64,000 bases of DNA from Hyphomicrobiales bacterium (GTDB taxonomy: Bacteria > Pseudomonadota > Alphaproteobacteria > Rhizobiales > Rhodobiaceae): NCBI GenBank assembly GCA_002869065.1, contig PKTR01000006.1:186001-250000 (forward strand), read 5' to 3'. Each line of letters opens with the position of its first letter. Positions within the stretch are counted from its first letter, which is position 1. Under the pieces are notes generated by a model that had not been told where the DNA came from, did not search any database, and saw nothing but the letters and a program-made list of their open reading frames with translations. This document shows positions 1 to 64,000 of this stretch, one piece after another. Made by a program: the position numbers and the translations under genes.

Positions 1-1
1 C

Positions 2-349
2 GAGCGCATCCGCGATCTCGGCGCCGGCCTGTCGCTGGATGACTTCGGCACCGGCTATTCCTCGCTCAGCTACCTGCAGCGCTTCCCCTTCGACACTATC
101 AAGATCGACCAGTCCTTCGTGCGTTCAAACGGCCGTGCCGCGCGGCCGGTCATCCTGCGCTCGATCATCGCGCTGGCCCACGATCTCGGTATGGAAGTGG
201 TCGCGGAAGGCGCGGAGACGGAGTCCGACGCGCTCGAGCTGCTGCAACTCGGCTGCGAATACGTGCAGGGCTTCCTCTATGGCAAGCCGATGGCGGCCGA
301 CAAGGCGCGCAAGCTGCTCGAACAGCAGGCCGCGCTGCATCATCACTAG
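2..349 (+). CDS. EAL-domain protein, C-terminal end (partial)
   Basis: This is the C-terminal 115 residues of an EAL domain, the cyclic-di-GMP phosphodiesterase fold; the gene begins upstream of the window. The frame starts at base 2 with [10 protein letters not shown]. Motifs seen in order are [10 protein letters not shown] (the DDFGxGYSS metal/substrate loop), [15 protein letters not shown] (with the conserved loop-6 type glutamate) and the terminal QGFLYGKPM. The retained motifs suggest an active phosphodiesterase, but the EAL signature itself and any N-terminal sensory or GGDEF domain lie outside the window. It is followed by a minus-strand gene, so it is the last gene of its transcription unit. 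Confidence 0.9.
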
Positions 350-364
350 TCCTTAAGACAGCTC

Positions 365-1297
365 TCAGGGAATAATGATCGGCACCGTTGCTTGCGCGGC
401 GGTGACGTCGAACGGCGTCGTGCCGAAAGGGTCGCCGTCGATCTGTCCCGGAACCGGGTTTTCGGCAGCGATGGTGACACGCTCGACCGGGCGCAGTGTG
501 ACGCCGTGCTGATGGGCGAGGCGCTGGGTGACGAGCCCGAAGCTGAACCGGGCAAGTGCAAGCGGCGAGTCGCTTTCCAGCGCGACCAGATGGAGCCCCG
601 GCTTGGTCGCATGCGCGTCGGGACAGATCGCGAACGGGCCACCATAGTGGCGCATGTTGGTCACCACCGCGAGCCGGCAGGTCAGTTCGTCGCCATCGAC
701 GGTCACCCGCAGGTCGCGGCCCTTGTTGGCAAGGCCGTAGCGCAACGCCGTGATCGCATAGGCGAGCTTGCCGAGCCGGCGCTTCAGCTTGAGCGGCACC
801 CTGTGGACGATTTCCGCGTCGAATCCGGCCGAGACCATCATCACGAACGGATGCCCGTTGGCGAGGCCGTAGTGCAGGGGTGCGGTCTTGCCCGCGGCCA
901 GCACGGCGGCAAGCTGATCGGGCTTTCGCGGCAGGCCGAGTTCGTGCGCGAGTACATTCGCGGTGCCGAACGGGATGATGCCGAGAACGGGTCGGCAGGG
1001 CGCGTCGTCGAGACCGGTCAGGGCCTCGTTGACCGAGCCATCGCCGCCGGCAACCACCAGCGTATCGGCGCAGTCGATCTGGCCGGCGCAGATTTCGGCG
1101 ATTTCTCCGGCATGCGTGGTGAGATGGACGCTGACCGCGGCACCGCGCTCGGCAAGCCCGGCGACGATCGCATCAAGCGTCGCCACGCGGTATCCGCCAG
1201 CGGTCGGATTGGCCAGTATAAGAATACGCCGGCTAACTTTTTCGAGAGTTGTATCTTCTTGATCTGTATGGGGAATGAGTGGCTCACGCCTGCTCAT
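365..1297 (-). CDS. Diacylglycerol kinase family lipid kinase
   Basis: A 310-residue protein of the DAGK/LCB5 (YegS-like) family, which transfers phosphate from ATP to a lipid such as diacylglycerol. The nucleotide-binding fold is marked by LANPTAGG (about residues 28-35), GGDGSVNE (84-91) and [10 protein letters not shown] (111-120). The C-terminal part carries the family beta-sandwich with the QIDGDP motif near residue 285. Length is normal for the family. Its start ATG overlaps the end of rnhA by 14 bases, so it is the last gene of the ispH-thrB-rnhA-kinase run and is probably translationally coupled. The lipid substrate cannot be told from sequence. Confidence 0.85.
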
Positions 1298-1778
1298 CGA
1301 ACCCTTCCTCGTCGTTGCCGGCGCCGGCCTTCACCGGCATGAACGGCGTCATGCCCTTGCGGGCGAGTGCGTCGGCGCGCTCGTTCTCCGGATGCCCGGC
1401 GTGGCCCTTGACCCAGTGCCAGGAGACATCGTGGCGCTTGCGGGCTTCGTCAAGCGCCTGCCACAGATCGGCGTTCTTCACCGGTTTCTTGGCTGCCGTG
1501 CGCCAGCCGTTGCGGATCCAGTTCGCGAGCCATTCCTTGATGCCGCTGCGGACATAGACGGAGTCGGTATAGAGATCGATCTTGCAGGGCCGCTTCAGCG
1601 CTTCGAGCGCTTCGATGGCCGCGCGCAGTTCCATCCGGTTGTTGGTGGTCTCGGGCTCGCCGCCGCACAATTCCTTCTCGTGCCCGTTCCATTGCAGGAG
1701 CGCACCCCAACCGCCCGGACCCGGATTTCCCGAGCAGGCGCCGTCGGTGTAGATGGCGACTTTCTTCATCTCGCTCAT
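1284..1778 (-). CDS. rnhA: Ribonuclease HI
   Basis: A 164-residue type 1 RNase H that cuts the RNA strand of RNA-DNA hybrids, for example at Okazaki primers and R-loops. The catalytic carboxylates are all visible: Asp12 in [12 protein letters not shown], Glu50 in NNRMELRA, Asp72 in LYTDSVYV and Asp136 in ENERADALA, with the catalytic His126 in VKGHAGHPE. Length matches the bacterial family. The start codon overlaps the stop of thrB in an ATGA arrangement. The thrB-rnhA pairing is common in alphaproteobacteria. Confidence 0.96.
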
Positions 1779-2740
1779 CGCTCAAGCCCATACGCGGACG
1801 CGCTTTCCACCGTGCGGTGAAAGCGCAGCTTGCGCAGATATTCTCTCGGATCCTTCGGCGTGACCAGAGCCCCCTCCGGCACATTCAGCCAGTCGTACAA
1901 CCGCGACAGCAGGAAGCGCAGGGCCGCGCCGCGCGCAAGCAGCGGCAGCGCGTTGAACTCGGCATCCGAGAACGGGCGTACCGAGGTGTAACCGGCCAGA
2001 AGCGCCCGCGCCTTCGTCACGTTGAACGAGAGATCCGTCTCGAAGCACCAGGCGTTGAGGCAAATCGCGACGTCATAGGCGAAGCTGTCGGTACAGGCGA
2101 AATAGAAATCGATGAAACCGGAGAGGTTAGTGCCGAGGAAGAAGACATTGTCCGGGAACAGATCGGCATGAATGATCCCGCTCGGCAGATCCTGCGGCCA
2201 CAGTGTGCGGATCGCGGCGACTTCCTCGGCGATCTCGGTCCCGAGCCCGATCGAGACTTCGTCGGCCCGCTCGGCGGTCGCTTCGGCAAGTTCGACCCAG
2301 CCGGCGACCGACAGCGAGTTCGGTCGCGCCATCGCGAAGTCCTGGCCGGCCAGATGCATCTGCGCGAGCCCTTCGCCAAGCGCCGCGCAATGCTCGATGC
2401 GCGGTTTGCGGGTCGCCATGCCGTCAAGAAATGTAACGATCGCCGCCGGCCGGTCGCTCAGCGTGCCGAGTGCTTCGCCGTCCCTGGCGCGGACCGGCAG
2501 CGGGCAGGAAAAACCGGCCGCCGCCAGATGCTCCATCAGGCCGAGAAAGAACGGCAGATCGTCGGGATCGACGCGCTTTTCATAAAGCGTGAGAATGTAG
2601 TAGCCGGCTTCGGTATGCAGCAGGTAGTTCGAGTTCTCGACGCCTTCCGCGATACCTTTGTAGGACATCAGCGCGCCGATATCGTAACCGGCGACAAAGC
2701 TCTCCAGATCCTCGACCGAAACCTCGGTATAGACTGCCAT
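1775..2740 (-). CDS. thrB: Homoserine kinase (aminoglycoside-phosphotransferase fold)
   Basis: A 321-residue kinase of the APH/choline kinase fold, the alphaproteobacterial type of homoserine kinase, which phosphorylates homoserine in threonine synthesis. The start at 2740 ([12 protein letters not shown]) was chosen over an in-frame extension to 2845 because the extension would run back into ispH. The Brenner-type catalytic motif [13 protein letters not shown] gives Asp193 and Asn198, and GFIDFYFA gives the magnesium-binding Asp211. It starts 4 bases after the ispH stop and ends overlapping rnhA by 4 bases. Relation to aminoglycoside kinases is by fold only; the neighbours fit ThrB. Confidence 0.92.
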
Positions 2741-2744
2741 CGGC

Positions 2745-3716
2745 CTAACCGTCCGCGGTTGCGCGCAACTCGCGCGGAAGGTTGAAGGCGATGGTTTCTT
2801 CGGCCGTGCGCACCGTCTCGACGGAAACCTGATAGCGCTCGGCAAACGCCGCGATCACTTCCTCGACCAGCACTTCGGGCGCCGACGCGCCGGCGGTGAT
2901 GCCGAGCGCCTTGACGTCGCCGAACACCGTCCAGTCGATCTCGCTGGCGCGCTGGATCAGCACCGCCTTCGGGCAGCCCGCCCGTGCGGCGACCTCGCGC
3001 AGCCGCTGCGAGTTGGACGAGTTCGGCGCACCGACCACGATCATCGCGTCGATATCGGGCGCGATCGCCTTCACCGCGTCCTGGCGGTTGGTGGTGGCGT
3101 AGCAGATATCGTCCTTCTGCGGGCCGACGATAGCCGGGAAACGTTCCTCCAGCGCGGCGACGATGTCGCGCGTGTCGTCGACCGAGAGCGTCGTCTGCGT
3201 TGTCCAGGCGAGTCGGTCCGGCGTCTTCGGCGAAATGTTCGCCACATCGTCGACGGTTTCGACCAAGAGCACGGTGCCGTCGGGCAATTGCCCCATCGTG
3301 CCGACGACTTCCGGGTGGCCGGCATGACCGATCAGGACCACTTCGCGGCCGATATTGTGATGGCGGATCGCCTCGTGGTGGACTTTCGAGACCAGCGGGC
3401 AGGTCGCATCGACATAGAAAAGGTTGCGTGCCTCGGCGTCGGCCGGCACGGATTTCGGCACGCCATGAGCGGAAAAGATCACCGGCGCATCGGTTGCCGG
3501 GATTTCGTCGAGCTCTTCCACAAAAATGGCGCCTTTCGCCCTCAGATCGTCGACGACGAAGCGGTTGTGGACGATTTCGTGGCGAACATAGACCGGGGCG
3601 CCAAAACGGGCGAGTGCCTGTTCGACGATCTGGATCGCGCGGTCGACCCCGGCGCAGAAGCCGCGCGGGGCGCACAGCTTGATCGCGAGAGGCGGCAGGG
3701 TGGCGGCGTCTGTCAT
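2745..3716 (-). CDS. ispH: 4-hydroxy-3-methylbut-2-enyl diphosphate reductase
   Basis: The last enzyme of the MEP isoprenoid pathway; it reduces HMBPP to IPP and DMAPP with an iron-sulfur cluster. The three cluster cysteines are seen in [11 protein letters not shown] (Cys21), DATCPLV (Cys106) and [10 protein letters not shown] (Cys205), and the proton-relay glutamate lies in [11 protein letters not shown] (about 136). At 323 residues it is of normal length. The start at 3716 is an ATG; the frame can be extended to a TTG at 3737, which is less likely. It heads the minus-strand run ispH-thrB-rnhA-kinase. The ispE gene of the same pathway is at 47998. Confidence 0.96.
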
Positions 3717-3928
3717 CGGCGGCTCTGTCGTGGCCAAAGGGATGTGGTTTCGGCGCGAATAGAGGCAGGCGGCCCGCCCATGTCAAGGGCAAGAGGCGGC
3801 GAGCGTGTCACAGCCGCCGATATGACGTGGCACCGCCGGAGCGGAGTTCGGCGAAACCGTAAACAGCCTCTTCGCAAAACCACGACGGGCCTGCTATAGA
3901 AGGGCCCGACGATTGTTGGGAGTTTGGA

Positions 3929-4543
3929 ATGGTCGAAACCCAGCCGAAAAACGGCCGCCGGCAATGGCGCACGGCGCTTGCAGCAGCTCTGGTCTGCAGC
4001 TTCGGGCTCGCTGCCTGCGGCGGTGGCGATGAGGGCCCGCGCGCGAATTCGTTCGCCGGCAAGTTGCTGCGCGGCACCTCGGAAGACGTGAAGACGATCG
4101 ACACCGAAAAGTTCGGTGCCCGTCCGCCCTGTCCGCCGCTTGCTATCCGCACCGGGACCCAGACCCACGTGATCTACGACCGTGGCCGTGATGGCGACCC
4201 GGAGGGCATCCGCTTCCAGGCGACGATCACCGAGACGGCGCGCGACTGCAAGAAGACGGCTACCGGTGAGCTCGGCATTTCGGTCGGCGTTGCCGGCCGC
4301 GTGCTGGCCGGTCCGCGCGGCGGGGGCGGCGAGGTGAAACTGCCGGTGCGCATCGTCGTGGTCGAGCCGAACGCCCCTGGCGGAGAGGATCGTGTGGTCT
4401 ATTCCCAGCTCCACCAGATCCCCGTCACCGTCAGCGAGGCGGCGCCGTCCGTGCTGTGGACAAAGGTCGACGACTCCATCGTCGTGCCGCTGCAGCAGGG
4501 CTTCAAGATCTTCGTCGGCTTCGATTCGCGCGGCAAGAAGTGA
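3929..4543 (+). CDS. Putative lipoprotein of unknown function
   Basis: A 204-residue protein with a basic N-terminus, a hydrophobic stretch (residues 15-28) and a lipobox LAAC-GGG with the lipid-accepting cysteine at residue 30, so it is probably an outer- or inner-membrane lipoprotein. The mature part contains an Ala/Gly-poor beta-rich segment ending in VPLQQGFKIFVGFDSRGKK. No enzymatic motif is recognised. It looks like a conserved alphaproteobacterial hypothetical. A possible extended -10 (TGCTATAGA near 3891-3900) precedes it. It stands alone between ispH (divergent) and the glycine riboswitch. Confidence 0.75.
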   Translation: MVETQPKNGRRQWRTALAAALVCSFGLAACGGGDEGPRANSFAGKLLRGTSEDVKTIDTEKFGARPPCPPLAIRTGTQTHVIYDRGRDGDPEGIRFQATITETARDCKKTATGELGISVGVAGRVLAGPRGGGGEVKLPVRIVVVEPNAPGGEDRVVYSQLHQIPVTVSEAAPSVLWTKVDDSIVVPLQQGFKIFVGFDSRGKK

Positions 4544-4591
4544 CTTGAACGACGGCCCGGGAGTTTCCCGGGCACGGCGCGCGGTGTGCCA

Positions 4592-4620
4592 TTGACTTGG
4601 CCGCCGCCGCGCCCGACAAT
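4592..4620 (+). promoter_or_regulatory. Sigma-70-type promoter of the gcv operon
   Basis: A -35 box TTGACT (4592-4597) and a -10 box GACAAT (4615-4620) are separated by exactly 17 bases. Transcription would begin about 4627, some 65 bases upstream of the glycine riboswitch, which is consistent with a leader that contains the complete tandem aptamer. Confidence 0.55.
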
Positions 4621-4690
4621 TACCGGCATCGGGACGACGTTGTGATCCCGATGAGGAAGACGGCGGCATAACCATCTTCCACAGACCCTC

Positions 4691-4874
4691 GCGGGAGAGA
4701 TCGGCTTTGACGCCGGCGCCGAAGGAGCAACCGCCCCGGAAACTCTCAGGCGAAAGGACCGCAAGGGTCGGCAACGCTCTGGAAAGCGGCTTTCCTCGGA
4801 AGGCCCACCGAAGGAGTAACCGTGACGGCAGCCGCCGAATCGGGAAATCTCTCAGGTCTCGGGACAGAGGGGGC
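4691..4874 (+). promoter_or_regulatory. Tandem glycine riboswitch upstream of gcvT
   Basis: Two consecutive glycine aptamers are visible. Aptamer 1 starts with GGGAGAGA (4693-4700), has the conserved GCCGAAGGAGCAA core (4718-4730) and ends with CTCTCAGGCGAAAGGACC. A short linker follows. Aptamer 2 has CACCGAAGGAGTAAC (4806-4820) and closes with CTCTCAGGTCTCGGGACAGAGGG (two pieces, 4850-4871). The element sits in the 5' leader of gcvT. Members of this class usually turn on glycine cleavage genes when glycine is abundant. No clear terminator helix was seen between the aptamers and the start codon, so control could be at translation initiation. Confidence 0.93.
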
Positions 4875-4931
4875 GCGGACGGTTCGGGAAGGACCGGATT
4901 CGCGACCCATCATCCAGCCGGGACCGGCACC

Positions 4932-6095
4932 ATGAGCGACACGACACCTTCTTCCAGCGAAACCCTTTCGCGCACGCCCCTCTATGATCTGCACGTCGCC
5001 GCCGGCGCGCGCATGGTTCCCTTCGCCGGCTACGAGATGCCGGTGCAGTATGAGGGCATCATCGCCGAACATACCTGGACCCGCAGCCATGCGGGCCTGT
5101 TCGACGTCTCCCATATGGGCCAGGCGCGGCTCGACGGACCGGACTACGCGACGCTCGCTGCCGCCCTCGAGGCGCTTTGCGCGGCCGACGTGGTCAACCT
5201 CGCCAAGGGCCGTCAGCGTTATTCCCAGCTTCTCAACGACGAGGGCGGCATCGTCGATGATCTGATGTTCCGCCGCCCCGAGGGTGACGCCGGCGAGACC
5301 TCGCTGCTCCTGGTCGTCAATGCGGCCCGCAAGGATGTCGACTACGCGCTGTTGAACGAGCGCCTGCCGGCAAACGTCAAACTGACCCCGCTCGATCTGG
5401 CGCTGATTGCTCTGCAGGGACCGGAAGCCGCGACCGTGCTGTCGCGTCTGCTGCCGGGCGTCGAGGACCTCGCCTTCATGGCCTTTGGCGATTTCTCGCT
5501 TGCCCGTGCCGATGGGGCGGCGATGGCGCTGAACGTGATCCGCGCCGGCTACACCGGCGAGGACGGTTACGAAATCTCGGTTGCGCCGGGCGATGCCGCC
5601 GAACTGTGGCAGCGGCTGACCGCGGAAGCAGAAGTAAAGCCCGTCGGCCTTGGCGCCCGCGACTCGCTGCGCCTCGAGTGCGGCCTCTGTCTCTATGGTC
5701 ACGACATCGACGAAACCACGTCGCCGGTCGAGGGCGGCCTCGTGTGGTCGATGCAGAAACGCCGCCGCGAGGAGGGGGGATTCCCGGGCGCCGCCCGCAT
5801 CCAGAAAGAACTCGCCGAAGGTCCGTCGCGGCTGCGCGTTGGCATCAAGCCGGAAGGCCGTGCGCCGGCCCGCGAGGGCACGGAAGTCCAGCTCAACGGG
5901 CAAAAGATCGGCGTTCTGACTTCGGGCGGCTTCGGCCCGACCGTGAGCGGTCCCGTCGCAATGGGCTATGTCGACGCCGCCCACGCCGCATCCGGCACCG
6001 CGGTAGATCTCATCGTGCGCGGCAAGGCGATGGCGGCGACCATTGTCGATCTGCCCTTCGTGCCGCAGCGCTATTACCGTAAGCCGAAGGCGTGA
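4932..6095 (+). CDS. gcvT: Glycine cleavage system T protein (aminomethyltransferase)
   Basis: A 387-residue aminomethyltransferase that moves the methylene group from the H-protein aminomethyl arm to tetrahydrofolate, releasing ammonia. The start at 4932 ([21 protein letters not shown]) was chosen because the frame upstream runs through the riboswitch. Typical segments are [24 protein letters not shown], the folate-site region ending in [15 protein letters not shown] and [21 protein letters not shown], followed by the C-terminal barrel with the GxVTSGGFGP-like segment [19 protein letters not shown]. It is the first gene of gcvT-H-PA-PB and is controlled by the glycine riboswitch. Confidence 0.97.
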
Positions 6096-6150
6096 GCCTT
6101 CCGGCATCTGTCCGCCATTTCACCATGGCTTTTTTTGGGGAACGAAAACC

Positions 6151-6522
6151 ATGAGCCGCTACTACACGGAAGACCATGAATGGATCAGCCTCGACGGCGA
6201 CGTCGGCACGATCGGCATTTCCAAATATGCCCAGGAACAGCTCGGCGATGTCGTCTTCGTCGAACTGCCGGAAGTCGGCGCCAGCCTGACCAAGGGTGGC
6301 GATGCCGCCGTCGTCGAGTCGGTCAAGGCCGCGAGCGAAGTCTACGCGCCGGTCGACGGCGAAGTCGTCGAAGTGAACGATGAACTCACCGGCGCGCCGG
6401 AAAAGGTCAATGACGATCCCGAAGGCGCGGCCTGGTTCTTCAAGGTCAAGCTCGCCGACACAGGTGCGGTTTCCGCGATGATGGACGAAGCCGCCTACAA
6501 GGCGTTCCTCGACACGCTTTGA
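6151..6522 (+). CDS. gcvH: Glycine cleavage system H protein
   Basis: A 123-residue lipoyl carrier that shuttles the aminomethyl group between P and T proteins. The lipoylated lysine is Lys59 in [15 protein letters not shown]. The N-terminal YYTEDHEWI and C-terminal [10 protein letters not shown] segments are typical. The ATG at 6151 was preferred to an upstream in-frame extension that would overlap the end of gcvT. It lies 55 bases downstream of gcvT. Confidence 0.97.
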
Positions 6523-6529
6523 GAGCCTG

Positions 6530-6550
6530 CGGGGCGGGACGACCGCCCCG
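6530..6550 (+). terminator. Hairpin between gcvH and gcvPA
   Basis: A perfect 8-bp GC stem (CGGGGCGG at 6530-6537 with CCGCCCCG at 6543-6550) has a 5-base loop and is followed by CCTTTCTT. It may be a weak terminator or attenuator, or a stabiliser of the upstream gcvTH message. The poly-T tract is imperfect. Confidence 0.45.
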
Positions 6551-6640
6551 CCTTTCTTCCGGGCAGCACAAACCCGGATACCAGCGACGATCGACCGGGC
6601 GGCAGCACTGGCCGGAGCCGGTTTTTGAGGATGAGGGTTG

Positions 6641-7996
6641 ATGCGCTATCTGCCGCTGACCGACACCGACCGGGCCGACATGCTCGCCCGTATCGGCGTC
6701 GAGGGAATTGACGATCTGTTTGCCGACATCCCCGAGGACGTGCGTCTCGGCGAGTTGCTCGACCTGCCGCGCACCGCGAGCGAGATGGAGGTCGAACGCC
6801 AGCTCGGCCGCATGGCGGCAAAGAACACCGCCGCCGGCTCGGTGCCGTTCTTCGTCGGGGCAGGGGCCTACAAGCACCATGTGCCCTCGACTGTGGATCA
6901 TCTGATCCAGCGCTCGGAGTTCCTCACCTCCTACACGCCCTATCAGCCCGAGATCACGCAGGGCACGCTGCAGGCGCTGTTCGAGTTCCAGACCCAGGTC
7001 GCCAACCTGACCGGCATGGATGTCGCCAACGCCTCCATGTATGACGGCTCGACGGCGGCCGGCGAAGCGGTCCTTATGGCGCATCGACTGACCCGCCGCG
7101 ACAAGGCGGTGCTGGCCGGCGGGCTGCATCCGCATTACCGCGCGGTGATCGACAATCTCACCCATATGAGCGGCAGCCGTCTGGTCGCGCTCCCGGCCAA
7201 TCCGGCGAATACCGGCAGCGCCGACGAGATCATGGCGGCGATCGACGACGAGACCTCCTGTGTCGTCGTCCAGACCCCGTCCTTCTATGGCGAACTCATC
7301 GATCTGAAGCCGATTGCCGAAAAAGCGCACGCCCACGGCGCGTTGCTCGTTGCCGTCTTCACCGAGGTGGTGGCGCTCGGTGCCATCGAGCCGCCGGGCG
7401 CGCAGGGAGCCGACATCGTCGTCGGCGAGGGCCAGTCGATCGGCAATCCGCTGACCTTCGGCGGTCCCTATGTCGGCCTGTTCGCCACGCGGCAGAAATT
7501 CATCCGCCAGATGCCCGGCCGCGTCGCCGGTCAGACGGTCGATGCCGAGGGCCGCCGCGGTTTCGTGCTGACCCTGTCGACCCGCGAGCAGCACATCCGC
7601 CGCGACAAGGCGACTTCGAACATCTGCACCAATTCCGGCCTCTGCGCGCTCGCCTTCACCATCCATATGAGCCTGTTCGGCGAAAGCGGGATGAAGAAAC
7701 TCGCGTTGTTGAACCATCAGGCGGCGGTCAAGCTCGCCGACGCGCTCGCCGCTATCGACGGAGTGGAAGTGCTCAACACGAGCTTCTTCAACGAATTCAC
7801 CATCTCCCTGCCGAAGCCGGCGGCCGACGTAGTCGAAGCGATGGTGGCAAAGGGCGTTCTTGCCGGCGTTCCGGTCTCGCGTCTCGAGCCGGGGCGCGAC
7901 GGGCTGAAGAACCTCATGGTCGTTGCCGCGACCGAAGTGAACACCGATGAGGATCGCGCGGCCTATGTCGCGGCCTTGAAGGAGGTGCTGGCATGA
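6641..7996 (+). CDS. gcvPA: Glycine dehydrogenase (decarboxylating) subunit 1
   Basis: The N-terminal half of P protein as a separate 451-residue subunit; together with GcvPB it makes the PLP-dependent glycine decarboxylase. Typical segments are [15 protein letters not shown], the FxGAGAYxHHVP-like segment [36 protein letters not shown] and [15 protein letters not shown]. The ATG at 6641 follows an in-frame TTG at 6638. The stop overlaps the gcvPB start (ATGA), so the two subunits are translationally coupled. Two-subunit P protein is a known alternative to the fused form. Confidence 0.96.
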
Positions 7997-9585
7997 CCAT
8001 GAACACGCAAGGCCGCGAGAGCGCCCCGACCGAAACCACCGGCACGGCGCCGGAGACCTTCACCGGCAACCGCGCGCTCGCCATCGAGGAGCCGTTGCTC
8101 TTTGAGGTCGGCCGCGTCGACAATTGCGGCGTCGACCTGCCCGAGCCGGATGCGGATTGCGCGTCCCGCCTCGGCAGTCACGCCCGCACCACGCCGATCG
8201 ATCTGCCGGGCCTGTCCGAGCCCGAGACCATGCGCCACTACACGCGCCTGTCGCAGAAGAACTATGCCATCGACATGGGGCTTTATCCGCTCGGCTCGTG
8301 CACCATGAAGCACAATCCGCGCCTCAACGAGAAGATGGCGCGGCTGGCCGGCTTCGCAGACGTGCATCCGTTGCAGCCCATGTCGACGGTCAAGGGCGCA
8401 TTGGAACTCATCGACGAGCTTGCCCGCTGGCTGAAAGTGTCAACCGGCATGGCCGCCGTTGCCATGAGCCCGAAGGCCGGCGCCCACGGTGAACTCTGCG
8501 GCATGATGGCGATCAAGGCCGCCCATGCGGCAAAGGGCGAGAACCGCTCCATCGTGCTCGTGCCGGATTCCGCGCACGGCACCAACCCGGCGACAGCGGC
8601 CCTTCTCGGCTACAAGGTCGTGTCGGTTCCTGCCCGCGACGACGGTACCGTCGATCCGGTGGCGATCAAGGAGCGGCTCGGGCCGGACGTTGCCGGCATT
8701 ATGCTGACCAACCCGAACACCTGCGGCCTGTTCGAGCGCGACATCGTCGAGATCGCCGAGGCCGTGCACGAGGCGGGCGCCTATTTCTACTGCGACGGCG
8801 CCAATCTGAACGCCATCGTCGGCAAGGCCCGCCCGGGCGACCTCGGCGTCGACTGCATGCACATCAACCTGCACAAGACCTTTTCCACGCCGCATGGCGG
8901 TGGCGGACCGGGTGCCGGTCCGGTGGTGCTGTCGGACAAGCTCGCACCCTTCGCGCCGCTGCCTTATGTGCGGCTCGGCGACGACGGCTTCGAGATGGTC
9001 GAGAACCCGGACGAGGCAAGCCGCGACGGCACCACGCCGTTCGGCCGCATGGTCGCCTTCCACGGCCAGATGGGCATGTTCGTGCGTGCGCTGTCCTACA
9101 TGATGTCGCACGGCTCGGACGGCATGCGTCAGGCCTCGGAAGACGCGGTGCTCAACGCCAACTACATCCGCGTCGGCCTCAACGATCTGATGAGCCTGCC
9201 TTTCGGCGACCGGCCCTACATGCATCAAGTGCTGTTCGACGATTCCTTCCTCGAAGGCAGCGAAGTGACCACGCTCGACGTCGCCAAGGCGATGATCGAC
9301 GAGGGCTACCACCCGATGACCATGTATTTCCCGTTGGTCGTCCACGGTGCCATGCTGATCGAGCCGACCGAGTCGGAATCGAAGGCGACCCTCGACCTCT
9401 TCATCGCCACGATGCGCGACATCGTCATGCGGGTGAAGCGCGGCGAGGTCTCCCGCTTCAAGGGCGCGCCCTGGTACGCCCCGCGCCGCCGCCTCGACGA
9501 GACGCTCGCGGCCAGGAAGCCGATCCTGAAATGGGAGAAGCCCGGCCCGGCGGAGATCAGCCCGGGCTCGGAAGCAGCCGAATAG
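7993..9585 (+). CDS. gcvPB: Glycine dehydrogenase (decarboxylating) subunit 2
   Basis: The PLP-binding half of P protein, 530 residues. The Schiff-base lysine is Lys295 in [18 protein letters not shown], followed by the glycine-rich phosphate loop. [14 protein letters not shown] and HGTNPATAA are further family segments. The first 40 or so residues ([19 protein letters not shown]) are a low-complexity lead that may be a short extension. It ends the gcv operon; no terminator hairpin was found before the toxin-antitoxin promoter about 20 bases downstream. Confidence 0.96.
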
Positions 9586-9604
9586 GGACTTGGCGGCTTA
9601 ATAT

Positions 9605-9616
9605 TGCCATTTGGCA
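9605..9616 (+). promoter_or_regulatory. Operator-like inverted repeat ahead of the RES toxin-antitoxin pair
   Basis: TGCCATTTGGCA carries inverted arms TGCCA/TGGCA around TT. A further TTGCCATAT at 9633-9641 repeats the half-site 28 bases downstream, just before the ribosome binding site AGGAG (9642-9646). The position fits autoregulation by the antitoxin, which is the usual mode for this family. This is a prediction from symmetry alone. Confidence 0.45.
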
Positions 9617-9652
9617 GCAAATCCTCTATATCTTGCCATATAGGAGATGGTC

Positions 9653-10066
9653 ATGGCGATGTTGCTGCCGATCGATACCGCGCCGCGGGACTTCACGCCC
9701 GACCCCATCACAGACGATGAGGGGGCGGCGATGTTCCGCGCCGCGCTTAATCTCTTCCGGCTCTGGGGCCTGACGGACGGCGAAGCGGCGACGCTGCTCG
9801 ACCTGCCGGTGCGCACCTATCGCCGCTGGAAGACGGGTGAGCTTGGCCGTATCGGTCGCGATGGCAAGGCGCGGCTGTCCAACCTGATGGGCATCCACAA
9901 GGCACTGCGGATCATCTTCCGCGAGCCGCAGCGTGGCTATGACTGGGTTCGCAAGCCCAACGCGGCATTCGGCACGAAGTCCGCGCTCGACATCATGCTC
10001 GGCGGCGAGCTGACCGACCTGATGCGGGTGCGCCGCTATCTCGACGCGGAGCGCGGCGTCTGGTGA
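9653..10066 (+). CDS. Xre/MbcA/ParS-type antitoxin
   Basis: A 137-residue antitoxin of the DUF2384 (MbcA/ParS toxin-binding domain) class. The N-terminal part resembles an Xre-like helix-turn-helix (LFRLWGLTDGEAATLLDLPVRTYRRWK, residues about 33-60), and the C-terminal part has the toxin-binding segment ending in GELTDLMRVRRYLDAERGVW. The ATG at 9653 was chosen because the AGGAG at 9642-9646 is 6 bases upstream; the ATG at 9647 abuts it. The stop overlaps the GTG start of the RES toxin, so the two genes are coupled. Confidence 0.88.
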   Translation: MAMLLPIDTAPRDFTPDPITDDEGAAMFRAALNLFRLWGLTDGEAATLLDLPVRTYRRWKTGELGRIGRDGKARLSNLMGIHKALRIIFREPQRGYDWVRKPNAAFGTKSALDIMLGGELTDLMRVRRYLDAERGVW

Positions 10067-10776
10067 TCGTTTCCGCCGACATCCCGGCAGCGCCGGTCGA
10101 ATGGCCCGATGCCCGCCGCATCATCCGCAGCCTTTATCCTCCCATCGATCTCTTTGAGGATATCGCCGACCCGGCGGACTGGCCGCTGTTGATTGCTGCC
10201 GAGCAAAAGACCAATCCCCGCCTGATGGAGTCGATCGGCAATCTCGACCTGGTGCCGCCGGCTCGCCGCGTCTCTGGATCGGGCGCGAGCTGGCTGATGG
10301 CGCCCTTCGTCCATGTCAGCCGGGATCGCCCGAGCCGGTTTTCAGACGGCGGCTATGGCGTGCTCTATGCAGGGAATGACTTCGAAACGGCGTTGTTCGA
10401 AACCGTCCATCACCATGCGCTCTTTATGGCCGCGACCGACGAGCCAGAGGGATGGACGTCGCAGTTCCGCGAACTCGTGATGACCGTCGACGCGGACCTC
10501 CACGACTTGCGCGGTGGCGGTGGCGCCTACGACGATTTGCTCGATCCCGATGACTACAGTGCCAGCCAGTCGGCTGCCGCGACGCTCCACGCCAGCGGGT
10601 CCGACGGTGTCGTCTATCCGAGTGTGAGAAACGCCGGCGGCGAATGTGTCGGGCTGTTCTATCCCGACCTTGCCGCGAACCCGATCCAGGGACGTCATCT
10701 CGACTACCACTGGAACGGCAGCGCGGTGGATTATTACCGCGATGCCGGGACGGGCAAGGTCTTCGCAATCAGATAG
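10063..10776 (+). CDS. RES-domain toxin
   Basis: A 237-residue RES-domain protein. RES toxins share a fold with ADP-ribosyltransferases and are known to degrade NAD+ or modify targets. The name-giving residues are visible as Arg92 in RPSRFSDGGYGVLYAG, Glu113 in ALFETVHH and the serine in GVVYPSVRN. The start is a GTG overlapping the antitoxin stop (GTGA). The protein is longer than minimal RES toxins, with about 80 residues ahead of the core. The complete conserved set suggests an active toxin kept in check by the upstream antitoxin. Confidence 0.87.
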   Translation: MIVSADIPAAPVEWPDARRIIRSLYPPIDLFEDIADPADWPLLIAAEQKTNPRLMESIGNLDLVPPARRVSGSGASWLMAPFVHVSRDRPSRFSDGGYGVLYAGNDFETALFETVHHHALFMAATDEPEGWTSQFRELVMTVDADLHDLRGGGGAYDDLLDPDDYSASQSAAATLHASGSDGVVYPSVRNAGGECVGLFYPDLAANPIQGRHLDYHWNGSAVDYYRDAGTGKVFAIR

Positions 10777-10787
10777 AGGCGTTCCCC

Positions 10788-11831
10788 TCAGTACGGCATC
10801 GGGTGATGCCGGTAGGCATTGGTGAGGTCTTCCATGACCTCGTCTGAGAGCTTGATGTCGGCGGCGCCGATCGCGGTTTCGAGCTGCTTGATGCTGGTCG
10901 CGCCGAAAATCGCCGAACCCATGAACGGCCGGGTCAGGCAGAAGGCGAGCGCCATCTGCGCCGGGTCGAGGCCGTGCTTCTTCGCCACCTCGAGATAGGC
11001 GTCATGCGCCGGCCACATCGTGTCGATGATGCGGTTGTTGATGGTCGCGTTGATCGAGCGGCGGGAGCCCGGCGGCGTCGTATCGCCGGCATATTTGCCC
11101 GAGAGAATGCCGCAGGCGAGCGGCGAATAGGCCAAGAGGTCAACGTCCTCGGCAACGCACAGCTCGCCGAGATCGAGGTCGAACAGCCGGCACATCAGGG
11201 AATATTCGTTCTGGATCGAGGCCACGCGCGGCAGCCCCTCGCGCTCAGCGACGTCGAGGAACATCGCCGTGCCCCATGCGGTCTCGTTCGACAGGCCGAT
11301 ATGACGGATCTTGCCCGCATCCATCTGCCGTTGCAGCTCGCCGAGCACGTCGGCGATGTGCTGGCGCGTCTCCTCGCGGTCGACATTGGACGGATCGAAA
11401 TTCCAGTGCTGACGGAAATGATAGCTGCCACGATTCGGCCAGTGCAGCTGGTAGAGATCGACATAGTCGGTCTTGAGCCGCTTCAGCGAGGCATCGAGCG
11501 CGATCGGAATGGTCTTCGAGGTGATCGGCGCGCCGTCGCGGATCCGCTTGGTGCCTTCGCCGATGATCTTCGACGCAAGCACGATGTCATCGCGCCGGCC
11601 GGTCTTCGCCAGCCACGTTCCGATATTTTCCTCCGTCTTGCCGGCATAATCGTCCGGGCCCGGATTGGCCGGATACATCTCGGCGGTGTCGATGAAATTG
11701 ATGCCGTGGTCGAGCGCGTAGTCGATCTGCTCGTGCGCCTCGGCCTCGCTGTTCTGCGACCCCCAGGTCATCGAGCCGAGGCAAAGCGTGGAGACTTTCA
11801 GGTCGGTGCGGCCGAGCGTCTTGTAGTGCAT
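10788..11831 (-). CDS. Aldo/keto reductase (Tas-like)
   Basis: A 347-residue NADPH-dependent aldo/keto reductase of the Tas branch. The catalytic tetrad is seen as Asp in INFIDTAEMYP, Tyr in the same segment, Lys in VLASKIIG and His in LYQLHWPNR. HIGLSNETAWG and LLAYSPLACGILSGKY complete the cofactor barrel. The physiological substrate is unknown. It is convergent with the RES toxin (11 bases apart) and appears monocistronic. A second, different aldo/keto reductase is at 56386. Confidence 0.9.
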   Translation of the reverse strand: MHYKTLGRTDLKVSTLCLGSMTWGSQNSEAEAHEQIDYALDHGINFIDTAEMYPANPGPDDYAGKTEENIGTWLAKTGRRDDIVLASKIIGEGTKRIRDGAPITSKTIPIALDASLKRLKTDYVDLYQLHWPNRGSYHFRQHWNFDPSNVDREETRQHIADVLGELQRQMDAGKIRHIGLSNETAWGTAMFLDVAEREGLPRVASIQNEYSLMCRLFDLDLGELCVAEDVDLLAYSPLACGILSGKYAGDTTPPGSRRSINATINNRIIDTMWPAHDAYLEVAKKHGLDPAQMALAFCLTRPFMGSAIFGATSIKQLETAIGAADIKLSDEVMEDLTNAYRHHPMPY

Positions 11832-12204
11832 GGAAGATCCGTTCGCGGTTGCGGTGGGTACTGGGCCTTGGGTGGTCCGGGAAGAGGCCGACGATACAAA
11901 AGCCCGGCACCAAACTCAAACAGGTTGCTGCGCCAATATTGCCGGCCGTGGCCGGAGCCGCTGCGCCCTCGCTCGTGTGCGGCGAACCCTCAAACCAGAC
12001 GTATGGTTTCAGAAGAAAACTCGCGAAATACTTGTATTGTTTCTGAATTCATCACGAAAACCGTATGGAAAGTATATTCAAATTATGGAATGTTACAAAA
12101 ATGCGATGTTCGGCAAGAAAATCGAATTCGCTATCGTGTTTTATACAGTTTACGGCGCGGAATTTTGTGATAAGGATTTTTTTCCAAGACTTAGGGGAAA
12201 ATAG
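11832..12204. other. AT-rich intergenic stretch upstream of the VHL-like gene
   Basis: These 373 bases hold no gene I can support. From about 11995 to 12204 the base composition is clearly richer in A and T than the rest of the window, with runs such as GTATATTCAAATTATGG and TTTTATACAG. It presumably holds the promoter of the downstream gene, but several weak -35/-10 pairs are possible and none stands out. The composition suggests acquired DNA. Confidence 0.6.
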
Positions 12205-12606
12205 ATGATCAATATTCTTGCCGCTGCGGTTATCGCGGCGCTGTCGGGTTTTGCATTGCCGCAGGGTCAAGTCGTGACGACGGATGAGGCGCCGCTCGTG
12301 CGTGTCGCGAAGCCGCTGCAGGGACCGAATTGCCCGGCTCCGCGGAGCATTCGCTCGCCAAATTCCAACATCCCGACCCAGGTTCGCTTCATCAACGAGC
12401 TGAACGGCCCCGTCGATCTCTACTGGATCAACTTCAAGGGCGGCTGGAAGAAATACGCGCGGATTCGCCCGGGCGGTTCGTTCAGCCAGCAGACCTACGC
12501 GGGTCATGCCTGGATCGCCTATGATGTGCGCGCGGGCGGTTGCGTTGGCAATAGCCTGTATTTCGCCAAGAAAGATCGCGGCCAGTGGGTCAAGTGGCAC
12601 TACTGA
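12205..12606 (+). CDS. Secreted protein with a VHL beta-domain
   Basis: A 133-residue protein with a signal peptide (MINILAAAVIAALSGFALPQ, about residues 1-20) and a beta domain like that of the von Hippel-Lindau tumour suppressor. Residues 60-107 (from VRFINELNGPVDLYWINF to YAGHAWIAYDV) align without gaps to the human segment from LFCNRS to HLWLF. Positions that bind hydroxyproline in human VHL (Tyr98, Ser111, His115, Trp117) are Tyr84, Thr97, His101 and Trp103 here. Cys43 and Cys113 could form a disulfide. A Shine-Dalgarno-like AGGGGA precedes the ATG. It stands alone with its own terminator, after AT-rich DNA. The bacterial role is unknown. Confidence 0.75.
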   Translation: MINILAAAVIAALSGFALPQGQVVTTDEAPLVRVAKPLQGPNCPAPRSIRSPNSNIPTQVRFINELNGPVDLYWINFKGGWKKYARIRPGGSFSQQTYAGHAWIAYDVRAGGCVGNSLYFAKKDRGQWVKWHY

Positions 12607-12675
12607 TCGCTCATCGGCAGGGCCTCGGCCCGGCGGCGCTGGTGAACGCGCGCTCTTTACGGCGTGAAGAATGAG

Positions 12676-12706
12676 AAAACCCGGGAGCGATCTCCCGGGT
12701 TTTTTG
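12676..12706. terminator. Strong intrinsic terminator, usable in both directions
   Basis: A perfect 9-bp stem (ACCCGGGAG at 12679-12687 with CTCCCGGGT at 12692-12700) has a CGAT loop, a preceding A run and a following T run (12701-12705). It lies between the VHL-like gene (+) and amn (-), which converge, and can serve both. Confidence 0.9.
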
Positions 12707-12729
12707 TTCCCGACGGCGCGCTGCGCACC

Positions 12730-14226
12730 TTACTGAAACGCCGTCTCGCTGAAGCTGCGCAATTTGCGCGAATGGAGCCGTTCGCGCGGCATGGCGCTGA
12801 GTTTTTCCAGCGCCCGGATGCCGATTTCGAGGTGCTGGCCGACCTGCCGGTCATAGAAGGCGCTGGCCATGCCGGGCAGTTTCAGTTCGCCATGCAGCGG
12901 CTTGTCGGACACACATAGCAGCGTGCCGTAGGGCACCCGGAAGCGGAAACCGTTGGCCGCGATCGTCGCCGACTCCATGTCGAGCGCAATCGCGCGCGAC
13001 TGCGAGAACCGCTGCACCGGCTCGCGGTGATCCCTCAGTTCCCAGTTGCGGTTGTCGATGGTCGCGACGGTGCCCGTGCGCATGATCTTCTTCAGTTCCC
13101 AGCCCGTCAGCCCGGTCACCTCGGCGACCGCTTGTTCGAGCGCCACCTGAACTTCAGCAAGCGGCGGGATCGGCACCCAGGTCGGCAGATCCTGGTCGAG
13201 CACATGGTCCTCGCGCACATAGCCATGCGCCAGCACGTAGTCGCCGAGTTGCTGGCTGTTCCTGAGGCCCGCGCAATGGCCGAGCATCAGCCAGGCATGC
13301 GGGCGCAGCACCGCGACATGGTCTGTGACGGTCTTCGCATTCGACGGGCCGACGCCGATATTGATCAGCGTGATGCCCGACGAATCCTTGCGCTTCAAAT
13401 GGTAGGACGGCATTTGCGGCAGGCGGTCCGGGGTCGCACCGGACGTCGTGCCGCCGGGCAGCGTGACCCGGTTGCCGGGCTCGACGAAGGCGTCATATCC
13501 GCCGCCGCCATCGGCCATCGTCTTGCGGGCAAGCTCGCAGAACGCGTCGACATAGAACTGGTAGTTCGTGAACAGCACGAAATTCTGGAAATGCTCGGCG
13601 GCGGTGGCCGAATAGTGTCGCAGCCGGTGCAGCGAATAGTCGATGCGCGGCGCGGTAAACGGCGCCAGCGGATGGTCGTGTCCCGGACGCGCCTCGAATG
13701 TGCCATTGACGATGGCATCGTCGGTGATGGCGAGGTCCGGCACGTCGAACAGGTCGCGCAAGGGGCGGGCGATGTGTTCGCCCCACGGGCCGGAGAGCCC
13801 GGCATCGTCGGCAAAGGCGAAGTGCAGCGGGATCGGCACCGCCGATTGGCCGACTTCGACCGGCGTGCCGTGATTGTGCAGAAGCTGGCCGATCTGCTCT
13901 ATCAGGTAGCGACGGAACAGGTCCGGCCGCGTGATCGTGGTCGAATAGTGTCCCGGCCCCGGCACGAAACCATAGGCGAGGCGGGAATCGAGCCGGGAGT
14001 GGGTATCAACCCCAAGGCGGATCTCGGGGTAGGTGGCGCGGATCCGCTTCAAGGGCGCGTCGCCGGCCGCAAGCGCCGCAAAGCGCCGACGCAGATGGTC
14101 CGTGCTCTGGATGTAAAGCTCGGTGAGCCGGTCGACGGCGGCAACCGCATCGGTGAAGTGCTCCGGTTCGATCCGGGCCGGCATGTCGATATCGGCAAGG
14201 TCGAGGCCCGGCTGGTTCCGGTTCAT
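12730..14226 (-). CDS. amn: AMP nucleosidase
   Basis: A 498-residue AMP nucleosidase, which splits AMP into adenine and ribose 5-phosphate and so helps set the adenylate pool. The N-terminal Amn-specific domain (about residues 1-180) is followed by a nucleoside-phosphorylase-like domain with TLINIGVGPSNAKTVTDH, LMLGHCAGLRNSQQLGDYVLAHGYVRED and the C-terminal ALDMESATIAANGFRF, where the catalytic Asp and Glu are expected. The start at 14226 (MNRNQPGLDLAD) has AAAGGA 7 bases upstream; the frame could be extended by 18 residues to 14280. Confidence 0.94.
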   Translation of the reverse strand: MNRNQPGLDLADIDMPARIEPEHFTDAVAAVDRLTELYIQSTDHLRRRFAALAAGDAPLKRIRATYPEIRLGVDTHSRLDSRLAYGFVPGPGHYSTTITRPDLFRRYLIEQIGQLLHNHGTPVEVGQSAVPIPLHFAFADDAGLSGPWGEHIARPLRDLFDVPDLAITDDAIVNGTFEARPGHDHPLAPFTAPRIDYSLHRLRHYSATAAEHFQNFVLFTNYQFYVDAFCELARKTMADGGGGYDAFVEPGNRVTLPGGTTSGATPDRLPQMPSYHLKRKDSSGITLINIGVGPSNAKTVTDHVAVLRPHAWLMLGHCAGLRNSQQLGDYVLAHGYVREDHVLDQDLPTWVPIPPLAEVQVALEQAVAEVTGLTGWELKKIMRTGTVATIDNRNWELRDHREPVQRFSQSRAIALDMESATIAANGFRFRVPYGTLLCVSDKPLHGELKLPGMASAFYDRQVGQHLEIGIRALEKLSAMPRERLHSRKLRSFSETAFQ

Positions 14227-14362
14227 CACGGCATCCTTTCGTTTGCGGCGGCAGAATCGGACAGCGCCGACCGACGCCACCGCTATCCAACCGTAAGCGC
14301 TCGACGGGCAGGGTCAAAGGAAAAGCGGCGGGGGCGAGGTTGATGCGCTGAGGAGTGAGCGG

Positions 14363-15358
14363 TCATTCCGCGCCGGCAATCAGAACAGCGGTGCCTCGCG
14401 CGATGACCATTGCTGCGTCGGCGGGCATGCCGGGTGCAATCCGGTGGTCGTAGAGCATGCGCAACGCGCCCGTATCCAGTGGGGAGGGCGTCGTGCGCGT
14501 GCTTCGTCTGGACAGGACTGAGTCGGCGAGCGCGTTCGTTTCTTTCAATCCCAGAGCCCCGAGGAGCGCCGCGTTGAGGCATTTGTCGTCAAATCCCTCT
14601 TCGATGAAGATGTGCGACACATAGAATTTGCCTTCCGCAGCGCCCTTGCGGAAATAGGCGACATGGGATGCGCAGGAAGCGCCGGTTATGTGGTGGTATT
14701 TCGCTCGCCGGATTGCTCACTGGCTGTGGTTGCGGTTGCGCATCAGCTTGTTGAGCAGTGAAATGAGGTCTTTCCGCGTCCCGTAGTGGATCGTGATGTC
14801 TGACGCCTTGAGGCCGAATTTGAACGTGAAGGGAAGATTGCCTTCCAGATTTCTGGCCGCGTCGACGATCCTGGTGAAATAGGCCGGCGGCGTTCCGCCA
14901 CGGTCGGGATTGTAGAGTGGCTTCGCCTCGACGAAGATCCTGACCCGTTTCTGATCCCATTTCTTTGCGAAATTGCCGGCCACGCAGACACCCTCGCTGT
15001 TGCGTGCGACGCAAAGCTTGGCCACGTTCTCGAAGTGCTCGATGAGCTGCTCTTCTTTCAGGTCGTTGGTTTTTTCGTAGAACAGGGACGACGGGGTGAG
15101 GAGGATAGCTGCTGCAGCCAAAGCGGATGCGATGTAGTAAACCCAGATGATCGTCGGTATCGGGGTTTTCGGCGGCGCCTCCCATCGTCCTCGGGTCTCG
15201 ACCGGCGGCCGCATGACCCCGGGGTGAGGGTTCTTCGGAAATTCATGATCTCTTGGCGAACGACGACCGTTCGACGATCGGTTTTCGTTCGGTGGGATAT
15301 ATGCACCACCCCACAAGGCTTTTCGGTCAGGTTCTCTGGGGCGGTCTTGACGGGACAT
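14363..15358 (-). pseudogene. DUF2927-type membrane protein broken by an in-frame TGA
   Basis: A single minus-strand frame of 332 codons is interrupted once, by TGA at 14717-14719 after LMRNRNHSQ. The upstream part has a proline-rich, charged N-terminus, one membrane segment (TIIWVYYIASALAAAAILL) and a domain starting EEQLIEHFENVAKLCVA. The part after the stop reads on in the same frame through YHHITGASCASHVAYFRKG and ends in LYDHRIAPGMPADAAMVIA, which resembles the C-terminus of DUF2927 proteins. CGA to TGA is the simplest change. No SECIS-like context was sought successfully, so a nonsense mutation or sequencing error is most likely. The ATG at 15358 was preferred to a TTG at 15376. Confidence 0.65.
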
Positions 15359-15529
15359 CGTATCGGCAACTGACAATCGAACTTCTACAAAGCTTGCGCG
15401 GTCGATCAGCCCGCGCAGGCCCTAATGTCGGGAGAGTAGCGCAACTGAAACGCGAAAGGCGAGCCTGCCCGATGACGCGGAAGGGGAAAACATCGCGCCC
15501 TGTTCGGTCGTGACCTTGGCGAGGCAGGC

Positions 15530-16114
15530 TCAGACCTGGCCGTCGCTGACGCCCTTGCCGATCAGATGATCGAGCGGGATGCGGCAGAAACCTTGCGGCG
15601 GGATGCCGAGCGCGCTGTTGAACTTCGCCGACATGTTCTGGAACGCGATAAGGCCGGTTAGCTCGACCATGCCGTCATCGTCGAAATGCTCTCTGACAGC
15701 GGCGAAGACCGCGTCGTCGATGGCATCCGGTGCGAGCGTGACGGCCTCGGTGTAGGCGAGCACGGCCTTTTCGCGTGTGCTGAAAAGCTCGCTCTCGCGC
15801 CAGCCGGCGAGCGCCTCGACCTTTTCCTCGCTCACGCCGCGCTTCATCAGCGTTGCCGAGTTGATGTCGACGCAGAAGCGGCAGCCATTGAGTTGCGAGA
15901 CCCGCACGGTGACCAGAGAACGCAGTGCCGGCTCCACCGGCGAGCCGCCCCGGTCGATCATGCCGTAGAGCGTTGCCACCCCGGCGAACAGCTTCGGCGA
16001 ACGCGCCCAGGTGAGCGCCGCCTCGAGCGCCTTGCCGTATTTCCGCTTCTGGTTCCAGAAGAACGGTCTGAGAAAGAACGGATAGCCGTCGAGCGGTTTT
16101 GTCGGAATGCGCAT
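15530..16114 (-). CDS. Carboxymuconolactone decarboxylase/AhpD-family protein
   Basis: A 194-residue AhpD-like protein. The CMD domain lies at about residues 40-140 with a CxxC redox pair in QLNGCRFCVDINSA (Cys78 and Cys81), preceded by the usual LRSLVTVRVSQ. Such proteins act in thiol-based peroxide defence, or as decarboxylases if the CxxC is not used. The start at 16114 (MRIPTKPLDG) is an ATG; the frame upstream is open but has no family similarity. It is divergent from ccrM across a 304-base gap. Confidence 0.82.
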   Translation of the reverse strand: MRIPTKPLDGYPFFLRPFFWNQKRKYGKALEAALTWARSPKLFAGVATLYGMIDRGGSPVEPALRSLVTVRVSQLNGCRFCVDINSATLMKRGVSEEKVEALAGWRESELFSTREKAVLAYTEAVTLAPDAIDDAVFAAVREHFDDDGMVELTGLIAFQNMSAKFNSALGIPPQGFCRIPLDHLIGKGVSDGQV

Positions 16115-17549
<1,435 letters not shown>

Positions 17550-17574
17550 AACTGATCGACGGTTATCGGAACGC

Positions 17575-17597
17575 TTGAAAAACTGGCCGTTTTTCAA
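17575..17597 (+). terminator. Hairpin downstream of ccrM
   Basis: A perfect 9-bp inverted repeat (TTGAAAAAC at 17575-17583 and GTTTTTCAA at 17589-17597) has a TGGCC loop, 25 bases after the ccrM stop. The stem is AT-rich, but the right arm supplies a T run, so it may terminate transcription. Confidence 0.4.
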
Positions 17598-17618
17598 TTA
17601 GTTGCCACCCGCACTCCC

Positions 17619-17847
17619 GTCATCCCGGCCTTGAGCCGGGATCCATTGCCCGTTTCGGCGCGGTATGCCGGTGCGGTTGGGGTTGGCTCAATCGCCACCC
17701 ACGACCGTCATCCTCCGGCTTGACCGGAGGATCGTTCTCAACGCGGGCAGGGCCCAATGGCAGGTACGCAATCGCCCGCCCGCCTCGCTTCTCGCGCAAA
17801 CCCGGTGGCCGTCTCTGGCCGATCCTCCGGTCAAGCCGGAGGATGAC
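17619..17847. repeat. Hairpin-unit repeat cluster 1 (three units)
   Basis: Three units share the plan GTCAT-stem-loop-stem with loop CTTGA. Unit 1 (17619-17644) has stem ATCCCGGC/GCCGGGAT. Unit 2 (17707-17733) has stem ATCCTCCGG/CCGGAGGAT. Unit 3 (17821-17847) is the exact reverse complement of unit 2, so units 2 and 3 also form a 27-bp perfect inverted repeat with 87 bases between. Unit 1 continues into ATCCATTGCC. The same family recurs at 45500-45836. The region between ccrM and mutY (17550-17940) holds no gene. Confidence 0.85.
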
Positions 17848-17940
17848 AGGAGAGATGGGTCGGAGAATGACGGGAGAGATAGGCCGGAGGGTAGCGGGGG
17901 AGCAGAATAGTCCGAGGTCGCGGCAGCCCCCGTACCAAAC

Positions 17941-19062
17941 TCACCGCTTCCGCTTCGGATCCTGCCCGAGCCCGGCGGCGACCGCCTTGCGCATGACCGT
18001 CGGCAGGGCCTCGTCCTTCAGACAATCGATGCGCGCCCAAAAGGCGCCATCGGGCGCGGGGTGATCCGCCGCGACGTCGGCCCGGTAGACCGTCAATTCC
18101 AGATGAAAATGCGTGAAGGTGTGGCGCACCGTGCCGCTCATGGCTTTCCAGCTTGCCGTAAACGGAACGGAGAGCATGTCGGGCAGCTCGTCATCGCTCT
18201 TTTCCGCCCATTCATTGCCCGGAACTTCGGTCATGCCGCCCAGCAATCCCTTCGGTGGGCGGCGGCGCAGCAGGATTTCCCTTCCTGCCCGTACCGCAAC
18301 GAAGGCCGCGCCATGCCGGGTCGGCTTTTTCTTCTTCTCGGCCCTGAGCGGGTAGATCTTCGGGGATCCTTCCGCCCGCGCCTCGCACGCCTCCATCCAC
18401 GGACAGAGCGCGCAGGCCGGCCGCTTGGTGCAGATCGTTGCGCCGAGATCCATCATCGCTTGCGCGAAGTCGCCGGGCCGCGCGTCGGGTGTGAGCAAGG
18501 AAGCCTTGGCGCGGATCGCCGGCTTTGACTGCGGCAGCGGCTCGGGAATGGCGAAAAGTCGTGAGACGACGCGCTCCACATTGCCGTCGACCACGGTCGC
18601 GGGACGGTCTAAGGCGATCGCGGCGATCGCCGCCGCCGTGTAGGGGCCGATGCCGGGCAGTCCGCGCAGACCGTCTTCGGTGTCGGGGAAGACCCCGCCA
18701 TGCTCTTCGGCAACAACTCTGGCACAGGCCACGAGATTGCGCGCCCGGCTGTAATAGCCGAGCCCGGCCCAGGCCGCCATCACCTCGGCCTCGTCGGCAG
18801 CCGCAAGGTCGGAGAGCGTCGGCCAGCGGGAGAGAAAGTTCTCGAAATAGGGCTTCACCGCCTGCACGGTCGTCTGCTGCAGCATGATTTCCGACAGCCA
18901 GACGTGATACGGCACGACGCGCATTCCGCTGGCTCGCGCTTTCGGTCCGACCCGCCAGGGCAGGGTGCGCGCATGCCGGTCGTACCAGGCAAGCAGGTCA
19001 GCCGGCTCCGGCCATGCCGTGTCCGCTCGATCCTTCGGCTCGCGCTTGATGCCCTTGTCCAT
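17941..19062 (-). CDS. mutY: A/G-specific adenine glycosylase
   Basis: A 373-residue MutY, which removes adenine paired with 8-oxoguanine. Catalytic Glu58 is in WLSEIMLQQTTV, the helix-hairpin-helix is LRGLPGIGPYTAAAI, and catalytic Asp159 is in TVVDGNVERV. The four cluster cysteines are Cys211, 217, 220 and 226; the first gap has 5 residues where the E. coli enzyme has 6, a small oddity. The C-terminal NUDIX-like 8-oxoG recognition domain follows (about 240-365). It is divergent from the DUF721 gene. Confidence 0.95.
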   Translation of the reverse strand: MDKGIKREPKDRADTAWPEPADLLAWYDRHARTLPWRVGPKARASGMRVVPYHVWLSEIMLQQTTVQAVKPYFENFLSRWPTLSDLAAADEAEVMAAWAGLGYYSRARNLVACARVVAEEHGGVFPDTEDGLRGLPGIGPYTAAAIAAIALDRPATVVDGNVERVVSRLFAIPEPLPQSKPAIRAKASLLTPDARPGDFAQAMMDLGATICTKRPACALCPWMEACEARAEGSPKIYPLRAEKKKKPTRHGAAFVAVRAGREILLRRRPPKGLLGGMTEVPGNEWAEKSDDELPDMLSVPFTASWKAMSGTVRHTFTHFHLELTVYRADVAADHPAPDGAFWARIDCLKDEALPTVMRKAVAAGLGQDPKRKR

Positions 19063-19195
19063 GATCGTGTCTTGGCGCGGCGGGCACCCGAAGACAAGAT
19101 GACACGCGAATTTTATCGCTTTCGCATGACCTCCCCCTTGCGCGCCGCAGCCTGCGACGCGAAAACGAGAGCCAACGAGTTTCGGAGACCAGGCC

Positions 19196-19729
19196 GTGGC
19201 ATCGGATCAGCGCGCCAGATCGGGCAAGAAGCAGCAGTGGCAGAACCGCCGCCCGCAGCCGCTTGCCGATCTCATCGGCGCGGCGCTGACGCCGCTCTGC
19301 CGCCGCCGCGGTTTCGCCACCGCCGATCTGGTCACCGCCTGGTCCGATATCGTCGGCGAGCGCTACGCCGACACCACGCAGGCGGAAAAGCTGATCTGGC
19401 CGCGCAATGGCGAGGATGACGGCGACGACTATGCTTCGGCGACGCTGGTGGTGCGCTGCGAGGGGCCGACGGCGCTCTTTCTGCAGCATGACGCGCCGCA
19501 GATCATCGAACGCATCAACGTCTTTCTCGGCTGGGCCGCCATCGGCCGCCTCAAGATCATCCAGCGCCCGCTGGTCCACCGTGCAGTGACGAAGCCGAAG
19601 CCGCTCCGCCCGCTGACAGCGGATGAGGAGCGCGAGCTGGCCGCTTCGCTGTCGGGTGTCGACAACCCGCACCTGAAGGCTGCTCTGGAGCGCCTCGGCC
19701 GGGCCGTGCAGGGGACTCAGCCGAAATAG
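19196..19729 (+). CDS. DUF721/DciA-like protein
   Basis: A 177-residue DUF721 protein. The conserved core is LADLIGAALTPLCRRRGF...LVTAWSDIVGERYADTTQAEKL (residues 21-66), followed by TLVVRCEGPTALFLQHDAPQIIERIN. DUF721 includes DciA, which helps load the replicative helicase in bacteria lacking DnaC, so a replication role is plausible but not shown. The start is a GTG with GGAG 8 bases upstream. It lies in the mutY-DUF721-DsbA-smc order. Confidence 0.8.
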   Translation: MASDQRARSGKKQQWQNRRPQPLADLIGAALTPLCRRRGFATADLVTAWSDIVGERYADTTQAEKLIWPRNGEDDGDDYASATLVVRCEGPTALFLQHDAPQIIERINVFLGWAAIGRLKIIQRPLVHRAVTKPKPLRPLTADEERELAASLSGVDNPHLKAALERLGRAVQGTQPK

Positions 19730-19882
19730 CATTGGCGGCATGCGCAAGATTGCCATATTTGGTCGGCCACATTCTGCGGAACGACCTTGGAAAACGGCAC
19801 CGGGTTCAGGGGCGGTGCGAAAAACACCTGGGGAGGGGCATCAAAGGGCCCATCCCACCAAGCGGTAAGAGAGGAAGTGAAC

Positions 19883-20542
19883 GTGAAAACGACCCGTCGC
19901 GTCTTTGTGAATGGTATCGGCGCAGCAGCGCTCAGCGCCGGTCTGGCCGGCGGCATCGGGCTTGGCGCCGTCGCGCCGGCGGCCGCTGAAAGCTACGACC
20001 TCGACAAGCTGATGAAGGCCGGCCCGCTCGGTGAGCAGTCGATCGGCGATGAAAACGCACCCGTAACCGTCATCGAATACGCCTCGCTGACCTGCGGACA
20101 CTGCGCCAACTTCCACACCCAGACCTTCCCGGAAATCAAGAAGAAGTACGTCGAGACCGGCAAGGTCCGCTTCATCTTCCGCGAATTCCCGTTCGATCCG
20201 CGCGCGACCGCCGGCTTCATGTTGTCCCGCTGCGCCCCGAGCGACCGCTACTTCGACATGCTGGGACTGCTGTTTTCCCAGATGGCCGACTGGGCCTTCA
20301 CCAACGAACCCGTCAAAGTTCTCTTCAACCTGTCCAAGCAGGTTGGTTTTACACAGGAGACCTTCAACGCCTGCTTGACGAATCAGGAACTTCTCGACGG
20401 AGTAAGCTGGGTGCGGGACTACGCGGCCAAGGAATTCGAAGTGAATTCCACCCCGACCTTTTTCATTAACGGCCAGAAACAGGTGGGAGCGCTCACCGTT
20501 GAGGAGATGTCGAAACTCCTGGATGAAGCACTGGGGGGCTAG
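19883..20542 (+). CDS. Tat-exported DsbA-family thiol oxidoreductase
   Basis: A 219-residue DsbA/BdbD-like protein of the periplasm. The N-terminus TTRRVFVNGIGAAALSAG is a twin-arginine signal, ending near APAAAES. The thioredoxin-fold active site is CGHC in YASLTCGHCANFH, and the cis-proline segment is STPTFFING. It may introduce or shuffle disulfides. The GTG at 19883 was chosen because AGGA is 7 bases upstream; GTG 19877 abuts that site and the frame extends to 19787 without signal features. smc starts 57 bases downstream. Confidence 0.88.
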   Translation: MKTTRRVFVNGIGAAALSAGLAGGIGLGAVAPAAAESYDLDKLMKAGPLGEQSIGDENAPVTVIEYASLTCGHCANFHTQTFPEIKKKYVETGKVRFIFREFPFDPRATAGFMLSRCAPSDRYFDMLGLLFSQMADWAFTNEPVKVLFNLSKQVGFTQETFNACLTNQELLDGVSWVRDYAAKEFEVNSTPTFFINGQKQVGALTVEEMSKLLDEALGG

Positions 20543-20599
20543 CGGTAACGCCGCCAACCCGCTCCCCCGGCGCGTCCGCGCGCGCCGGGAGGGCCGTCC

Positions 20600-23500
20600 A
20601 TGAGATTTTCCAAGCTCCGCTTGCTCGGCTTCAAATCCTTCGTCGAACCGACCGATTTCGTCATCGAATCCGGCCTGACCGGCGTTGTCGGCCCGAATGG
20701 CTGCGGCAAGTCCAACCTCGTCGAGGCGCTGCGCTGGGTGATGGGCGAAAGCTCGTACAAGGCGATGCGCGCGTCCGGCATGGACGACGTCATCTTCGGC
20801 GGCTCGCATAACCGCCCGGCGCGCAACACGGCGGAAGTGACCGTGATGCTGGAACGCGCCGACGGGCGCGTGCCGAGCGGACTTCCCGACGCCGAAATCC
20901 TCGAAATCACCCGCCGCATCGAGCGCGAAGCCGGCTCCGTCTACAAGATCAACGGCAAGGACGTGCGCGCCCGCGATGTCCAGCTGCTGTTCGCCGACGC
21001 TTCGACCGGCGCCCGCTCGCCGGCGATGGTGCGTCAGGGCCAGATCGGCGAGCTGATCGCGGCAAAACCGACCTCGCGGCGCGCGATCCTCGAAGAGGCC
21101 GCCGGCATTTCCGGTTTGCACACCCGCCGCCACGAGGCAGAACTGCGCCTGCGCGCCGCCGAACAGAACCTCGACCGCCTCGAGGATGTGCTCGGCGAGC
21201 TTGGTTCGCAGCTCGATGGGCTGAAACGCCAGGCCCGTCAGGCGACCCGCTACCGCACGCTTTCAGCTGAAATCCGCAAGGCCGACGCGACGATCCTTTA
21301 TCTGCGCTGGATGCAGGCGAAAAAGGCCGTTGGCGAGGCTGAGCAGGCGCTTGCCGCCGAAGCCAAACGCGTTGCCGAGCAGGCCGAGGTGCAGGCACGC
21401 ACCGCCAAGGACCAGGCCGTCGCCGCGCACGAACTGACCGCGCGCCGCGAAGCCGAGGCCAAGGCCTCCGCCGCCTTGCAGCGCCTTCGTCTGGCGCTTG
21501 GCGAACTCGACGCCGAAGACGCCCGCATCAAGGAGCGCATCGCCGATCTCGGCCGCCGGCTTGAGCAGTTCGCCGCCGATGTCGGCCGCGAGGAACGGCT
21601 TATCGCCGACAATCGCGAGGCGCTGGCGCGTCTCGGCGAAGAAGAAAAGGCCCTGAACTCGGATGAGGCGACGGCCCGTGACAAGGGCGCGGAGGCGACC
21701 GCCGCGCTGCAGGCCGCCGAGCAGCAGCTTACAGCGTCCGAAAAGCAGTTTTCCGACCTGACTGAGGAATCCGCACAACTGACCGCGCGTCGCGGGCATC
21801 TCCAGCGCACTATTCGTGATGCCGAAACCCGCATCGAGCGGCTGAAAGGGCAGGTCGCCGATATCGAGCGTGATCTTGCCGGTCTGGCCGACGCGCTCGC
21901 TCGCGAAACCGGCGTTGCCGAAAAGCAGGCCGCCGTCGAGGCAGCACAGGCGCAGGTCGGCGAGGCGGAAGCCGCTGCAGACGCCGCCGAACACCGTATC
22001 GATGCCGCCCGCGAGGCCGAAGCCGCCGCCCGAGCGCCGGTCAGCGACGCGGAAAAGCAATTGAACGCGATCGAGGCCGAAGCTGCCGCGCTGGAACGGC
22101 TTTTGGCGCAGGGCATGGGCGGCCGCTGGCGACCGATCGTCGAGGCGATGCGGGTGCGGTCCGGCTATGAAAAGGCGCTCGGCGCGGCGCTTGGCGCCGA
22201 TCTCGAGGCGCCGACCGATGACGAGGCACCGATCCACTGGACCGATACCGGCACAGGCGATGGCGACCCGGCCTTGCCTGCCGGCGCGACGCCGTTGAGC
22301 GACTATGTCGAAGCGCCCGCCGCCCTGCGTCGCCGGTTGCGCCAGATCGGTCTGGTCGAGGCCGCCGAAGGCGAGCGGCTGCATGCCGACCTTGCGCCCG
22401 GCCAACGGCTGGTGACGAAGGATGGCCGCGTCTGGCGCTGGGACGGGCTGGTTGCGTCCGCCGACGCGCCGAGCGCGGCCGCCGAACGGCTGGCGCAGAA
22501 GAACCGGCTTGAGGAGCTGCGCGCCGAGGGAGACGACGCGGGGCGTGAGCTTGCCCGCCACCGTGCGGCCCACGAGGACACCAAAACCGCTCTGCAGCAG
22601 GCAAGCGAGGCCGAGCGCGCCGCGCGTGAAGCGCTTCGCCAGAGCCGCCATGCAGCGGACGCCGCGCGTGACGCGCTGAGCCGGGCGGAAAAGGCGATGG
22701 GCGAACTGGTCGCCCGCCGCAGTGCGCTTGAGGAAGCCCGCCTGCGTCTGGCATCGAGCCTGGAAGAAGCCGAAACGGCGCATCGCGAGGCCGTTGCGGC
22801 GCTGGCCGAGCTGCCGCCGCTTGAAGGCACCGAACAGCGCCTTGCCGCGACCCGCCTCAGCGTGCAGGAGCAGCGCGCCGCCGTCGCCGAGGCCCGATCT
22901 GTGGTCAATGGTCTGGCGCGCGAGGGGGACATCCGTCGCGCCCGCTTGCAGGCAATCGCCGCTGAACGCCGCAGCTGGACGAGCCGCGCGGAAAGCGCAG
23001 AACACCAGATCGCCACCCTGCGCGAACGCAAGGGCGAGGCGGAGGCCGAACTCGCGGCGATCCGCGAGACGCCAGACACCATCGACACACGTCGCAAGGC
23101 GCTGTTCCGCGAGGTCGAAGGCGCCGAAACAAACCGCGCCGCCGCCGCCGATGCGCTTGCCGAAAGTGAACGCCGTCAGGTCGAGGTTGACCGGCAGGCA
23201 AAGGATGCGCTGGCCGATCTGTCCTCCTGCCGCGAGGCCCGCGCCCGCGCCGAGGAAAGGCTCAACGCCGCCCGCGAGCGCGTGACCGATGCGGTCGAGC
23301 GCATCGACGAGACGCTCGAATGCAAGCCTGAAGAGGCTGCCGAACTTGCCGAACTGAAGCCGGGCGCCGAACCGCCCGACGTCAATGCCGTCGAAACCCG
23401 GCTCGACCGGCTCCGCCAGGAACGCGACCGCCTCGGCGGCGTCAATCTGCGTGCCGAGGAGGAGGCGAGGGAAGTCGCCGAGCGCCGCGACGTGCTGGTG

Positions 23501-24058
23501 ACGGAACGCGATGACCTCGTCGAGGCGATCAAGCGTCTGCGCCAGGGCATCTACAGCCTCAATCGCGAGGCCCGCGAGCGGCTGGTAGCGGCCTTTGACC
23601 GCGTCAACGCCCATTTCCAGGAGCTGTTCACCCATCTCTTCGGCGGTGGCACGGCCGAGTTGCAGCTCGTCGATTCCGATGATCCGCTGGAAGCCGGTCT
23701 CGAAATCGTCGCCCGCCCGCCGGGCAAGAAACCGCAGACCATGACGCTTCTGTCGGGCGGCGAGCAGGCGCTGACGGCGATGGCGCTGATCTTCGCGGTG
23801 TTCCTGACCAACCCGGCGCCGATCTGCGTTCTCGATGAGGTCGACGCGCCGCTCGACGATGCCAACGTCGAACGCTACTGCAATCTGCTCGATGAGATGT
23901 CGCGGCGAACTGATACGCGCTTCGTCATCGTCACCCACAACCCGATCACCATGGCGCGGATGAACCGTCTGTTCGGCGTCACCATGTCCGAGCGCGGCGT
24001 GTCGCAACTCGTCTCCGTCGATCTGGCGACCGCCGAGCAGTATCGCGAAGTCGGATAA
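20600..24058 (+). CDS. smc: Chromosome segregation protein SMC
   Basis: A 1152-residue structural-maintenance-of-chromosomes ATPase that organises and segregates the nucleoid. The N-terminal head has Walker A GPNGCGKSNL (31-40). Two long coiled coils, rich in Ala, Glu, Arg and Lys, flank a hinge at roughly residues 485-620. The C-terminal head has the signature LLSGGEQALTAMALIFA and Walker B PICVLDEVDAPLDD. Length is normal. The coiled coils produce long antisense reading frames that are not genes. No scpA or scpB is nearby. Confidence 0.97.
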   Translation: MRFSKLRLLGFKSFVEPTDFVIESGLTGVVGPNGCGKSNLVEALRWVMGESSYKAMRASGMDDVIFGGSHNRPARNTAEVTVMLERADGRVPSGLPDAEILEITRRIEREAGSVYKINGKDVRARDVQLLFADASTGARSPAMVRQGQIGELIAAKPTSRRAILEEAAGISGLHTRRHEAELRLRAAEQNLDRLEDVLGELGSQLDGLKRQARQATRYRTLSAEIRKADATILYLRWMQAKKAVGEAEQALAAEAKRVAEQAEVQARTAKDQAVAAHELTARREAEAKASAALQRLRLALGELDAEDARIKERIADLGRRLEQFAADVGREERLIADNREALARLGEEEKALNSDEATARDKGAEATAALQAAEQQLTASEKQFSDLTEESAQLTARRGHLQRTIRDAETRIERLKGQVADIERDLAGLADALARETGVAEKQAAVEAAQAQVGEAEAAADAAEHRIDAAREAEAAARAPVSDAEKQLNAIEAEAAALERLLAQGMGGRWRPIVEAMRVRSGYEKALGAALGADLEAPTDDEAPIHWTDTGTGDGDPALPAGATPLSDYVEAPAALRRRLRQIGLVEAAEGERLHADLAPGQRLVTKDGRVWRWDGLVASADAPSAAAERLAQKNRLEELRAEGDDAGRELARHRAAHEDTKTALQQASEAERAAREALRQSRHAADAARDALSRAEKAMGELVARRSALEEARLRLASSLEEAETAHREAVAALAELPPLEGTEQRLAATRLSVQEQRAAVAEARSVVNGLAREGDIRRARLQAIAAERRSWTSRAESAEHQIATLRERKGEAEAELAAIRETPDTIDTRRKALFREVEGAETNRAAAADALAESERRQVEVDRQAKDALADLSSCREARARAEERLNAARERVTDAVERIDETLECKPEEAAELAELKPGAEPPDVNAVETRLDRLRQERDRLGGVNLRAEEEAREVAERRDVLVTERDDLVEAIKRLRQGIYSLNREARERLVAAFDRVNAHFQELFTHLFGGGTAELQLVDSDDPLEAGLEIVARPPGKKPQTMTLLSGGEQALTAMALIFAVFLTNPAPICVLDEVDAPLDDANVERYCNLLDEMSRRTDTRFVIVTHNPITMARMNRLFGVTMSERGVSQLVSVDLATAEQYREVG

Positions 24059-24266
24059 CCGCGCAGGCCGTTTTTCTCCGAATCGGCAGGGCTTTTCGTC
24101 CCGCTGATTTCGCGATGCATCGGCATTTGACGCCGACGAATACAAAGACTCGGTGCGTCTTTCCTGCAACTCGGTCGCGCATGCGGCGAAGGTCGGATTG
24201 CCGCAGAGCCCGTTCAAACGGGAAAATCAATGAAAAATCATAATGTTGACCTGGGAAAGCCTTTCC

Positions 24267-24295
24267 TTGACAGTCTCGCGGCCCGCAACTATTGT
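24267..24295 (+). promoter_or_regulatory. Promoter of the F0 ATPase operon
   Basis: A consensus -35 TTGACA (24267-24272) and a -10 TATTGT (24290-24295) have 17 bases between them. Transcription would start about 24302, some 50 bases before atpI. The rest of 24059-24354 holds no supported gene. Confidence 0.7.
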
Positions 24296-24354
24296 GCGGC
24301 CGAATTCGGGGCTGTATCAGGCCGCGCTTGGTCTTTTTGTGCGCGGGAGGGGTG

Positions 24355-24762
24355 ATGATCGACACTCGCTCACCGGCTGGAAAAGAAAGCGAAGGGGCTT
24401 CCGAGCCCTCCGAGCAGGAATTGGCGCAACGCCTTGCGCGGCTGGAAAAGTCGCTGGAAGCGCAGCGTCCGAAGGAACAAAAACGCCGGACGGCGGGAAG
24501 CGAAGCGAATGCCTACGGGCAGGCTTTCCGGTTATCGGCGGAGTTCGTTGCAGGTATCGGCGTCGGCGCCGCTCTTGGATGGGGCATTGACCGATGGTTC
24601 GAGACCTCGCCGTTGGGGTTGATCGTTTTCCTCCTCCTCGGTTTCGCAGCGGGCGTATTGAATGTGCTGCGCGCCGCCGGACTGGCCCCTGAGCCGGGCT
24701 CGGCAAGCGGGCAGGATGGGCAGCAAAGTTCGGAGCAGAAGCGCTCCGGCAATGAAAAGTGA
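24355..24762 (+). CDS. atpI: ATP synthase protein I
   Basis: A 135-residue AtpI, an assembly or cation-handling factor of the F-type ATPase. It has a charged N-terminus (to about residue 50), two membrane segments (SAEFVAGIGVGAALGWGI and GLIVFLLLGFAAGVLNVL) and a polar tail. The ATG at 24355 has a strong GGGAGGGG just upstream; the frame extends to 24292 without similarity. It is the first gene of atpI-B-E-F'-F. Confidence 0.88.
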   Translation: MIDTRSPAGKESEGASEPSEQELAQRLARLEKSLEAQRPKEQKRRTAGSEANAYGQAFRLSAEFVAGIGVGAALGWGIDRWFETSPLGLIVFLLLGFAAGVLNVLRAAGLAPEPGSASGQDGQQSSEQKRSGNEK

Positions 24763-24774
24763 GGGGCGGACCCG

Positions 24775-25524
24775 GTGGCGAACGATCCGATCCATCAGTT
24801 CCAGATCAGCAAGTGGGTCCCTATCGAGGTCGGCGGCGTCGATTTCTCGTTTACGAACTCCTCCTTCTTCATGGTCGCGACCGTTGCGGTCGCCTCCCTG
24901 TTCCTGATCCTTTCGACGAGCGGGCGTGGCCTGGTGCCGGGCCGCTGGCAGTCGATGGCCGAAATGGCCTATGAATTCGTCGCGGACATGTTGCGAAGTT
25001 CAGCCGGAACCGCCGGCATGAAGTTCTTCCCGTTCGTGTTCTCGCTCTTCATGTTCGTGCTGATCGCCAACCTGCTCGGCATGTTTCCGTACTTCTTCAC
25101 CATCACCAGCCACATCATCGTCACCTTCGCGCTGGCGATGGCGGTCATCCTGACCGTGGTGATCTATGGCTTCATGAAGAATGGCGTGAGCTTCCTGAAG
25201 CTCTTCGTACCGAGCGGCGTGCCCGCCCTGCTGATCCCGCTGGTGACGCTGATCGAGATCATCTCGTTCCTGTCGCGCCCGATCAGCCTCTCGGTTCGTC
25301 TCTTCGCCAACATGCTTGCCGGCCACATCACGCTGAAAGTGTTCGCCGGCTTTATCGTTTCGCTTAGCGCCTTTGGCGCGGTCGGCGTCGCCGGCTCGAT
25401 CCTGCCGCTTGCCATGACCGTGGCGCTGACGGCTCTCGAGTTTCTGGTCGCCTTCCTTCAGGCGTATGTCTTCGCTGTTCTGACGTGCATGTATCTCAAC
25501 GATGCGATACATCCGAGCCACTAG
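24775..25524 (+). CDS. atpB: F0F1 ATP synthase subunit a
   Basis: A 249-residue membrane subunit that forms the proton half-channels against the c ring. The essential arginine is Arg175 in [14 protein letters not shown]. Five or six hydrophobic helices are visible, the last being [22 protein letters not shown]. The GTG start is 8 bases downstream of GAGGGG. No F1 genes are in the window, as expected for an alphaproteobacterial split operon. Confidence 0.97.
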
Positions 25525-25585
25525 GAACAGGTCGAGTTAACGGTTCAACCCAACAACGTATTCAGTTCAACCAAGGAGCATCTCA

Positions 25586-25810
25586 ATGGAAGCGGAAGCT
25601 GCGAAGTTCATCGGCGCCGGTATTGCCTGCCTCGGCATGGGTGGCGCGGGCATCGGTCTCGGCACCATTTTCGGTAACTACCTGGCCGGCGCTCTGCGCA
25701 ATCCTTCGGCCGCTGATGGCCAGTTCGGCCGTCTCATCTTCGGCTTCGCCGTGACTGAAGCGCTGGGCATCTTCTCGCTGCTCGTCGCGCTCATCCTGCT
25801 GTTCGCGTAA
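25586..25810 (+). CDS. atpE: F0F1 ATP synthase subunit c
   Basis: A 74-residue hairpin proteolipid of the rotor ring. Helix 1 ([21 protein letters not shown]) and helix 2 ([21 protein letters not shown]) are joined by the polar loop RNPSA. The ion-carrying Glu58 is in AVTEALGIF. The residues around it do not form the usual sodium-binding pattern, so proton coupling is likely. AAGGAG precedes the ATG. Confidence 0.97.
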
Positions 25811-25908
25811 TCCCTTTACGCGAGCAGGACGGATACGTCCGAAGAGTTTGATCTCGTGGGGGCGCGACGGGGCAACAGCACCGTCCGTCATCCCGTTCGG
25901 GGGCATTG

Positions 25909-26460
25909 ATGGCATCCGAGACCAATACCCATACCGAAGTGCCTGCTGATGCACATCAGGGCGGCGGCGGAAACTTCCCGCCGTTCGACGGAACGACGTT
26001 CCCGTCCCAGCTCCTGTGGCTGGCGATAACGTTCGCCGTCTTCTATTACCTGATGTCGAAGGTGGCTCTGCCGCGCATCGCCGGTATCCTCGAAGATCGT
26101 GAGGATCGGATCGCTGGCGACCGGGCCGAGGCCGATCGGCTGAAGCGGGAGACCGACGAAGCCATCGCGGCCTACGAACAGGCGCTCGCCGAGGCCCGCA
26201 ACAAGGCTCACGGCATCGCTCGCACCACGCGCGAAAAGCTTGAGGCCGATGTTCAGGCCAAGCGCCATGCGGCGGAAGAAGGTCTTGCGACCAAGCTTGC
26301 CGACGCCGAGGCGCGTATCGCCGGCATCAAGACCGTGGCACTTGCCGAGGTCGGCACGATCGCGACCGAAACGGCCGAAACCCTGGTGACGACGCTGGTC
26401 GGCGGCAAGGTGACGAAGACCGAACTCACCAAGGCCGTTACGGCCAGCATGGACGACTGA
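25909..26460 (+). CDS. atpF': F0F1 ATP synthase subunit b'
   Basis: A 183-residue peripheral stalk subunit. One N-terminal membrane helix (QLLWLAITFAVFYYLMSKVA) is followed by a long, charged coiled coil. Photosynthetic and many alphaproteobacteria have two unlike b subunits; this is the b' type by position (before b) and by its longer N-terminus. The ATG at 25909 follows an in-frame TTG. Confidence 0.93.
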   Translation: MASETNTHTEVPADAHQGGGGNFPPFDGTTFPSQLLWLAITFAVFYYLMSKVALPRIAGILEDREDRIAGDRAEADRLKRETDEAIAAYEQALAEARNKAHGIARTTREKLEADVQAKRHAAEEGLATKLADAEARIAGIKTVALAEVGTIATETAETLVTTLVGGKVTKTELTKAVTASMDD

Positions 26461-26471
26461 GGAGACCGCTC

Positions 26472-26951
26472 GTGGACGCGACATTCTGGGCATTCATCGG
26501 CCTCGTCCTCTTCTTCGTGGTGATGTTCGTCGCCAAGGTTCCCGGCAAGATCGGTTCGTCGCTCGACGACCGCGCCAAGGGGATCGAAGGCGAACTGGAC
26601 ATGGCTCGCAAGCTGCGTGACGAAGCGCAGAGCCTGCTCGCCGAATACCAGCGCAAGCGTCGCGAAGCCGAGCAGGAAGCCGAAGACATCGTCGCCGAGG
26701 CCAAGGCCGAGGCCGAGCGCCTCACCGCCGAGACCAACAAGGCGCTTGAGGAAATGATCGAACGCCGCACCAAGGCGGCAGAGGTCAAGATCGCGCAGGC
26801 CGAGACGATGGCTGTCGCCGAGGTTCGTGCCCGTGCGGCCGACGTTGCGGTGGCCGCGGCGGAAAAGATCCTTGCCGCCAAGGCGAAGGGCGACACCGCC
26901 AAGGCGCTGATCGCTTCGGGCATCGAAGAGGTGAAGACCCGCCTCAACTGA
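26472..26951 (+). CDS. atpF: F0F1 ATP synthase subunit b
   Basis: A 159-residue stalk subunit with an N-terminal membrane helix (FWAFIGLVLFFVVMFVAKVPG) and a coiled coil. The start is a GTG, 11 bases after the b' stop. It is the last gene before a strong terminator, so the F0 operon ends here. Confidence 0.95.
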   Translation: MDATFWAFIGLVLFFVVMFVAKVPGKIGSSLDDRAKGIEGELDMARKLRDEAQSLLAEYQRKRREAEQEAEDIVAEAKAEAERLTAETNKALEEMIERRTKAAEVKIAQAETMAVAEVRARAADVAVAAAEKILAAKAKGDTAKALIASGIEEVKTRLN

Positions 26952-26985
26952 TCCGGGTGCGTCGCACCGCTGGACAAGACAATTG

Positions 26986-27014
26986 ACCGCTGTTCATCCG
27001 GACAGCGGTTTTTT
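26986..27014 (+). terminator. Intrinsic terminator of the F0 operon
   Basis: An 8-bp stem (ACCGCTGT at 26986-26993 with ACAGCGGT at 27002-27009) is followed directly by a run of six T. It lies 35 bases after the atpF stop. Confidence 0.9.
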
Positions 27015-27054
27015 GTTGTCCGGATGCCGGGGAAGTGCCCGGTTAGCGCGTGCT

Positions 27055-27102
27055 CCCGAACCGAAGGTCCGCGTACGCGAATTGTGGGAACCGGTTTTCG
27101 GG
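27055..27102. repeat. Probable dispersed palindromic repeat
   Basis: CCCGAACCG (27055-27063) faces CGGTTTTCGGG (27092-27102) as an imperfect inverted repeat, with a perfect inner palindrome CGCGTACGCG (27070-27079). GTGGGAACCGGTTTTCGG resembles a short repeat often seen between rhizobial genes. Only this copy is in the window. Confidence 0.35.
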
Positions 27103-27165
27103 CAGGAATACACGTCAAAATAAGCGGACAGCGTTTCCGGTGATTCAATACTCACAGGAACATCT

Positions 27166-27828
27166 CTAACGCGCCAGAAGCTCCGCAATGGGTTTGAAGG
27201 TCGTGCGATGCAGCGGGCAGGGCCCCAGCCGGTCGAGCGCCTCCATGTGCTCGCTGGTGCCGTATCCCTTGTGCCTCTCAAAGCCATATCCCGGATAGGC
27301 TTTCGCCATCTTCACCATCAGCCGGTCGCGGGTGACCTTGGCGACGATCGAGGCCGCTGCAATCGAGATCGAGCGCGCATCGCCCTTGATCACGGCTTCC
27401 GCCGGGCACGGGCATTCGTCGGGCACATCGCGTCCGTCGATGAGGGCAAAGGAGGGAGCGCGTGGCAATGCCGACAGCGACTGCGCCATTGCCCAAAGGC
27501 TCGCCTTGCGGATATCGGTCGCATCGATCCGGTTGACCGAGGCGACGGTTACGGCAACGAACCCGCTGAGACAGATCTCGTCGAACAGGGCCTCGCGGCG
27601 GGCAGCCGTCAGCTTCTTGGAATCCGCCAGCCCCTGCGGGTGACGGCTCGGCTCGAAGGCAACGGCGGCGGCAACCACCGGGCCGGCAAGCGGCCCCCGG
27701 CCGGCCTCGTCGGCACCTGCAACAAGACCCGGAAAGCGTTTCGCTGCCCGCCGCTCCAGCTCGTCATTGGCAACGAGCGGCGGCAGGTCGAGGCGAAGCG
27801 TCGGCGATTCGGATGTCTTGCGAGCCAT
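27166..27828 (-). CDS. rnhB: Ribonuclease HII
   Basis: A 220-residue type 2 RNase H, which removes single ribonucleotides and RNA from DNA. The catalytic carboxylates are seen in VAGADEAGRGPLAGPV (Asp, Glu), in FALIDGRDVP (Asp), and the later Asp/Glu region near AAASIVAKVTRD. KGYGTSEHMEAL and HRTTFKP are C-terminal family motifs. The start at 27828 (MARKTSESPT) is a choice; ATG 27882 is in frame upstream. It sits 80 bases downstream of the radical SAM gene on the same strand. Confidence 0.95.
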   Translation of the reverse strand: MARKTSESPTLRLDLPPLVANDELERRAAKRFPGLVAGADEAGRGPLAGPVVAAAVAFEPSRHPQGLADSKKLTAARREALFDEICLSGFVAVTVASVNRIDATDIRKASLWAMAQSLSALPRAPSFALIDGRDVPDECPCPAEAVIKGDARSISIAAASIVAKVTRDRLMVKMAKAYPGYGFERHKGYGTSEHMEALDRLGPCPLHRTTFKPIAELLAR

Positions 27829-27908
27829 CGCCGAACCATGCCGGAAAACCGCAATCGGCGCGAGCGCGGATCGGCCCCGCATCGGGCCCAATCCCGCCGC
27901 CCGATCTC

Positions 27909-29042
27909 CTAGAACAGCGCCAGTTGCACGCCGCCACCTTCGGGCGGCACGAACAGGTCCGTCCGCAGTTTCATCTTCGTCCGATTGATCCCGAGCCGCT
28001 TGCAGGCGGCCTCGAAACGTCGCCCGATCAGCCAGGCATAGGGTCCGGAGCCGCTCATGCGTTTGCCGAAGGCGGCGTCGTAGTCCTTGCCGTCGCGGGT
28101 CGAGCGGATCAGTGACATGACATGGCGGTAGCGGTCGGGTTGTTCCCTCAGCAGCCAGTCCTTGAACAGCGGCGCCACATCGAGCGGCAGGCGCAGCAGG
28201 ATATAGCCCGCCTCGCGCACGCCGGCAGCAGCCCCGGCGTCGAGAATGCGCTCGATCTCGGGGTCGTTGAGCGCGGGGATCACCGGCGCGACCATGATGG
28301 CGGTCGGGATGCCGGCCCCGGCCAGCTCTTTCAACGCCTCGAGTCGCCGTTCGGGCGTCGCCGCGCGTGGTTCCATCGAGCGCGACAGCTTGCGGTCGAG
28401 CGTCGTCACTGATAGCGCGACCTTGGCGAGCCCGCGCGACGCCATGCGAGCAAGAATATCCTGATCGCGGAGAACGAGCGCCGATTTGGTGACGATGGCG
28501 ACCGGGTGGTTTGCCGCGTCGAGCACTTCAAGGATCGAGCGCATGATGCCCTGCGACCGTTCGATCGGCTGATAGGGGTCCGTATTGGTGCCGATAGCGA
28601 TGGTTTTCGGCTTGTAGCCCGACACCGAGAGCTCGCGCTTCAACAGCTCTGCCGCGTTCGGCTTGGCAAACAGCCGGGTTTCGAAATCGAGCCCCGCCGA
28701 CAGCCCCATATAGGCGTGCGTTGGGCGCGCAAAGCAGTAGCTGCAGCCATGCTCGCAGCCGCGATAGGGGTTGATCGAGCGATCGAAGGCGATGTCCGGG
28801 GACTCGTTGCGGGTGATGATCTTGCGCGCCCGCTCTTCCTGTATGGTGGTCTTAAGAGCAGGAAGATCGATGCCGCTTTCCCAGCCATCGTCGAATGGCT
28901 CGACGGCCAGGCGCTCGAATCTGCCGGATGTGTTGGACTGCGCGCCGCGTCCCCGGCGACGCTTTGGCGCGATCTCGACAGCGCCCGGCGGCAGCGGCTC
29001 GGCGGAAGGCAAGTCATGCTTGGTTGTGCGAATCTGGCGCAT
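27909..29042 (-). CDS. Radical SAM protein (PA0069/SplB-like family)
   Basis: A 377-residue radical SAM protein. The cluster motif is CEHGCSYC (Cys96, Cys100, Cys103) within NPYRGCEHGCSYCFARPTHAYMG, a form shared with the PA0069-type and spore photoproduct lyase-like families. The remaining barrel segments include TIAIGTNTDPYQPIE and VALSVTTLDRKLSRSMEPRA. The reaction is not known. The start at 29042 (MRQIRTTKHD) has AAAGGAGG 6 bases upstream, which is decisive over the longer frame to 29099. It is divergent from the glycosyltransferase. Confidence 0.88.
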   Translation of the reverse strand: MRQIRTTKHDLPSAEPLPPGAVEIAPKRRRGRGAQSNTSGRFERLAVEPFDDGWESGIDLPALKTTIQEERARKIITRNESPDIAFDRSINPYRGCEHGCSYCFARPTHAYMGLSAGLDFETRLFAKPNAAELLKRELSVSGYKPKTIAIGTNTDPYQPIERSQGIMRSILEVLDAANHPVAIVTKSALVLRDQDILARMASRGLAKVALSVTTLDRKLSRSMEPRAATPERRLEALKELAGAGIPTAIMVAPVIPALNDPEIERILDAGAAAGVREAGYILLRLPLDVAPLFKDWLLREQPDRYRHVMSLIRSTRDGKDYDAAFGKRMSGSGPYAWLIGRRFEAACKRLGINRTKMKLRTDLFVPPEGGGVQLALF

Positions 29043-29150
29043 GCTGTGCCTCCTTTCAGGTCGGAATCTAGGCATCGAAAGAGAACAAAGCAAGAACAAT
29101 TACCCGCAAGGCGGATCGAATCCTTAAACAAGCTGTGCTATGAGGGACGT

Positions 29151-29792
29151 ATGCTGAGTATCGTCATACCGACCCTCAATGCCGAAAAGACCCTGACCCG
29201 TACGCTGGCGGCCCTTGTTCCGGCGGTGACGACAGGTGTCGTGCGCGAGGTCATCATCGCCGATGGCGGCTCAACGGACGCGACCGAAGAGATCGCCGAG
29301 GCCGCAGGCTGCGAATGGGTTTCGTGCACCGGCGGGCGCGGGGCGCAACTCGCCCGAGGCGCTGCACTGTCTCATCGCGGCGATTGGCTTCTGTTCCTCG
29401 ATCAGGACACGGTGCTGGAACCGGGTTGGAGCGAAGAGCTCGAACAACTCGTCGACCGCATGCAGCGGGTGGGGCGCGCCCATGACATGGCCGCGGCCTA
29501 TCGCCTGAGCTACGCCGACATCGGCTGGGTTCCGCGCCTGCAGGAGCGGCTGCACGCCGCGCATGCGCTGTTGCTTCGCCGTCCGACGGCGGCACAGGGG
29601 CTGGTGGTCGCGCGCCAGCTCTATACCCGCGTCGGCGGTCACCGCGAAGGCGTGCGCCGCGCCGATGCCGATTTAGCCCGCCGCGTCGGGCGCCGGCGCA
29701 TGTTTCTGATGAAAACGGCGGCGACGACGAAGTCGTCGGGCAGGAATGTCAGCCTGCTGCGTTCGCTCGCCGGCAGCTTCGGGATTCTTTAG
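29151..29792 (+). CDS. Family 2 glycosyltransferase
   Basis: A 213-residue GT-A fold glycosyltransferase. Motifs are SIVIPTLNAEKTL, IIADGGSTDAT (nucleotide-sugar site) and LLFLDQDTVLEPGW with a D-x-D metal site. Length fits short GT2 enzymes of the type annotated near arsenosugar synthesis, but the acceptor cannot be told from sequence. The ATG at 29151 follows GAGGG; the very long upstream frame is antisense to the radical SAM gene and is not coding. It is convergent with the following gene, which ends 2 bases away. Confidence 0.82.
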   Translation: MLSIVIPTLNAEKTLTRTLAALVPAVTTGVVREVIIADGGSTDATEEIAEAAGCEWVSCTGGRGAQLARGAALSHRGDWLLFLDQDTVLEPGWSEELEQLVDRMQRVGRAHDMAAAYRLSYADIGWVPRLQERLHAAHALLLRRPTAAQGLVVARQLYTRVGGHREGVRRADADLARRVGRRRMFLMKTAATTKSSGRNVSLLRSLAGSFGIL

Positions 29793-29793
29793 C

Positions 29794-30408
29794 CTAGTTT
29801 GACGTATCCGAAATGGTGACATCGCCCGCGTGCTTGCCGAGCGCGCCGGAAAGCCGCGTCGTGATGGCGACCATCAGGTCCGGCGTGGTGCGGTCGAGCC
29901 CATAAACCCAGTCCGGGAAATTGAGCGGTGCTTGTTCCTGCCAGATCTCGTCGTGCTGGTCGCTCGGCAGGATCTTTGCCGGATCGCCGACCGCAACCCA
30001 GCCGATGGGAACGGTCGAGCCCGGTTCGAGCCGCGTGCGGATGTGCACCACGCCGTTTATCCGCACCTCCGTGCCGCGCCCGAGATGGGAGCCGTGAAAA
30101 ACGGCGGCACCGGTCGCAACGAACACCTCGTCTTCGATCGTCGCGCCGGTGACATGCGCGGTCGGTCCGATGAGGCAGTGATCGCCGATGCTGCAGGCAT
30201 GGCGCTGGCCGGCGCGGACCACGGCGTTTTCCATCACGATGCAATTGCGGCCGATGCGGATTTGCCCTCCGGCTTCGCCGATGACGCGCGCGCCGTGCAG
30301 CACGCGGGATCCGGCGCCGATGGTGACGTCGCCGCAAATGGTGGCGTCCGGCGCGACCCAGGCGTCGGGATGAATGGTCGGCCCGATTCCGTCATGTTCG
30401 ATCAGCAT
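29794..30408 (-). CDS. Left-handed beta-helix (gamma-carbonic-anhydrase-like) protein
   Basis: A 204-residue hexapeptide-repeat protein. Imperfect repeats such as VAPDATICGDVTIGAGSRVLHGARVIG and CSIGDHCLIGPTAHVTGATIEDEVFVATGAAVFHG indicate a left-handed beta helix at residues 15-125. Histidines in QRHACSIG, PTAHVTG and VFHGSHLG could bind a metal as in gamma carbonic anhydrases, but the family also includes acyltransferases. The gene overlaps the MarR gene by 17 bases, so the two form an operon. Confidence 0.8.
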   Translation of the reverse strand: MLIEHDGIGPTIHPDAWVAPDATICGDVTIGAGSRVLHGARVIGEAGGQIRIGRNCIVMENAVVRAGQRHACSIGDHCLIGPTAHVTGATIEDEVFVATGAAVFHGSHLGRGTEVRINGVVHIRTRLEPGSTVPIGWVAVGDPAKILPSDQHDEIWQEQAPLNFPDWVYGLDRTTPDLMVAITTRLSGALGKHAGDVTISDTSN

Positions 30409-30916
30409 TGCCGTTCCTCTCGATCTCGGTTGCCCGTGTACCTATGGGGCAGAGCGGCCCGTCGCACAGCTCGTGGTCGCACAGCCGGCAGGTGGTGCGG
30501 GCAAAGGACCGCGAGGTCGTCGCACCGGCCAGAATTGTGTCGAGCGCGGCCTCGAAGGCGGCCCGTTGGTCGTCGGGCAGGGCGCCGAGAAGCCCGTCGA
30601 GGACGCCCAGGCGCGCTGCTTGCAGCCGTTCTGCTTCCGCTCGCCCGGTATTGGTCAGGGCGAGGGGCGCCGTCCGCCCGATCTTCTCGCCCCGTTCCGC
30701 CAGACCGCGTTTCACCAGCCCGTCCAGGACGCGCACGGCGGTCGGCTGAGCGATGCCCGCGACGGCCGCAAGCTCCGTCACCGTCAGGCCGGGGCGGTAG
30801 GAGAGGGTGAGCAGCAGGGAAGCCGCGCTCGGCGACAGCTCGCCAAGCGCCTCTCCCATCGCATCGAAGACGAGCAGGCCAAAGGCCCCAAGTTTGTTGG
30901 CGCATAACATATGCAT
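30392..30916 (-). CDS. MarR-family regulator with a C-terminal cysteine cluster
   Basis: A 174-residue MarR-type winged-helix protein. The DNA-binding part is LTVTELAAVAGIAQPTAVRVLDGLVKRGLAERG (about residues 44-76). The tail has four cysteines spaced C-x2-C-x4-C-x4-C in TCRLCDHELCDGPLCPIG, a possible zinc site or redox switch. It overlaps the downstream beta-helix gene and is preceded by two interlocked palindromes, so autoregulation is likely. The ATG at 30916 lies inside the operator; a second ATG is at 30910. Confidence 0.87.
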   Translation of the reverse strand: MHMLCANKLGAFGLLVFDAMGEALGELSPSAASLLLTLSYRPGLTVTELAAVAGIAQPTAVRVLDGLVKRGLAERGEKIGRTAPLALTNTGRAEAERLQAARLGVLDGLLGALPDDQRAAFEAALDTILAGATTSRSFARTTCRLCDHELCDGPLCPIGTRATEIERNGNADRT

Positions 30917-30926
30917 AGGCTATGCA
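30902..30926 (-). promoter_or_regulatory. Two overlapping operator palindromes at the MarR gene start
   Basis: GCATA-N3-TATGC occurs twice, at 30902-30914 and 30913-30925, offset by 11 bases (one helical turn) and sharing the bases GC. The right copy extends to TGCATA-GGC-TATGCA. They cover the start codon of the MarR gene. A -35-like TTGACT lies upstream on the minus strand (30946 to 30941), so the -10 would fall within the operator. Confidence 0.6.
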
Positions 30927-31084
30927 AAAAAATGGAAGGGAGTCAATCGGGAGAGGTGCGGGGGAGAGGTATGGGTGCCCGGGGGAGGGGAGTGGGGAGT
31001 GCGCGTTAGGCGCGGTCCTTCTTCCCCGAGACAACCTGTCATACACTGGAGTGAATAACGCAATTGTCGATTTGAGGTCTGAAA

Positions 31085-31567
31085 ATGCCCCGTAACATCG
31101 ATCTATTTAACGAGTTGGTCGGACTTGTTTTCGCCCAGCTCTATGATCGCTTCCCTGTAGCTTCAAACATCGATCGGAAAAAAATCGGTGAAGCTATTGG
31201 GCTTGAGTTGATTTCGAGTGAGATCAACAAGAAGGGACAAGAGCAGGTTAAGTTTGTGGACCCTGTCGAGGGACTTTCCTTCGAGAGGCTGCTCTTGAAT
31301 ACGACGCGCTGGCTCATTCACGAAGGCTTCATTAGAAGCGAGCGCAACGATGCGATGGTATCGGTAGTCCTTACCTCAAAGGCTCTTACCGCCCTTAACG
31401 CAATGCCGGCGTCTCTTGTTCCCCAAGAAGATGAACGCTCCTTTGGTGATCAACTCTCAGGTTTAGCCAGGGAAACCGCCACGGAAGCGAGGCGCTCCGC
31501 GATTACCAAAATTGTCGGAGAAGTGGTCGGCCACTTCGTGAGAGCCGCGACTTCGTCGCCCGCCTAG
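31085..31567 (+). CDS. Hypothetical protein, orphan-like
   Basis: A 160-residue protein I do not recognise. The first two thirds look helical and charged, with a central segment SFERLLLNTTRWLIHEGFI...VVLTSKALTAL that could be a winged helix. The C-terminal third (SFGDQLSGLARETATEARRSAITKIVGEVVGHF) could be an amphipathic helix. No signal peptide or full membrane helix is seen. Base composition is visibly lower in GC than the neighbours, and AGA/ATT-type codons are more frequent, which suggests recent acquisition. GAGG lies 7 bases before the ATG. It converges on moaB with a 4-base overlap. Confidence 0.65.
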   Translation: MPRNIDLFNELVGLVFAQLYDRFPVASNIDRKKIGEAIGLELISSEINKKGQEQVKFVDPVEGLSFERLLLNTTRWLIHEGFIRSERNDAMVSVVLTSKALTALNAMPASLVPQEDERSFGDQLSGLARETATEARRSAITKIVGEVVGHFVRAATSSPA

Positions 31568-32136
31568 TCTGCCTTCCCCGGCTCGGGGCGCAGTTTGCGG
31601 CGCTTCATGTGCTCGTCAAGGCGCGGCATGATCTCGACGAAGTTGCACGGCCCGTGGCGGAAGTCGAACTGCGCCTTCAGGATGCCGTCCCAGGCGTCCT
31701 TGCAGGCGCCCGGCGAGCCCGGCAGGACGAAGATGTAGGTCGCGTTGGCGACGCCCGCCGTTGCCCGGCTCTGGATCGCCGAGGTGCCGATCTTCTCGTA
31801 GGAAATGAGCTGGAAGAGGGTCGAAAAACCCTCCATGCGCTTCTCGAATAGCGGCTCGACCGCCTCCGGCGTCACGTCGCGCCCGGTAAAGCCGGTGCCG
31901 CCCGTGGTGATGACCGCGTCGATATTGTCGTCGGCGATCCAGGTGCTGACGATGGCGCGGATCGCGGCGACCTCGTCGCGCACCAGCTTGCGGTCGATCA
32001 GCTGATGGCCGGCCTCTTCGATGCGCTTGGCAAGCGTCGTGCCCGACTTGTCTTCCTCCAGCGAACGGCTGTCCGACATGGTCAGCACCGCGAAACGGAC
32101 CGGAACGAAAGGCTTCGACTCGTCGATACCAGGCAT
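31564..32136 (-). CDS. moaB: Molybdenum cofactor biosynthesis protein B
   Basis: A 190-residue MoaB/Mog-fold protein that binds molybdopterin and helps form adenylyl-molybdopterin. The fold motifs are FAVLTMSDSRSLEEDKSG, AVITTGGTGFTGRDVTPEAVEPL and the C-terminal VFVLPGSPGACKDAWD-like segment. The start at 32136 (MPGIDESKPFVPV) has GAGGAG just upstream; the frame extends to 32292 without similarity. No other moa gene is nearby. Confidence 0.92.
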   Translation of the reverse strand: MPGIDESKPFVPVRFAVLTMSDSRSLEEDKSGTTLAKRIEEAGHQLIDRKLVRDEVAAIRAIVSTWIADDNIDAVITTGGTGFTGRDVTPEAVEPLFEKRMEGFSTLFQLISYEKIGTSAIQSRATAGVANATYIFVLPGSPGACKDAWDGILKAQFDFRHGPCNFVEIMPRLDEHMKRRKLRPEPGKAD

Positions 32137-32554
32137 TGGCTCCTCCTCAGCGTCTTTTTTTCCGGGCGCCAAAGCGCGCGCACCAAATTCGAATAGAGCC
32201 GCGCGTCGTTTCACGCAACGGCCAAACCTCTTGCCGTGGTTTTCCACGCCAGAGAGGCGGAGACCTTGACCAAGGCCAAATGCCCGCCGCAATCGTCAGC
32301 GCATAACTGCGACAATTCGCGCGCCGAGATCTTTGTGGCATACTCGGGCAGAGGAGTCGCGAGGTTGGTCCTGTTGCATGCCGTTGCGGCGAATTCCGGG
32401 AAGTAAACCGAAAGCGGGTTAACTCAGCGCAATTTCGCGATGTGTTACCAATAGTGAATTGTTTTCGCTGATAGATGCGCATAATTGCAGCAAGGAAGCG
32501 ACGTCAACTTGACGCTGGAATAGAAGTTAACTGAAAACAAGTTAGGAAGCGCAT
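32137..32554. other. Intergenic region upstream of maeB
   Basis: This 418-base gap between moaB and maeB holds no gene I can support. A possible maeB promoter is TTGTTT (32459-32464), 17 bases, TAATTG (32482-32487). GTTAAC and TTAACT motifs occur near 32418 and 32525. The last 110 bases before maeB are richer in A and T than the surroundings. Confidence 0.4.
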
Positions 32555-34861
32555 ATGGGCAAGGAGCCGGAACGCGATCTCGACGAATCCGCCCTGTTTT
32601 TCCACCGCTATCCGCGGCCCGGCAAGCTGGAGATCCAGGCGACCAAGGCGCTCGGCAACCAGCGCGACCTGGCACTTGCCTATTCCCCCGGCGTTGCCGC
32701 TCCGTGCCGCGCCATTGCCGCCGATCCGGCAACGGCCCGCGACTACACGGCGCGCGGCAACCTCGTCGGCGTCATCACCAACGGTACGGCGGTGCTCGGC
32801 CTCGGGCCGATAGGACCGCTCGCCTCCAAGCCGGTGATGGAAGGCAAGGCGGTTCTGTTCAAGAAATTCGCCAATATCGACGTCTTCGACATAGAGGTCG
32901 ATGAGACCGACGTCGATCATTTCTGCGATGCAGTGGCAGCCCTTGAGCCGACCTTCGGCGGCATCAATCTGGAAGACATCAAGGCGCCGGAATGCTTCCG
33001 CATCGAGCGCGCGCTGCGCGAACGCATGCGCATCCCTGTGTTCCACGACGACCAGCACGGCACGGCGATCATCGTTGGCGCCGCCGTCGTCAACGCGCTG
33101 GAACTGGCCAGCAAGGACATCGGCGAAGTGCGCATCGTCGCCTCGGGCGCGGGCGCGGCGGCGCTTGCCTGCCTCGAAATGCTGGTCTCGCTCGGCGCAC
33201 GGCGCGAGAACATCTTCGTCACCGATATCGACGGCGTCGTCTATGTCGGCCGCCAAGAGAGCATGGACGAGTGGAAGGGCGCGTTTGCGCAGGAAACTGA
33301 CGCGCGCACGCTCGCCGACGTCATCCCCGGCGCCGATGTGTTCCTCGGCCTGTCCGCTGCCGGCGTGCTGAAGCCGGAGATGGTCGAGGCGATGGGCGAA
33401 CGCCCGCTCATTCTGGCGCTTGCCAACCCGACGCCGGAGATCATGCCTGAAGAGGCGCTGGCGGTGCGCCCAGACGCGGTGATCGGCACCGGGCGCTCGG
33501 ATTATCCCAACCAGGTCAACAACGTCCTCTGCTTCCCCTACATCTTCCGCGGTGCGCTCGATGTCGGCGCCACAACGATCAACGAGGAGATGAAGCACGC
33601 CGCCGTCCGCGCCATCGCCGAGCTTGCCAAGGAAGAGCCGTCGGAAGTGGCGGCCAAGGCCTATGGCGGCGTCAGCCACACCTTCGGCCCGCAATATGTC
33701 ATCCCGTCGCCCTTCGATCAGCGGCTGATCCTGCGCATTGCGCCGGCGGTGGCGCAGGCCGCGATGGACTCAGGTGTCGCGACCCGCCCGATCGAGGATT
33801 TCGAGGCCTATCTCGACCGGCTGAACCGCTTCGTCTTCCGCTCCGGTTTCGTCATGAAGACGATCATCGAGGCGGCGCGGGGCAAGGAAACCCGCATTAT
33901 CTATGCCGACGGCGAGGACGAGCGTGTGCTGCGCGCCGCGCAGGTGCTGATCGAGGACCGCATCGGTCAGCCGATCCTGATCGGCCGTCCCGACGTCATC
34001 AAGCAACGCGCCGAGCGCTTCGGCCTCAAGGTCCGTCCGGGGCGCGATTTCGAATGCGTCGATCCGAACGACGACCCGCGTTACCGCGACTATGTCGACC
34101 TCTATTTCTCCTGCGTCGGCCGGCGCGGCGTGAACCCGGAGGTCGCCCGCTCAATCGTGCGCACCAACACCACCGTCATCGGCGCACTGGCGCTGAAACG
34201 CGGCGATGCCGACGCGCTCATCTGCGGTCTCGACGGCCGCTTCGTGAAGCATCTGCGTGATGTGCGCAACATCATCGGCCTGGCCGAGGGGGTGCGCGAT
34301 TATTCGACCCTGTCGATGCTGATCAACACCAAGGGCGCCTATTTCCTCGCCGATACCTACGTCACCGACAATCCGGGCCCTGAGGAAATCGCCGAAATGA
34401 CCGTGCTGGCGGCCAGCCATATCCGCCGCTTCGGCATCACGCCGCGCGCCGCGCTGCTGTCGCATTCGAATTTCGGCTCGCGCGACACGCCGTCGGCGAT
34501 GAAGATGCGGCAAGCCGTCGAACGCGTCTGGGAGCTTGCGCCCGATCTCGATGTCGATGGCGAAATGCATGGTGACGCCGCGCTTTCCGAAGTGATCCGC
34601 GAGCGCGTCATGCCGAATTCGAAGCTGCCAGGCGACGCCAACCTGTTCGTCTTCCCCTCGCTTGATGCCGCCAACATTGCGCTGACCATGATCAAGGTGA
34701 TGACCGACGCGCTGCATGTCGGGCCGATCCTGCTTGGCGCGGCGCAGACCGCCCATGTGCTGACCCCGTCGATCACCTCGCGCGGCGTCGTCAACATGTC
34801 GGCGCTCGCCGCTGTCGAGGCGCAGTCACTGATGGCGGGCGAGGCTGCCGCTGCCGAATAA
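32555..34861 (+). CDS. maeB: NADP-dependent malic enzyme with phosphotransacetylase-like domain
   Basis: A 768-residue two-part protein. Residues 1 to about 430 are malic enzyme, which decarboxylates malate to pyruvate with NADP+; motifs include [30 protein letters not shown] and the nucleotide fold [16 protein letters not shown]. Residues from about 430 are a phosphate-acetyltransferase-like domain that is usually regulatory in such fusions. The length is typical for the fused enzyme of proteobacteria. With ppdK at 51057 it gives a malate-pyruvate-PEP route. The ATG at 32555 follows GTTAGGAAGCG. Confidence 0.95.
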
Positions 34862-34877
34862 CGTCAGCACTCCCGAA

Positions 34878-34902
34878 GCGGGGCGGCGGAGCGCTGCCCC
34901 GC
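34878..34902 (+). terminator. Weak hairpin downstream of maeB
   Basis: GCGGGGC (34878-34884) and GCCCCGC (34896-34902) form a 7-bp stem with an 11-base loop, 17 bases after the maeB stop. No T run follows, so intrinsic termination is doubtful. Confidence 0.3.
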
Positions 34903-35015
34903 CTACGCAGATCATCATACGCAAACAAGACAATTGAAAACGGCCCGCCATTTGGGGCACCCTCAAAGAAAAAGCTGAACGGCAAAGCCGCAGTTGAACA
35001 AGAGTAGGGGGAAAA

Positions 35016-35615
35016 ATGGCGGACATTCTGATTGTCTATGCCTCGCTTGAGGGGCAAACGCGCAAGATTTGCTGTCGCACGGCCAACAAACTGCAGCGGC
35101 AGGGTCACAACGTCTCGGTTCTCGATGCCCACACCGACGGGGAAATGCCCGATGCGATCGACGGGGCGATCATCGCCGGGCCGATCCATTACGAAAAGCA
35201 CGACGACAAGCTGGTGCAGTTCCTGGCTGACCACAAGGACCGCCTGGCGGCGATCCCGACTGCGTTCGTCACCGTCAGCCTGTCGGCCGGTTCGAAGGAT
35301 CAGAAGGAACGCGACGCGGCCAAGGCGATCACCAACGATCTGCTGGATCATGTCGGTCTTGCGCCAGCGATGAAGCTGCAGGCGGCGGGTGCCGTGCATG
35401 ACGACAAGCTCGGCTTCTTCAAGCGCATGATGTTGCATCGGATCCTGCGCCAGAAGGGCGTGACGCCCGATGCGTCCGGCCACACCGAGTTCACCGACTG
35501 GAAGAGCTGCGACGCCTTCGTCAATCACTTCGTGCGCGAACATGTTCCCGAGCGTCGCAAGGCAAGCCTCGCAAGAAAGCCGCAAACGGTTCAGACCGAA
35601 ACCCGGCTTGCTTGA
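35016..35615 (+). CDS. Flavodoxin-domain protein (HemG-like)
   Basis: A 199-residue flavodoxin-fold protein like HemG, the menaquinone- or quinone-dependent protoporphyrinogen oxidase. The FMN phosphate loop is VYASLEGQTRKI (residues 7-18), and the second FMN region is AIIAGPIHYEKHD. An insert with HDDKLGFFKRMMLHRILRQKG (about 127-147) corresponds to the HemG long loop that associates with the membrane. The C-terminal tail is basic and polar. HemG function is plausible but other flavodoxin reductases cannot be excluded. Confidence 0.75.
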   Translation: MADILIVYASLEGQTRKICCRTANKLQRQGHNVSVLDAHTDGEMPDAIDGAIIAGPIHYEKHDDKLVQFLADHKDRLAAIPTAFVTVSLSAGSKDQKERDAAKAITNDLLDHVGLAPAMKLQAAGAVHDDKLGFFKRMMLHRILRQKGVTPDASGHTEFTDWKSCDAFVNHFVREHVPERRKASLARKPQTVQTETRLA

Positions 35616-35712
35616 GCGCCGTGGCGTTCCCATGTTAGGCGGCAGCGGGAAGGTTGCGCCGTTTTCCGGCGTGGCTTTCGCTATGTCCTGAGACATTCGC
35701 CGGGAGCGTTCT

Positions 35713-36570
35713 GTGTTCGATGAATTCCGCCAGTGGCTGAACAAGAAACTGTTCGACAAGCCGACCGTGATCCCGGTCGTGCGCGTGTCGGGCGCCATCG
35801 GCATGGCCGTGCCGCTGCGTCCCGGCGTGTCGCTCGCGAGCCTCGCCGCGCCGTTGAAGAAGGCCTTCTCGATGAAGAAGGCGCCGGCAGTGGCGATCGT
35901 CATCAATTCGCCTGGCGGCTCGCCGGTGCAGTCCAATCTGATCTACAAGCGCATCCGCGCGCTGGCGGAAGAAAACGAGAAGGACGTCCTCGTCTTCGTC
36001 GAGGATGTCGCGGCCTCCGGCGGCTACATGATCGCGCTTGCCGGCGATGAGATCGTCGCCGACCCGTCCTCGATCGTCGGTTCCATTGGCGTCGTGTCGC
36101 AGGGCTTCGGCTTCGTCGGGCTGATCGATAAGCTCGGCATCGAACGCCGCGTCTACACCGCCGGCACCCGCAAGGCGATCCTCGATGCCTTCGCGCCGGA
36201 AAACGAAGACGATATCGAGCACCTGAAGAGTCTGCAGGCGGAGATCCACGAGACCTTCATCGACATGGTGAAGGGCCGCCGCGGCGATATCCTGCGCGAC
36301 GATGAGGATCTGTTCTCCGGTCTGTTCTGGACCGGCACGCAGGCCCGCGATCTTGGCCTCGTCGACCAGATCGGCGATATCCGCTCCGTCCTGCGCGAAC
36401 GCTTCGGCGAGAGTGTTGAGATGAAGCTCGTGTCGGCCGAAAAGCGCTTTCCCTGGTCGCGTGGCAATGGGGCAGGGGTGTTTGCGGGTCTGAAATCGGA
36501 GGCTTCGCTCGCCGAAGACATGGTCGCCGCGCTCGAGACGCGCGCGCTGTGGCAGCGCTACGGCCTATAA
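35713..36570 (+). CDS. S49-family signal-peptide-peptidase-like protease
   Basis: A 285-residue SppA/SohB-type serine protease. The Ser-Lys dyad is Ser102 in VEDVAASGGYMIA and Lys154 in GTRKAILDAF. VINSPGGSPVQSNLIYKRI (oxyanion region) and SIVGSIGVVSQGF are also present. There is no strong N-terminal membrane segment, unlike E. coli SohB, so it may be cytoplasmic or peripheral. The start is a GTG after GGGAGCG. It is followed by a small membrane-protein gene 71 bases downstream. Confidence 0.9.
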   Translation: MFDEFRQWLNKKLFDKPTVIPVVRVSGAIGMAVPLRPGVSLASLAAPLKKAFSMKKAPAVAIVINSPGGSPVQSNLIYKRIRALAEENEKDVLVFVEDVAASGGYMIALAGDEIVADPSSIVGSIGVVSQGFGFVGLIDKLGIERRVYTAGTRKAILDAFAPENEDDIEHLKSLQAEIHETFIDMVKGRRGDILRDDEDLFSGLFWTGTQARDLGLVDQIGDIRSVLRERFGESVEMKLVSAEKRFPWSRGNGAGVFAGLKSEASLAEDMVAALETRALWQRYGL

Positions 36571-36641
36571 TCGAACAGCCGGCAACGGCGAACGAATGAC
36601 GGGCTCGCCGCTACGCGGGCCAACGGGGGAAACGATACGCG

Positions 36642-36833
36642 ATGGCTCAGCTCGTTGTGATGGCTCTGATCGGCGCCGGCGCCTATTTCGGCTGGAAGGC
36701 GTTCAAGCGCGAGATGGCGCGCGTCGACAAACGGCTGCGCGACGTCGAGAAGGACAAGCGGAAGGCCAAGGACTCGGTGCCGACATTGCGCGCCGGCGAT
36801 GACGGCGTGTTCCGCCCGAGCGACGAGGACTAA
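36642..36833 (+). CDS. Small membrane protein of unknown function
   Basis: A 63-residue protein with one N-terminal membrane helix (QLVVMALIGAGAYFGWKAF) and a strongly charged helix after it (KREMARVDKRLRDVEKDKRKAK), probably cytoplasmic. It ends DDGVFRPSDED. It resembles conserved short proteins of rhizobia. It lies after the S49 peptidase and before a 45-bp repeat, and may be co-transcribed with the peptidase. Confidence 0.7.
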   Translation: MAQLVVMALIGAGAYFGWKAFKREMARVDKRLRDVEKDKRKAKDSVPTLRAGDDGVFRPSDED

Positions 36834-36834
36834 A

Positions 36835-36879
36835 GCGCTTTCCCAAAAAGTTGACAGACTTTTTGGACAAGAAAACGCG
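36835..36879. repeat. 45-bp dispersed hairpin repeat, copy 1
   Basis: The unit starts GCGCTTTCCC and ends GAAAACGCG. Inside, CCAAAAAGT and ACTTTTTGG form a 9-bp inverted repeat around TGACAG. A copy with one base changed is at 40376-40420 in the same orientation. It begins two bases after the stop codon of the preceding small gene. Confidence 0.85.
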
Positions 36880-36962
36880 AAAACAAACCCGCGAAGCCTG
36901 TGTCGGTTGCGAAGCAAACGCAACAGGAATGAGCGCGTTACGGGTCTAGTTTTTCAGAAAAA

Positions 36963-37100
36963 TCAGCAGTAAAGCGCCGTGCTCAACAGGCCGGCGATGG
37001 CGACGATCAGCGTGGTCGCGACGGCAAGGCCGGTCGGCAGGCGGGTGTCGGCAAGCGCGGAATGGGTCGTGGCGATCGCGGTCGTATCCATCTCGGACAT
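36963..37100 (-). CDS. Very small membrane protein (45 residues)
   Basis: A 45-residue frame, MSEMDTTAIATTHSALADTR followed by one hydrophobic helix ending ...LLSTALYC, with a stop at 36963. AAGGAG lies 8 bases upstream of the ATG at 37100 on the minus strand, which is strong support for a short gene. The soluble N-terminus is polar and the C-terminal 23 residues form one membrane segment. The function is unknown. It is convergent with the 63-residue membrane protein and divergent from glyQ. Confidence 0.6.
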   Translation of the reverse strand: MSEMDTTAIATTHSALADTRLPTGLAVATTLIVAIAGLLSTALYC

Positions 37101-37362
37101 GAGCAGGGCTCCTTCGGAAACGGTGCAGCGGTCGGTCCGCCGCTCTCAACGCCACTTGTGAACCGCGCCGGCCCGGAAGGATGTGATCGGCAGCACAGTT
37201 CGGCGAGACCTTGCACCGATTCTCGTATGATGTGGAGTCCGCGCGCCGAAACCGGCCGCCGCACCCTGACGGCATGAGATGATTTGCACCTGCGGCGACT
37301 TCATGTAGTGTCCCGGCCAAATCGCCAGATGGCAGTGATCGAAGCAAACCGGAAGTTCGTCG

Positions 37363-38310
<948 letters not shown>

Positions 38311-38349
38311 AGCGGGCTCGATAAGTCGCGCCGTGGCGCGCAACTCGGT

Positions 38350-38952
38350 TTAGGCTTCGTTGTTCTTAAGGGCCTGAACGATAGCTTCTGCATGGCCGCG
38401 CAATTTCTCGATGGTTGAGTGCGGGTCGGCGATCAGGTCTGAAATGGCCACCTCCGTGGACCGCAGGTAGACGTTGCCGTCCCAGGTTTTGGCATCCCAA
38501 TCGTCCGCGCTCAGGCTGCTTACGTCGAAATCATCGTCGTCGCTCCAAAGCTCGAGCGAGACTTTTCTTGACCAGCGATCCATGGTGACCGTCATGCAGG
38601 CGGCGCCGCGTTCCTGCGTTCCGAAATAGTGGCGGTTGATCTGAGAGTTCTCCCATATCGCGTAAGGCGTGCTCTCCGACGAAACGGGATCGAGGTTTTC
38701 CTCGCCGAAAAGTGCAGCTGCGCTCGCGGCTCCAAAAGTGCCATTCCACAGCTCGAACAGCACATCGATGAAATCGGCACGCACCTTTGCAGCCATCAGA
38801 AGTGCTTGGTTGTAGTTCCGTATGTGATCGAACTCGAACTCGGGACATTTCTTCCCGGCGAGGTCGGGGACGAGGGCGTCGACGGCGCGGGCGACTGCCC
38901 GGTCATCGCTGAAATACGCCTGCAGGCTTTCCGGTATCGTGTAGGTCATCAT
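38350..38952 (-). CDS. Hypothetical acidic protein paired with a PD-(D/E)XK protein
   Basis: A 200-residue protein I do not recognise. It is acidic, with a run WSDDDDFDVSSLSADDWDAKTWDG near residues 130-155, and has no signal peptide or membrane helix. Its start ATG (38952) overlaps the stop of the nuclease-like gene (ATGATGA), so the two are translated as a pair. The acidic character would suit a partner or inhibitor of a DNA-binding nuclease, but this is inference. Composition is lower in GC than in glyQ. Confidence 0.6.
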   Translation of the reverse strand: MMTYTIPESLQAYFSDDRAVARAVDALVPDLAGKKCPEFEFDHIRNYNQALLMAAKVRADFIDVLFELWNGTFGAASAAALFGEENLDPVSSESTPYAIWENSQINRHYFGTQERGAACMTVTMDRWSRKVSLELWSDDDDFDVSSLSADDWDAKTWDGNVYLRSTEVAISDLIADPHSTIEKLRGHAEAIVQALKNNEA

Positions 38953-39758
38953 CCGTCTCCGCCTAGGCCGCCGATGCGGCTCCAGAGCATGTTCAGAAAT
39001 ATCGTGAAATTCGGATCGTCGTCGCGTGGCCGCAGGCGCTCGAAGCGAAGCCACAGCTCACGCCACGTCAGAAACCGCCATTCCTTGTCGTCTTCCGAAA
39101 TGTGCGCTCGTTCGCGGTCGTACTGCGCAAGCACGACAAAATCGGCTGCCTTGTCGACGTAGGGTTTGGCGGAAACCGATCGAGTATACTTTCCCAACTG
39201 TCCCTTGGTCAGCGTATGTCCGAACTTCGCCTCGACCAAGATGGGACGCCAGCTATCGGCATTAGGGGAACACGGAATGCGGACCTCAATGTCGATGCGC
39301 CCGCCGTCGACCGGACGCTCCGCCTCTATTTCGGCGGACCGCAGAAGCTCGAGGTTGGGGACGTCTGGCGTGCCAAGTGCCTTCAGAAAAGCCGCCAATC
39401 GGCTGGCCTGCTTGTCAGAGCCGTCGGGTTGAAGCAGGTGCACGATCGCTTTTGTTGTCTGCGGCTCTGTAAGATGAATACCCCAGTCAATCTCGTGGGC
39501 GCTAAGGCTGTGGCCGCTGCTGAGAACGCCGAACAAGCGTTCCAATTTGAGGACCGAAAAAATCGGCCCACCTTCACCACTGGCGAGCTTTGCGAGTGGA
39601 CGGAACCCACGCCGCATGGTGTCGGTGCGGCGCGCATCGAAAGCGACCAATGGCTTCGGGTCGAAGGAAAAAGGCGTTTTAGAAAAGCGTTCGATCAAGA
39701 CCTGGCGGGCCCGATGGGCAAACCGAGAATCCTTGGGCGTGATGGAGCGGGGAGCCAT
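38949..39758 (-). CDS. PD-(D/E)XK nuclease superfamily protein
   Basis: A 269-residue protein with the nuclease core at residues 154-191: Asp156 in GGRIDIEVRI, Glu176 and Lys178 in RPILVEAKFGHTLT, and Gln187 with Tyr191 in GQLGKYT, the order expected for PD-(D/E)XK enzymes. The N-terminal 100 residues are not recognised. The C-terminus (EWRFLTWRELWLRFERLR) is helical. It is the first gene of a two-gene unit with the acidic protein. Its setting between glyQ and glyS and its lower GC suggest an inserted accessory unit, possibly defence-related; that is inference. Confidence 0.7.
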   Translation of the reverse strand: MAPRSITPKDSRFAHRARQVLIERFSKTPFSFDPKPLVAFDARRTDTMRRGFRPLAKLASGEGGPIFSVLKLERLFGVLSSGHSLSAHEIDWGIHLTEPQTTKAIVHLLQPDGSDKQASRLAAFLKALGTPDVPNLELLRSAEIEAERPVDGGRIDIEVRIPCSPNADSWRPILVEAKFGHTLTKGQLGKYTRSVSAKPYVDKAADFVVLAQYDRERAHISEDDKEWRFLTWRELWLRFERLRPRDDDPNFTIFLNMLWSRIGGLGGDG

Positions 39759-40005
39759 TGCAGCAGACTCTCCATGAGGTTGTGAGTGTTATGGCAAGGA
39801 GAACGCGATCAGAGAGATGCGTCAATCTAAAATTGCATGGCGGGATCGTTCGCCGGCCGGCTGTATTGTGAGTGTCCAAGCGCTTGCTGGCGCAACGGTC
39901 GCGCGGTCGTCGCGGGACAATGATGTTTCTCGAAACATCAGCCTTCCCGAATGTGATGGCTGCGCTATTCTTCTCGGCGACTGCATTCCATGAGGAGGAA
40001 GCCCC

Positions 40006-40245
40006 ATGTCTGATCCCGTTATCGCCCAGAAGGCGCCGTATCCGGTCGAGGTCGAGGAAGGCAAAGCCTATTTCTGGTGCGCCTGTGGCCGGTCCAAGAA
40101 CCAGCCGTTCTGTGATGGCTCGCACGCCGGCACCGATTTCCAGCCGGTTCGCTGGAAAGCCGACGCCTCCGGCCGCAAGTTCTTCTGCGGCTGCAAGATG
40201 AGCAAGAATCAGCCGTTCTGTGACGGAACGCACAGCAAGCTCTGA
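40006..40245 (+). CDS. Tandem CDGSH iron-sulfur protein
   Basis: A 79-residue protein with two CDGSH motifs, [16 protein letters not shown] and [16 protein letters not shown], each a three-Cys-one-His ligand set for a 2Fe-2S cluster. Such proteins (mitoNEET relatives) handle clusters or electrons. The ATG at 40006 is preceded by GAGGAGG. It appears to stand alone. The 247 bases between it and the nuclease-like gene form a divergent promoter region with no clear boxes. Confidence 0.92.
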
Positions 40246-40375
40246 TTTTCCGACCTATACTTCGCCCCGAAATGTGAAAGGCGCGACAGGCAGCCCGCGT
40301 AGAATGCTGTCTGTCCGCCTGCGACGTTGCCGATGATCTTCAAGGGTCGCAATTTCGCCGATCCTTGGAAATTCA

Positions 40376-40420
40376 GCGCTTTCCCAAAAAGTTGACAGAC
40401 TTTTTGGATAAGAAAACGCG
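40376..40420. repeat. 45-bp dispersed hairpin repeat, copy 2
   Basis: It is identical to the copy at 36835-36879 except for one C to T change in the segment GGAYAAGAAAACGCG. Both copies are in direct orientation and bracket about 3.5 kb with glyQ, the nuclease-like pair and the CDGSH gene. Confidence 0.85.
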
Positions 40421-40529
40421 GCACCACAATGAGAGACAGCATGTTGCTCATCTCGTGCAGAATGCAGCATGCTTTCTCTGATACCTTACCTAGCGTCCGT
40501 TCCGGACGCGTCGCCAAACGGGGTTGGTC

Positions 40530-41087
40530 ATGTACAGCGCAATTGTTCTTGCGATTCTCGTCGTCATCGCGATCTACGGCATCACTCTCTACAACGGCCT
40601 GGTGAAGAAGCGCCAGATGGTAGGCGAAGGCTGGAGCGGCATCGACGTGCAGCTCAAGCGGCGTGCCGATCTGATCCCCAACCTGCTGGAAACGGTGAAG
40701 GGCTATATGGGCCACGAGCGCGAGACGCTCGAGCGCGTCACCGAGCTGCGCGCGCAGGCACAGGCCGCCGGCGGTGAGCATCCGGCCGAACGGGCCCGCA
40801 TCGAGGGCGCGCTGTCCGGCGCGCTTGGCCGGCTCTTTGCCCTTGCGGAAAACTATCCCGACCTGAAGGCGAGCCAGAACTTCGTCGACTTCCAGGATTC
40901 GCTCGAAGAGATCGAGAACCAGATCCAGCTTTCCCGCCGCTACTACAATGGCGCGGTGCGCAATCTGAACGTCGCTGTCGAGCAGTTCCCCTCGAACCTC
41001 GTCGCCTCGCAGTTCAAGTTCGAAAAGGCGGAGTATTTCGAGCTCGAAGACACCGGCGACCGCGCCGTTCCCGACGTCTCGTTCTGA
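40530..41087 (+). CDS. LemA-family protein
   Basis: A 185-residue LemA protein with one N-terminal membrane helix (YSAIVLAILVVIAIYGITLY) and a long helical domain facing the cytoplasm or periplasm. VGEGWSGIDVQLKRRADLIPNLLETVKGYMGHE is the family signature. The next gene, a DUF2207 protein, is its usual partner. The ATG at 40530 follows an in-frame TTG at 40524. Function is not established for the family. Confidence 0.92.
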   Translation: MYSAIVLAILVVIAIYGITLYNGLVKKRQMVGEGWSGIDVQLKRRADLIPNLLETVKGYMGHERETLERVTELRAQAQAAGGEHPAERARIEGALSGALGRLFALAENYPDLKASQNFVDFQDSLEEIENQIQLSRRYYNGAVRNLNVAVEQFPSNLVASQFKFEKAEYFELEDTGDRAVPDVSF

Positions 41088-41157
41088 TCCGGACAAATAT
41101 CCGGGCGGCGGCCTGATGCGGCCGTCCGGCTTTTTCTGACGCAAGGGAGGCCGATCC

Positions 41158-43080
41158 ATGCTGCGTCGTGTTCTTTTCGCTGTTTTCGCTGTCCTGTTGA
41201 GCGCGCTGCCGGCTGCGGCGGCTGAGCAGATCCTGTTCTACGGCAGCGACATCGTCGTCGAGCAGAGCGGCGATCTCGTCGTCACCGAAACCATCCGCGT
41301 GCGCGCCGAAGGCGGCGAGATCAAGCGCGGCATCTTTCGTGATTTCCCCGTCCGCAATGTCGAGCCGAACGGGCTCTACACCAAGGTGGGCTTCGAGATC
41401 CTGGAAATCCTGCGCGATGGCAAGGCGGAGCCGTATCACACCGAGCGGATCAACGATTATGTCCGCATCTATATCGGCGATGCCAATGTGTTCATCGAGA
41501 CCGGCGAATATCTCTACACGATCCGCTATCGCACCACGCGGCAGATCCGATTCTTCAAGGATTACGACGAGCTCTTCTGGAACGTGACCGGCACCCGCTG
41601 GTCGTTCCCGATCATGCGCGCGGTCGCCACAATCCATTTGCCGGTGGGCGCCGAGATCATGCAGTCGGCGGGCTACACCGGCGGCTATGGGGCGAGCGGC
41701 TCGGACTACCGGGTGACGGCGAGCAGCAATTCCCAGATTCAGTTCGAAGCGACCCGCATTCTGCTTGCGGGCGAGGGGCTGACGGTTGCCGTCGGCTTCC
41801 GCAAGGGCATTCTCGACGCGCCGAGCGAGTCGGATCAGTTCCTGCGCCAGATGCTGGACAATTTGGGCTTCGTCCTGATGGGGGGCGGCGGGCTCGGCCT
41901 TGCCGCGTTCTTTTCCCTTATCTGGGCTAGCATTGGACGTGATCCGCCGCGCGGCACGATAATTCCGCTGTTCGAACCGCCTGAGGGCCTGTCGCCGGCC
42001 GCGGTCTCCTACCTGCACTTCATGGGCTTCAAGTCGAGCGGGTCGAGTTCGACCAAGGCCTTCATTGCCGCGCTGCTCTCGCTCGCGGTCAAAGGCAGGC
42101 TGACCATCGACGACACCGACAAGAAAAAGATCGCGGTCGAGAAGGGCGAGGGTGACGAGTACGGGCTCCCGTCCGGCGAACGCGCGATCTGGAACGCCCT
42201 ACTCAAGAAGCGTGACCGTTTCGTCTTCGAACGGGCGAACGGCACCACCGTGAAAAGCGCGCAATCGCGGTTCAGATCGGCGCTGCTGCGCGAGCACGAA
42301 GGCATCTTCTTCAAGAACAACGTGTTCTATGTGGTCATCGGGGTCGTGTTCACGATCGCCGCCGTCGTCGGCTATTTCGTCTTCCAGCTTCCGAACGAGG
42401 ACCAGGTTTTCGGTGTCCTGATCGGGCTCGCCTGCGGCGCGGGCGGCACCTTCGTGTTTTCCGCCGGCATGCGCCGTCTGCTCGGCTGGATCCCCGGCGG
42501 CGGCTCGAAGCTGCTCGGCATCTTGTTGACGGTGCTCGGCGCCGTGATCCTGATCTTCGGCTTCCTCGCCATTGTCGGCGGCACCAGCGGCTGGGGCGCA
42601 CTCGTCAGCTTCATCGCGCTGCTGATGGGCGCCATGAACATCGCCTTCTTCCATCTGGTGCGCGCGCCGACCGTGGTCGGCCGCAAGGTGATGGACGATG
42701 TCGAGGGCTTCCGTCTCTATCTGGAAACGGCAGAGGCCGAGCGCATGAACATGAAGGATGCGCCGGATATGTCGGAGAAGCTGTTTGAGAGTTATCTGCC
42801 CTATGCGGTGGCGCTCGGCGTCGAAAAGCCGTGGTCGAAGGCGCTTGCCGCCCATATCGCCCGTACGGTGCCAAACCCGGATACCTACCACTACCATCCG
42901 TACTGGTATCGCGGCTCGGACTTCCAGCCGGACCGGTTCTCGACCGCAGCCTCCGGGCTCGTCTCCTCCATCGGTGCCTCGGTGTCGAGCGCGATGCCGA
43001 AATCGTCGGGCTCGTCGGGCTCCGGCGGCGGCGGTTTTTCCGGCGGTGGCGGCGGTGGCGGCGGCGGCGGCGGCTGGTAA
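41158..43080 (+). CDS. DUF2207 membrane protein
   Basis: A 640-residue protein with a signal peptide (MLRRVLFAVFAVLLSALPAAAAE), a beta-rich extracytoplasmic DUF2207 domain (residues 25-220), a membrane segment near 240-260, a cytoplasmic stretch, two or more further membrane segments (about 390-490) and a C-terminal tail of glycines ending in GGGFSGGGGG-type sequence. This glycine-rich end is common in the family. It follows lemA by 70 bases, forming a lemA-DUF2207 unit between the glyQ side genes and glyS. Confidence 0.9.
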   Translation: MLRRVLFAVFAVLLSALPAAAAEQILFYGSDIVVEQSGDLVVTETIRVRAEGGEIKRGIFRDFPVRNVEPNGLYTKVGFEILEILRDGKAEPYHTERINDYVRIYIGDANVFIETGEYLYTIRYRTTRQIRFFKDYDELFWNVTGTRWSFPIMRAVATIHLPVGAEIMQSAGYTGGYGASGSDYRVTASSNSQIQFEATRILLAGEGLTVAVGFRKGILDAPSESDQFLRQMLDNLGFVLMGGGGLGLAAFFSLIWASIGRDPPRGTIIPLFEPPEGLSPAAVSYLHFMGFKSSGSSSTKAFIAALLSLAVKGRLTIDDTDKKKIAVEKGEGDEYGLPSGERAIWNALLKKRDRFVFERANGTTVKSAQSRFRSALLREHEGIFFKNNVFYVVIGVVFTIAAVVGYFVFQLPNEDQVFGVLIGLACGAGGTFVFSAGMRRLLGWIPGGGSKLLGILLTVLGAVILIFGFLAIVGGTSGWGALVSFIALLMGAMNIAFFHLVRAPTVVGRKVMDDVEGFRLYLETAEAERMNMKDAPDMSEKLFESYLPYAVALGVEKPWSKALAAHIARTVPNPDTYHYHPYWYRGSDFQPDRFSTAASGLVSSIGASVSSAMPKSSGSSGSGGGGFSGGGGGGGGGGGW

Positions 43081-43178
43081 GCCGCAGCCTCGGCCGGTGC
43101 GATTACGGGGCTGAGGGGGTGACTTTTCCCCTCATGCTTGCTAACGGACATCGCGCCGGCTGACGGAGTCCGAATACC

Positions 43179-45413
43179 ATGCCAGATCTTTTGCTTGAGC
43201 TTTTCTGCGAGGAGATTCCCTCGCGCATGCAGCGCCGCGCTGCGACCGACCTGAAGAAACTCGTCGGTGACGGGCTGGTCGATGCCGGTCTGGCGTTCGA
43301 GGGCGCCGAAGCGTTCGCGACGCCGCGCCGTCTGGCCCTCCACGTGGCCGGCGTTCCGGCCCGTTCGCCCGACACCAGCGAAGAGCGCAAGGGACCGCGC
43401 GTCGGCGCGCCGGAAAAGGCGCTTGAAGGCTTTCTGCGCGCAGCAGGTCTCGCCTCCGTCGATGACGCCGAGATCGCCTCCGATCCGAAAAAGGGCGATT
43501 TCTACGTCGCCCGCATCGAAAAGCCCGGCCGCACGGCGGAAGAAGTCATCGCCGAACTCGTGCCGAACGTGATCCGCAAGTTCCCCTGGCCGAAGTCGAT
43601 GCGCTGGGGCACGGGCACGCTGCGTTTCGTCCGTCCACTGCACGGCATTCTGTGCACCTTCGGGCCGGAACACGAGGAAACGCAAGTCATCGACTTCGAG
43701 GTCGACGGGATCCGCTCCGGCAACACGACGGGTGGCCACCGCTTCCTCGCGCCCGAGGCCTTCGCCGTGAAGCGCTTTTCCGACTACGTGCCGGCGCTCG
43801 AGAAGGCCAGGGTCGTGCTCGACCTCGACCGCCGCAAGGACATCATCCTGCACGACGCCCGCAACCAGGCGATGGCGCTCGGCCTTGAACTGGTCGAGGA
43901 TGCGGGCCTTCTGGAAGAAACCGCCGGCCTCGTCGAATGGCCGGTCGTGCTGGTCGGCACCTTCGACGAGCGCTTCCTCGAAGTGCCGGAAGAAGCCGTC
44001 ATCACCTCGATCAGGACCCACCAGAAGTGCTTCTCGTTGCGCGATCCGAAGACCGGCAAGCTCGCCAACAAGTTCGTTCTGGTCTCGAATCTTGAAGCGA
44101 CCGACGGCGGCAAGGCCATTGTCGCCGGCAACCAGCGCGTCGTGCGTGCCCGCCTGTCGGACGCCGATTTCTTCTGGCAGACCGATCTGAAGACGCCGCT
44201 CGACGAGCGCGTGTCGAAGCTCGACGCCATCATCTTCCATGAAAAGCTCGGCTCGCAGGGCGAGCGGGTGAAGCGGCTCGAACGTCTTGCTCGCGCCATT
44301 GCGCCGAAGGTCGGCGCCGATCCGGAGCTTGCCGCACGCGCCGCCCATCTGGCGAAGGCTGATCTCGTCTCCGACATGGTCGGCGAGTTCCCCGAGCTGC
44401 AGGGCCTGATGGGCCGCTACTACGCGCTGGCGCAGGGCGAGGAAGCCGCCGTCGCAGCCGCCATCGAAGAGCATTACCGCCCGCAGGGCCCGTCCGACGC
44501 CGTGCCGTCCGATCCGGTCGCGATCGCCGTCGCGCTCGCCGACAAGCTCGACATTCTGGTCGGCTTCTGGGCCATCGATGAAAAGCCGACCGGCTCGAAG
44601 GACCCTTACGCGCTGCGCCGCGCCGCACTCGGCATCATCCGCATCGTGCTGGAACAGAACCTTCGCGTGCCGCTGCACGAACTCGGCACCCATGCGCTGC
44701 GTCGCACGCTGACCGATATCGCCTCCGCGCGCGGCCATGAGAGCATCGCCGAATTGCCGTTCCTGAAGGAAGGCAAAGGCAAGAGCCTCGCCGAGGAGGC
44801 GCTGTCCTTCCTTGGCCGCACGGCGGAAAAGGTGCTCGACTCGATCGGCGACAAGGTGCCGGAAACGCCGTGGGAAAGCGGCCTGATCGGCGATCTGCTG
44901 TCGTTCTTCGCCGACCGCCTGAAGGTTCAGCTGCGCGACGAGGGTGCCCGCCACGATCTGGTCGACGCGGTCTTCGCGTTGGATGGTCAGGACGACCTCT
45001 GGCTGGTCGTCCGCCGCATCGAGGCGCTCGGCAAGTTCCTCGAAACCGACGATGGCGCCAATCTGCTCGCCGGTTACCGCCGCGCCGCCAACATCCTCAA
45101 GGCCGAGGAAAAGAAGGACGGCCGCAACTTCGACGGCGAACCGCAGACTAACCTGTTTGCCGAGGAAGCCGAAATCGCGCTGGCCAAGACCATCGACACC
45201 GCCAAGGAGTCGGTCGGGGAGGCGGTTGCGAAGGAAGACTTCGCCGCCGCGATGACCGCGCTCGCCGCGCTGCGCGCGCCGGTCGATACCTTCTTCGACG
45301 ACATTCTCGTCAATGCCGACGATGCCGCCGTGCGCGAAAACCGCCTGCGTCTGCTGAACGAGATCCGCGAAGCAACCGCCACCGTCGCCGACTTCGATCG
45401 CATCGAGGCGTAG
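43179..45413 (+). CDS. glyS: Glycyl-tRNA synthetase beta subunit
   Basis: A 744-residue beta subunit that binds tRNA in the tetrameric glycyl-tRNA synthetase. The N-terminus [21 protein letters not shown] is the family start, and [22 protein letters not shown] and [15 protein letters not shown] follow. It is longer than the E. coli subunit (about 690), as is usual in alphaproteobacteria, because of a C-terminal anticodon-binding-like extension. No strong ribosome binding site was seen (GGAG 10 bases upstream). Confidence 0.97.
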
Positions 45414-45499
45414 CGGCGGGGTAGGGGCGTCGTCTGCCGAGAAAGTGCAGGCGCGCGTCCGGCCCGCACTGCGGTGCCACGCGCTGAACACCCGCCGTC

Positions 45500-45836
45500 G
45501 TCATGCCGGGCTTGACCTGGCATCCAATGGCAGTTGCGCGAAGTGCAAGTGCTGGCGGAACGGGTTCCAGTATTTGCCAACGGCCATGATCACCCTCACT
45601 CCCGTCATCCTCCGGCTTGACCGGAGGATCGTTCTCCACACGGGTGAGGCGTCGGCTGGGACGACGACAGCGCGTGAGCCCGCCGTGCGCACATCTATGC
45701 GGTCGCTGTGCCCGTTTCTGGCCGATCCTCCGGTCGAGCCGGAGGATGACGTGGGAGTAGGGCTCGGCACTCCTCACTCGCCACCGGCATACTGTTTCGA
45801 GATGGGCAATGGACCCCGCGTCACGCGCGGGGTGAC
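45500..45836. repeat. Hairpin-unit repeat cluster 2 (four units)
   Basis: Four units of the family found at 17619-17847 lie here: 45500-45525 (stem ATGCCGGG/CCTGGCAT, loop CTTGA, one G-T pair), 45604-45630 (identical to the unit at 17707), 45724-45750 (its reverse complement with one base changed in the loop) and 45811-45836 (minus-strand unit, stem CCCCGCG/CGCGGGG, loop CGTGA). Units 2 and 3 again form a long inverted repeat. The gap 45414-46055 between glyS and the ars promoter holds no gene. Confidence 0.82.
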
Positions 45837-46055
45837 GGGGAGTGGTGGGGTTGCCCACTGCGCTCACCGAGCTTGCCGAAAAGCGCTCACCGAACCCGCA
45901 GGGTTCGCAAGCGCGACTGCGCGCCGGCTGTTAGGCCGCCCCCTCGGAGGTCAGTAAGCAACGCGAACGCTCGACCGTGAGCGAAAACCAATACGACCCA
46001 ACTCCCCACGCCGCCCTCTCATGGCCCCCCACCTCCCGCACCGCGCCTCTCCCCC

Positions 46056-46092
46056 TTGACTCTTCCCTATATTTCGATATTTCTCGAAATAT
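46056..46092 (+). promoter_or_regulatory. ars promoter and ArsR operator reaching into the start codon
   Basis: A -35-like TTGACT (46056-46061) is followed 16 bases later by TATTTC (46078-46083). ATATTTCGA (46069-46077) and TCGAAATAT (46084-46092) form a perfect 9-bp inverted repeat with 6 bases between; the right arm ends inside the ATG of arsR. No Shine-Dalgarno sequence precedes the ATG, so the transcript may be leaderless. Confidence 0.6.
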
Positions 46093-46423
46093 GGATACAA
46101 AAGCCGCCCTCGACTCGCTCTCCGCTCTCGCCCAGCCGACCCGGCTGGAGGCTTTCCGCCTGCTTGTGAAGGCGGGCGCCGAAGGTATGCCTGCCGGCAC
46201 GCTCGCCGAAACGCTCGGGGCCATGCCGAACACGCTGTCGACCCATCTCGGCATTCTGACCCGCGCCGGGCTTGCCGTTGCCAGCCGCGAGGGCCGCGTC
46301 ATCCGCTACACCGCCCAGATGGACGGTATGCGCGACCTGCTCGCCTACCTGATGGAGGATTGCTGCAACGGCAATCCCGACATCTGCAATCCGCTCATCG
46401 AAACCATCACCTGTTCCTGTTGA
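46091..46423 (+). CDS. arsR: ArsR/SmtB-family arsenic-responsive repressor
   Basis: A 110-residue winged-helix repressor. The DNA-binding helices are in LAETLGAMPNTLSTHLGILTRAGLA (about residues 38-62), with the beta wing EGRVIRYTA. The cysteines are clustered at the C-terminus (DCCNGNPDICNP and TCSC) rather than in the alpha-3 helix, the arrangement of the C-terminal arsenic-sensing ArsR group. The ATG at 46091 was chosen; the upstream frame has no family similarity. It starts the arsR-arsC-acr3 operon. Confidence 0.92.
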   Translation: MDTKAALDSLSALAQPTRLEAFRLLVKAGAEGMPAGTLAETLGAMPNTLSTHLGILTRAGLAVASREGRVIRYTAQMDGMRDLLAYLMEDCCNGNPDICNPLIETITCSC

Positions 46424-46432
46424 AGGCCAGCC

Positions 46433-46963
46433 ATGACCGAACCCGTTTTCAACGTTCTCTTCCTGTGCACGGGCAACTCGGCCCGCTCGATCCTCGCCGA
46501 AGCCATCTTGGCGACGGAAGGTGAGGGCCGCTTCCGCTCCTTCTCCGCCGGTTCGCAGCCGAAGGGCGAGCCGCACCCGATGGCGCTCGATCTGTTGAAC
46601 CAGCTCGGTCATCCGACCGAGGGCCTGCGTTCCAAGAGCTGGGACGAGTTCGCGGCTGACGGCGCGCCGGAGATGCACTTCGTCTTCACTGTGTGCGACA
46701 ACGCCGCCGGCGAGTCCTGCCCGGTCTGGCCGGGACAGCCGATGACCGCCCATTGGGGCATCGCCGATCCGGCCGCAGCCGAAGGCAGCGAAGCAGAAAA
46801 GCGCGCCGCCTTTGCCGAGGCCTACCGGCTGATGGCGAACCGCATCAGGGCCTTCACCTCGCTCCCGGTTTCGAGCCTCGACAAGCTGGCGCTGAAGAGC
46901 CGGCTGATCGAGATCGGCCATATGGACGGTGCATCGGAAGGCGCTGCGGAAACCGCAGGCTGA
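46433..46963 (+). CDS. arsC: Arsenate reductase (low-molecular-weight phosphatase type)
   Basis: A 176-residue arsenate reductase of the LMW-PTP fold, coupled to thioredoxin or a related thiol. The P-loop CTGNSARS gives nucleophile Cys12 and Arg18, and the further redox cysteines are Cys88 and Cys96 in FTVCDNAAGESCPVWP. It is longer than the S. aureus enzyme, with a polar C-terminal tail. It begins 9 bases after arsR. Confidence 0.93.
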   Translation: MTEPVFNVLFLCTGNSARSILAEAILATEGEGRFRSFSAGSQPKGEPHPMALDLLNQLGHPTEGLRSKSWDEFAADGAPEMHFVFTVCDNAAGESCPVWPGQPMTAHWGIADPAAAEGSEAEKRAAFAEAYRLMANRIRAFTSLPVSSLDKLALKSRLIEIGHMDGASEGAAETAG

Positions 46964-47009
46964 CCACCGCGACCTGACCCGCTTCAAAAGAAATCCTGCA
47001 GGAAAACCC

Positions 47010-48044
47010 ATGAACGTTTTTGAACGCTACCTGACCGTCTGGGTCGCGCTGTGCATCGTCGTCGGCATCGCGCTCGGCCACTGGTTCCCGGCTCTGTTCC
47101 AGGCAATCGGCGCGGCCGAGATCGCCAACGTCAATCTGCCGGTCGCCGTCCTCATCTGGGTGATGGTCATCCCGATGCTGATCCGCATCGATTTCGCGGC
47201 GCTGACCAAGGTGCGTGAGCACTGGCGCGGCATCGGCGTCACCCTGTTCGTCAACTGGGCGGTGAAGCCGTTCTCGATGGCGCTGCTCGGCTGGCTGTTC
47301 ATCGCCGGCCTGTTCCGCGAATATCTGCCGGCCGACCAGATCGACTCCTACATCGCCGGCCTGATCATCCTCGCCGCCGCACCCTGCACGGCGATGGTCT
47401 TCGTCTGGTCGAACCTGTCGGACGGCGAACCGCATTTCACCCTGTCGCAGGTGGCGCTGAACGACACCATCATGGTGTTCGCCTTTGCGCCGATCGTCGC
47501 CTTCCTGCTCGGCATTTCGGCGATCATCGTGCCTTGGGAAACGCTGATCCTGTCGGTGCTGCTGTTCATCGTCGTGCCGGTGATCATTTCCCAGATCATC
47601 CGCCGCGCCGTGCTGTCGTCGGGCGGCGAGGCCGGCATCGCCCGCCTGCTCGGCGTCTTGTCGCCGGCCTCGGTCGTCGCGCTGCTGACGACGCTGGTGC
47701 TGCTGTTCGGTTTCCAGGGCAACAGAATTGTCGAACAGCCGATGATCATCGCGCTGCTTGCCGTGCCTATCCTGATCCAGGTCTATTTCAACTCAGGGCT
47801 CGCCTATCTGCTCAACCGCTGGAGCGGCGAGGCGCATTGCGTGGCAGCCCCGTCGGCGCTGATCGGCGCATCGAACTTCTTCGAACTCGCGGTGGCGACC
47901 GCAATCAGCCTGTTCGGCTTCGAATCCGGCGCAGCGCTCGCCACCGTGGTCGGCGTGCTCGTCGAGGTGCCGGTGATGCTGTCGGTGGTGGCGATCGTCA
48001 ATCGCACGAAGGGCTGGTACGAGAAGAAACCGGCCCACTCCTGA
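47010..48044 (+). CDS. acr3: Arsenite efflux transporter ACR3
   Basis: A 344-residue ten-helix transporter of the bile acid/Na+ symporter superfamily that exports arsenite. The key cysteine of ACR3 is in LAAAPCTAMVFVWSNLSDG, and the cytoplasmic loop NDTIMVFAFAP and C-terminal ATAISLFGFESGAALATVVGVLVEVPVM are typical. The start at 47010 (MNVFERYLTVWVAL) was chosen over an extension to 46929 that would overlap arsC. The 3' end overlaps the 3' end of ispE by 47 bases. Confidence 0.94.
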   Translation: MNVFERYLTVWVALCIVVGIALGHWFPALFQAIGAAEIANVNLPVAVLIWVMVIPMLIRIDFAALTKVREHWRGIGVTLFVNWAVKPFSMALLGWLFIAGLFREYLPADQIDSYIAGLIILAAAPCTAMVFVWSNLSDGEPHFTLSQVALNDTIMVFAFAPIVAFLLGISAIIVPWETLILSVLLFIVVPVIISQIIRRAVLSSGGEAGIARLLGVLSPASVVALLTTLVLLFGFQGNRIVEQPMIIALLAVPILIQVYFNSGLAYLLNRWSGEAHCVAAPSALIGASNFFELAVATAISLFGFESGAALATVVGVLVEVPVMLSVVAIVNRTKGWYEKKPAHS

Positions 48045-48888
48045 TCCACCAGTCGGAGCGGGATGAAGCGATACGGGCGGCGGCCTCACCGGCTGCCGCC
48101 TCGTCTGTGAAGAGGCCGAAGCACGTCGCGCCGGATCCCGACATGCGGGCAATCAGGCAGTCTGGGGCGGCGACAAGTGCGTCGAGCACATCGCCGATCA
48201 CAGGTTCAAGCGCGCGCGCCGGCGCCTCGAGGTCGTTGCGGCAGGTGGCGAGGAAGCTCGCGAGCTCTGCTGCGGTGTCGAAGCTGGCGGGAAGAGCCGG
48301 AAGTGGCGAGTTGTCGCGCTTCGCCAGTGCCGTGAACACCGCCGGCGTTGACACCGCGACGCCCGGATTGACCAGCACCATATGGAAAGCCGGCAGGCCC
48401 GCCACCGGCTCGACGATCTCGCCGATGCCGCTTGCTTTCAGCGCCACACCGGCCATGCACATCGGCACGTCGGCGCCGAGCGACAGCGTCAGGTCGCCGA
48501 GGTCATCTGCGCGATAGGGTAGGGACCAAAGTTCGCACAGCGCTGTCAGCGTCGCCGCCGCATCCGCCGAACCGCCGCCGATCCCGGATGCCACCGGCAG
48601 ATGCTTGTCGAGCACGATCCGCGCGCCGGCAACCGTGTGCCCATCGCTGCTCGCCTTCTCGGCGAGGCGCCGCGCGGCCTGTAAAACGAGATTGCTGGGA
48701 CCGTCGTCGAGCGCATTGCCGAACGGTCCGCTGATGCGCAGCGAAAGCAGCCGGTCGGGCTCGGCCGCAATCCAGTCGCCGATTTCGGGAAACACAACCA
48801 GACTGTCGAGCAGATGATAGCCATCCGCCCGGCGCCCGGTGATGTGGAGTGCGAGATTGACCTTGGCGCGCGCCTCGATCGTGATCAT
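47998..48888 (-). CDS. ispE: 4-diphosphocytidyl-2-C-methyl-D-erythritol kinase
   Basis: A 296-residue GHMP kinase of the MEP isoprenoid pathway. Motifs are ARAKVNLALHITGRRADGYHLL (motif 1), LPVASGIGGGSADAAATL (ATP loop) and RMSGSGATCFGLF (motif 3). The last 15 or so residues lie within the overlap with acr3 and are probably variable. It lies 19 bases downstream of the TPR gene on the same strand. Confidence 0.95.
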   Translation of the reverse strand: MITIEARAKVNLALHITGRRADGYHLLDSLVVFPEIGDWIAAEPDRLLSLRISGPFGNALDDGPSNLVLQAARRLAEKASSDGHTVAGARIVLDKHLPVASGIGGGSADAAATLTALCELWSLPYRADDLGDLTLSLGADVPMCMAGVALKASGIGEIVEPVAGLPAFHMVLVNPGVAVSTPAVFTALAKRDNSPLPALPASFDTAAELASFLATCRNDLEAPARALEPVIGDVLDALVAAPDCLIARMSGSGATCFGLFTDEAAAGEAAARIASSRSDWWIRSGPVSSRTSPSCD

Positions 48889-48907
48889 GGCGCGCCCGCC
48901 CGTTTCG

Positions 48908-50692
48908 TCAGTTGTTCTGCGCGTCGCTCGGCGTCGAGGCGGCCTTCACCATGTCTTCCGTCAGCCCGCCGGCGAGCTTCTTCTTGATCGTCTCGAGCGC
49001 GTCGGGCTCGGGGCCAAGATCGCGCGAATGGCTCCACTGGAAGCGCGCTTCGAGCCGCCGGCCGACCTGCCAGTAGGCATCGCCGAGGTGATCGTTGATG
49101 ATCGGGTCCTCGGGCCGTCGCTCGACGGCCTTTTCAAGTTCCTGCACCGCGTCCTCGTAGCGGCCGAGGCGGTAGTAGGCCCAGCCGAGGCTGTCGATGA
49201 TGTAGCCGTCGCTCGGGCGCAGCTCGACCGCCTTGCGGATCATGTCGAGCGCTTTCTCGTAGTGCATGCCCATGTCGACCCAGGAATAGCCGAGATAGTT
49301 CAGCACGTCCGGTTCGTTCGGCGACAGCACGAGCGCCTTCTTGAAGTCGGCTTCCGCATCCGGCCAGCGCTTGGTGCGCTCGTAGCAGATGCCGCGGTAG
49401 TAATAGATCCGCCAGTTGCGCCGCTCCGTGTTGTTGCCGAGCGCTGCGATGCCCTTGCTGTAGACCTCGGCGGCTTCGGCATAGAGCTTGTGGCTGCGCA
49501 GCACGTTGCCGAGCGCGCGCACGGCATCCTGGTCGGACGGGTTCTGCTCGACCACGCCGGCGAGATGCTTGCGCGCCTCGTCGAGGTTCTTCAGGACATT
49601 GTAGTTGAGACCGATCTGGATCTCGGCGTCGCGTTTCAGCGGTGAACCTTCCGGAATGGTTGCGAAGATCTCGATGGCCCGATCGTTCCGCTTCAGCGTT
49701 TCGAACAGGTTCGCGAGCGCCAGCGTGGCCAGTTCCGCGTTAGGATCGAGATAACGCGCGAGCTGCAGATAGATCGCCGAGAGCTCGACAAAGCCGTCGC
49801 GCCCGATTGCCGAGCCGAGCCAGTACAGCACTTCCGCGCCGCCGGCCTGAACGTTTGCCGCCAGCGGTCCCGGGATCTTGCCGTCCGCAATCGCGGTGCG
49901 TTCCGCTTCGATCAGCGGGTGGCTGCCGCTTTGCAGCGCGTAAGTGTCGATGACGCCGAGCGCCTGGGCACGGTCGTCCACTCGGGCGAGCGCACGCGCA
50001 TAGGCCTCGACGATCCGCAGCGCCTTGGAGTCCTTCTTGTAGGCTTCGCCGAGGCGCTGCGCGGCATCCTTCTTGCGGCCCGCCAGATCCGAGATCAAAC
50101 CGGCGTGGAACGCGCGGAAGACATCGTTGGCGGTCGGATGGTCGAGCTGGTCGAGCCATTTTATGGCTTCGTCCGTCTTGCCGGCGCCCTGCAGCGCCCA
50201 AGCGACCAGAAGGTCCGTGGTCAGTTCGGCGAGCGGGCCGTCACTGGCAGCGGAAAAATGCGACTGCGCCTTTTCGAAGGTGCGCTCGCGCAGCGCCTTC
50301 ACCCCGAGCACCAGCTGGGCGAACCGGTTCGATTTGTCGTTCTCGACGATCTGCCGCGCCAGTTCGATCGATTCTTCGATATCGCCATTGGCAACCAGCA
50401 GGCTGAAGGTCCGCTCGCGCATCTGCTCGTTGTCGGGATCGTTGCTCAGCGCGTCGCGGAAATAGGCAACCGCGTTTTCGATGTCGCGCTGGCTGCTGGC
50501 GTGGCGGGCTGCGAGATAACTGCCCGAAAGCGTCACCGGATAATTGTCGAAGACAGGCGGCGGCGCCTCGACCGCCTCGGTTTCTGTCGCCTGCGCGGCG
50601 CCTGGCCAAACAGGTGAAAGCGGCGTCGCCATTGCGCCGGCCAGCACTGCCATGGCGGCGCACCGCCGCAGGGTACGTCCAAATCCGTTCAT
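48908..50692 (-). CDS. Exported TPR-repeat protein
   Basis: A 594-residue protein with a signal peptide (MNGFGRTLRRCAAMAVLAGAMA..., cleavage near AAQATE) and tetratricopeptide repeats over most of its length. The clearest are at the C-terminus (EPDVLNYLGYSWVDMGMHYEKALDMIRKAVELRPSDGYIID and the repeat after it). It is the type of protein annotated as a TPR lipopolysaccharide- or cell-envelope-assembly factor, but no partner is evident. An alternative ATG at 50725 adds 11 residues. ispE follows on the same strand. Confidence 0.85.
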   Translation of the reverse strand: MNGFGRTLRRCAAMAVLAGAMATPLSPVWPGAAQATETEAVEAPPPVFDNYPVTLSGSYLAARHASSQRDIENAVAYFRDALSNDPDNEQMRERTFSLLVANGDIEESIELARQIVENDKSNRFAQLVLGVKALRERTFEKAQSHFSAASDGPLAELTTDLLVAWALQGAGKTDEAIKWLDQLDHPTANDVFRAFHAGLISDLAGRKKDAAQRLGEAYKKDSKALRIVEAYARALARVDDRAQALGVIDTYALQSGSHPLIEAERTAIADGKIPGPLAANVQAGGAEVLYWLGSAIGRDGFVELSAIYLQLARYLDPNAELATLALANLFETLKRNDRAIEIFATIPEGSPLKRDAEIQIGLNYNVLKNLDEARKHLAGVVEQNPSDQDAVRALGNVLRSHKLYAEAAEVYSKGIAALGNNTERRNWRIYYYRGICYERTKRWPDAEADFKKALVLSPNEPDVLNYLGYSWVDMGMHYEKALDMIRKAVELRPSDGYIIDSLGWAYYRLGRYEDAVQELEKAVERRPEDPIINDHLGDAYWQVGRRLEARFQWSHSRDLGPEPDALETIKKKLAGGLTEDMVKAASTPSDAQNN

Positions 50693-51056
50693 CACCAGCC
50701 TGTCCGAAACCGTTGCTCGTTGCATGCGCTCTTTGCCCTAAGGGTCTGACTCGCTTCCCTATTGCTGCAGAATGGCCGTTTTGTGGTCGCCCTGCAAGGT
50801 GGCCGGTCCGCGGTGTCCGACCCGCGACGAAACAGCCGATCAGGGCTTCACCGAAATTGACGATGCTTGCTGCACTGCGGCAAAATAGGGGCTATATTAG
50901 AATCTTCTAACGGGTTTGCCCTGGGCAAGTCTCTCGGTTCGGGGTGGGCTGTCATCTACTGTTCAACAATATGTCGGTTCTGGCGGTTGCGGGAATCGGG
51001 CAGGTGCCGGCATATATCCTGATGTGAAATCTCACGAACGCTGGAAGAGGTGCGTC
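50693..51056. promoter_or_regulatory. Divergent TPR/ppdK intergenic region with a palindrome
   Basis: A perfect palindrome TTAGAATCTTCTAA at 50897-50910 contains one CcrM site (GAATC). TATATT (50893-50898) just before it could be a -10 box, but no well-spaced -35 was found. The region holds no supported gene. Confidence 0.4.
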
Positions 51057-53735
<2,679 letters not shown>

Positions 53736-53844
53736 AGCGCGGGCCCATTGGCCGGCAGGCTTTTTTGCATAAGAAACAGACGGCGGGTGCGAGACGCATC
53801 CGCCGTCGCTCTTTCGAGGCCACGCTTGTGGTCGGGATAGTGAA

Positions 53845-54111
53845 ATGACCGAAACACCCCGCAAAGGCCGCCTGATCGTCCTCGTCTTCTGGTATCTCGC
53901 CTGGGCGGCGGTCGGTATTCTGTTGGCCAAACCCGGCCTGATCGGCATGTTCCTCGCTGTAGGCGCCGGCGTCGTCGCTTTCCTGCTGATGGAAGTCTTC
54001 GTTAGCGGCAACATCGGCGGCCCGCATCTAATCGCCGCGATCTTCGTCGCCGTCATCGCCCACGGCGTTGCCCGCGTCATCGGCGTGCTTCTGTTCGCGG
54101 GCGCGGTTTGA
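53845..54111 (+). CDS. Small integral membrane protein
   Basis: An 88-residue protein with three hydrophobic segments (LIVLVFWYLAWAAVGILLA, LIGMFLAVGAGVVAFLLMEVFV and LIAAIFVAVIAHGVARVIGVLLFAGAV). No motif is recognised. It lies between ppdK and meaB on the same strand, 109 bases after ppdK, with a T-rich stretch (53762-53767) between them that may be part of a weak terminator. Confidence 0.65.
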   Translation: MTETPRKGRLIVLVFWYLAWAAVGILLAKPGLIGMFLAVGAGVVAFLLMEVFVSGNIGGPHLIAAIFVAVIAHGVARVIGVLLFAGAV

Positions 54112-54228
54112 CCCGTCAACCACCCATTTCGACCAAGGTATCAGCCGTTTTTTTGCGCTTCCCCCGCGCGGCCAGCGCCGATCTGTGCTTGAAAAGGGGA
54201 AACGAGCAGGAATCGGCAGGCAGGGTCC

Positions 54229-55176
54229 GTGGCGGAGAACGACGCACTCACAATCGAAACGATACGCGCCGGCGGCAAGCGGGCGCTGTCGCGCGCGCTC
54301 TCGTCCATCGAGACCCGCGATGGCCGGCCCGAGATCATCCGCCTGCTCGATGAGGCCGCCGCTGCCGCGCGCGGTCATGTGCTCGGGCTGACCGGTCCGC
54401 CCGGTGTCGGCAAGTCGACGTTGACCGACACGCTCATCCGCCACTGGCGCTCGGTCGGCGAGACCGTTGGAGTCATCGCCGTCGATCCGTCCTCGCAGAT
54501 CACGCAGGGCGCGCTGCTCGGCGACCGCACGCGGCTGAAGACCGACCCGGAAGACACCGGCGTCTTCGTGCGCTCGATGGCCGCCCGCGACCGGCTCGGC
54601 GGCCTCTCCGACCACGCGCTCGGCGCTGTCGTCTTGATGCGCGCGATCTACGATCACGTAATCGTCGAGTCGGTCGGCATCGGCCAGTCGGAGGCCGATA
54701 TCGCCACCGTCGCCGACACGGTTTTGCTGTGCATCCAGCCCGGTTCGGGCGACTCGCTGCAATTCATGAAGGCCGGCGTGATGGAGCTGCCCGACGTGGT
54801 CGCCGTCACCAAGGCCGATCTCGGCGACAGCGCCCGCCGTGCCGTGGCCGATGTCGAGGGGGCGCTGACGCTTGCCCGCGCCGACGACGGCTGGCGGGTG
54901 CCGGTGATCCTGATTTCGGCAGCCGCCGGAACCGGTCTCGACGTGCTGCTTTCTGCCGTCGGGGATCACGCCGAGTGGCTGTCGAAAGGCGAGCGGTTGC
55001 GCGACAGTCGCCTTTCTCAGGCCCGCCAGTGGATCGGCCAGGCTATCCGCAGCCGCTTCGGCACCGAGGGGCTGAAACAGGTCGCCGGAGATCTGGCGAG
55101 CGCCGATCCGGCCGAGCCCTTCGCCGAGATCGCCCGCTGGGGCGACACCGTGCGCAAGCGGCTGGCTACCGGTTAG
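54229..55176 (+). CDS. meaB: MeaB/ArgK-type P-loop GTPase
   Basis: A 315-residue G3E-family GTPase that protects or reloads adenosylcobalamin mutases. The P-loop GPPGVGKS is at 56-63, followed by VIAVDPSSQITQGALLGDRTRL, the switch region VIVESVGIGQSEADIA (where ETVGVGQSE is more common) and a TKAD base-specificity motif. The GTG start has no strong ribosome binding site. No methylmalonyl-CoA mutase gene is in the window. A homologue serving another B12 mutase is possible. Confidence 0.9.
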   Translation: MAENDALTIETIRAGGKRALSRALSSIETRDGRPEIIRLLDEAAAAARGHVLGLTGPPGVGKSTLTDTLIRHWRSVGETVGVIAVDPSSQITQGALLGDRTRLKTDPEDTGVFVRSMAARDRLGGLSDHALGAVVLMRAIYDHVIVESVGIGQSEADIATVADTVLLCIQPGSGDSLQFMKAGVMELPDVVAVTKADLGDSARRAVADVEGALTLARADDGWRVPVILISAAAGTGLDVLLSAVGDHAEWLSKGERLRDSRLSQARQWIGQAIRSRFGTEGLKQVAGDLASADPAEPFAEIARWGDTVRKRLATG

Positions 55177-55180
55177 GTCT

Positions 55181-56104
55181 TTACGCCTCGGCGTGCAGCA
55201 ATTCCGCGAGCGCCGCCGGATCGTCCGTGCCGAGCGCGCGCAATTGTGCGGCGTCGCGCCCGGGCGGTATGCCGAACAACCGGCTGTATTCCCGGCTGAA
55301 CTGCGACGGGCTTTCGTATCCGACCGCGAAACCGACGCGCGAGGCTTCCGCCTTTTGCGCCAGCAAGAGCTTGCGCGCCTCCTGCAGCCGGATTTGCTTT
55401 TGAAACTGCAGCGGGCTCATCGCCGTCGCCGCCTTGAAGTGGCGGTGGAACGACGACGCGCTCATGCCGGCGATCCCAGCAAGCGCCTCCACGCGCATTG
55501 GCTCGGAAAAGTTCTTGCGGATCCAGCCGATGGCCCGGGCGATCTGCGACAGCCGGCTGTCGGCGAGCGCGATCTGGCGCAGCATCGCGCCCTGATCACC
55601 CTGCATCAGCCGGTAGAGGATCTCGCGCTCGATCAGCGGCGCGAGCATCGGGATGTCCTTTGGCTGATCGAGCAGGCACAGCATGCGCACCATCGCGTCG
55701 AGCAGATCCTCGGTGACCGTGCTGACCTCAAGCCCCGACGGTGACGACGGCTCGACGGCATTCTCCGGCAGGGTCAGCAGGATGTCGGCAAGCATCCCGG
55801 GATTGAGCGACAGCGAGGTCGACAGCAGAGGGTGCTGCGGGCTCGCCTCGCAGATCGCGCTGCTCACCGGCAGATCGAGCGAAACAATGAGGTAGTTGCC
55901 GCGCGCGTAGCGCACGATCCGCTCGCCCAACATCACCTCCTTTGCGCCCTGCGCGACGATGCAGAAGAACGGCTCGTAGACCATCGGCTTCGGCATCGTC
56001 CGACCCTCGACGCGGGCAAGCGCGACGCGCGGGATCGCCGTATCGAAACGGCCTTCCTCGCCGTGCCGGGCAATCAAATCTCTCAGGTCGTCAAGGCTGC
56101 TCAT
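55181..56104 (-). CDS. AraC-family regulator
   Basis: A 307-residue regulator with an N-terminal AraC-type cupin (EPFFCIVAQGAKEVMLGERIVRYARGNYLIVS, about residues 45-80) and two C-terminal helix-turn-helix motifs (MRVEALAGIAGMSASSFHRHFKAATAMSPLQFQK and ASRVGFAVGYESPSQFSREYSRLFG). The start at 56104 (MSSLDDLRDL) was chosen; the frame extends to 56179. It is divergent from an aldo/keto reductase, a common pairing in which the regulator controls the reductase. Confidence 0.92.
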   Translation of the reverse strand: MSSLDDLRDLIARHGEEGRFDTAIPRVALARVEGRTMPKPMVYEPFFCIVAQGAKEVMLGERIVRYARGNYLIVSLDLPVSSAICEASPQHPLLSTSLSLNPGMLADILLTLPENAVEPSSPSGLEVSTVTEDLLDAMVRMLCLLDQPKDIPMLAPLIEREILYRLMQGDQGAMLRQIALADSRLSQIARAIGWIRKNFSEPMRVEALAGIAGMSASSFHRHFKAATAMSPLQFQKQIRLQEARKLLLAQKAEASRVGFAVGYESPSQFSREYSRLFGIPPGRDAAQLRALGTDDPAALAELLHAEA

Positions 56105-56204
56105 CGTCGATGCCTTCGCTTTCGGGAAGTGGACGGCGGTTCCCATCCTGATTGGTGCATGATGACGCTCCTGCCGCAAGGGCTGGCACCCGGCTCACAC
56201 CGAC

Positions 56205-56315
56205 ATTTGAGAGGATCAGGCAAGGATTGCGGAGCATCCGGCTCACTCCCGCGCAGCTTTTCGCCCATCTTCGGTGTGTGGCCGGATCGATAGGTTCCGG
56301 CATTTGACAGGATCA
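56205..56315. promoter_or_regulatory. Direct repeats, probable AraC-type binding sites
   Basis: ATTTGAGAGGATCA (56205-56218) and ATTTGACAGGATCA (56302-56315) differ at one base and have the same orientation, 97 bases apart. They lie in the divergent region between the AraC gene and the reductase; the first is followed by GGCAAGGAT and the second by CATTTC. Direct repeats are typical of AraC-family operators. Confidence 0.6.
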
Positions 56316-56385
56316 CATTTCTACTCCCGTGGGCGGGCCGTCTGTTCCGGCCGTTGATACGGGACCTCACAGAGGGGATCAGACC

Positions 56386-57435
56386 TTGCGATACAATCTT
56401 CTTGGAAAGACCGGTTTGCGCGTTTCCGAACTGTGCTTCGGCACCATGACCTTCGGTGGCGAAGGCATGTGGAAGGCGATCGGCGAATTGCAGCAGGCCG
56501 ACGCCGATGCGCTGCTTCGCGCCGCCCTCGACGGCGGCATCAATTTCATCGACACGGCCAATGTGTATGCCAACGGCCTGTCGGAACAGATCACCGGGCA
56601 GGCGCTGAAGAACCTCGGCGTCGCCCGCGATCAGGTCGTCGTCGCCACCAAGGTGCATGGGCCGATGGGCGAGGGGCCGAACAATGCCGGCGCCTCGCGC
56701 TACCACATCATGGATCAGGTCCGCGCCAGCCTGAAGCGGATGCAGCTCGATCACATCGACCTCTACCAGATCCACGGCGTCGATCCGCTGACCCCGATCG
56801 AGGAAACGCTGGAAGCGCTCGACGCGTTGGTGCGTGCCGGCGACGTGCGCTACATCGGCGTCTCCAACTGGGCGGCGTGGCAGATCGCCAAGGCGCTCGG
56901 CATCTCGGAGCGCAAGAATCTCGCCTCGATTCGCTCGTTGCAGGCTTATTACACGCTTGCCGGGCGCGATCTGGAGCGCGAGATCGTGCCGATGCTGAGC
57001 GAGGAAAAGGTCGGCCTGATGGTCTGGAGCCCGCTTGCAGGCGGCTTCCTGAGCGGCAAATATACCCGCGAGGGTGCCGCCGACGGCGGCGGTCGCCGGG
57101 TGAATTTCGACTTCCCGCCGATCGAGAATGACCGTGCCTACGACGTTATCGACGCCATGCGGCCGATGGCAGAGGGGCGTGGGGTTTCGGTGGCGCAGAT
57201 CGCCCTTGCCTGGCTGCTGCACCAGCCGGTCGTCACCAGCGTCATCGTCGGTGCCAAGCGGGTCGACCAACTGACCGACAATCTCGGCGCGGTCGATGTT
57301 CGGCTGACGGCGGAGGAACTGGCGACGCTCGACAAGGTCAGCGCGCTGCCGGAGGAATATCCCGGCTGGATGATCGAACGCCAGGCGAGCTACCGCACCG
57401 ACAATCCGCAGATCGGGGCGAGCGAAAACAGCTAA
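56386..57435 (+). CDS. Aldo/keto reductase
   Basis: A 349-residue aldo/keto reductase. The tetrad is Asp and Tyr in NFIDTANVYANGLSE, Lys in VVVATKVHGP and His in LYQIHGVD. WSPLAGGFLSGKYTREG and SVIVGAKRVDQL contribute the cofactor site. The start is a TTG at 56386 with AGAGGGG 8 bases upstream, preferred to an upstream ATG at 56329. Divergence from the AraC gene suggests it is induced by that regulator, possibly by an aldehyde. Confidence 0.9.
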   Translation: MRYNLLGKTGLRVSELCFGTMTFGGEGMWKAIGELQQADADALLRAALDGGINFIDTANVYANGLSEQITGQALKNLGVARDQVVVATKVHGPMGEGPNNAGASRYHIMDQVRASLKRMQLDHIDLYQIHGVDPLTPIEETLEALDALVRAGDVRYIGVSNWAAWQIAKALGISERKNLASIRSLQAYYTLAGRDLEREIVPMLSEEKVGLMVWSPLAGGFLSGKYTREGAADGGGRRVNFDFPPIENDRAYDVIDAMRPMAEGRGVSVAQIALAWLLHQPVVTSVIVGAKRVDQLTDNLGAVDVRLTAEELATLDKVSALPEEYPGWMIERQASYRTDNPQIGASENS

Positions 57436-57456
57436 CCGTTAGCTCTCGCAGAAAAG

Positions 57457-57484
57457 CCCGGAGGCGGCAGCGCCTCCGGGTCAT
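57457..57484 (-). terminator. Terminator of the maleate-isomerase-like gene
   Basis: A perfect 10-bp stem (CCCGGAGGCG at 57457-57466 and CGCCTCCGGG at 57471-57480) has a GCAG loop. Read on the minus strand it is followed by CTTTTCT, so it serves the minus-strand gene that ends at 57481; on the plus strand no T run follows. Confidence 0.65.
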
Positions 57485-58245
57485 TCGCCGGCTTTGTCGG
57501 CGAGCGGCATGCGATAGAGCCGGCCGAGGCCGGGTATGTCGTCTTGGATGCCTGCGAGCCTGAGCATGTGCCAGGCAAGCGCCAGATTGCTCGAAAAGAC
57601 CGGCTTGCCAATCGCGGCCTCGGCCTCCGACACGATGCCGGCAACGCGCAGATTGGTGCACGAGACGAACACCGCGTCGCAATCGCCCATTGCCGCGACC
57701 GACTTGATGGCGTCGAGCACGGACGCCGGCGAGATGCGCCCGACCACCCGGTCGTCGGATTCCTCGAACGAGCCGAAGCCGGCAATGGTCAGCCCGTTCT
57801 TCTCCAGCAATTCCCGCATCGCCGCCGATACGTCCGGCCGGTATGGCGTGACGAAACCGATCCGCTTCGCCTCGAGGGCCTCGCAAGCCGCCAGCACCGC
57901 ACTGATCGGGTTGCTGACGGCGGCATCGGGATGCACCGAGCGTACCGCCGCCTCAACGCCGTCAACGCCGATCACCGTCGAGGCCGAGGTGCAGCCATAG
58001 CCGATGGCATCGAACGGGATCTCCGGCAACAGGGCGGCGGCCGCTGGCAGGTTCGCCTTCATCGACATCAGCGTTTCCGGCGTGATCTCCGCCGCCATCG
58101 GGATCCGCGTCATGTGCAGCACGACGTTTTCAAGCGCCATGATGCGCGCGAATTCCGGCTCGATCGTCTCGTCGGCCTGCAGCACGATGAGGCCGAGCCG
58201 GGCGCGGGCGCCAAAGCCGTCGTCGGTGGTGAAGGGTAGGGCCAT
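57481..58245 (-). CDS. Asp/Glu racemase-fold protein (maleate isomerase/EutA-like)
   Basis: A 254-residue protein of the group with maleate cis-trans isomerase, arylmalonate decarboxylase and EutA. The two catalytic cysteines are Cys85 in IGYGCTSASTVIG and Cys196 in AVFVSCTNLRVAG. RIGFVTPYRPDVSAAMRELL lines the second half. The upstream M24 peptidase-like gene ends 19 bases before it, so they form an operon. The pairing resembles ectoine-breakdown eutA with the eutD/doeA-type hydrolase, but the other genes of that route are absent here. Confidence 0.83.
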   Translation of the reverse strand: MALPFTTDDGFGARARLGLIVLQADETIEPEFARIMALENVVLHMTRIPMAAEITPETLMSMKANLPAAAALLPEIPFDAIGYGCTSASTVIGVDGVEAAVRSVHPDAAVSNPISAVLAACEALEAKRIGFVTPYRPDVSAAMRELLEKNGLTIAGFGSFEESDDRVVGRISPASVLDAIKSVAAMGDCDAVFVSCTNLRVAGIVSEAEAAIGKPVFSSNLALAWHMLRLAGIQDDIPGLGRLYRMPLADKAGE

Positions 58246-58263
58246 CGGGTGTGCCTTTTCGGT

Positions 58264-59433
58264 TCAGATGATCGGCAGGCTGTTCGGCGCGCGCCGTGTC
58301 AGCAATTGCGGTGCGCCGTCGCGGATGACGAGGTTTTCTTCCAGCACCATGGAAAGCCCGTCACCATAGGAGAGCGACGGTTCGAGCGTGATCACCATGC
58401 CCTCGCGGAGCACGGTGTCGTCGAAAGCGGCGTGCGACGGCCATTCGGTGAGCTGCATGCCGAGCCCGTGGCCATAGCGGCCGACATCGCCGCCGCCCGG
58501 ATCGAACTCCGAAATGACGCCGTGCATGGTGCGGAACAGATCGCGGCAGGTCGTGCCGGGGCGGGCGGCAGCGAGCCCCGCCTCCATCGCCCGGTGCAGC
58601 GTGTCATAGGCGCGTTTCGCCAGATCGTCGGCGCGGCCGATCGCGTAGTTGCGGTCGAAGTCGCAGAAATAGCCGTCGAAGACAGCACCCGTATCGAGCA
58701 TCAGGATATCGCCAGCGGCGAGCGGCCGCTCGGAGGGCGGCGAGATGATGTCGCCATAACCGCCGGGCCCGGCCCCGCCGACCAGATAGGGCACGTCGTC
58801 AGCGCCTTCCTGCAAACAGGCGATGCGGAATGCCCGGAACGCTTCGACCAGCGGCTGCCCCTCGTGAAAGATGTCGTCCGGCTTCTCGAACACCGCCGAA
58901 ACGAGGTCGCAGATATGCGCGAGCTTGGCGATCTCGGCTTCCGATTTGACCATCCGCAGGCCGCGCACGAGCGCGGTCGCGTCGGTGAAGGTGATGTCGG
59001 GCAGGCTCGCCGTCAGCCGTTCGAAATCGGCGAGCGGCATGCGCAGATGGGTCTCGTGACCCTTCATCAGCCCGATCCGGCCTTTTGCGGCGTTGATCGG
59101 CCCAAGCAGGTCGGCGAGCAGCGACAGCCCGTCATCGTCGGGGCGCGGCGCCGGCCAGGTGCGGATGTCGTCGAGCCAGCTTCGCCGCATCAGCGCGGCA
59201 CCGATTTCCGGGATCACGGCAACCGGCTTGCCGGCTTTGGGAACGAACAGGAACCAGGGTCGTGTCGGGCTTTGCCAGAACAGCGTCAGGAAGCCGGTGA
59301 AGTAGCGAACTTCCGGTTCTGTCGTCAGCAACAGGCCGTCGAGGTCCTGTGCCGCCATCGCGCGTTGTGCCCGCTCCAGACGGGCTTCGAATTCGGCTGT
59401 CGGAAAGCCCCGCTCCGGGGCAATGCGGCTCAT
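58264..59433 (-). CDS. M24-family metallopeptidase-like hydrolase
   Basis: A 389-residue aminopeptidase-P/creatinase-fold protein. The five metal ligands are seen: two Asp in LMLDTGAVFDGYFCDFDRN, His in GRYGHGLGMQLTEW, Glu in MVITLEPSLSY and Glu in SMVLEENLVI. The N-terminal creatinase-type domain is at about 15-160. It could be an Xaa-Pro dipeptidase or, given the EutA-like partner, an ectoine- or other amide-ring hydrolase. The start at 59433 (MSRIAPERGF) was chosen; the frame extends to 59469. Confidence 0.87.
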   Translation of the reverse strand: MSRIAPERGFPTAEFEARLERAQRAMAAQDLDGLLLTTEPEVRYFTGFLTLFWQSPTRPWFLFVPKAGKPVAVIPEIGAALMRRSWLDDIRTWPAPRPDDDGLSLLADLLGPINAAKGRIGLMKGHETHLRMPLADFERLTASLPDITFTDATALVRGLRMVKSEAEIAKLAHICDLVSAVFEKPDDIFHEGQPLVEAFRAFRIACLQEGADDVPYLVGGAGPGGYGDIISPPSERPLAAGDILMLDTGAVFDGYFCDFDRNYAIGRADDLAKRAYDTLHRAMEAGLAAARPGTTCRDLFRTMHGVISEFDPGGGDVGRYGHGLGMQLTEWPSHAAFDDTVLREGMVITLEPSLSYGDGLSMVLEENLVIRDGAPQLLTRRAPNSLPII

Positions 59434-59629
59434 GGCCGTCTCTTGGCCGGCAAGCCATCCGGGCGCCATTCGTCAAATGCTTTGCAGCGGTGTCGCATAG
59501 GTAGTGATCCCCACGGCGGGCGCTTGTATCGCCGGCCATATGCAGCCTAACATTCCCATGGCGGAGTGGAAGACCTGCACAAGAAATCAGGCTCGCTTCG
59601 ACCGGCCTATGGGGAGGCGGATACCGGCA

Positions 59630-59977
59630 ATGCGCGATGATATACGCGATAAGGCCCGCAGCCGGGCAGAAACGGCGCGCGCAATCGAAAAGGTCGTGGC
59701 CGCGGAAAAGGCGGGCGGGGTAACGCTCGCCGATGCACGCCGCGATGCCGCTTTGCGCATCGAGCAGGCACAGAACGACATGCGGGCTCTGATCGACCGC
59801 ACGCACGGGCGCATCGAACGCCTGCAGGCTTCACGGCGCGCGCGTGTCGATACCGAAATTGCCGCCATGCAGGATGAGGCAAAGAAGCAGGCTGAAGCCC
59901 ATGCGCCGCCCGATGAAGAGGCGTTGAAAGCAGCCGCGGCCCGTCTCGCCGCCCGTCTGACAGGCGGGGGAGGGTAG
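59630..59977 (+). CDS. Small coiled-coil stalk protein of the V/A-type ATPase (G/H-like)
   Basis: A 115-residue, highly charged, helical protein (MRDDIRDKARSRAETARAIE..., coiled coil from about 15 to 90) with an alanine-rich C-terminus. By size, composition and position at the head of a V/A-type ATPase operon it is the subunit G/H-like partner of subunit E in the peripheral stalk. The ATG at 59630 was chosen (GGAGG 12 bases upstream is rather far). Direct sequence similarity is weak, as usual for this subunit. Confidence 0.6.
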   Translation: MRDDIRDKARSRAETARAIEKVVAAEKAGGVTLADARRDAALRIEQAQNDMRALIDRTHGRIERLQASRRARVDTEIAAMQDEAKKQAEAHAPPDEEALKAAAARLAARLTGGGG

Positions 59978-59981
59978 GACC

Positions 59982-60737
59982 ATGCCCGGCAGTCGCGCGG
60001 ACTACGCCTTCGTTCAGGCGCGCCTGCAGGCCCGCCACGGCGCGCGTCCGCTGAGCGAAGACTGGTCGCGCATCGAGGCGGCGCGTTCGCTCGACAGCTT
60101 TCTTGCCGCCGCCAAGGCGAGCCCGCTTGCTCCCTGGGTCGAGACGATCGACCCGTCCGGGGATATCCACATCATCGAATTCCGGCTGCGCCAGCAATGG
60201 CGGCGCTATGTCGACGATCTCTCCCGCTGGCAGCCCGAACGCTGGCGCGCCGCGACCCTGTGGTTGAAACGCCTGGTCGACCTGCCGGTGATCGACCATG
60301 TGCTTGCCGGCGGCATCGCGCCCGATTGGGTTGAGGATGATCCCGCGCTCGCTCCCTTTGCCGGCTGGGACCCGGCGGCGCGCTCCAAGGCCCTCGCAGA
60401 CGCTGGCCTTGCCCTGTTCGACCCGGCAAATGGCGCGCCGCGCTCCGCCGCCAAACGCTGGTTCGCCGAATGGCAGCGGCTCTGTCCGGCGGCGAACAAG
60501 GCGGCGCAGGCGCCGGCTCTCCTTGTTCTGCTCGGGTTGGAGGATGGCGGCCCGCGCGGCCTGGCCGATCGCGAAGCCCTGCGCCACCGCCTGATCAAGC
60601 TGTTCCGCAAGGGGGCCGGCACGTCTCTCGCGGTCTGCTCCCATCTGGCGCTGACCTTTCTCGATCTCGAGCGCCTGCGCGGCGGCCTCGCGCGCGCCCG
60701 CCTGTTCGAGCAGACACTGGTGGCGGAGGCGAGCTGA
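59982..60737 (+). CDS. V/A-type ATPase subunit C (AC39/d-like)
   Basis: A 251-residue protein. The segment YAFVQARLQARHGARPLSEDW-RIEAARSLDSFLAAAKASPLAPWVETI resembles the start of AC39/subunit C, the helical funnel that joins the rotor shaft to the K ring. It is shorter than typical subunit C (about 320-350), so the three-lobed structure may be reduced. It begins 4 bases after the G/H-like gene and ends in a 1-base overlap (TGATG) with the a/I subunit gene. In most operons C lies between E and F; here it precedes I. Confidence 0.7.
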   Translation: MPGSRADYAFVQARLQARHGARPLSEDWSRIEAARSLDSFLAAAKASPLAPWVETIDPSGDIHIIEFRLRQQWRRYVDDLSRWQPERWRAATLWLKRLVDLPVIDHVLAGGIAPDWVEDDPALAPFAGWDPAARSKALADAGLALFDPANGAPRSAAKRWFAEWQRLCPAANKAAQAPALLVLLGLEDGGPRGLADREALRHRLIKLFRKGAGTSLAVCSHLALTFLDLERLRGGLARARLFEQTLVAEAS

Positions 60738-62593
60738 TGTTCCGTCCAGCCCCCTGTCAGTGGTTCGAGATGATCACCACCCGCAAGGAGCTGGTGCCCA
60801 CCCTGCGCCTGCTCGCCTCGACCGGTGCGATCGAATTGCAGACCCGCGAGGGCGAAGCCGGGCCGCTCGTCGTGCCGGGCACCGCCGACAAGCTCGCCCG
60901 CTTCCATGAACTGGCGCGCACCTATCACGCCTACTGGCCGCAGCCCGACCATACCCGCCCGATGCGGCTGAGCGATCCGGCGGCCGTGCTTGCGCGCGGA
61001 CTGGAGAAGATCGACGACTGGATCCACGAGGCCGATCCGCTGATCTATGCCCGCGAGGGTCTGGCGCGCGAGGAGCGCTCGTTGCGTGAAGTGGCCGCCT
61101 TTCTCGATGTTGCCGACGACCGCAGGCTGCCGCCGCTGTCCGATCTGAGCCGCATCGGCGCACGCATGGAAGGCCGGGTCTTCCTGTTTCCGAAAGGCGA
61201 GAAGGCCCGCACCGACATCGCGCTCCTTGTGCCGGCTTCGCTGATGAGGATCGCGCTCAACGGCACTGAACAGGACTTCGTGCTGCTGTTCGGGCGCAAG
61301 GCGGATCTCGACCGCGCCGCGCATGATCTGGCCGCCCTCAAGGTTCACCCGATCCATTTGCCCGTCTGGTTGCCGAACGATCTTGCCGCCGCCAGGAAGC
61401 GAGTTGCCGACCGCCTCGCCGTTCTCACTAGAAATGAGGACGAGGCCAGCCGCGGCCTTGAAGACTGCACGGTGCGCCACGATCTCGCCGGCGTGCTGGC
61501 GGATTTCGCCGCCGTCGAATGGCTGGTCGAGCATGGCTCGGAACTGACCGCGAGCGACCGGCTTGCCTGGATTACCGGCTGGACGACGGCGACCAGCCCG
61601 GAGACCTTCTGCCAGTCGGTCGAGGGTGGCGGGGTCAGCTGTCTGGTGCAGTTCTCCGATCCGCCGGAAGGTGTCGAAGCGCCGGCCGTTCTGCGCAATC
61701 CGCCGTGGATCCGCGCGTTCGAGACCTTCGCCTACATGCTCGGAACGCCATCGGGCGGTGAGGCCGACCCGAGCCCGGTCGTTGCCGTCATCGCGCCGAT
61801 CCTGTTCGGCTTCATGTTCGGCGATGTCGGCCAGGGCTTCGTCCTCTTGGTCATCGGTCTGCTGCTGCGCCGGCAACTCCCGTTCCTCGCCATGCTGGTG
61901 CCGGGCGGCGTGATGGCGATGGTCTTCGGTGTCCTGTTCGGCGCCGTGTTCAGCCGCGAGGATGTCTTCCACGCGCTGTGGCTGTCGCCGCTGCACGAAC
62001 CGATTACCGTGCTGGCGGCGGCGCTTGCACTCGGCGCCGTGATCCTGTTCGCCGGCCTCGTTCTCAACGCGCTGCAGGCCTTCTGGCGCCACGCCTTCGG
62101 CGTCTGGCTCGCCCGCGACGCCGGCGTCATGGCCGCCTATCTTGCGACGCTCGGTGCGGTATTCGAACCGGCATTTTTGTGGGGCATTCCGCTCGGTCTT
62201 GCTTGGTTCTCCATCGGCGCCGCGCTGACCGCCTCGTCGGGCCGGATCGCCGCCGGCGCGACCGCGCTTGCCGAATTCGTCGAGCAGTTCCTGCAATTGC
62301 TTGTCAACACCGTGTCCTTTGCCCGCGTCGGCGCGTTCGCGCTCGCCCATGCCGGCCTGTCGCTTGCTGTTACCGGCATCGCGGACGCCGCCGGCGGTAT
62401 TGGCGGCTGGATCGTCATGCTCGCCGGCAATCTGCTCATTCTCGGGCTCGAAGGGCTCGTCGTCGGCATCCAGACGACCCGTCTGGTGCTGTTCGAGTTC
62501 TTCGTCCGGTTCCTGAAAGGAGGCGGGCGGCCATTCCGGCCGTTACCACCGCCGAAACTTCCCACCCTGGGCATCAATGGGGGATCATCATGA
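60737..62593 (+). CDS. V/A-type ATPase subunit I (a, 116-kDa-like)
   Basis: A 618-residue subunit with a soluble N-terminal half and about seven membrane helices in the C-terminal half. The essential arginines of the ion path are Arg530 in SFARVGAFALAHAGLS and Arg582 in IQTTRLVLFEFFVRFLKGG, matching the yeast SLRLWALSLAHAQ and LRLHWVEF sites. FMFGDVGQG is the conserved loop. The ATG at 60737 overlaps the C gene stop. The long upstream extension of the frame is antisense noise of gene C. The stop overlaps subunit K (ATGA). Confidence 0.92.
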   Translation: MFRPAPCQWFEMITTRKELVPTLRLLASTGAIELQTREGEAGPLVVPGTADKLARFHELARTYHAYWPQPDHTRPMRLSDPAAVLARGLEKIDDWIHEADPLIYAREGLAREERSLREVAAFLDVADDRRLPPLSDLSRIGARMEGRVFLFPKGEKARTDIALLVPASLMRIALNGTEQDFVLLFGRKADLDRAAHDLAALKVHPIHLPVWLPNDLAAARKRVADRLAVLTRNEDEASRGLEDCTVRHDLAGVLADFAAVEWLVEHGSELTASDRLAWITGWTTATSPETFCQSVEGGGVSCLVQFSDPPEGVEAPAVLRNPPWIRAFETFAYMLGTPSGGEADPSPVVAVIAPILFGFMFGDVGQGFVLLVIGLLLRRQLPFLAMLVPGGVMAMVFGVLFGAVFSREDVFHALWLSPLHEPITVLAAALALGAVILFAGLVLNALQAFWRHAFGVWLARDAGVMAAYLATLGAVFEPAFLWGIPLGLAWFSIGAALTASSGRIAAGATALAEFVEQFLQLLVNTVSFARVGAFALAHAGLSLAVTGIADAAGGIGGWIVMLAGNLLILGLEGLVVGIQTTRLVLFEFFVRFLKGGGRPFRPLPPPKLPTLGINGGSS

Positions 62594-62949
62594 AGCCAAG
62601 TCGCCTGACCATCCTGAAATTCCTCGCCGCCGGGGGCATGGCCATTGTCGTCGCCTCCGCCGGTCTGATCCTCGCCCTGCTGCCGGCAGGCGCCGAGGAA
62701 GCCGCCGTGGCCGCATCCGCTGTCGATCCGGGGGTGTTGCAGTGGGCCTTCATTTCGGCTGCGGTCGCCGCCGGTCTCGGCACCCTTGCAGCGGGCTATG
62801 CGGTCGCTGTCGTCGGCAGCGCCGCCGTCGGGGCACTCACCGAGAAGCCCGAACTGCTCGGCCGCGTGCTGATCCTCGTCGGCCTTGCCGAAGGCATCGC
62901 GATCTACGGTTTGATCGTCGCCATCCTGATCCTCAACCGGGCCGGCTGA
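62590..62949 (+). CDS. V/A-type ATPase subunit K (proteolipid)
   Basis: A 119-residue proteolipid with a hydrophobic N-terminal helix (LAAGGMAIVVASAGLILALLPAGA) and the two-helix hairpin of the rotor ring. The ion-carrying Glu101 is in VGLAEGIAIYGLIVAILIL and the helix-1 region is GLGTLAAGYAVAVVGSAAVGALTEKPELLGR. The Glu is followed by Gly rather than Ser or Thr, so a sodium site is not obvious. A single hairpin copy means the ring has one Glu per hairpin. Start overlaps the stop of subunit I. Confidence 0.92.
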   Translation: MKPSRLTILKFLAAGGMAIVVASAGLILALLPAGAEEAAVAASAVDPGVLQWAFISAAVAAGLGTLAAGYAVAVVGSAAVGALTEKPELLGRVLILVGLAEGIAIYGLIVAILILNRAG

Positions 62950-62950
62950 G

Positions 62951-63256
62951 ATGAACCCCGTGATCGTCATCGGCGATGAGGTGACCTGCTCAGGCTTCCG
63001 CCTTGCCGGGGTGGAAACGCGCGTGCCCGCGCCCGATGCGATCGACGAGGCCGTCACTTCGGCGCTTGGCGAAGCGGCATTCGTCGTTCTCACTGCGCCG
63101 GTCGCGGTCGCGCTCAGCGACGAACGGCTGGCGGCCTTGCGGGTGCAGGAGAGCCCGCTCGTCGTCGTTATGCCGGATATCCGCCGCGGCGATCCTGCAG
63201 CCGCGCTTGACGCGCTGAAAGCCCGTGTTCTTGGAGTCCTTGGAGTGGAAACGTGA
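62951..63256 (+). CDS. V/A-type ATPase subunit F
   Basis: A 101-residue subunit of the central shaft. VIVIGDEVTCSGFRLAGVETRV is the family N-terminus, and SPLVVVMPDIR is the core strand region. Its stop overlaps the GTG start of subunit E (GTGA). Length is normal. In most V/A operons F follows E and C; here it precedes E. Confidence 0.9.
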   Translation: MNPVIVIGDEVTCSGFRLAGVETRVPAPDAIDEAVTSALGEAAFVVLTAPVAVALSDERLAALRVQESPLVVVMPDIRRGDPAAALDALKARVLGVLGVET

Positions 63257-63945
63257 CCGCCGACACCCAGACACCAGCCAGATCGAACGCACCCGCCGAG
63301 CGGCAGGCCGAAGAGCTGATCGCCGATATCAACGAGCACGTCGCGGAAGAAGTCCGCGCCGTCGCCGAAGCCGCCGATGCGCGTATCGGCGAAATTCGCC
63401 GCAAGGGCTGGGCCAAGGCGCGCCGCCAGATGCACCGCGCCATCGGCGATATGCGTCAGGAGGAAATGCGCCGCCTGTCGCAGACCCGCGCCGAAATCGA
63501 AACCGATGGCCGCCGTCGCATGCAGCACGAATCCGCCGCCGTTCTCGATCACGCCCGCCCGATGCTGGCCGAAGCGCTCACCGGGCGCTGGCGGGACGCT
63601 GAAACGCGCGCGATTTGGATCGGTGGCCTGATTGCCCATGCCGGCAAGCGGCTCGCGCCCGGGAAAGGCGAACGGCATTTTGAAATCCGCCACGCCGCCG
63701 GCTGGAGTGCCGATGACGAAGCCTCCGCTAAAAAGGCGGCTAAGGACGCCGGCATCGATGATGTCGCCTTCGTTGCCGATCCTGCAATCGAGGTCGGGCT
63801 GGTGGTCGTCACCGATGGCGCGCGCATCGACGCCACGCCGCAGGCCTTCCTCGCCGATACCGCCTTCGTCGAGTCGGCCCTGCTGGCGGAGATTTTTGCC
63901 CGGCCGGACGACGCCGAAGAGGCGCGGGGAGGGGACGATGCCTGA
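63253..63945 (+). CDS. V/A-type ATPase subunit E
   Basis: A 230-residue peripheral-stalk subunit. The N-terminal coiled coil spans about residues 10-120 (AEELIADINEHVAEEVRAVAEAADARIGEIRRKGWAKARRQMHR...), and the C-terminal domain includes GLVVVTDGARIDATPQAFLADT, the usual end segment. The start is GTG overlapping the F stop. The stop overlaps subunit A by 8 bases. Confidence 0.88.
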   Translation: MTADTQTPARSNAPAERQAEELIADINEHVAEEVRAVAEAADARIGEIRRKGWAKARRQMHRAIGDMRQEEMRRLSQTRAEIETDGRRRMQHESAAVLDHARPMLAEALTGRWRDAETRAIWIGGLIAHAGKRLAPGKGERHFEIRHAAGWSADDEASAKKAAKDAGIDDVAFVADPAIEVGLVVVTDGARIDATPQAFLADTAFVESALLAEIFARPDDAEEARGGDDA

Positions 63946-64000
63946 AGCCCGTATCAGCTGGATCGCCGGGCCGGTTCTTCATGCCCGCTCGAAGGCGCCA
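63938..64000 (+). CDS. V/A-type ATPase catalytic subunit A (5' end, partial)
   Basis: Only the first 21 codons are in the window (MPEARISWIAGPVLHARSKA and one more). The segment ISWIAGPVLHAR fits the N-terminal beta-barrel of subunit A (the usual VxGPVV form). The ATG at 63938 has GGGGAGGGG just upstream and overlaps the end of E by 8 bases. Subunits B and D are expected beyond the window. Confidence 0.75.
   Translation, partial: MPEARISWIAGPVLHARSKAP

Follow-up and report, generated by a model that had tools for sequence, protein, structure and literature searches.

A predicted exported VHL beta-domain protein of a Hyphomicrobiales bacterium with counterparts of the human hydroxyproline-pocket residues

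The VHL-domain gene and its surroundings

The window, meaning the whole 64,000-nucleotide stretch of DNA that was analysed (contig PKTR01000006.1, positions 186,001 to 250,000, from a Hyphomicrobiales bacterium), carries on its forward strand an open reading frame for a VHL-beta-domain protein of 133 aa (12205..12606), recognised from its translation, a Pfam match (PF01847) and homologues in two congeners. The ATG directly adjoins an in-frame TAG stop upstream, and a Shine-Dalgarno-like AGGGG, read from the sequence, is located 7 bases 5' of it (12193..12197, forward strand). An initial reading made from the sequence only (the sequence-only reading) had placed the gene behind AT-rich DNA, which was confirmed, as the upstream intergenic DNA (12000..12204) has a GC content of 0.35 compared to 0.64 for the window. 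A sigma-70-like site was looked for on the forward strand of this upstream DNA and was not found. The protein gave the only VHL match in its own genome (G000), and a homologue was present in both of the two congeners searched, identical to it at 54% and 56% of 136 aligned positions. Within the domain region dN was 0.27 and 0.25 for the two congeners compared to a dS of 0.61 and 0.64 (dN/dS approximately 0.4), and this ratio indicates purifying selection.

A conserved operon was not detected; when 18-kb regions from both congeners were searched for 11 genes of the window, the VHL gene alone was recovered. Clustering of neighbouring ORFs (at least 110 aa in length and no more than 5 kb from profile-found VHL genes) also gave no conserved neighbours, with the top cluster among the best 14 reaching 6 families and the next reaching 4. 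By a motif in its sequence, the 6-family cluster is of the ABC-transporter ATPase type. Elsewhere in the window, on the forward strand (9647-10776), an Xre/MbcA/ParS-type antitoxin (PF20432, PF09722) overlaps a RES-domain protein (PF08808) and the pair looks like a toxin-antitoxin system. On the reverse strand (14366-15376), a short ORF matches DUF2927 over its C-terminal part alone (profile positions 142-201 of 206) and the ORF just upstream on the same strand had no Pfam match at E ≤ 0.001; this locus is possibly a split or decayed gene.

The VHL-domain protein begins with a hydrophobic N-terminus (residues 1-21; 12205..12267, forward strand) that by hydropathy is a probable signal peptide, its N-terminal 12-mer having a mean hydropathy of 2.57. 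By eye, no Lys or Arg stands ahead of this 12-mer and a clear AxA cleavage site is absent. Two cysteines that may form a disulfide, Cys43 (12331..12333, forward strand) and Cys113 (12541..12543, forward strand), sit at the edges of the VHL domain, and each is Cys in 75 of the 76 domains found with Pfam. In a second, pattern-found set the two columns were Cys in 57/120 and 68/120 domains, so many members of that set are without the pair. A strongly hydrophobic 12-mer preceded the domain in 67 of 75 frames that were intact at the 5' end. The hydrophobic N-terminus together with the cysteines suggests export, and we consider it likely that the protein is exported; the earlier assertion of export gains from the hydropathy and the cysteines, and falls short of proof given the missing Lys/Arg and the unclear cleavage site.

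Predicted fold and hydroxyproline pocket

A Pfam-A search assigned the protein to a single family, the VHL beta domain (PF01847; E 4.8e-10, 39.8 bits against a curated cut-off of 21), and an NCBIfam search of the 133-aa protein returned no family. All 24 matches in a sequence search of the PDB (E ≤ 1) were named VHL (best E 1.4e-6), and the family profile searched against the PDB at E ≤ 1 again gave 24 matches that were all named VHL, with no solved bacterial relative. AlphaFold2, run on the window protein together with 120 domains taken from pattern-found loci (121 sequences), resulted in a model with a mean pLDDT of 82, with 86-96 in the 10-residue blocks spanning residues 41-133 and means of 53-61 in the first three 10-residue blocks. 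The best 50 rows of a VIA-align comparison were all VHL entries (Z 12.4-13.7, rmsd 1.3-2.0 Å, 84-88 residues, 26-27% identity) and included 1LQB, 1LM8 and 4AWJ, VHL structures with hydroxyproline ligands. A complete VHL beta-sandwich is predicted to be present, with residues 48-133 (12346..12603, forward strand) equivalent to human VHL 62-153 and superposing on it at approximately 1.5 Å for 86 residues. The sequence-only reading had proposed a VHL beta-domain match and a structural comparison with human VHL; the family and the beta-sandwich fold were recovered by Pfam and by the model, whereas its extent for the domain (residues 60-107) was too short.

The window protein shares with human and metazoan VHL (1LM8, 1LQB, 4AWJ) the whole beta domain, the five hydroxyproline-pocket positions and the equivalents of N78 and G93. 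Unlike human VHL, it has a hydrophobic N-terminus and no alpha domain (VHL approximately 155-204, the surface that binds Elongin C/Cullin 2), since the protein stops at the equivalent of VHL 153; lacking this domain, it would not be an E3-ligase subunit. VHL has no Cys pair at the corresponding positions, the window protein has Thr for Ser111, and the outer peptide groove differs, with VHL residues R69, R107, I109 and H110 replaced by N55, F93, Q95 and Q96. By sequence the protein belongs to PF01847; mechanistically it would count as a VHL variant, a reader without a ligase.

Human VHL strongly prefers hydroxyproline over proline. Its hydroxyproline site consists of Trp88, Tyr98, His110, Ser111, His115 and Trp117, with the hydroxyl bonded by Ser111 and His115, the carbonyl bonded by Tyr98, and His110 making contact via its backbone carbonyl (PMC9528729). 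All five pocket side chains have counterparts in the aligned window sequence, which are, all on the forward strand, Trp74 for Trp88 (12424..12426), Tyr84 for Tyr98 (12454..12456), Thr97 for Ser111 (12493..12495; a conservative change), His101 for His115 (12505..12507) and Trp103 for Trp117, a residue of both pocket wall and core (12511..12513). The sequence-only reading had the last four of these right, with Thr for Ser at Thr97, and had overlooked Trp74. It had also made conservation of its four positions among homologues a test of the idea, and each of them is kept in most Pfam-found domains. Across the 76 Pfam-found domains (from the relatives, order and phylum-wide searches, all used and all distinct), the first position was Trp in 76/76, the second Tyr in 55/76, the third Thr in 66 and Ser in 10 (76/76 together), the fourth His in 73/76 and the fifth Trp in 73/76. 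All five residues were kept in 53/76 domains and at least four in 73/76. Four of the five pocket positions were among the 8 lowest of 79 columns by entropy, with Tyr84 ranking 17th. The pattern-found set comprised 120 domains (122 pattern matches minus two that were shorter than 75 aa or duplicate); its pattern fixes the W, T, H and W and leaves the Tyr98 position free, and that free position was Tyr in 111/120.

Because pocket residues by themselves raise the score against the Pfam profile, we built a profile from 32 of 48 representative domains with the five pocket positions masked and ran it on 397 genomes from the order, scoring the best 13 candidates per genome. The masked profile matched in 73 genomes compared to 65 with Pfam, and missed one Pfam-positive genome (G039). 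It listed 14 places that the Pfam search had not given, two of which keep all five pocket residues and 12 of which do not (E 5e-7 to 3e-20, Cys pair kept in 11/12). Over the 14 additions, the equivalent of His115 was lost in 11 and that of Trp88 in six, with pocket columns aligned less surely in some because of insertions, and the Cys pair was kept in 13. For Pfam-found domains and additions combined, all five residues were present in 55/90, so not every family member can bind in the manner of VHL. Since 12 of the 14 additions are without the full pocket and 13 keep the Cys pair, the VHL fold seems to tolerate loss of the pocket, and its retention elsewhere hints at a ligand for which it would be kept.

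Some pocket-less domains lie in larger proteins. Five proteins from one genus of the same order (L256-L260, genus g35) have open frames of 839-980 aa with a C-terminal VHL-like domain in which W88, Y98 and H115 are lost and the Cys pair is kept, and form a pocket-less subfamily. Two further proteins (L263 and L264, genome G548) have two pocket-less VHL-like domains each, in open frames that, as fetched, measure 2283 aa (L263, with a reported length of 3179 aa) and 1761 aa (L264).

Distribution and domain partners

With Pfam, VHL domains were detected in 19 of 101 relatives, in 65 of 397 order-level genomes, covering 33 of 141 genera, in 7 of 398 genomes of a phylum-wide draw and in none of 14 control genomes, with overlap between the samples. 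Scanning named genomes yielded at least 117 stretches with the VHL-domain pattern. The 80 titles listed covered Alphaproteobacteria, Gammaproteobacteria, Planctomycetes, Verrucomicrobia, Kiritimatiellia, Cyanobacteria, Myxobacteria, Actinobacteria, Blastocatellia (Acidobacteria), Bacteroidetes, Gemmatimonadetes, Armatimonadetes, Chloroflexi and Poribacteria, with some titles grouped by genus name. By BLAST (E up to 10, no composition correction) the human VHL stretch matched 197 of 197 collected domains, the top row showing 41% identity across 61 positions, and the window protein alone gave no match as a query against the genome-contig collection. A mobile or viral origin was considered and rejected: phage sequences searched for the domain and viral contigs searched by exact pattern gave no match, and two matches were found on cyanobacterial plasmids. 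Multiple copies occur in places. VHL domains are tandemly arrayed in a long protein in a Phormidesmis priestleyi MAG (L073 and L078, on one contig), where by eye W-Y-T/S-H-W is kept in five of the six copies of L078 and one is degenerate, and Xanthobacter sp. YC-JY1 (L050) has two VHL-domain frames near each other on the same strand.

Domain partners were compared in two samples. The wide sample held 118 proteins, selected by the pattern (117 found among the matches listed, plus the window protein), in which the partners included DPPIV_N in 8/118, Peptidase_S9 in 7/118, SH3_3 in 5/118 and Peptidase_M90 in 4/118, among the 25 of 65 partner families listed, many of which come from one WD40 protein. 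Matches to metallopeptidase-like models (Pfam names M90/ATLF) were mostly under the cut-off. The VHL domain is N-terminal of the DPPIV_N match in seven of the eight S9 fusions (L054, L061, L097, L101, L105, L123, L150) and located after the peptidase, at the C-terminus, in the eighth (L118), so there are at least two VHL-S9 arrangements. A GxSAGG motif, which we take to be the S9 nucleophile motif, was present in 6/8. Apart from L150, the fusions came from Pirellula (L054, L061), Planctomycetota (L101, L105), Opitutia (L123), Armatimonadetes (L118) and an uncultured bacterium (L097). They have the same domain as the window protein and pocket residues fixed by the pattern, but are joined to DPPIV_N/Peptidase_S9, whereas the window protein stands alone.

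The second sample comprised 75 profile-found proteins, 70 from the order and five from the wider phylum draw, which are closer relatives of the window protein; 73 of them matched VHL at E ≤ 0.001. No S9 partner occurred among the 75, and the only partners were SH3_3 (three), MliC (two), LprI (two), a ricin-type lectin (one) and CVNH (one). With this spread of partner families, the VHL module behaves as an accessory domain for binding, attached to secreted proteins and to proteins of the envelope. As a separate observation, eight proteins (L002, L008, L011, L018, L024, L026-L028) share a recurrent unannotated N-terminal region before the VHL domain with a motif near 'PETD...F...C' by eye, and three of these (L002, L011, L028) had, besides VHL, no Pfam match at E ≤ 0.1.

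Candidate ligands and rival readings

The sequence-only reading had pointed to prolyl hydroxylases as possible neighbours in related genomes, and this was not borne out. The prolyl-4-hydroxylase-type families PF13640 and PF13661 had no match in the protein's own genome, and PF13640 was present in 11/19 VHL-bearing compared to 38/82 VHL-lacking relatives, with no clear co-occurrence. In the 11 relatives with both, the two were on the same contig in three (the closest pair being approximately 39.5 kb apart, in G081) and on different contigs in eight. A prolyl hydroxylase link is not supported, given the two missing families and the unclear co-occurrence. With no such match in the genome, a hydroxyproline ligand, if any, would probably be foreign; a self-made one is unlikely, as judged from these two hydroxylase families. 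Prolyl hydroxylases of this kind are also cytoplasmic enzymes, and the window protein is probably exported. An oxygen-sensing pair on the model of HIF-VHL, in which a hydroxylase of the bacterium itself would modify the proline that the domain reads, is on all these counts highly improbable, even though bacterial prolyl-hydroxylase relatives exist, with Pseudomonas and Vibrio cited (PMC9618697).

The reading that we tentatively place above the others, from sequence and model together, is an exported binder of prolyl or hydroxyprolyl peptides. The gene would encode an exported, disulfide-stapled VHL beta domain serving as a small binding module, with an N-terminus that would direct export and may be cleaved, and a C43-C113 disulfide that would form outside the cytoplasm. 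The pocket would grip a peptide at a prolyl or hydroxyprolyl residue, in the way human VHL does, with W74, Y84 and W103 as putative walls and T97 and H101 as putative partners of the hydroxyl. The ligand would come from outside, for example a plant, algal or animal hydroxyproline-rich protein. As a stand-alone domain the protein might be a periplasmic or surface capture protein, and in some relatives the module would be tethered to peptidases or envelope-protective domains. Hydroxyproline binding by the window protein is plausible; the plant-wall or collagen targets raised in the sequence-only reading are speculation.

The main rival is that the pocket binds a carbohydrate or a peptidoglycan fragment and the protein is a lectin-like module of the cell envelope, perhaps an anti-lysozyme guard. 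An aromatic pocket containing His and Thr suits sugars, and the partners are divided. The S9 (prolyl-oligopeptidase) fusions favour a prolyl peptide ligand; against this, they make up 8/118 of a pattern-selected sample of the matches listed and 0/75 among the closer relatives of the window protein. Partners of the lysozyme-inhibitor and lectin type point to a ligand in the envelope or to a glycan; MliC, LprI, SH3_3, CVNH and ricin-type lectin fusions, which do not indicate proline, are the sole partners in the 75-protein set, and SH3_3 recurs in the wide sample. Envelope and lectin fusions are nevertheless rare, DPPIV_N exceeds SH3_3 in the wide sample (8/118 compared to 5/118, with 25 of 65 families listed), and at the residue level the identity is to the prolyl-peptide pocket, which makes the glycan reading rather doubtful. 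The lost groove residues and the Thr for Ser111, for their part, count against peptide binding in the manner of VHL.

It is less probable still that the pocket residues serve folding alone, in a structural spacer or protein-protein interface without a small-ligand pocket. Conserved Trp, Gly and Cys are common in small folds. W117 and F76 of human VHL are part of an aromatic tetrahedron in its core, and the Y98H change makes VHL less stable (PMC3688787), so part of the pocket conservation, W117 included, may be structural. However, 12 of the 14 masked-profile additions lack the full set of pocket residues and 11 of those 12 still have the Cys pair, and the hydroxyl-contact positions (T/S in 76/76, H in 73/76) are hard to ascribe to packing. 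A chance ORF or spurious Pfam match, for which it can be said that the high-GC DNA also gives a 182-aa ORF on the opposite strand, was refuted by the Pfam score, the homologues in both congeners, the dN/dS and the confident AlphaFold2 model.

Among hydroxyproline readers VHL is the best known, and it often serves as a PROTAC handle. If a family with this pocket is indeed widespread in bacteria, it would set the binding chemistry outside the HIF pathway, suggest a route by which bacteria recognise foreign hydroxyproline-rich proteins, and offer small domains independent of Elongin. PMC9618697 describes the HIF/PHD/VHL pathway as conserved in animals, with none found among choanoflagellates and other protists. 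On a broader view, bacteria of approximately a dozen phylum-level groups would use exported VHL domains to recognise hydroxyproline-bearing plant, algal or animal proteins, sometimes delivering a fused proline-type peptidase; the hydroxyproline pocket would then predate HIF signalling, and in animals an extracellular binding domain of bacterial type would have been taken up into a ubiquitin ligase inside the cell. We regard this scenario as somewhat unlikely.

That bacteria encode a VHL-domain protein is already known in print (PMC9002001). Among the matches listed, and by title and the start of the abstract, this was the one paper on a bacterial VHL domain, and none concerned the pocket or its ligand in bacteria. 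Its subject, EMK97_00595, a hypothetical protein of Litorilituus sediminis, is by its description similar to the window protein in being bacterial and predicted to be secreted with a VHL beta domain, and the paper argues for a tumour-suppressor activity; as far as consulted, it neither compares the hydroxyproline pocket residue by residue nor surveys the bacterial family (PMC9002001). A non-animal VHL beta domain also occurs in a fusion, SELENOM-pVHL of the alga Aureococcus anophagefferens, which resembles the window protein by description and differs in being a eukaryotic selenoprotein (PMC7539508).
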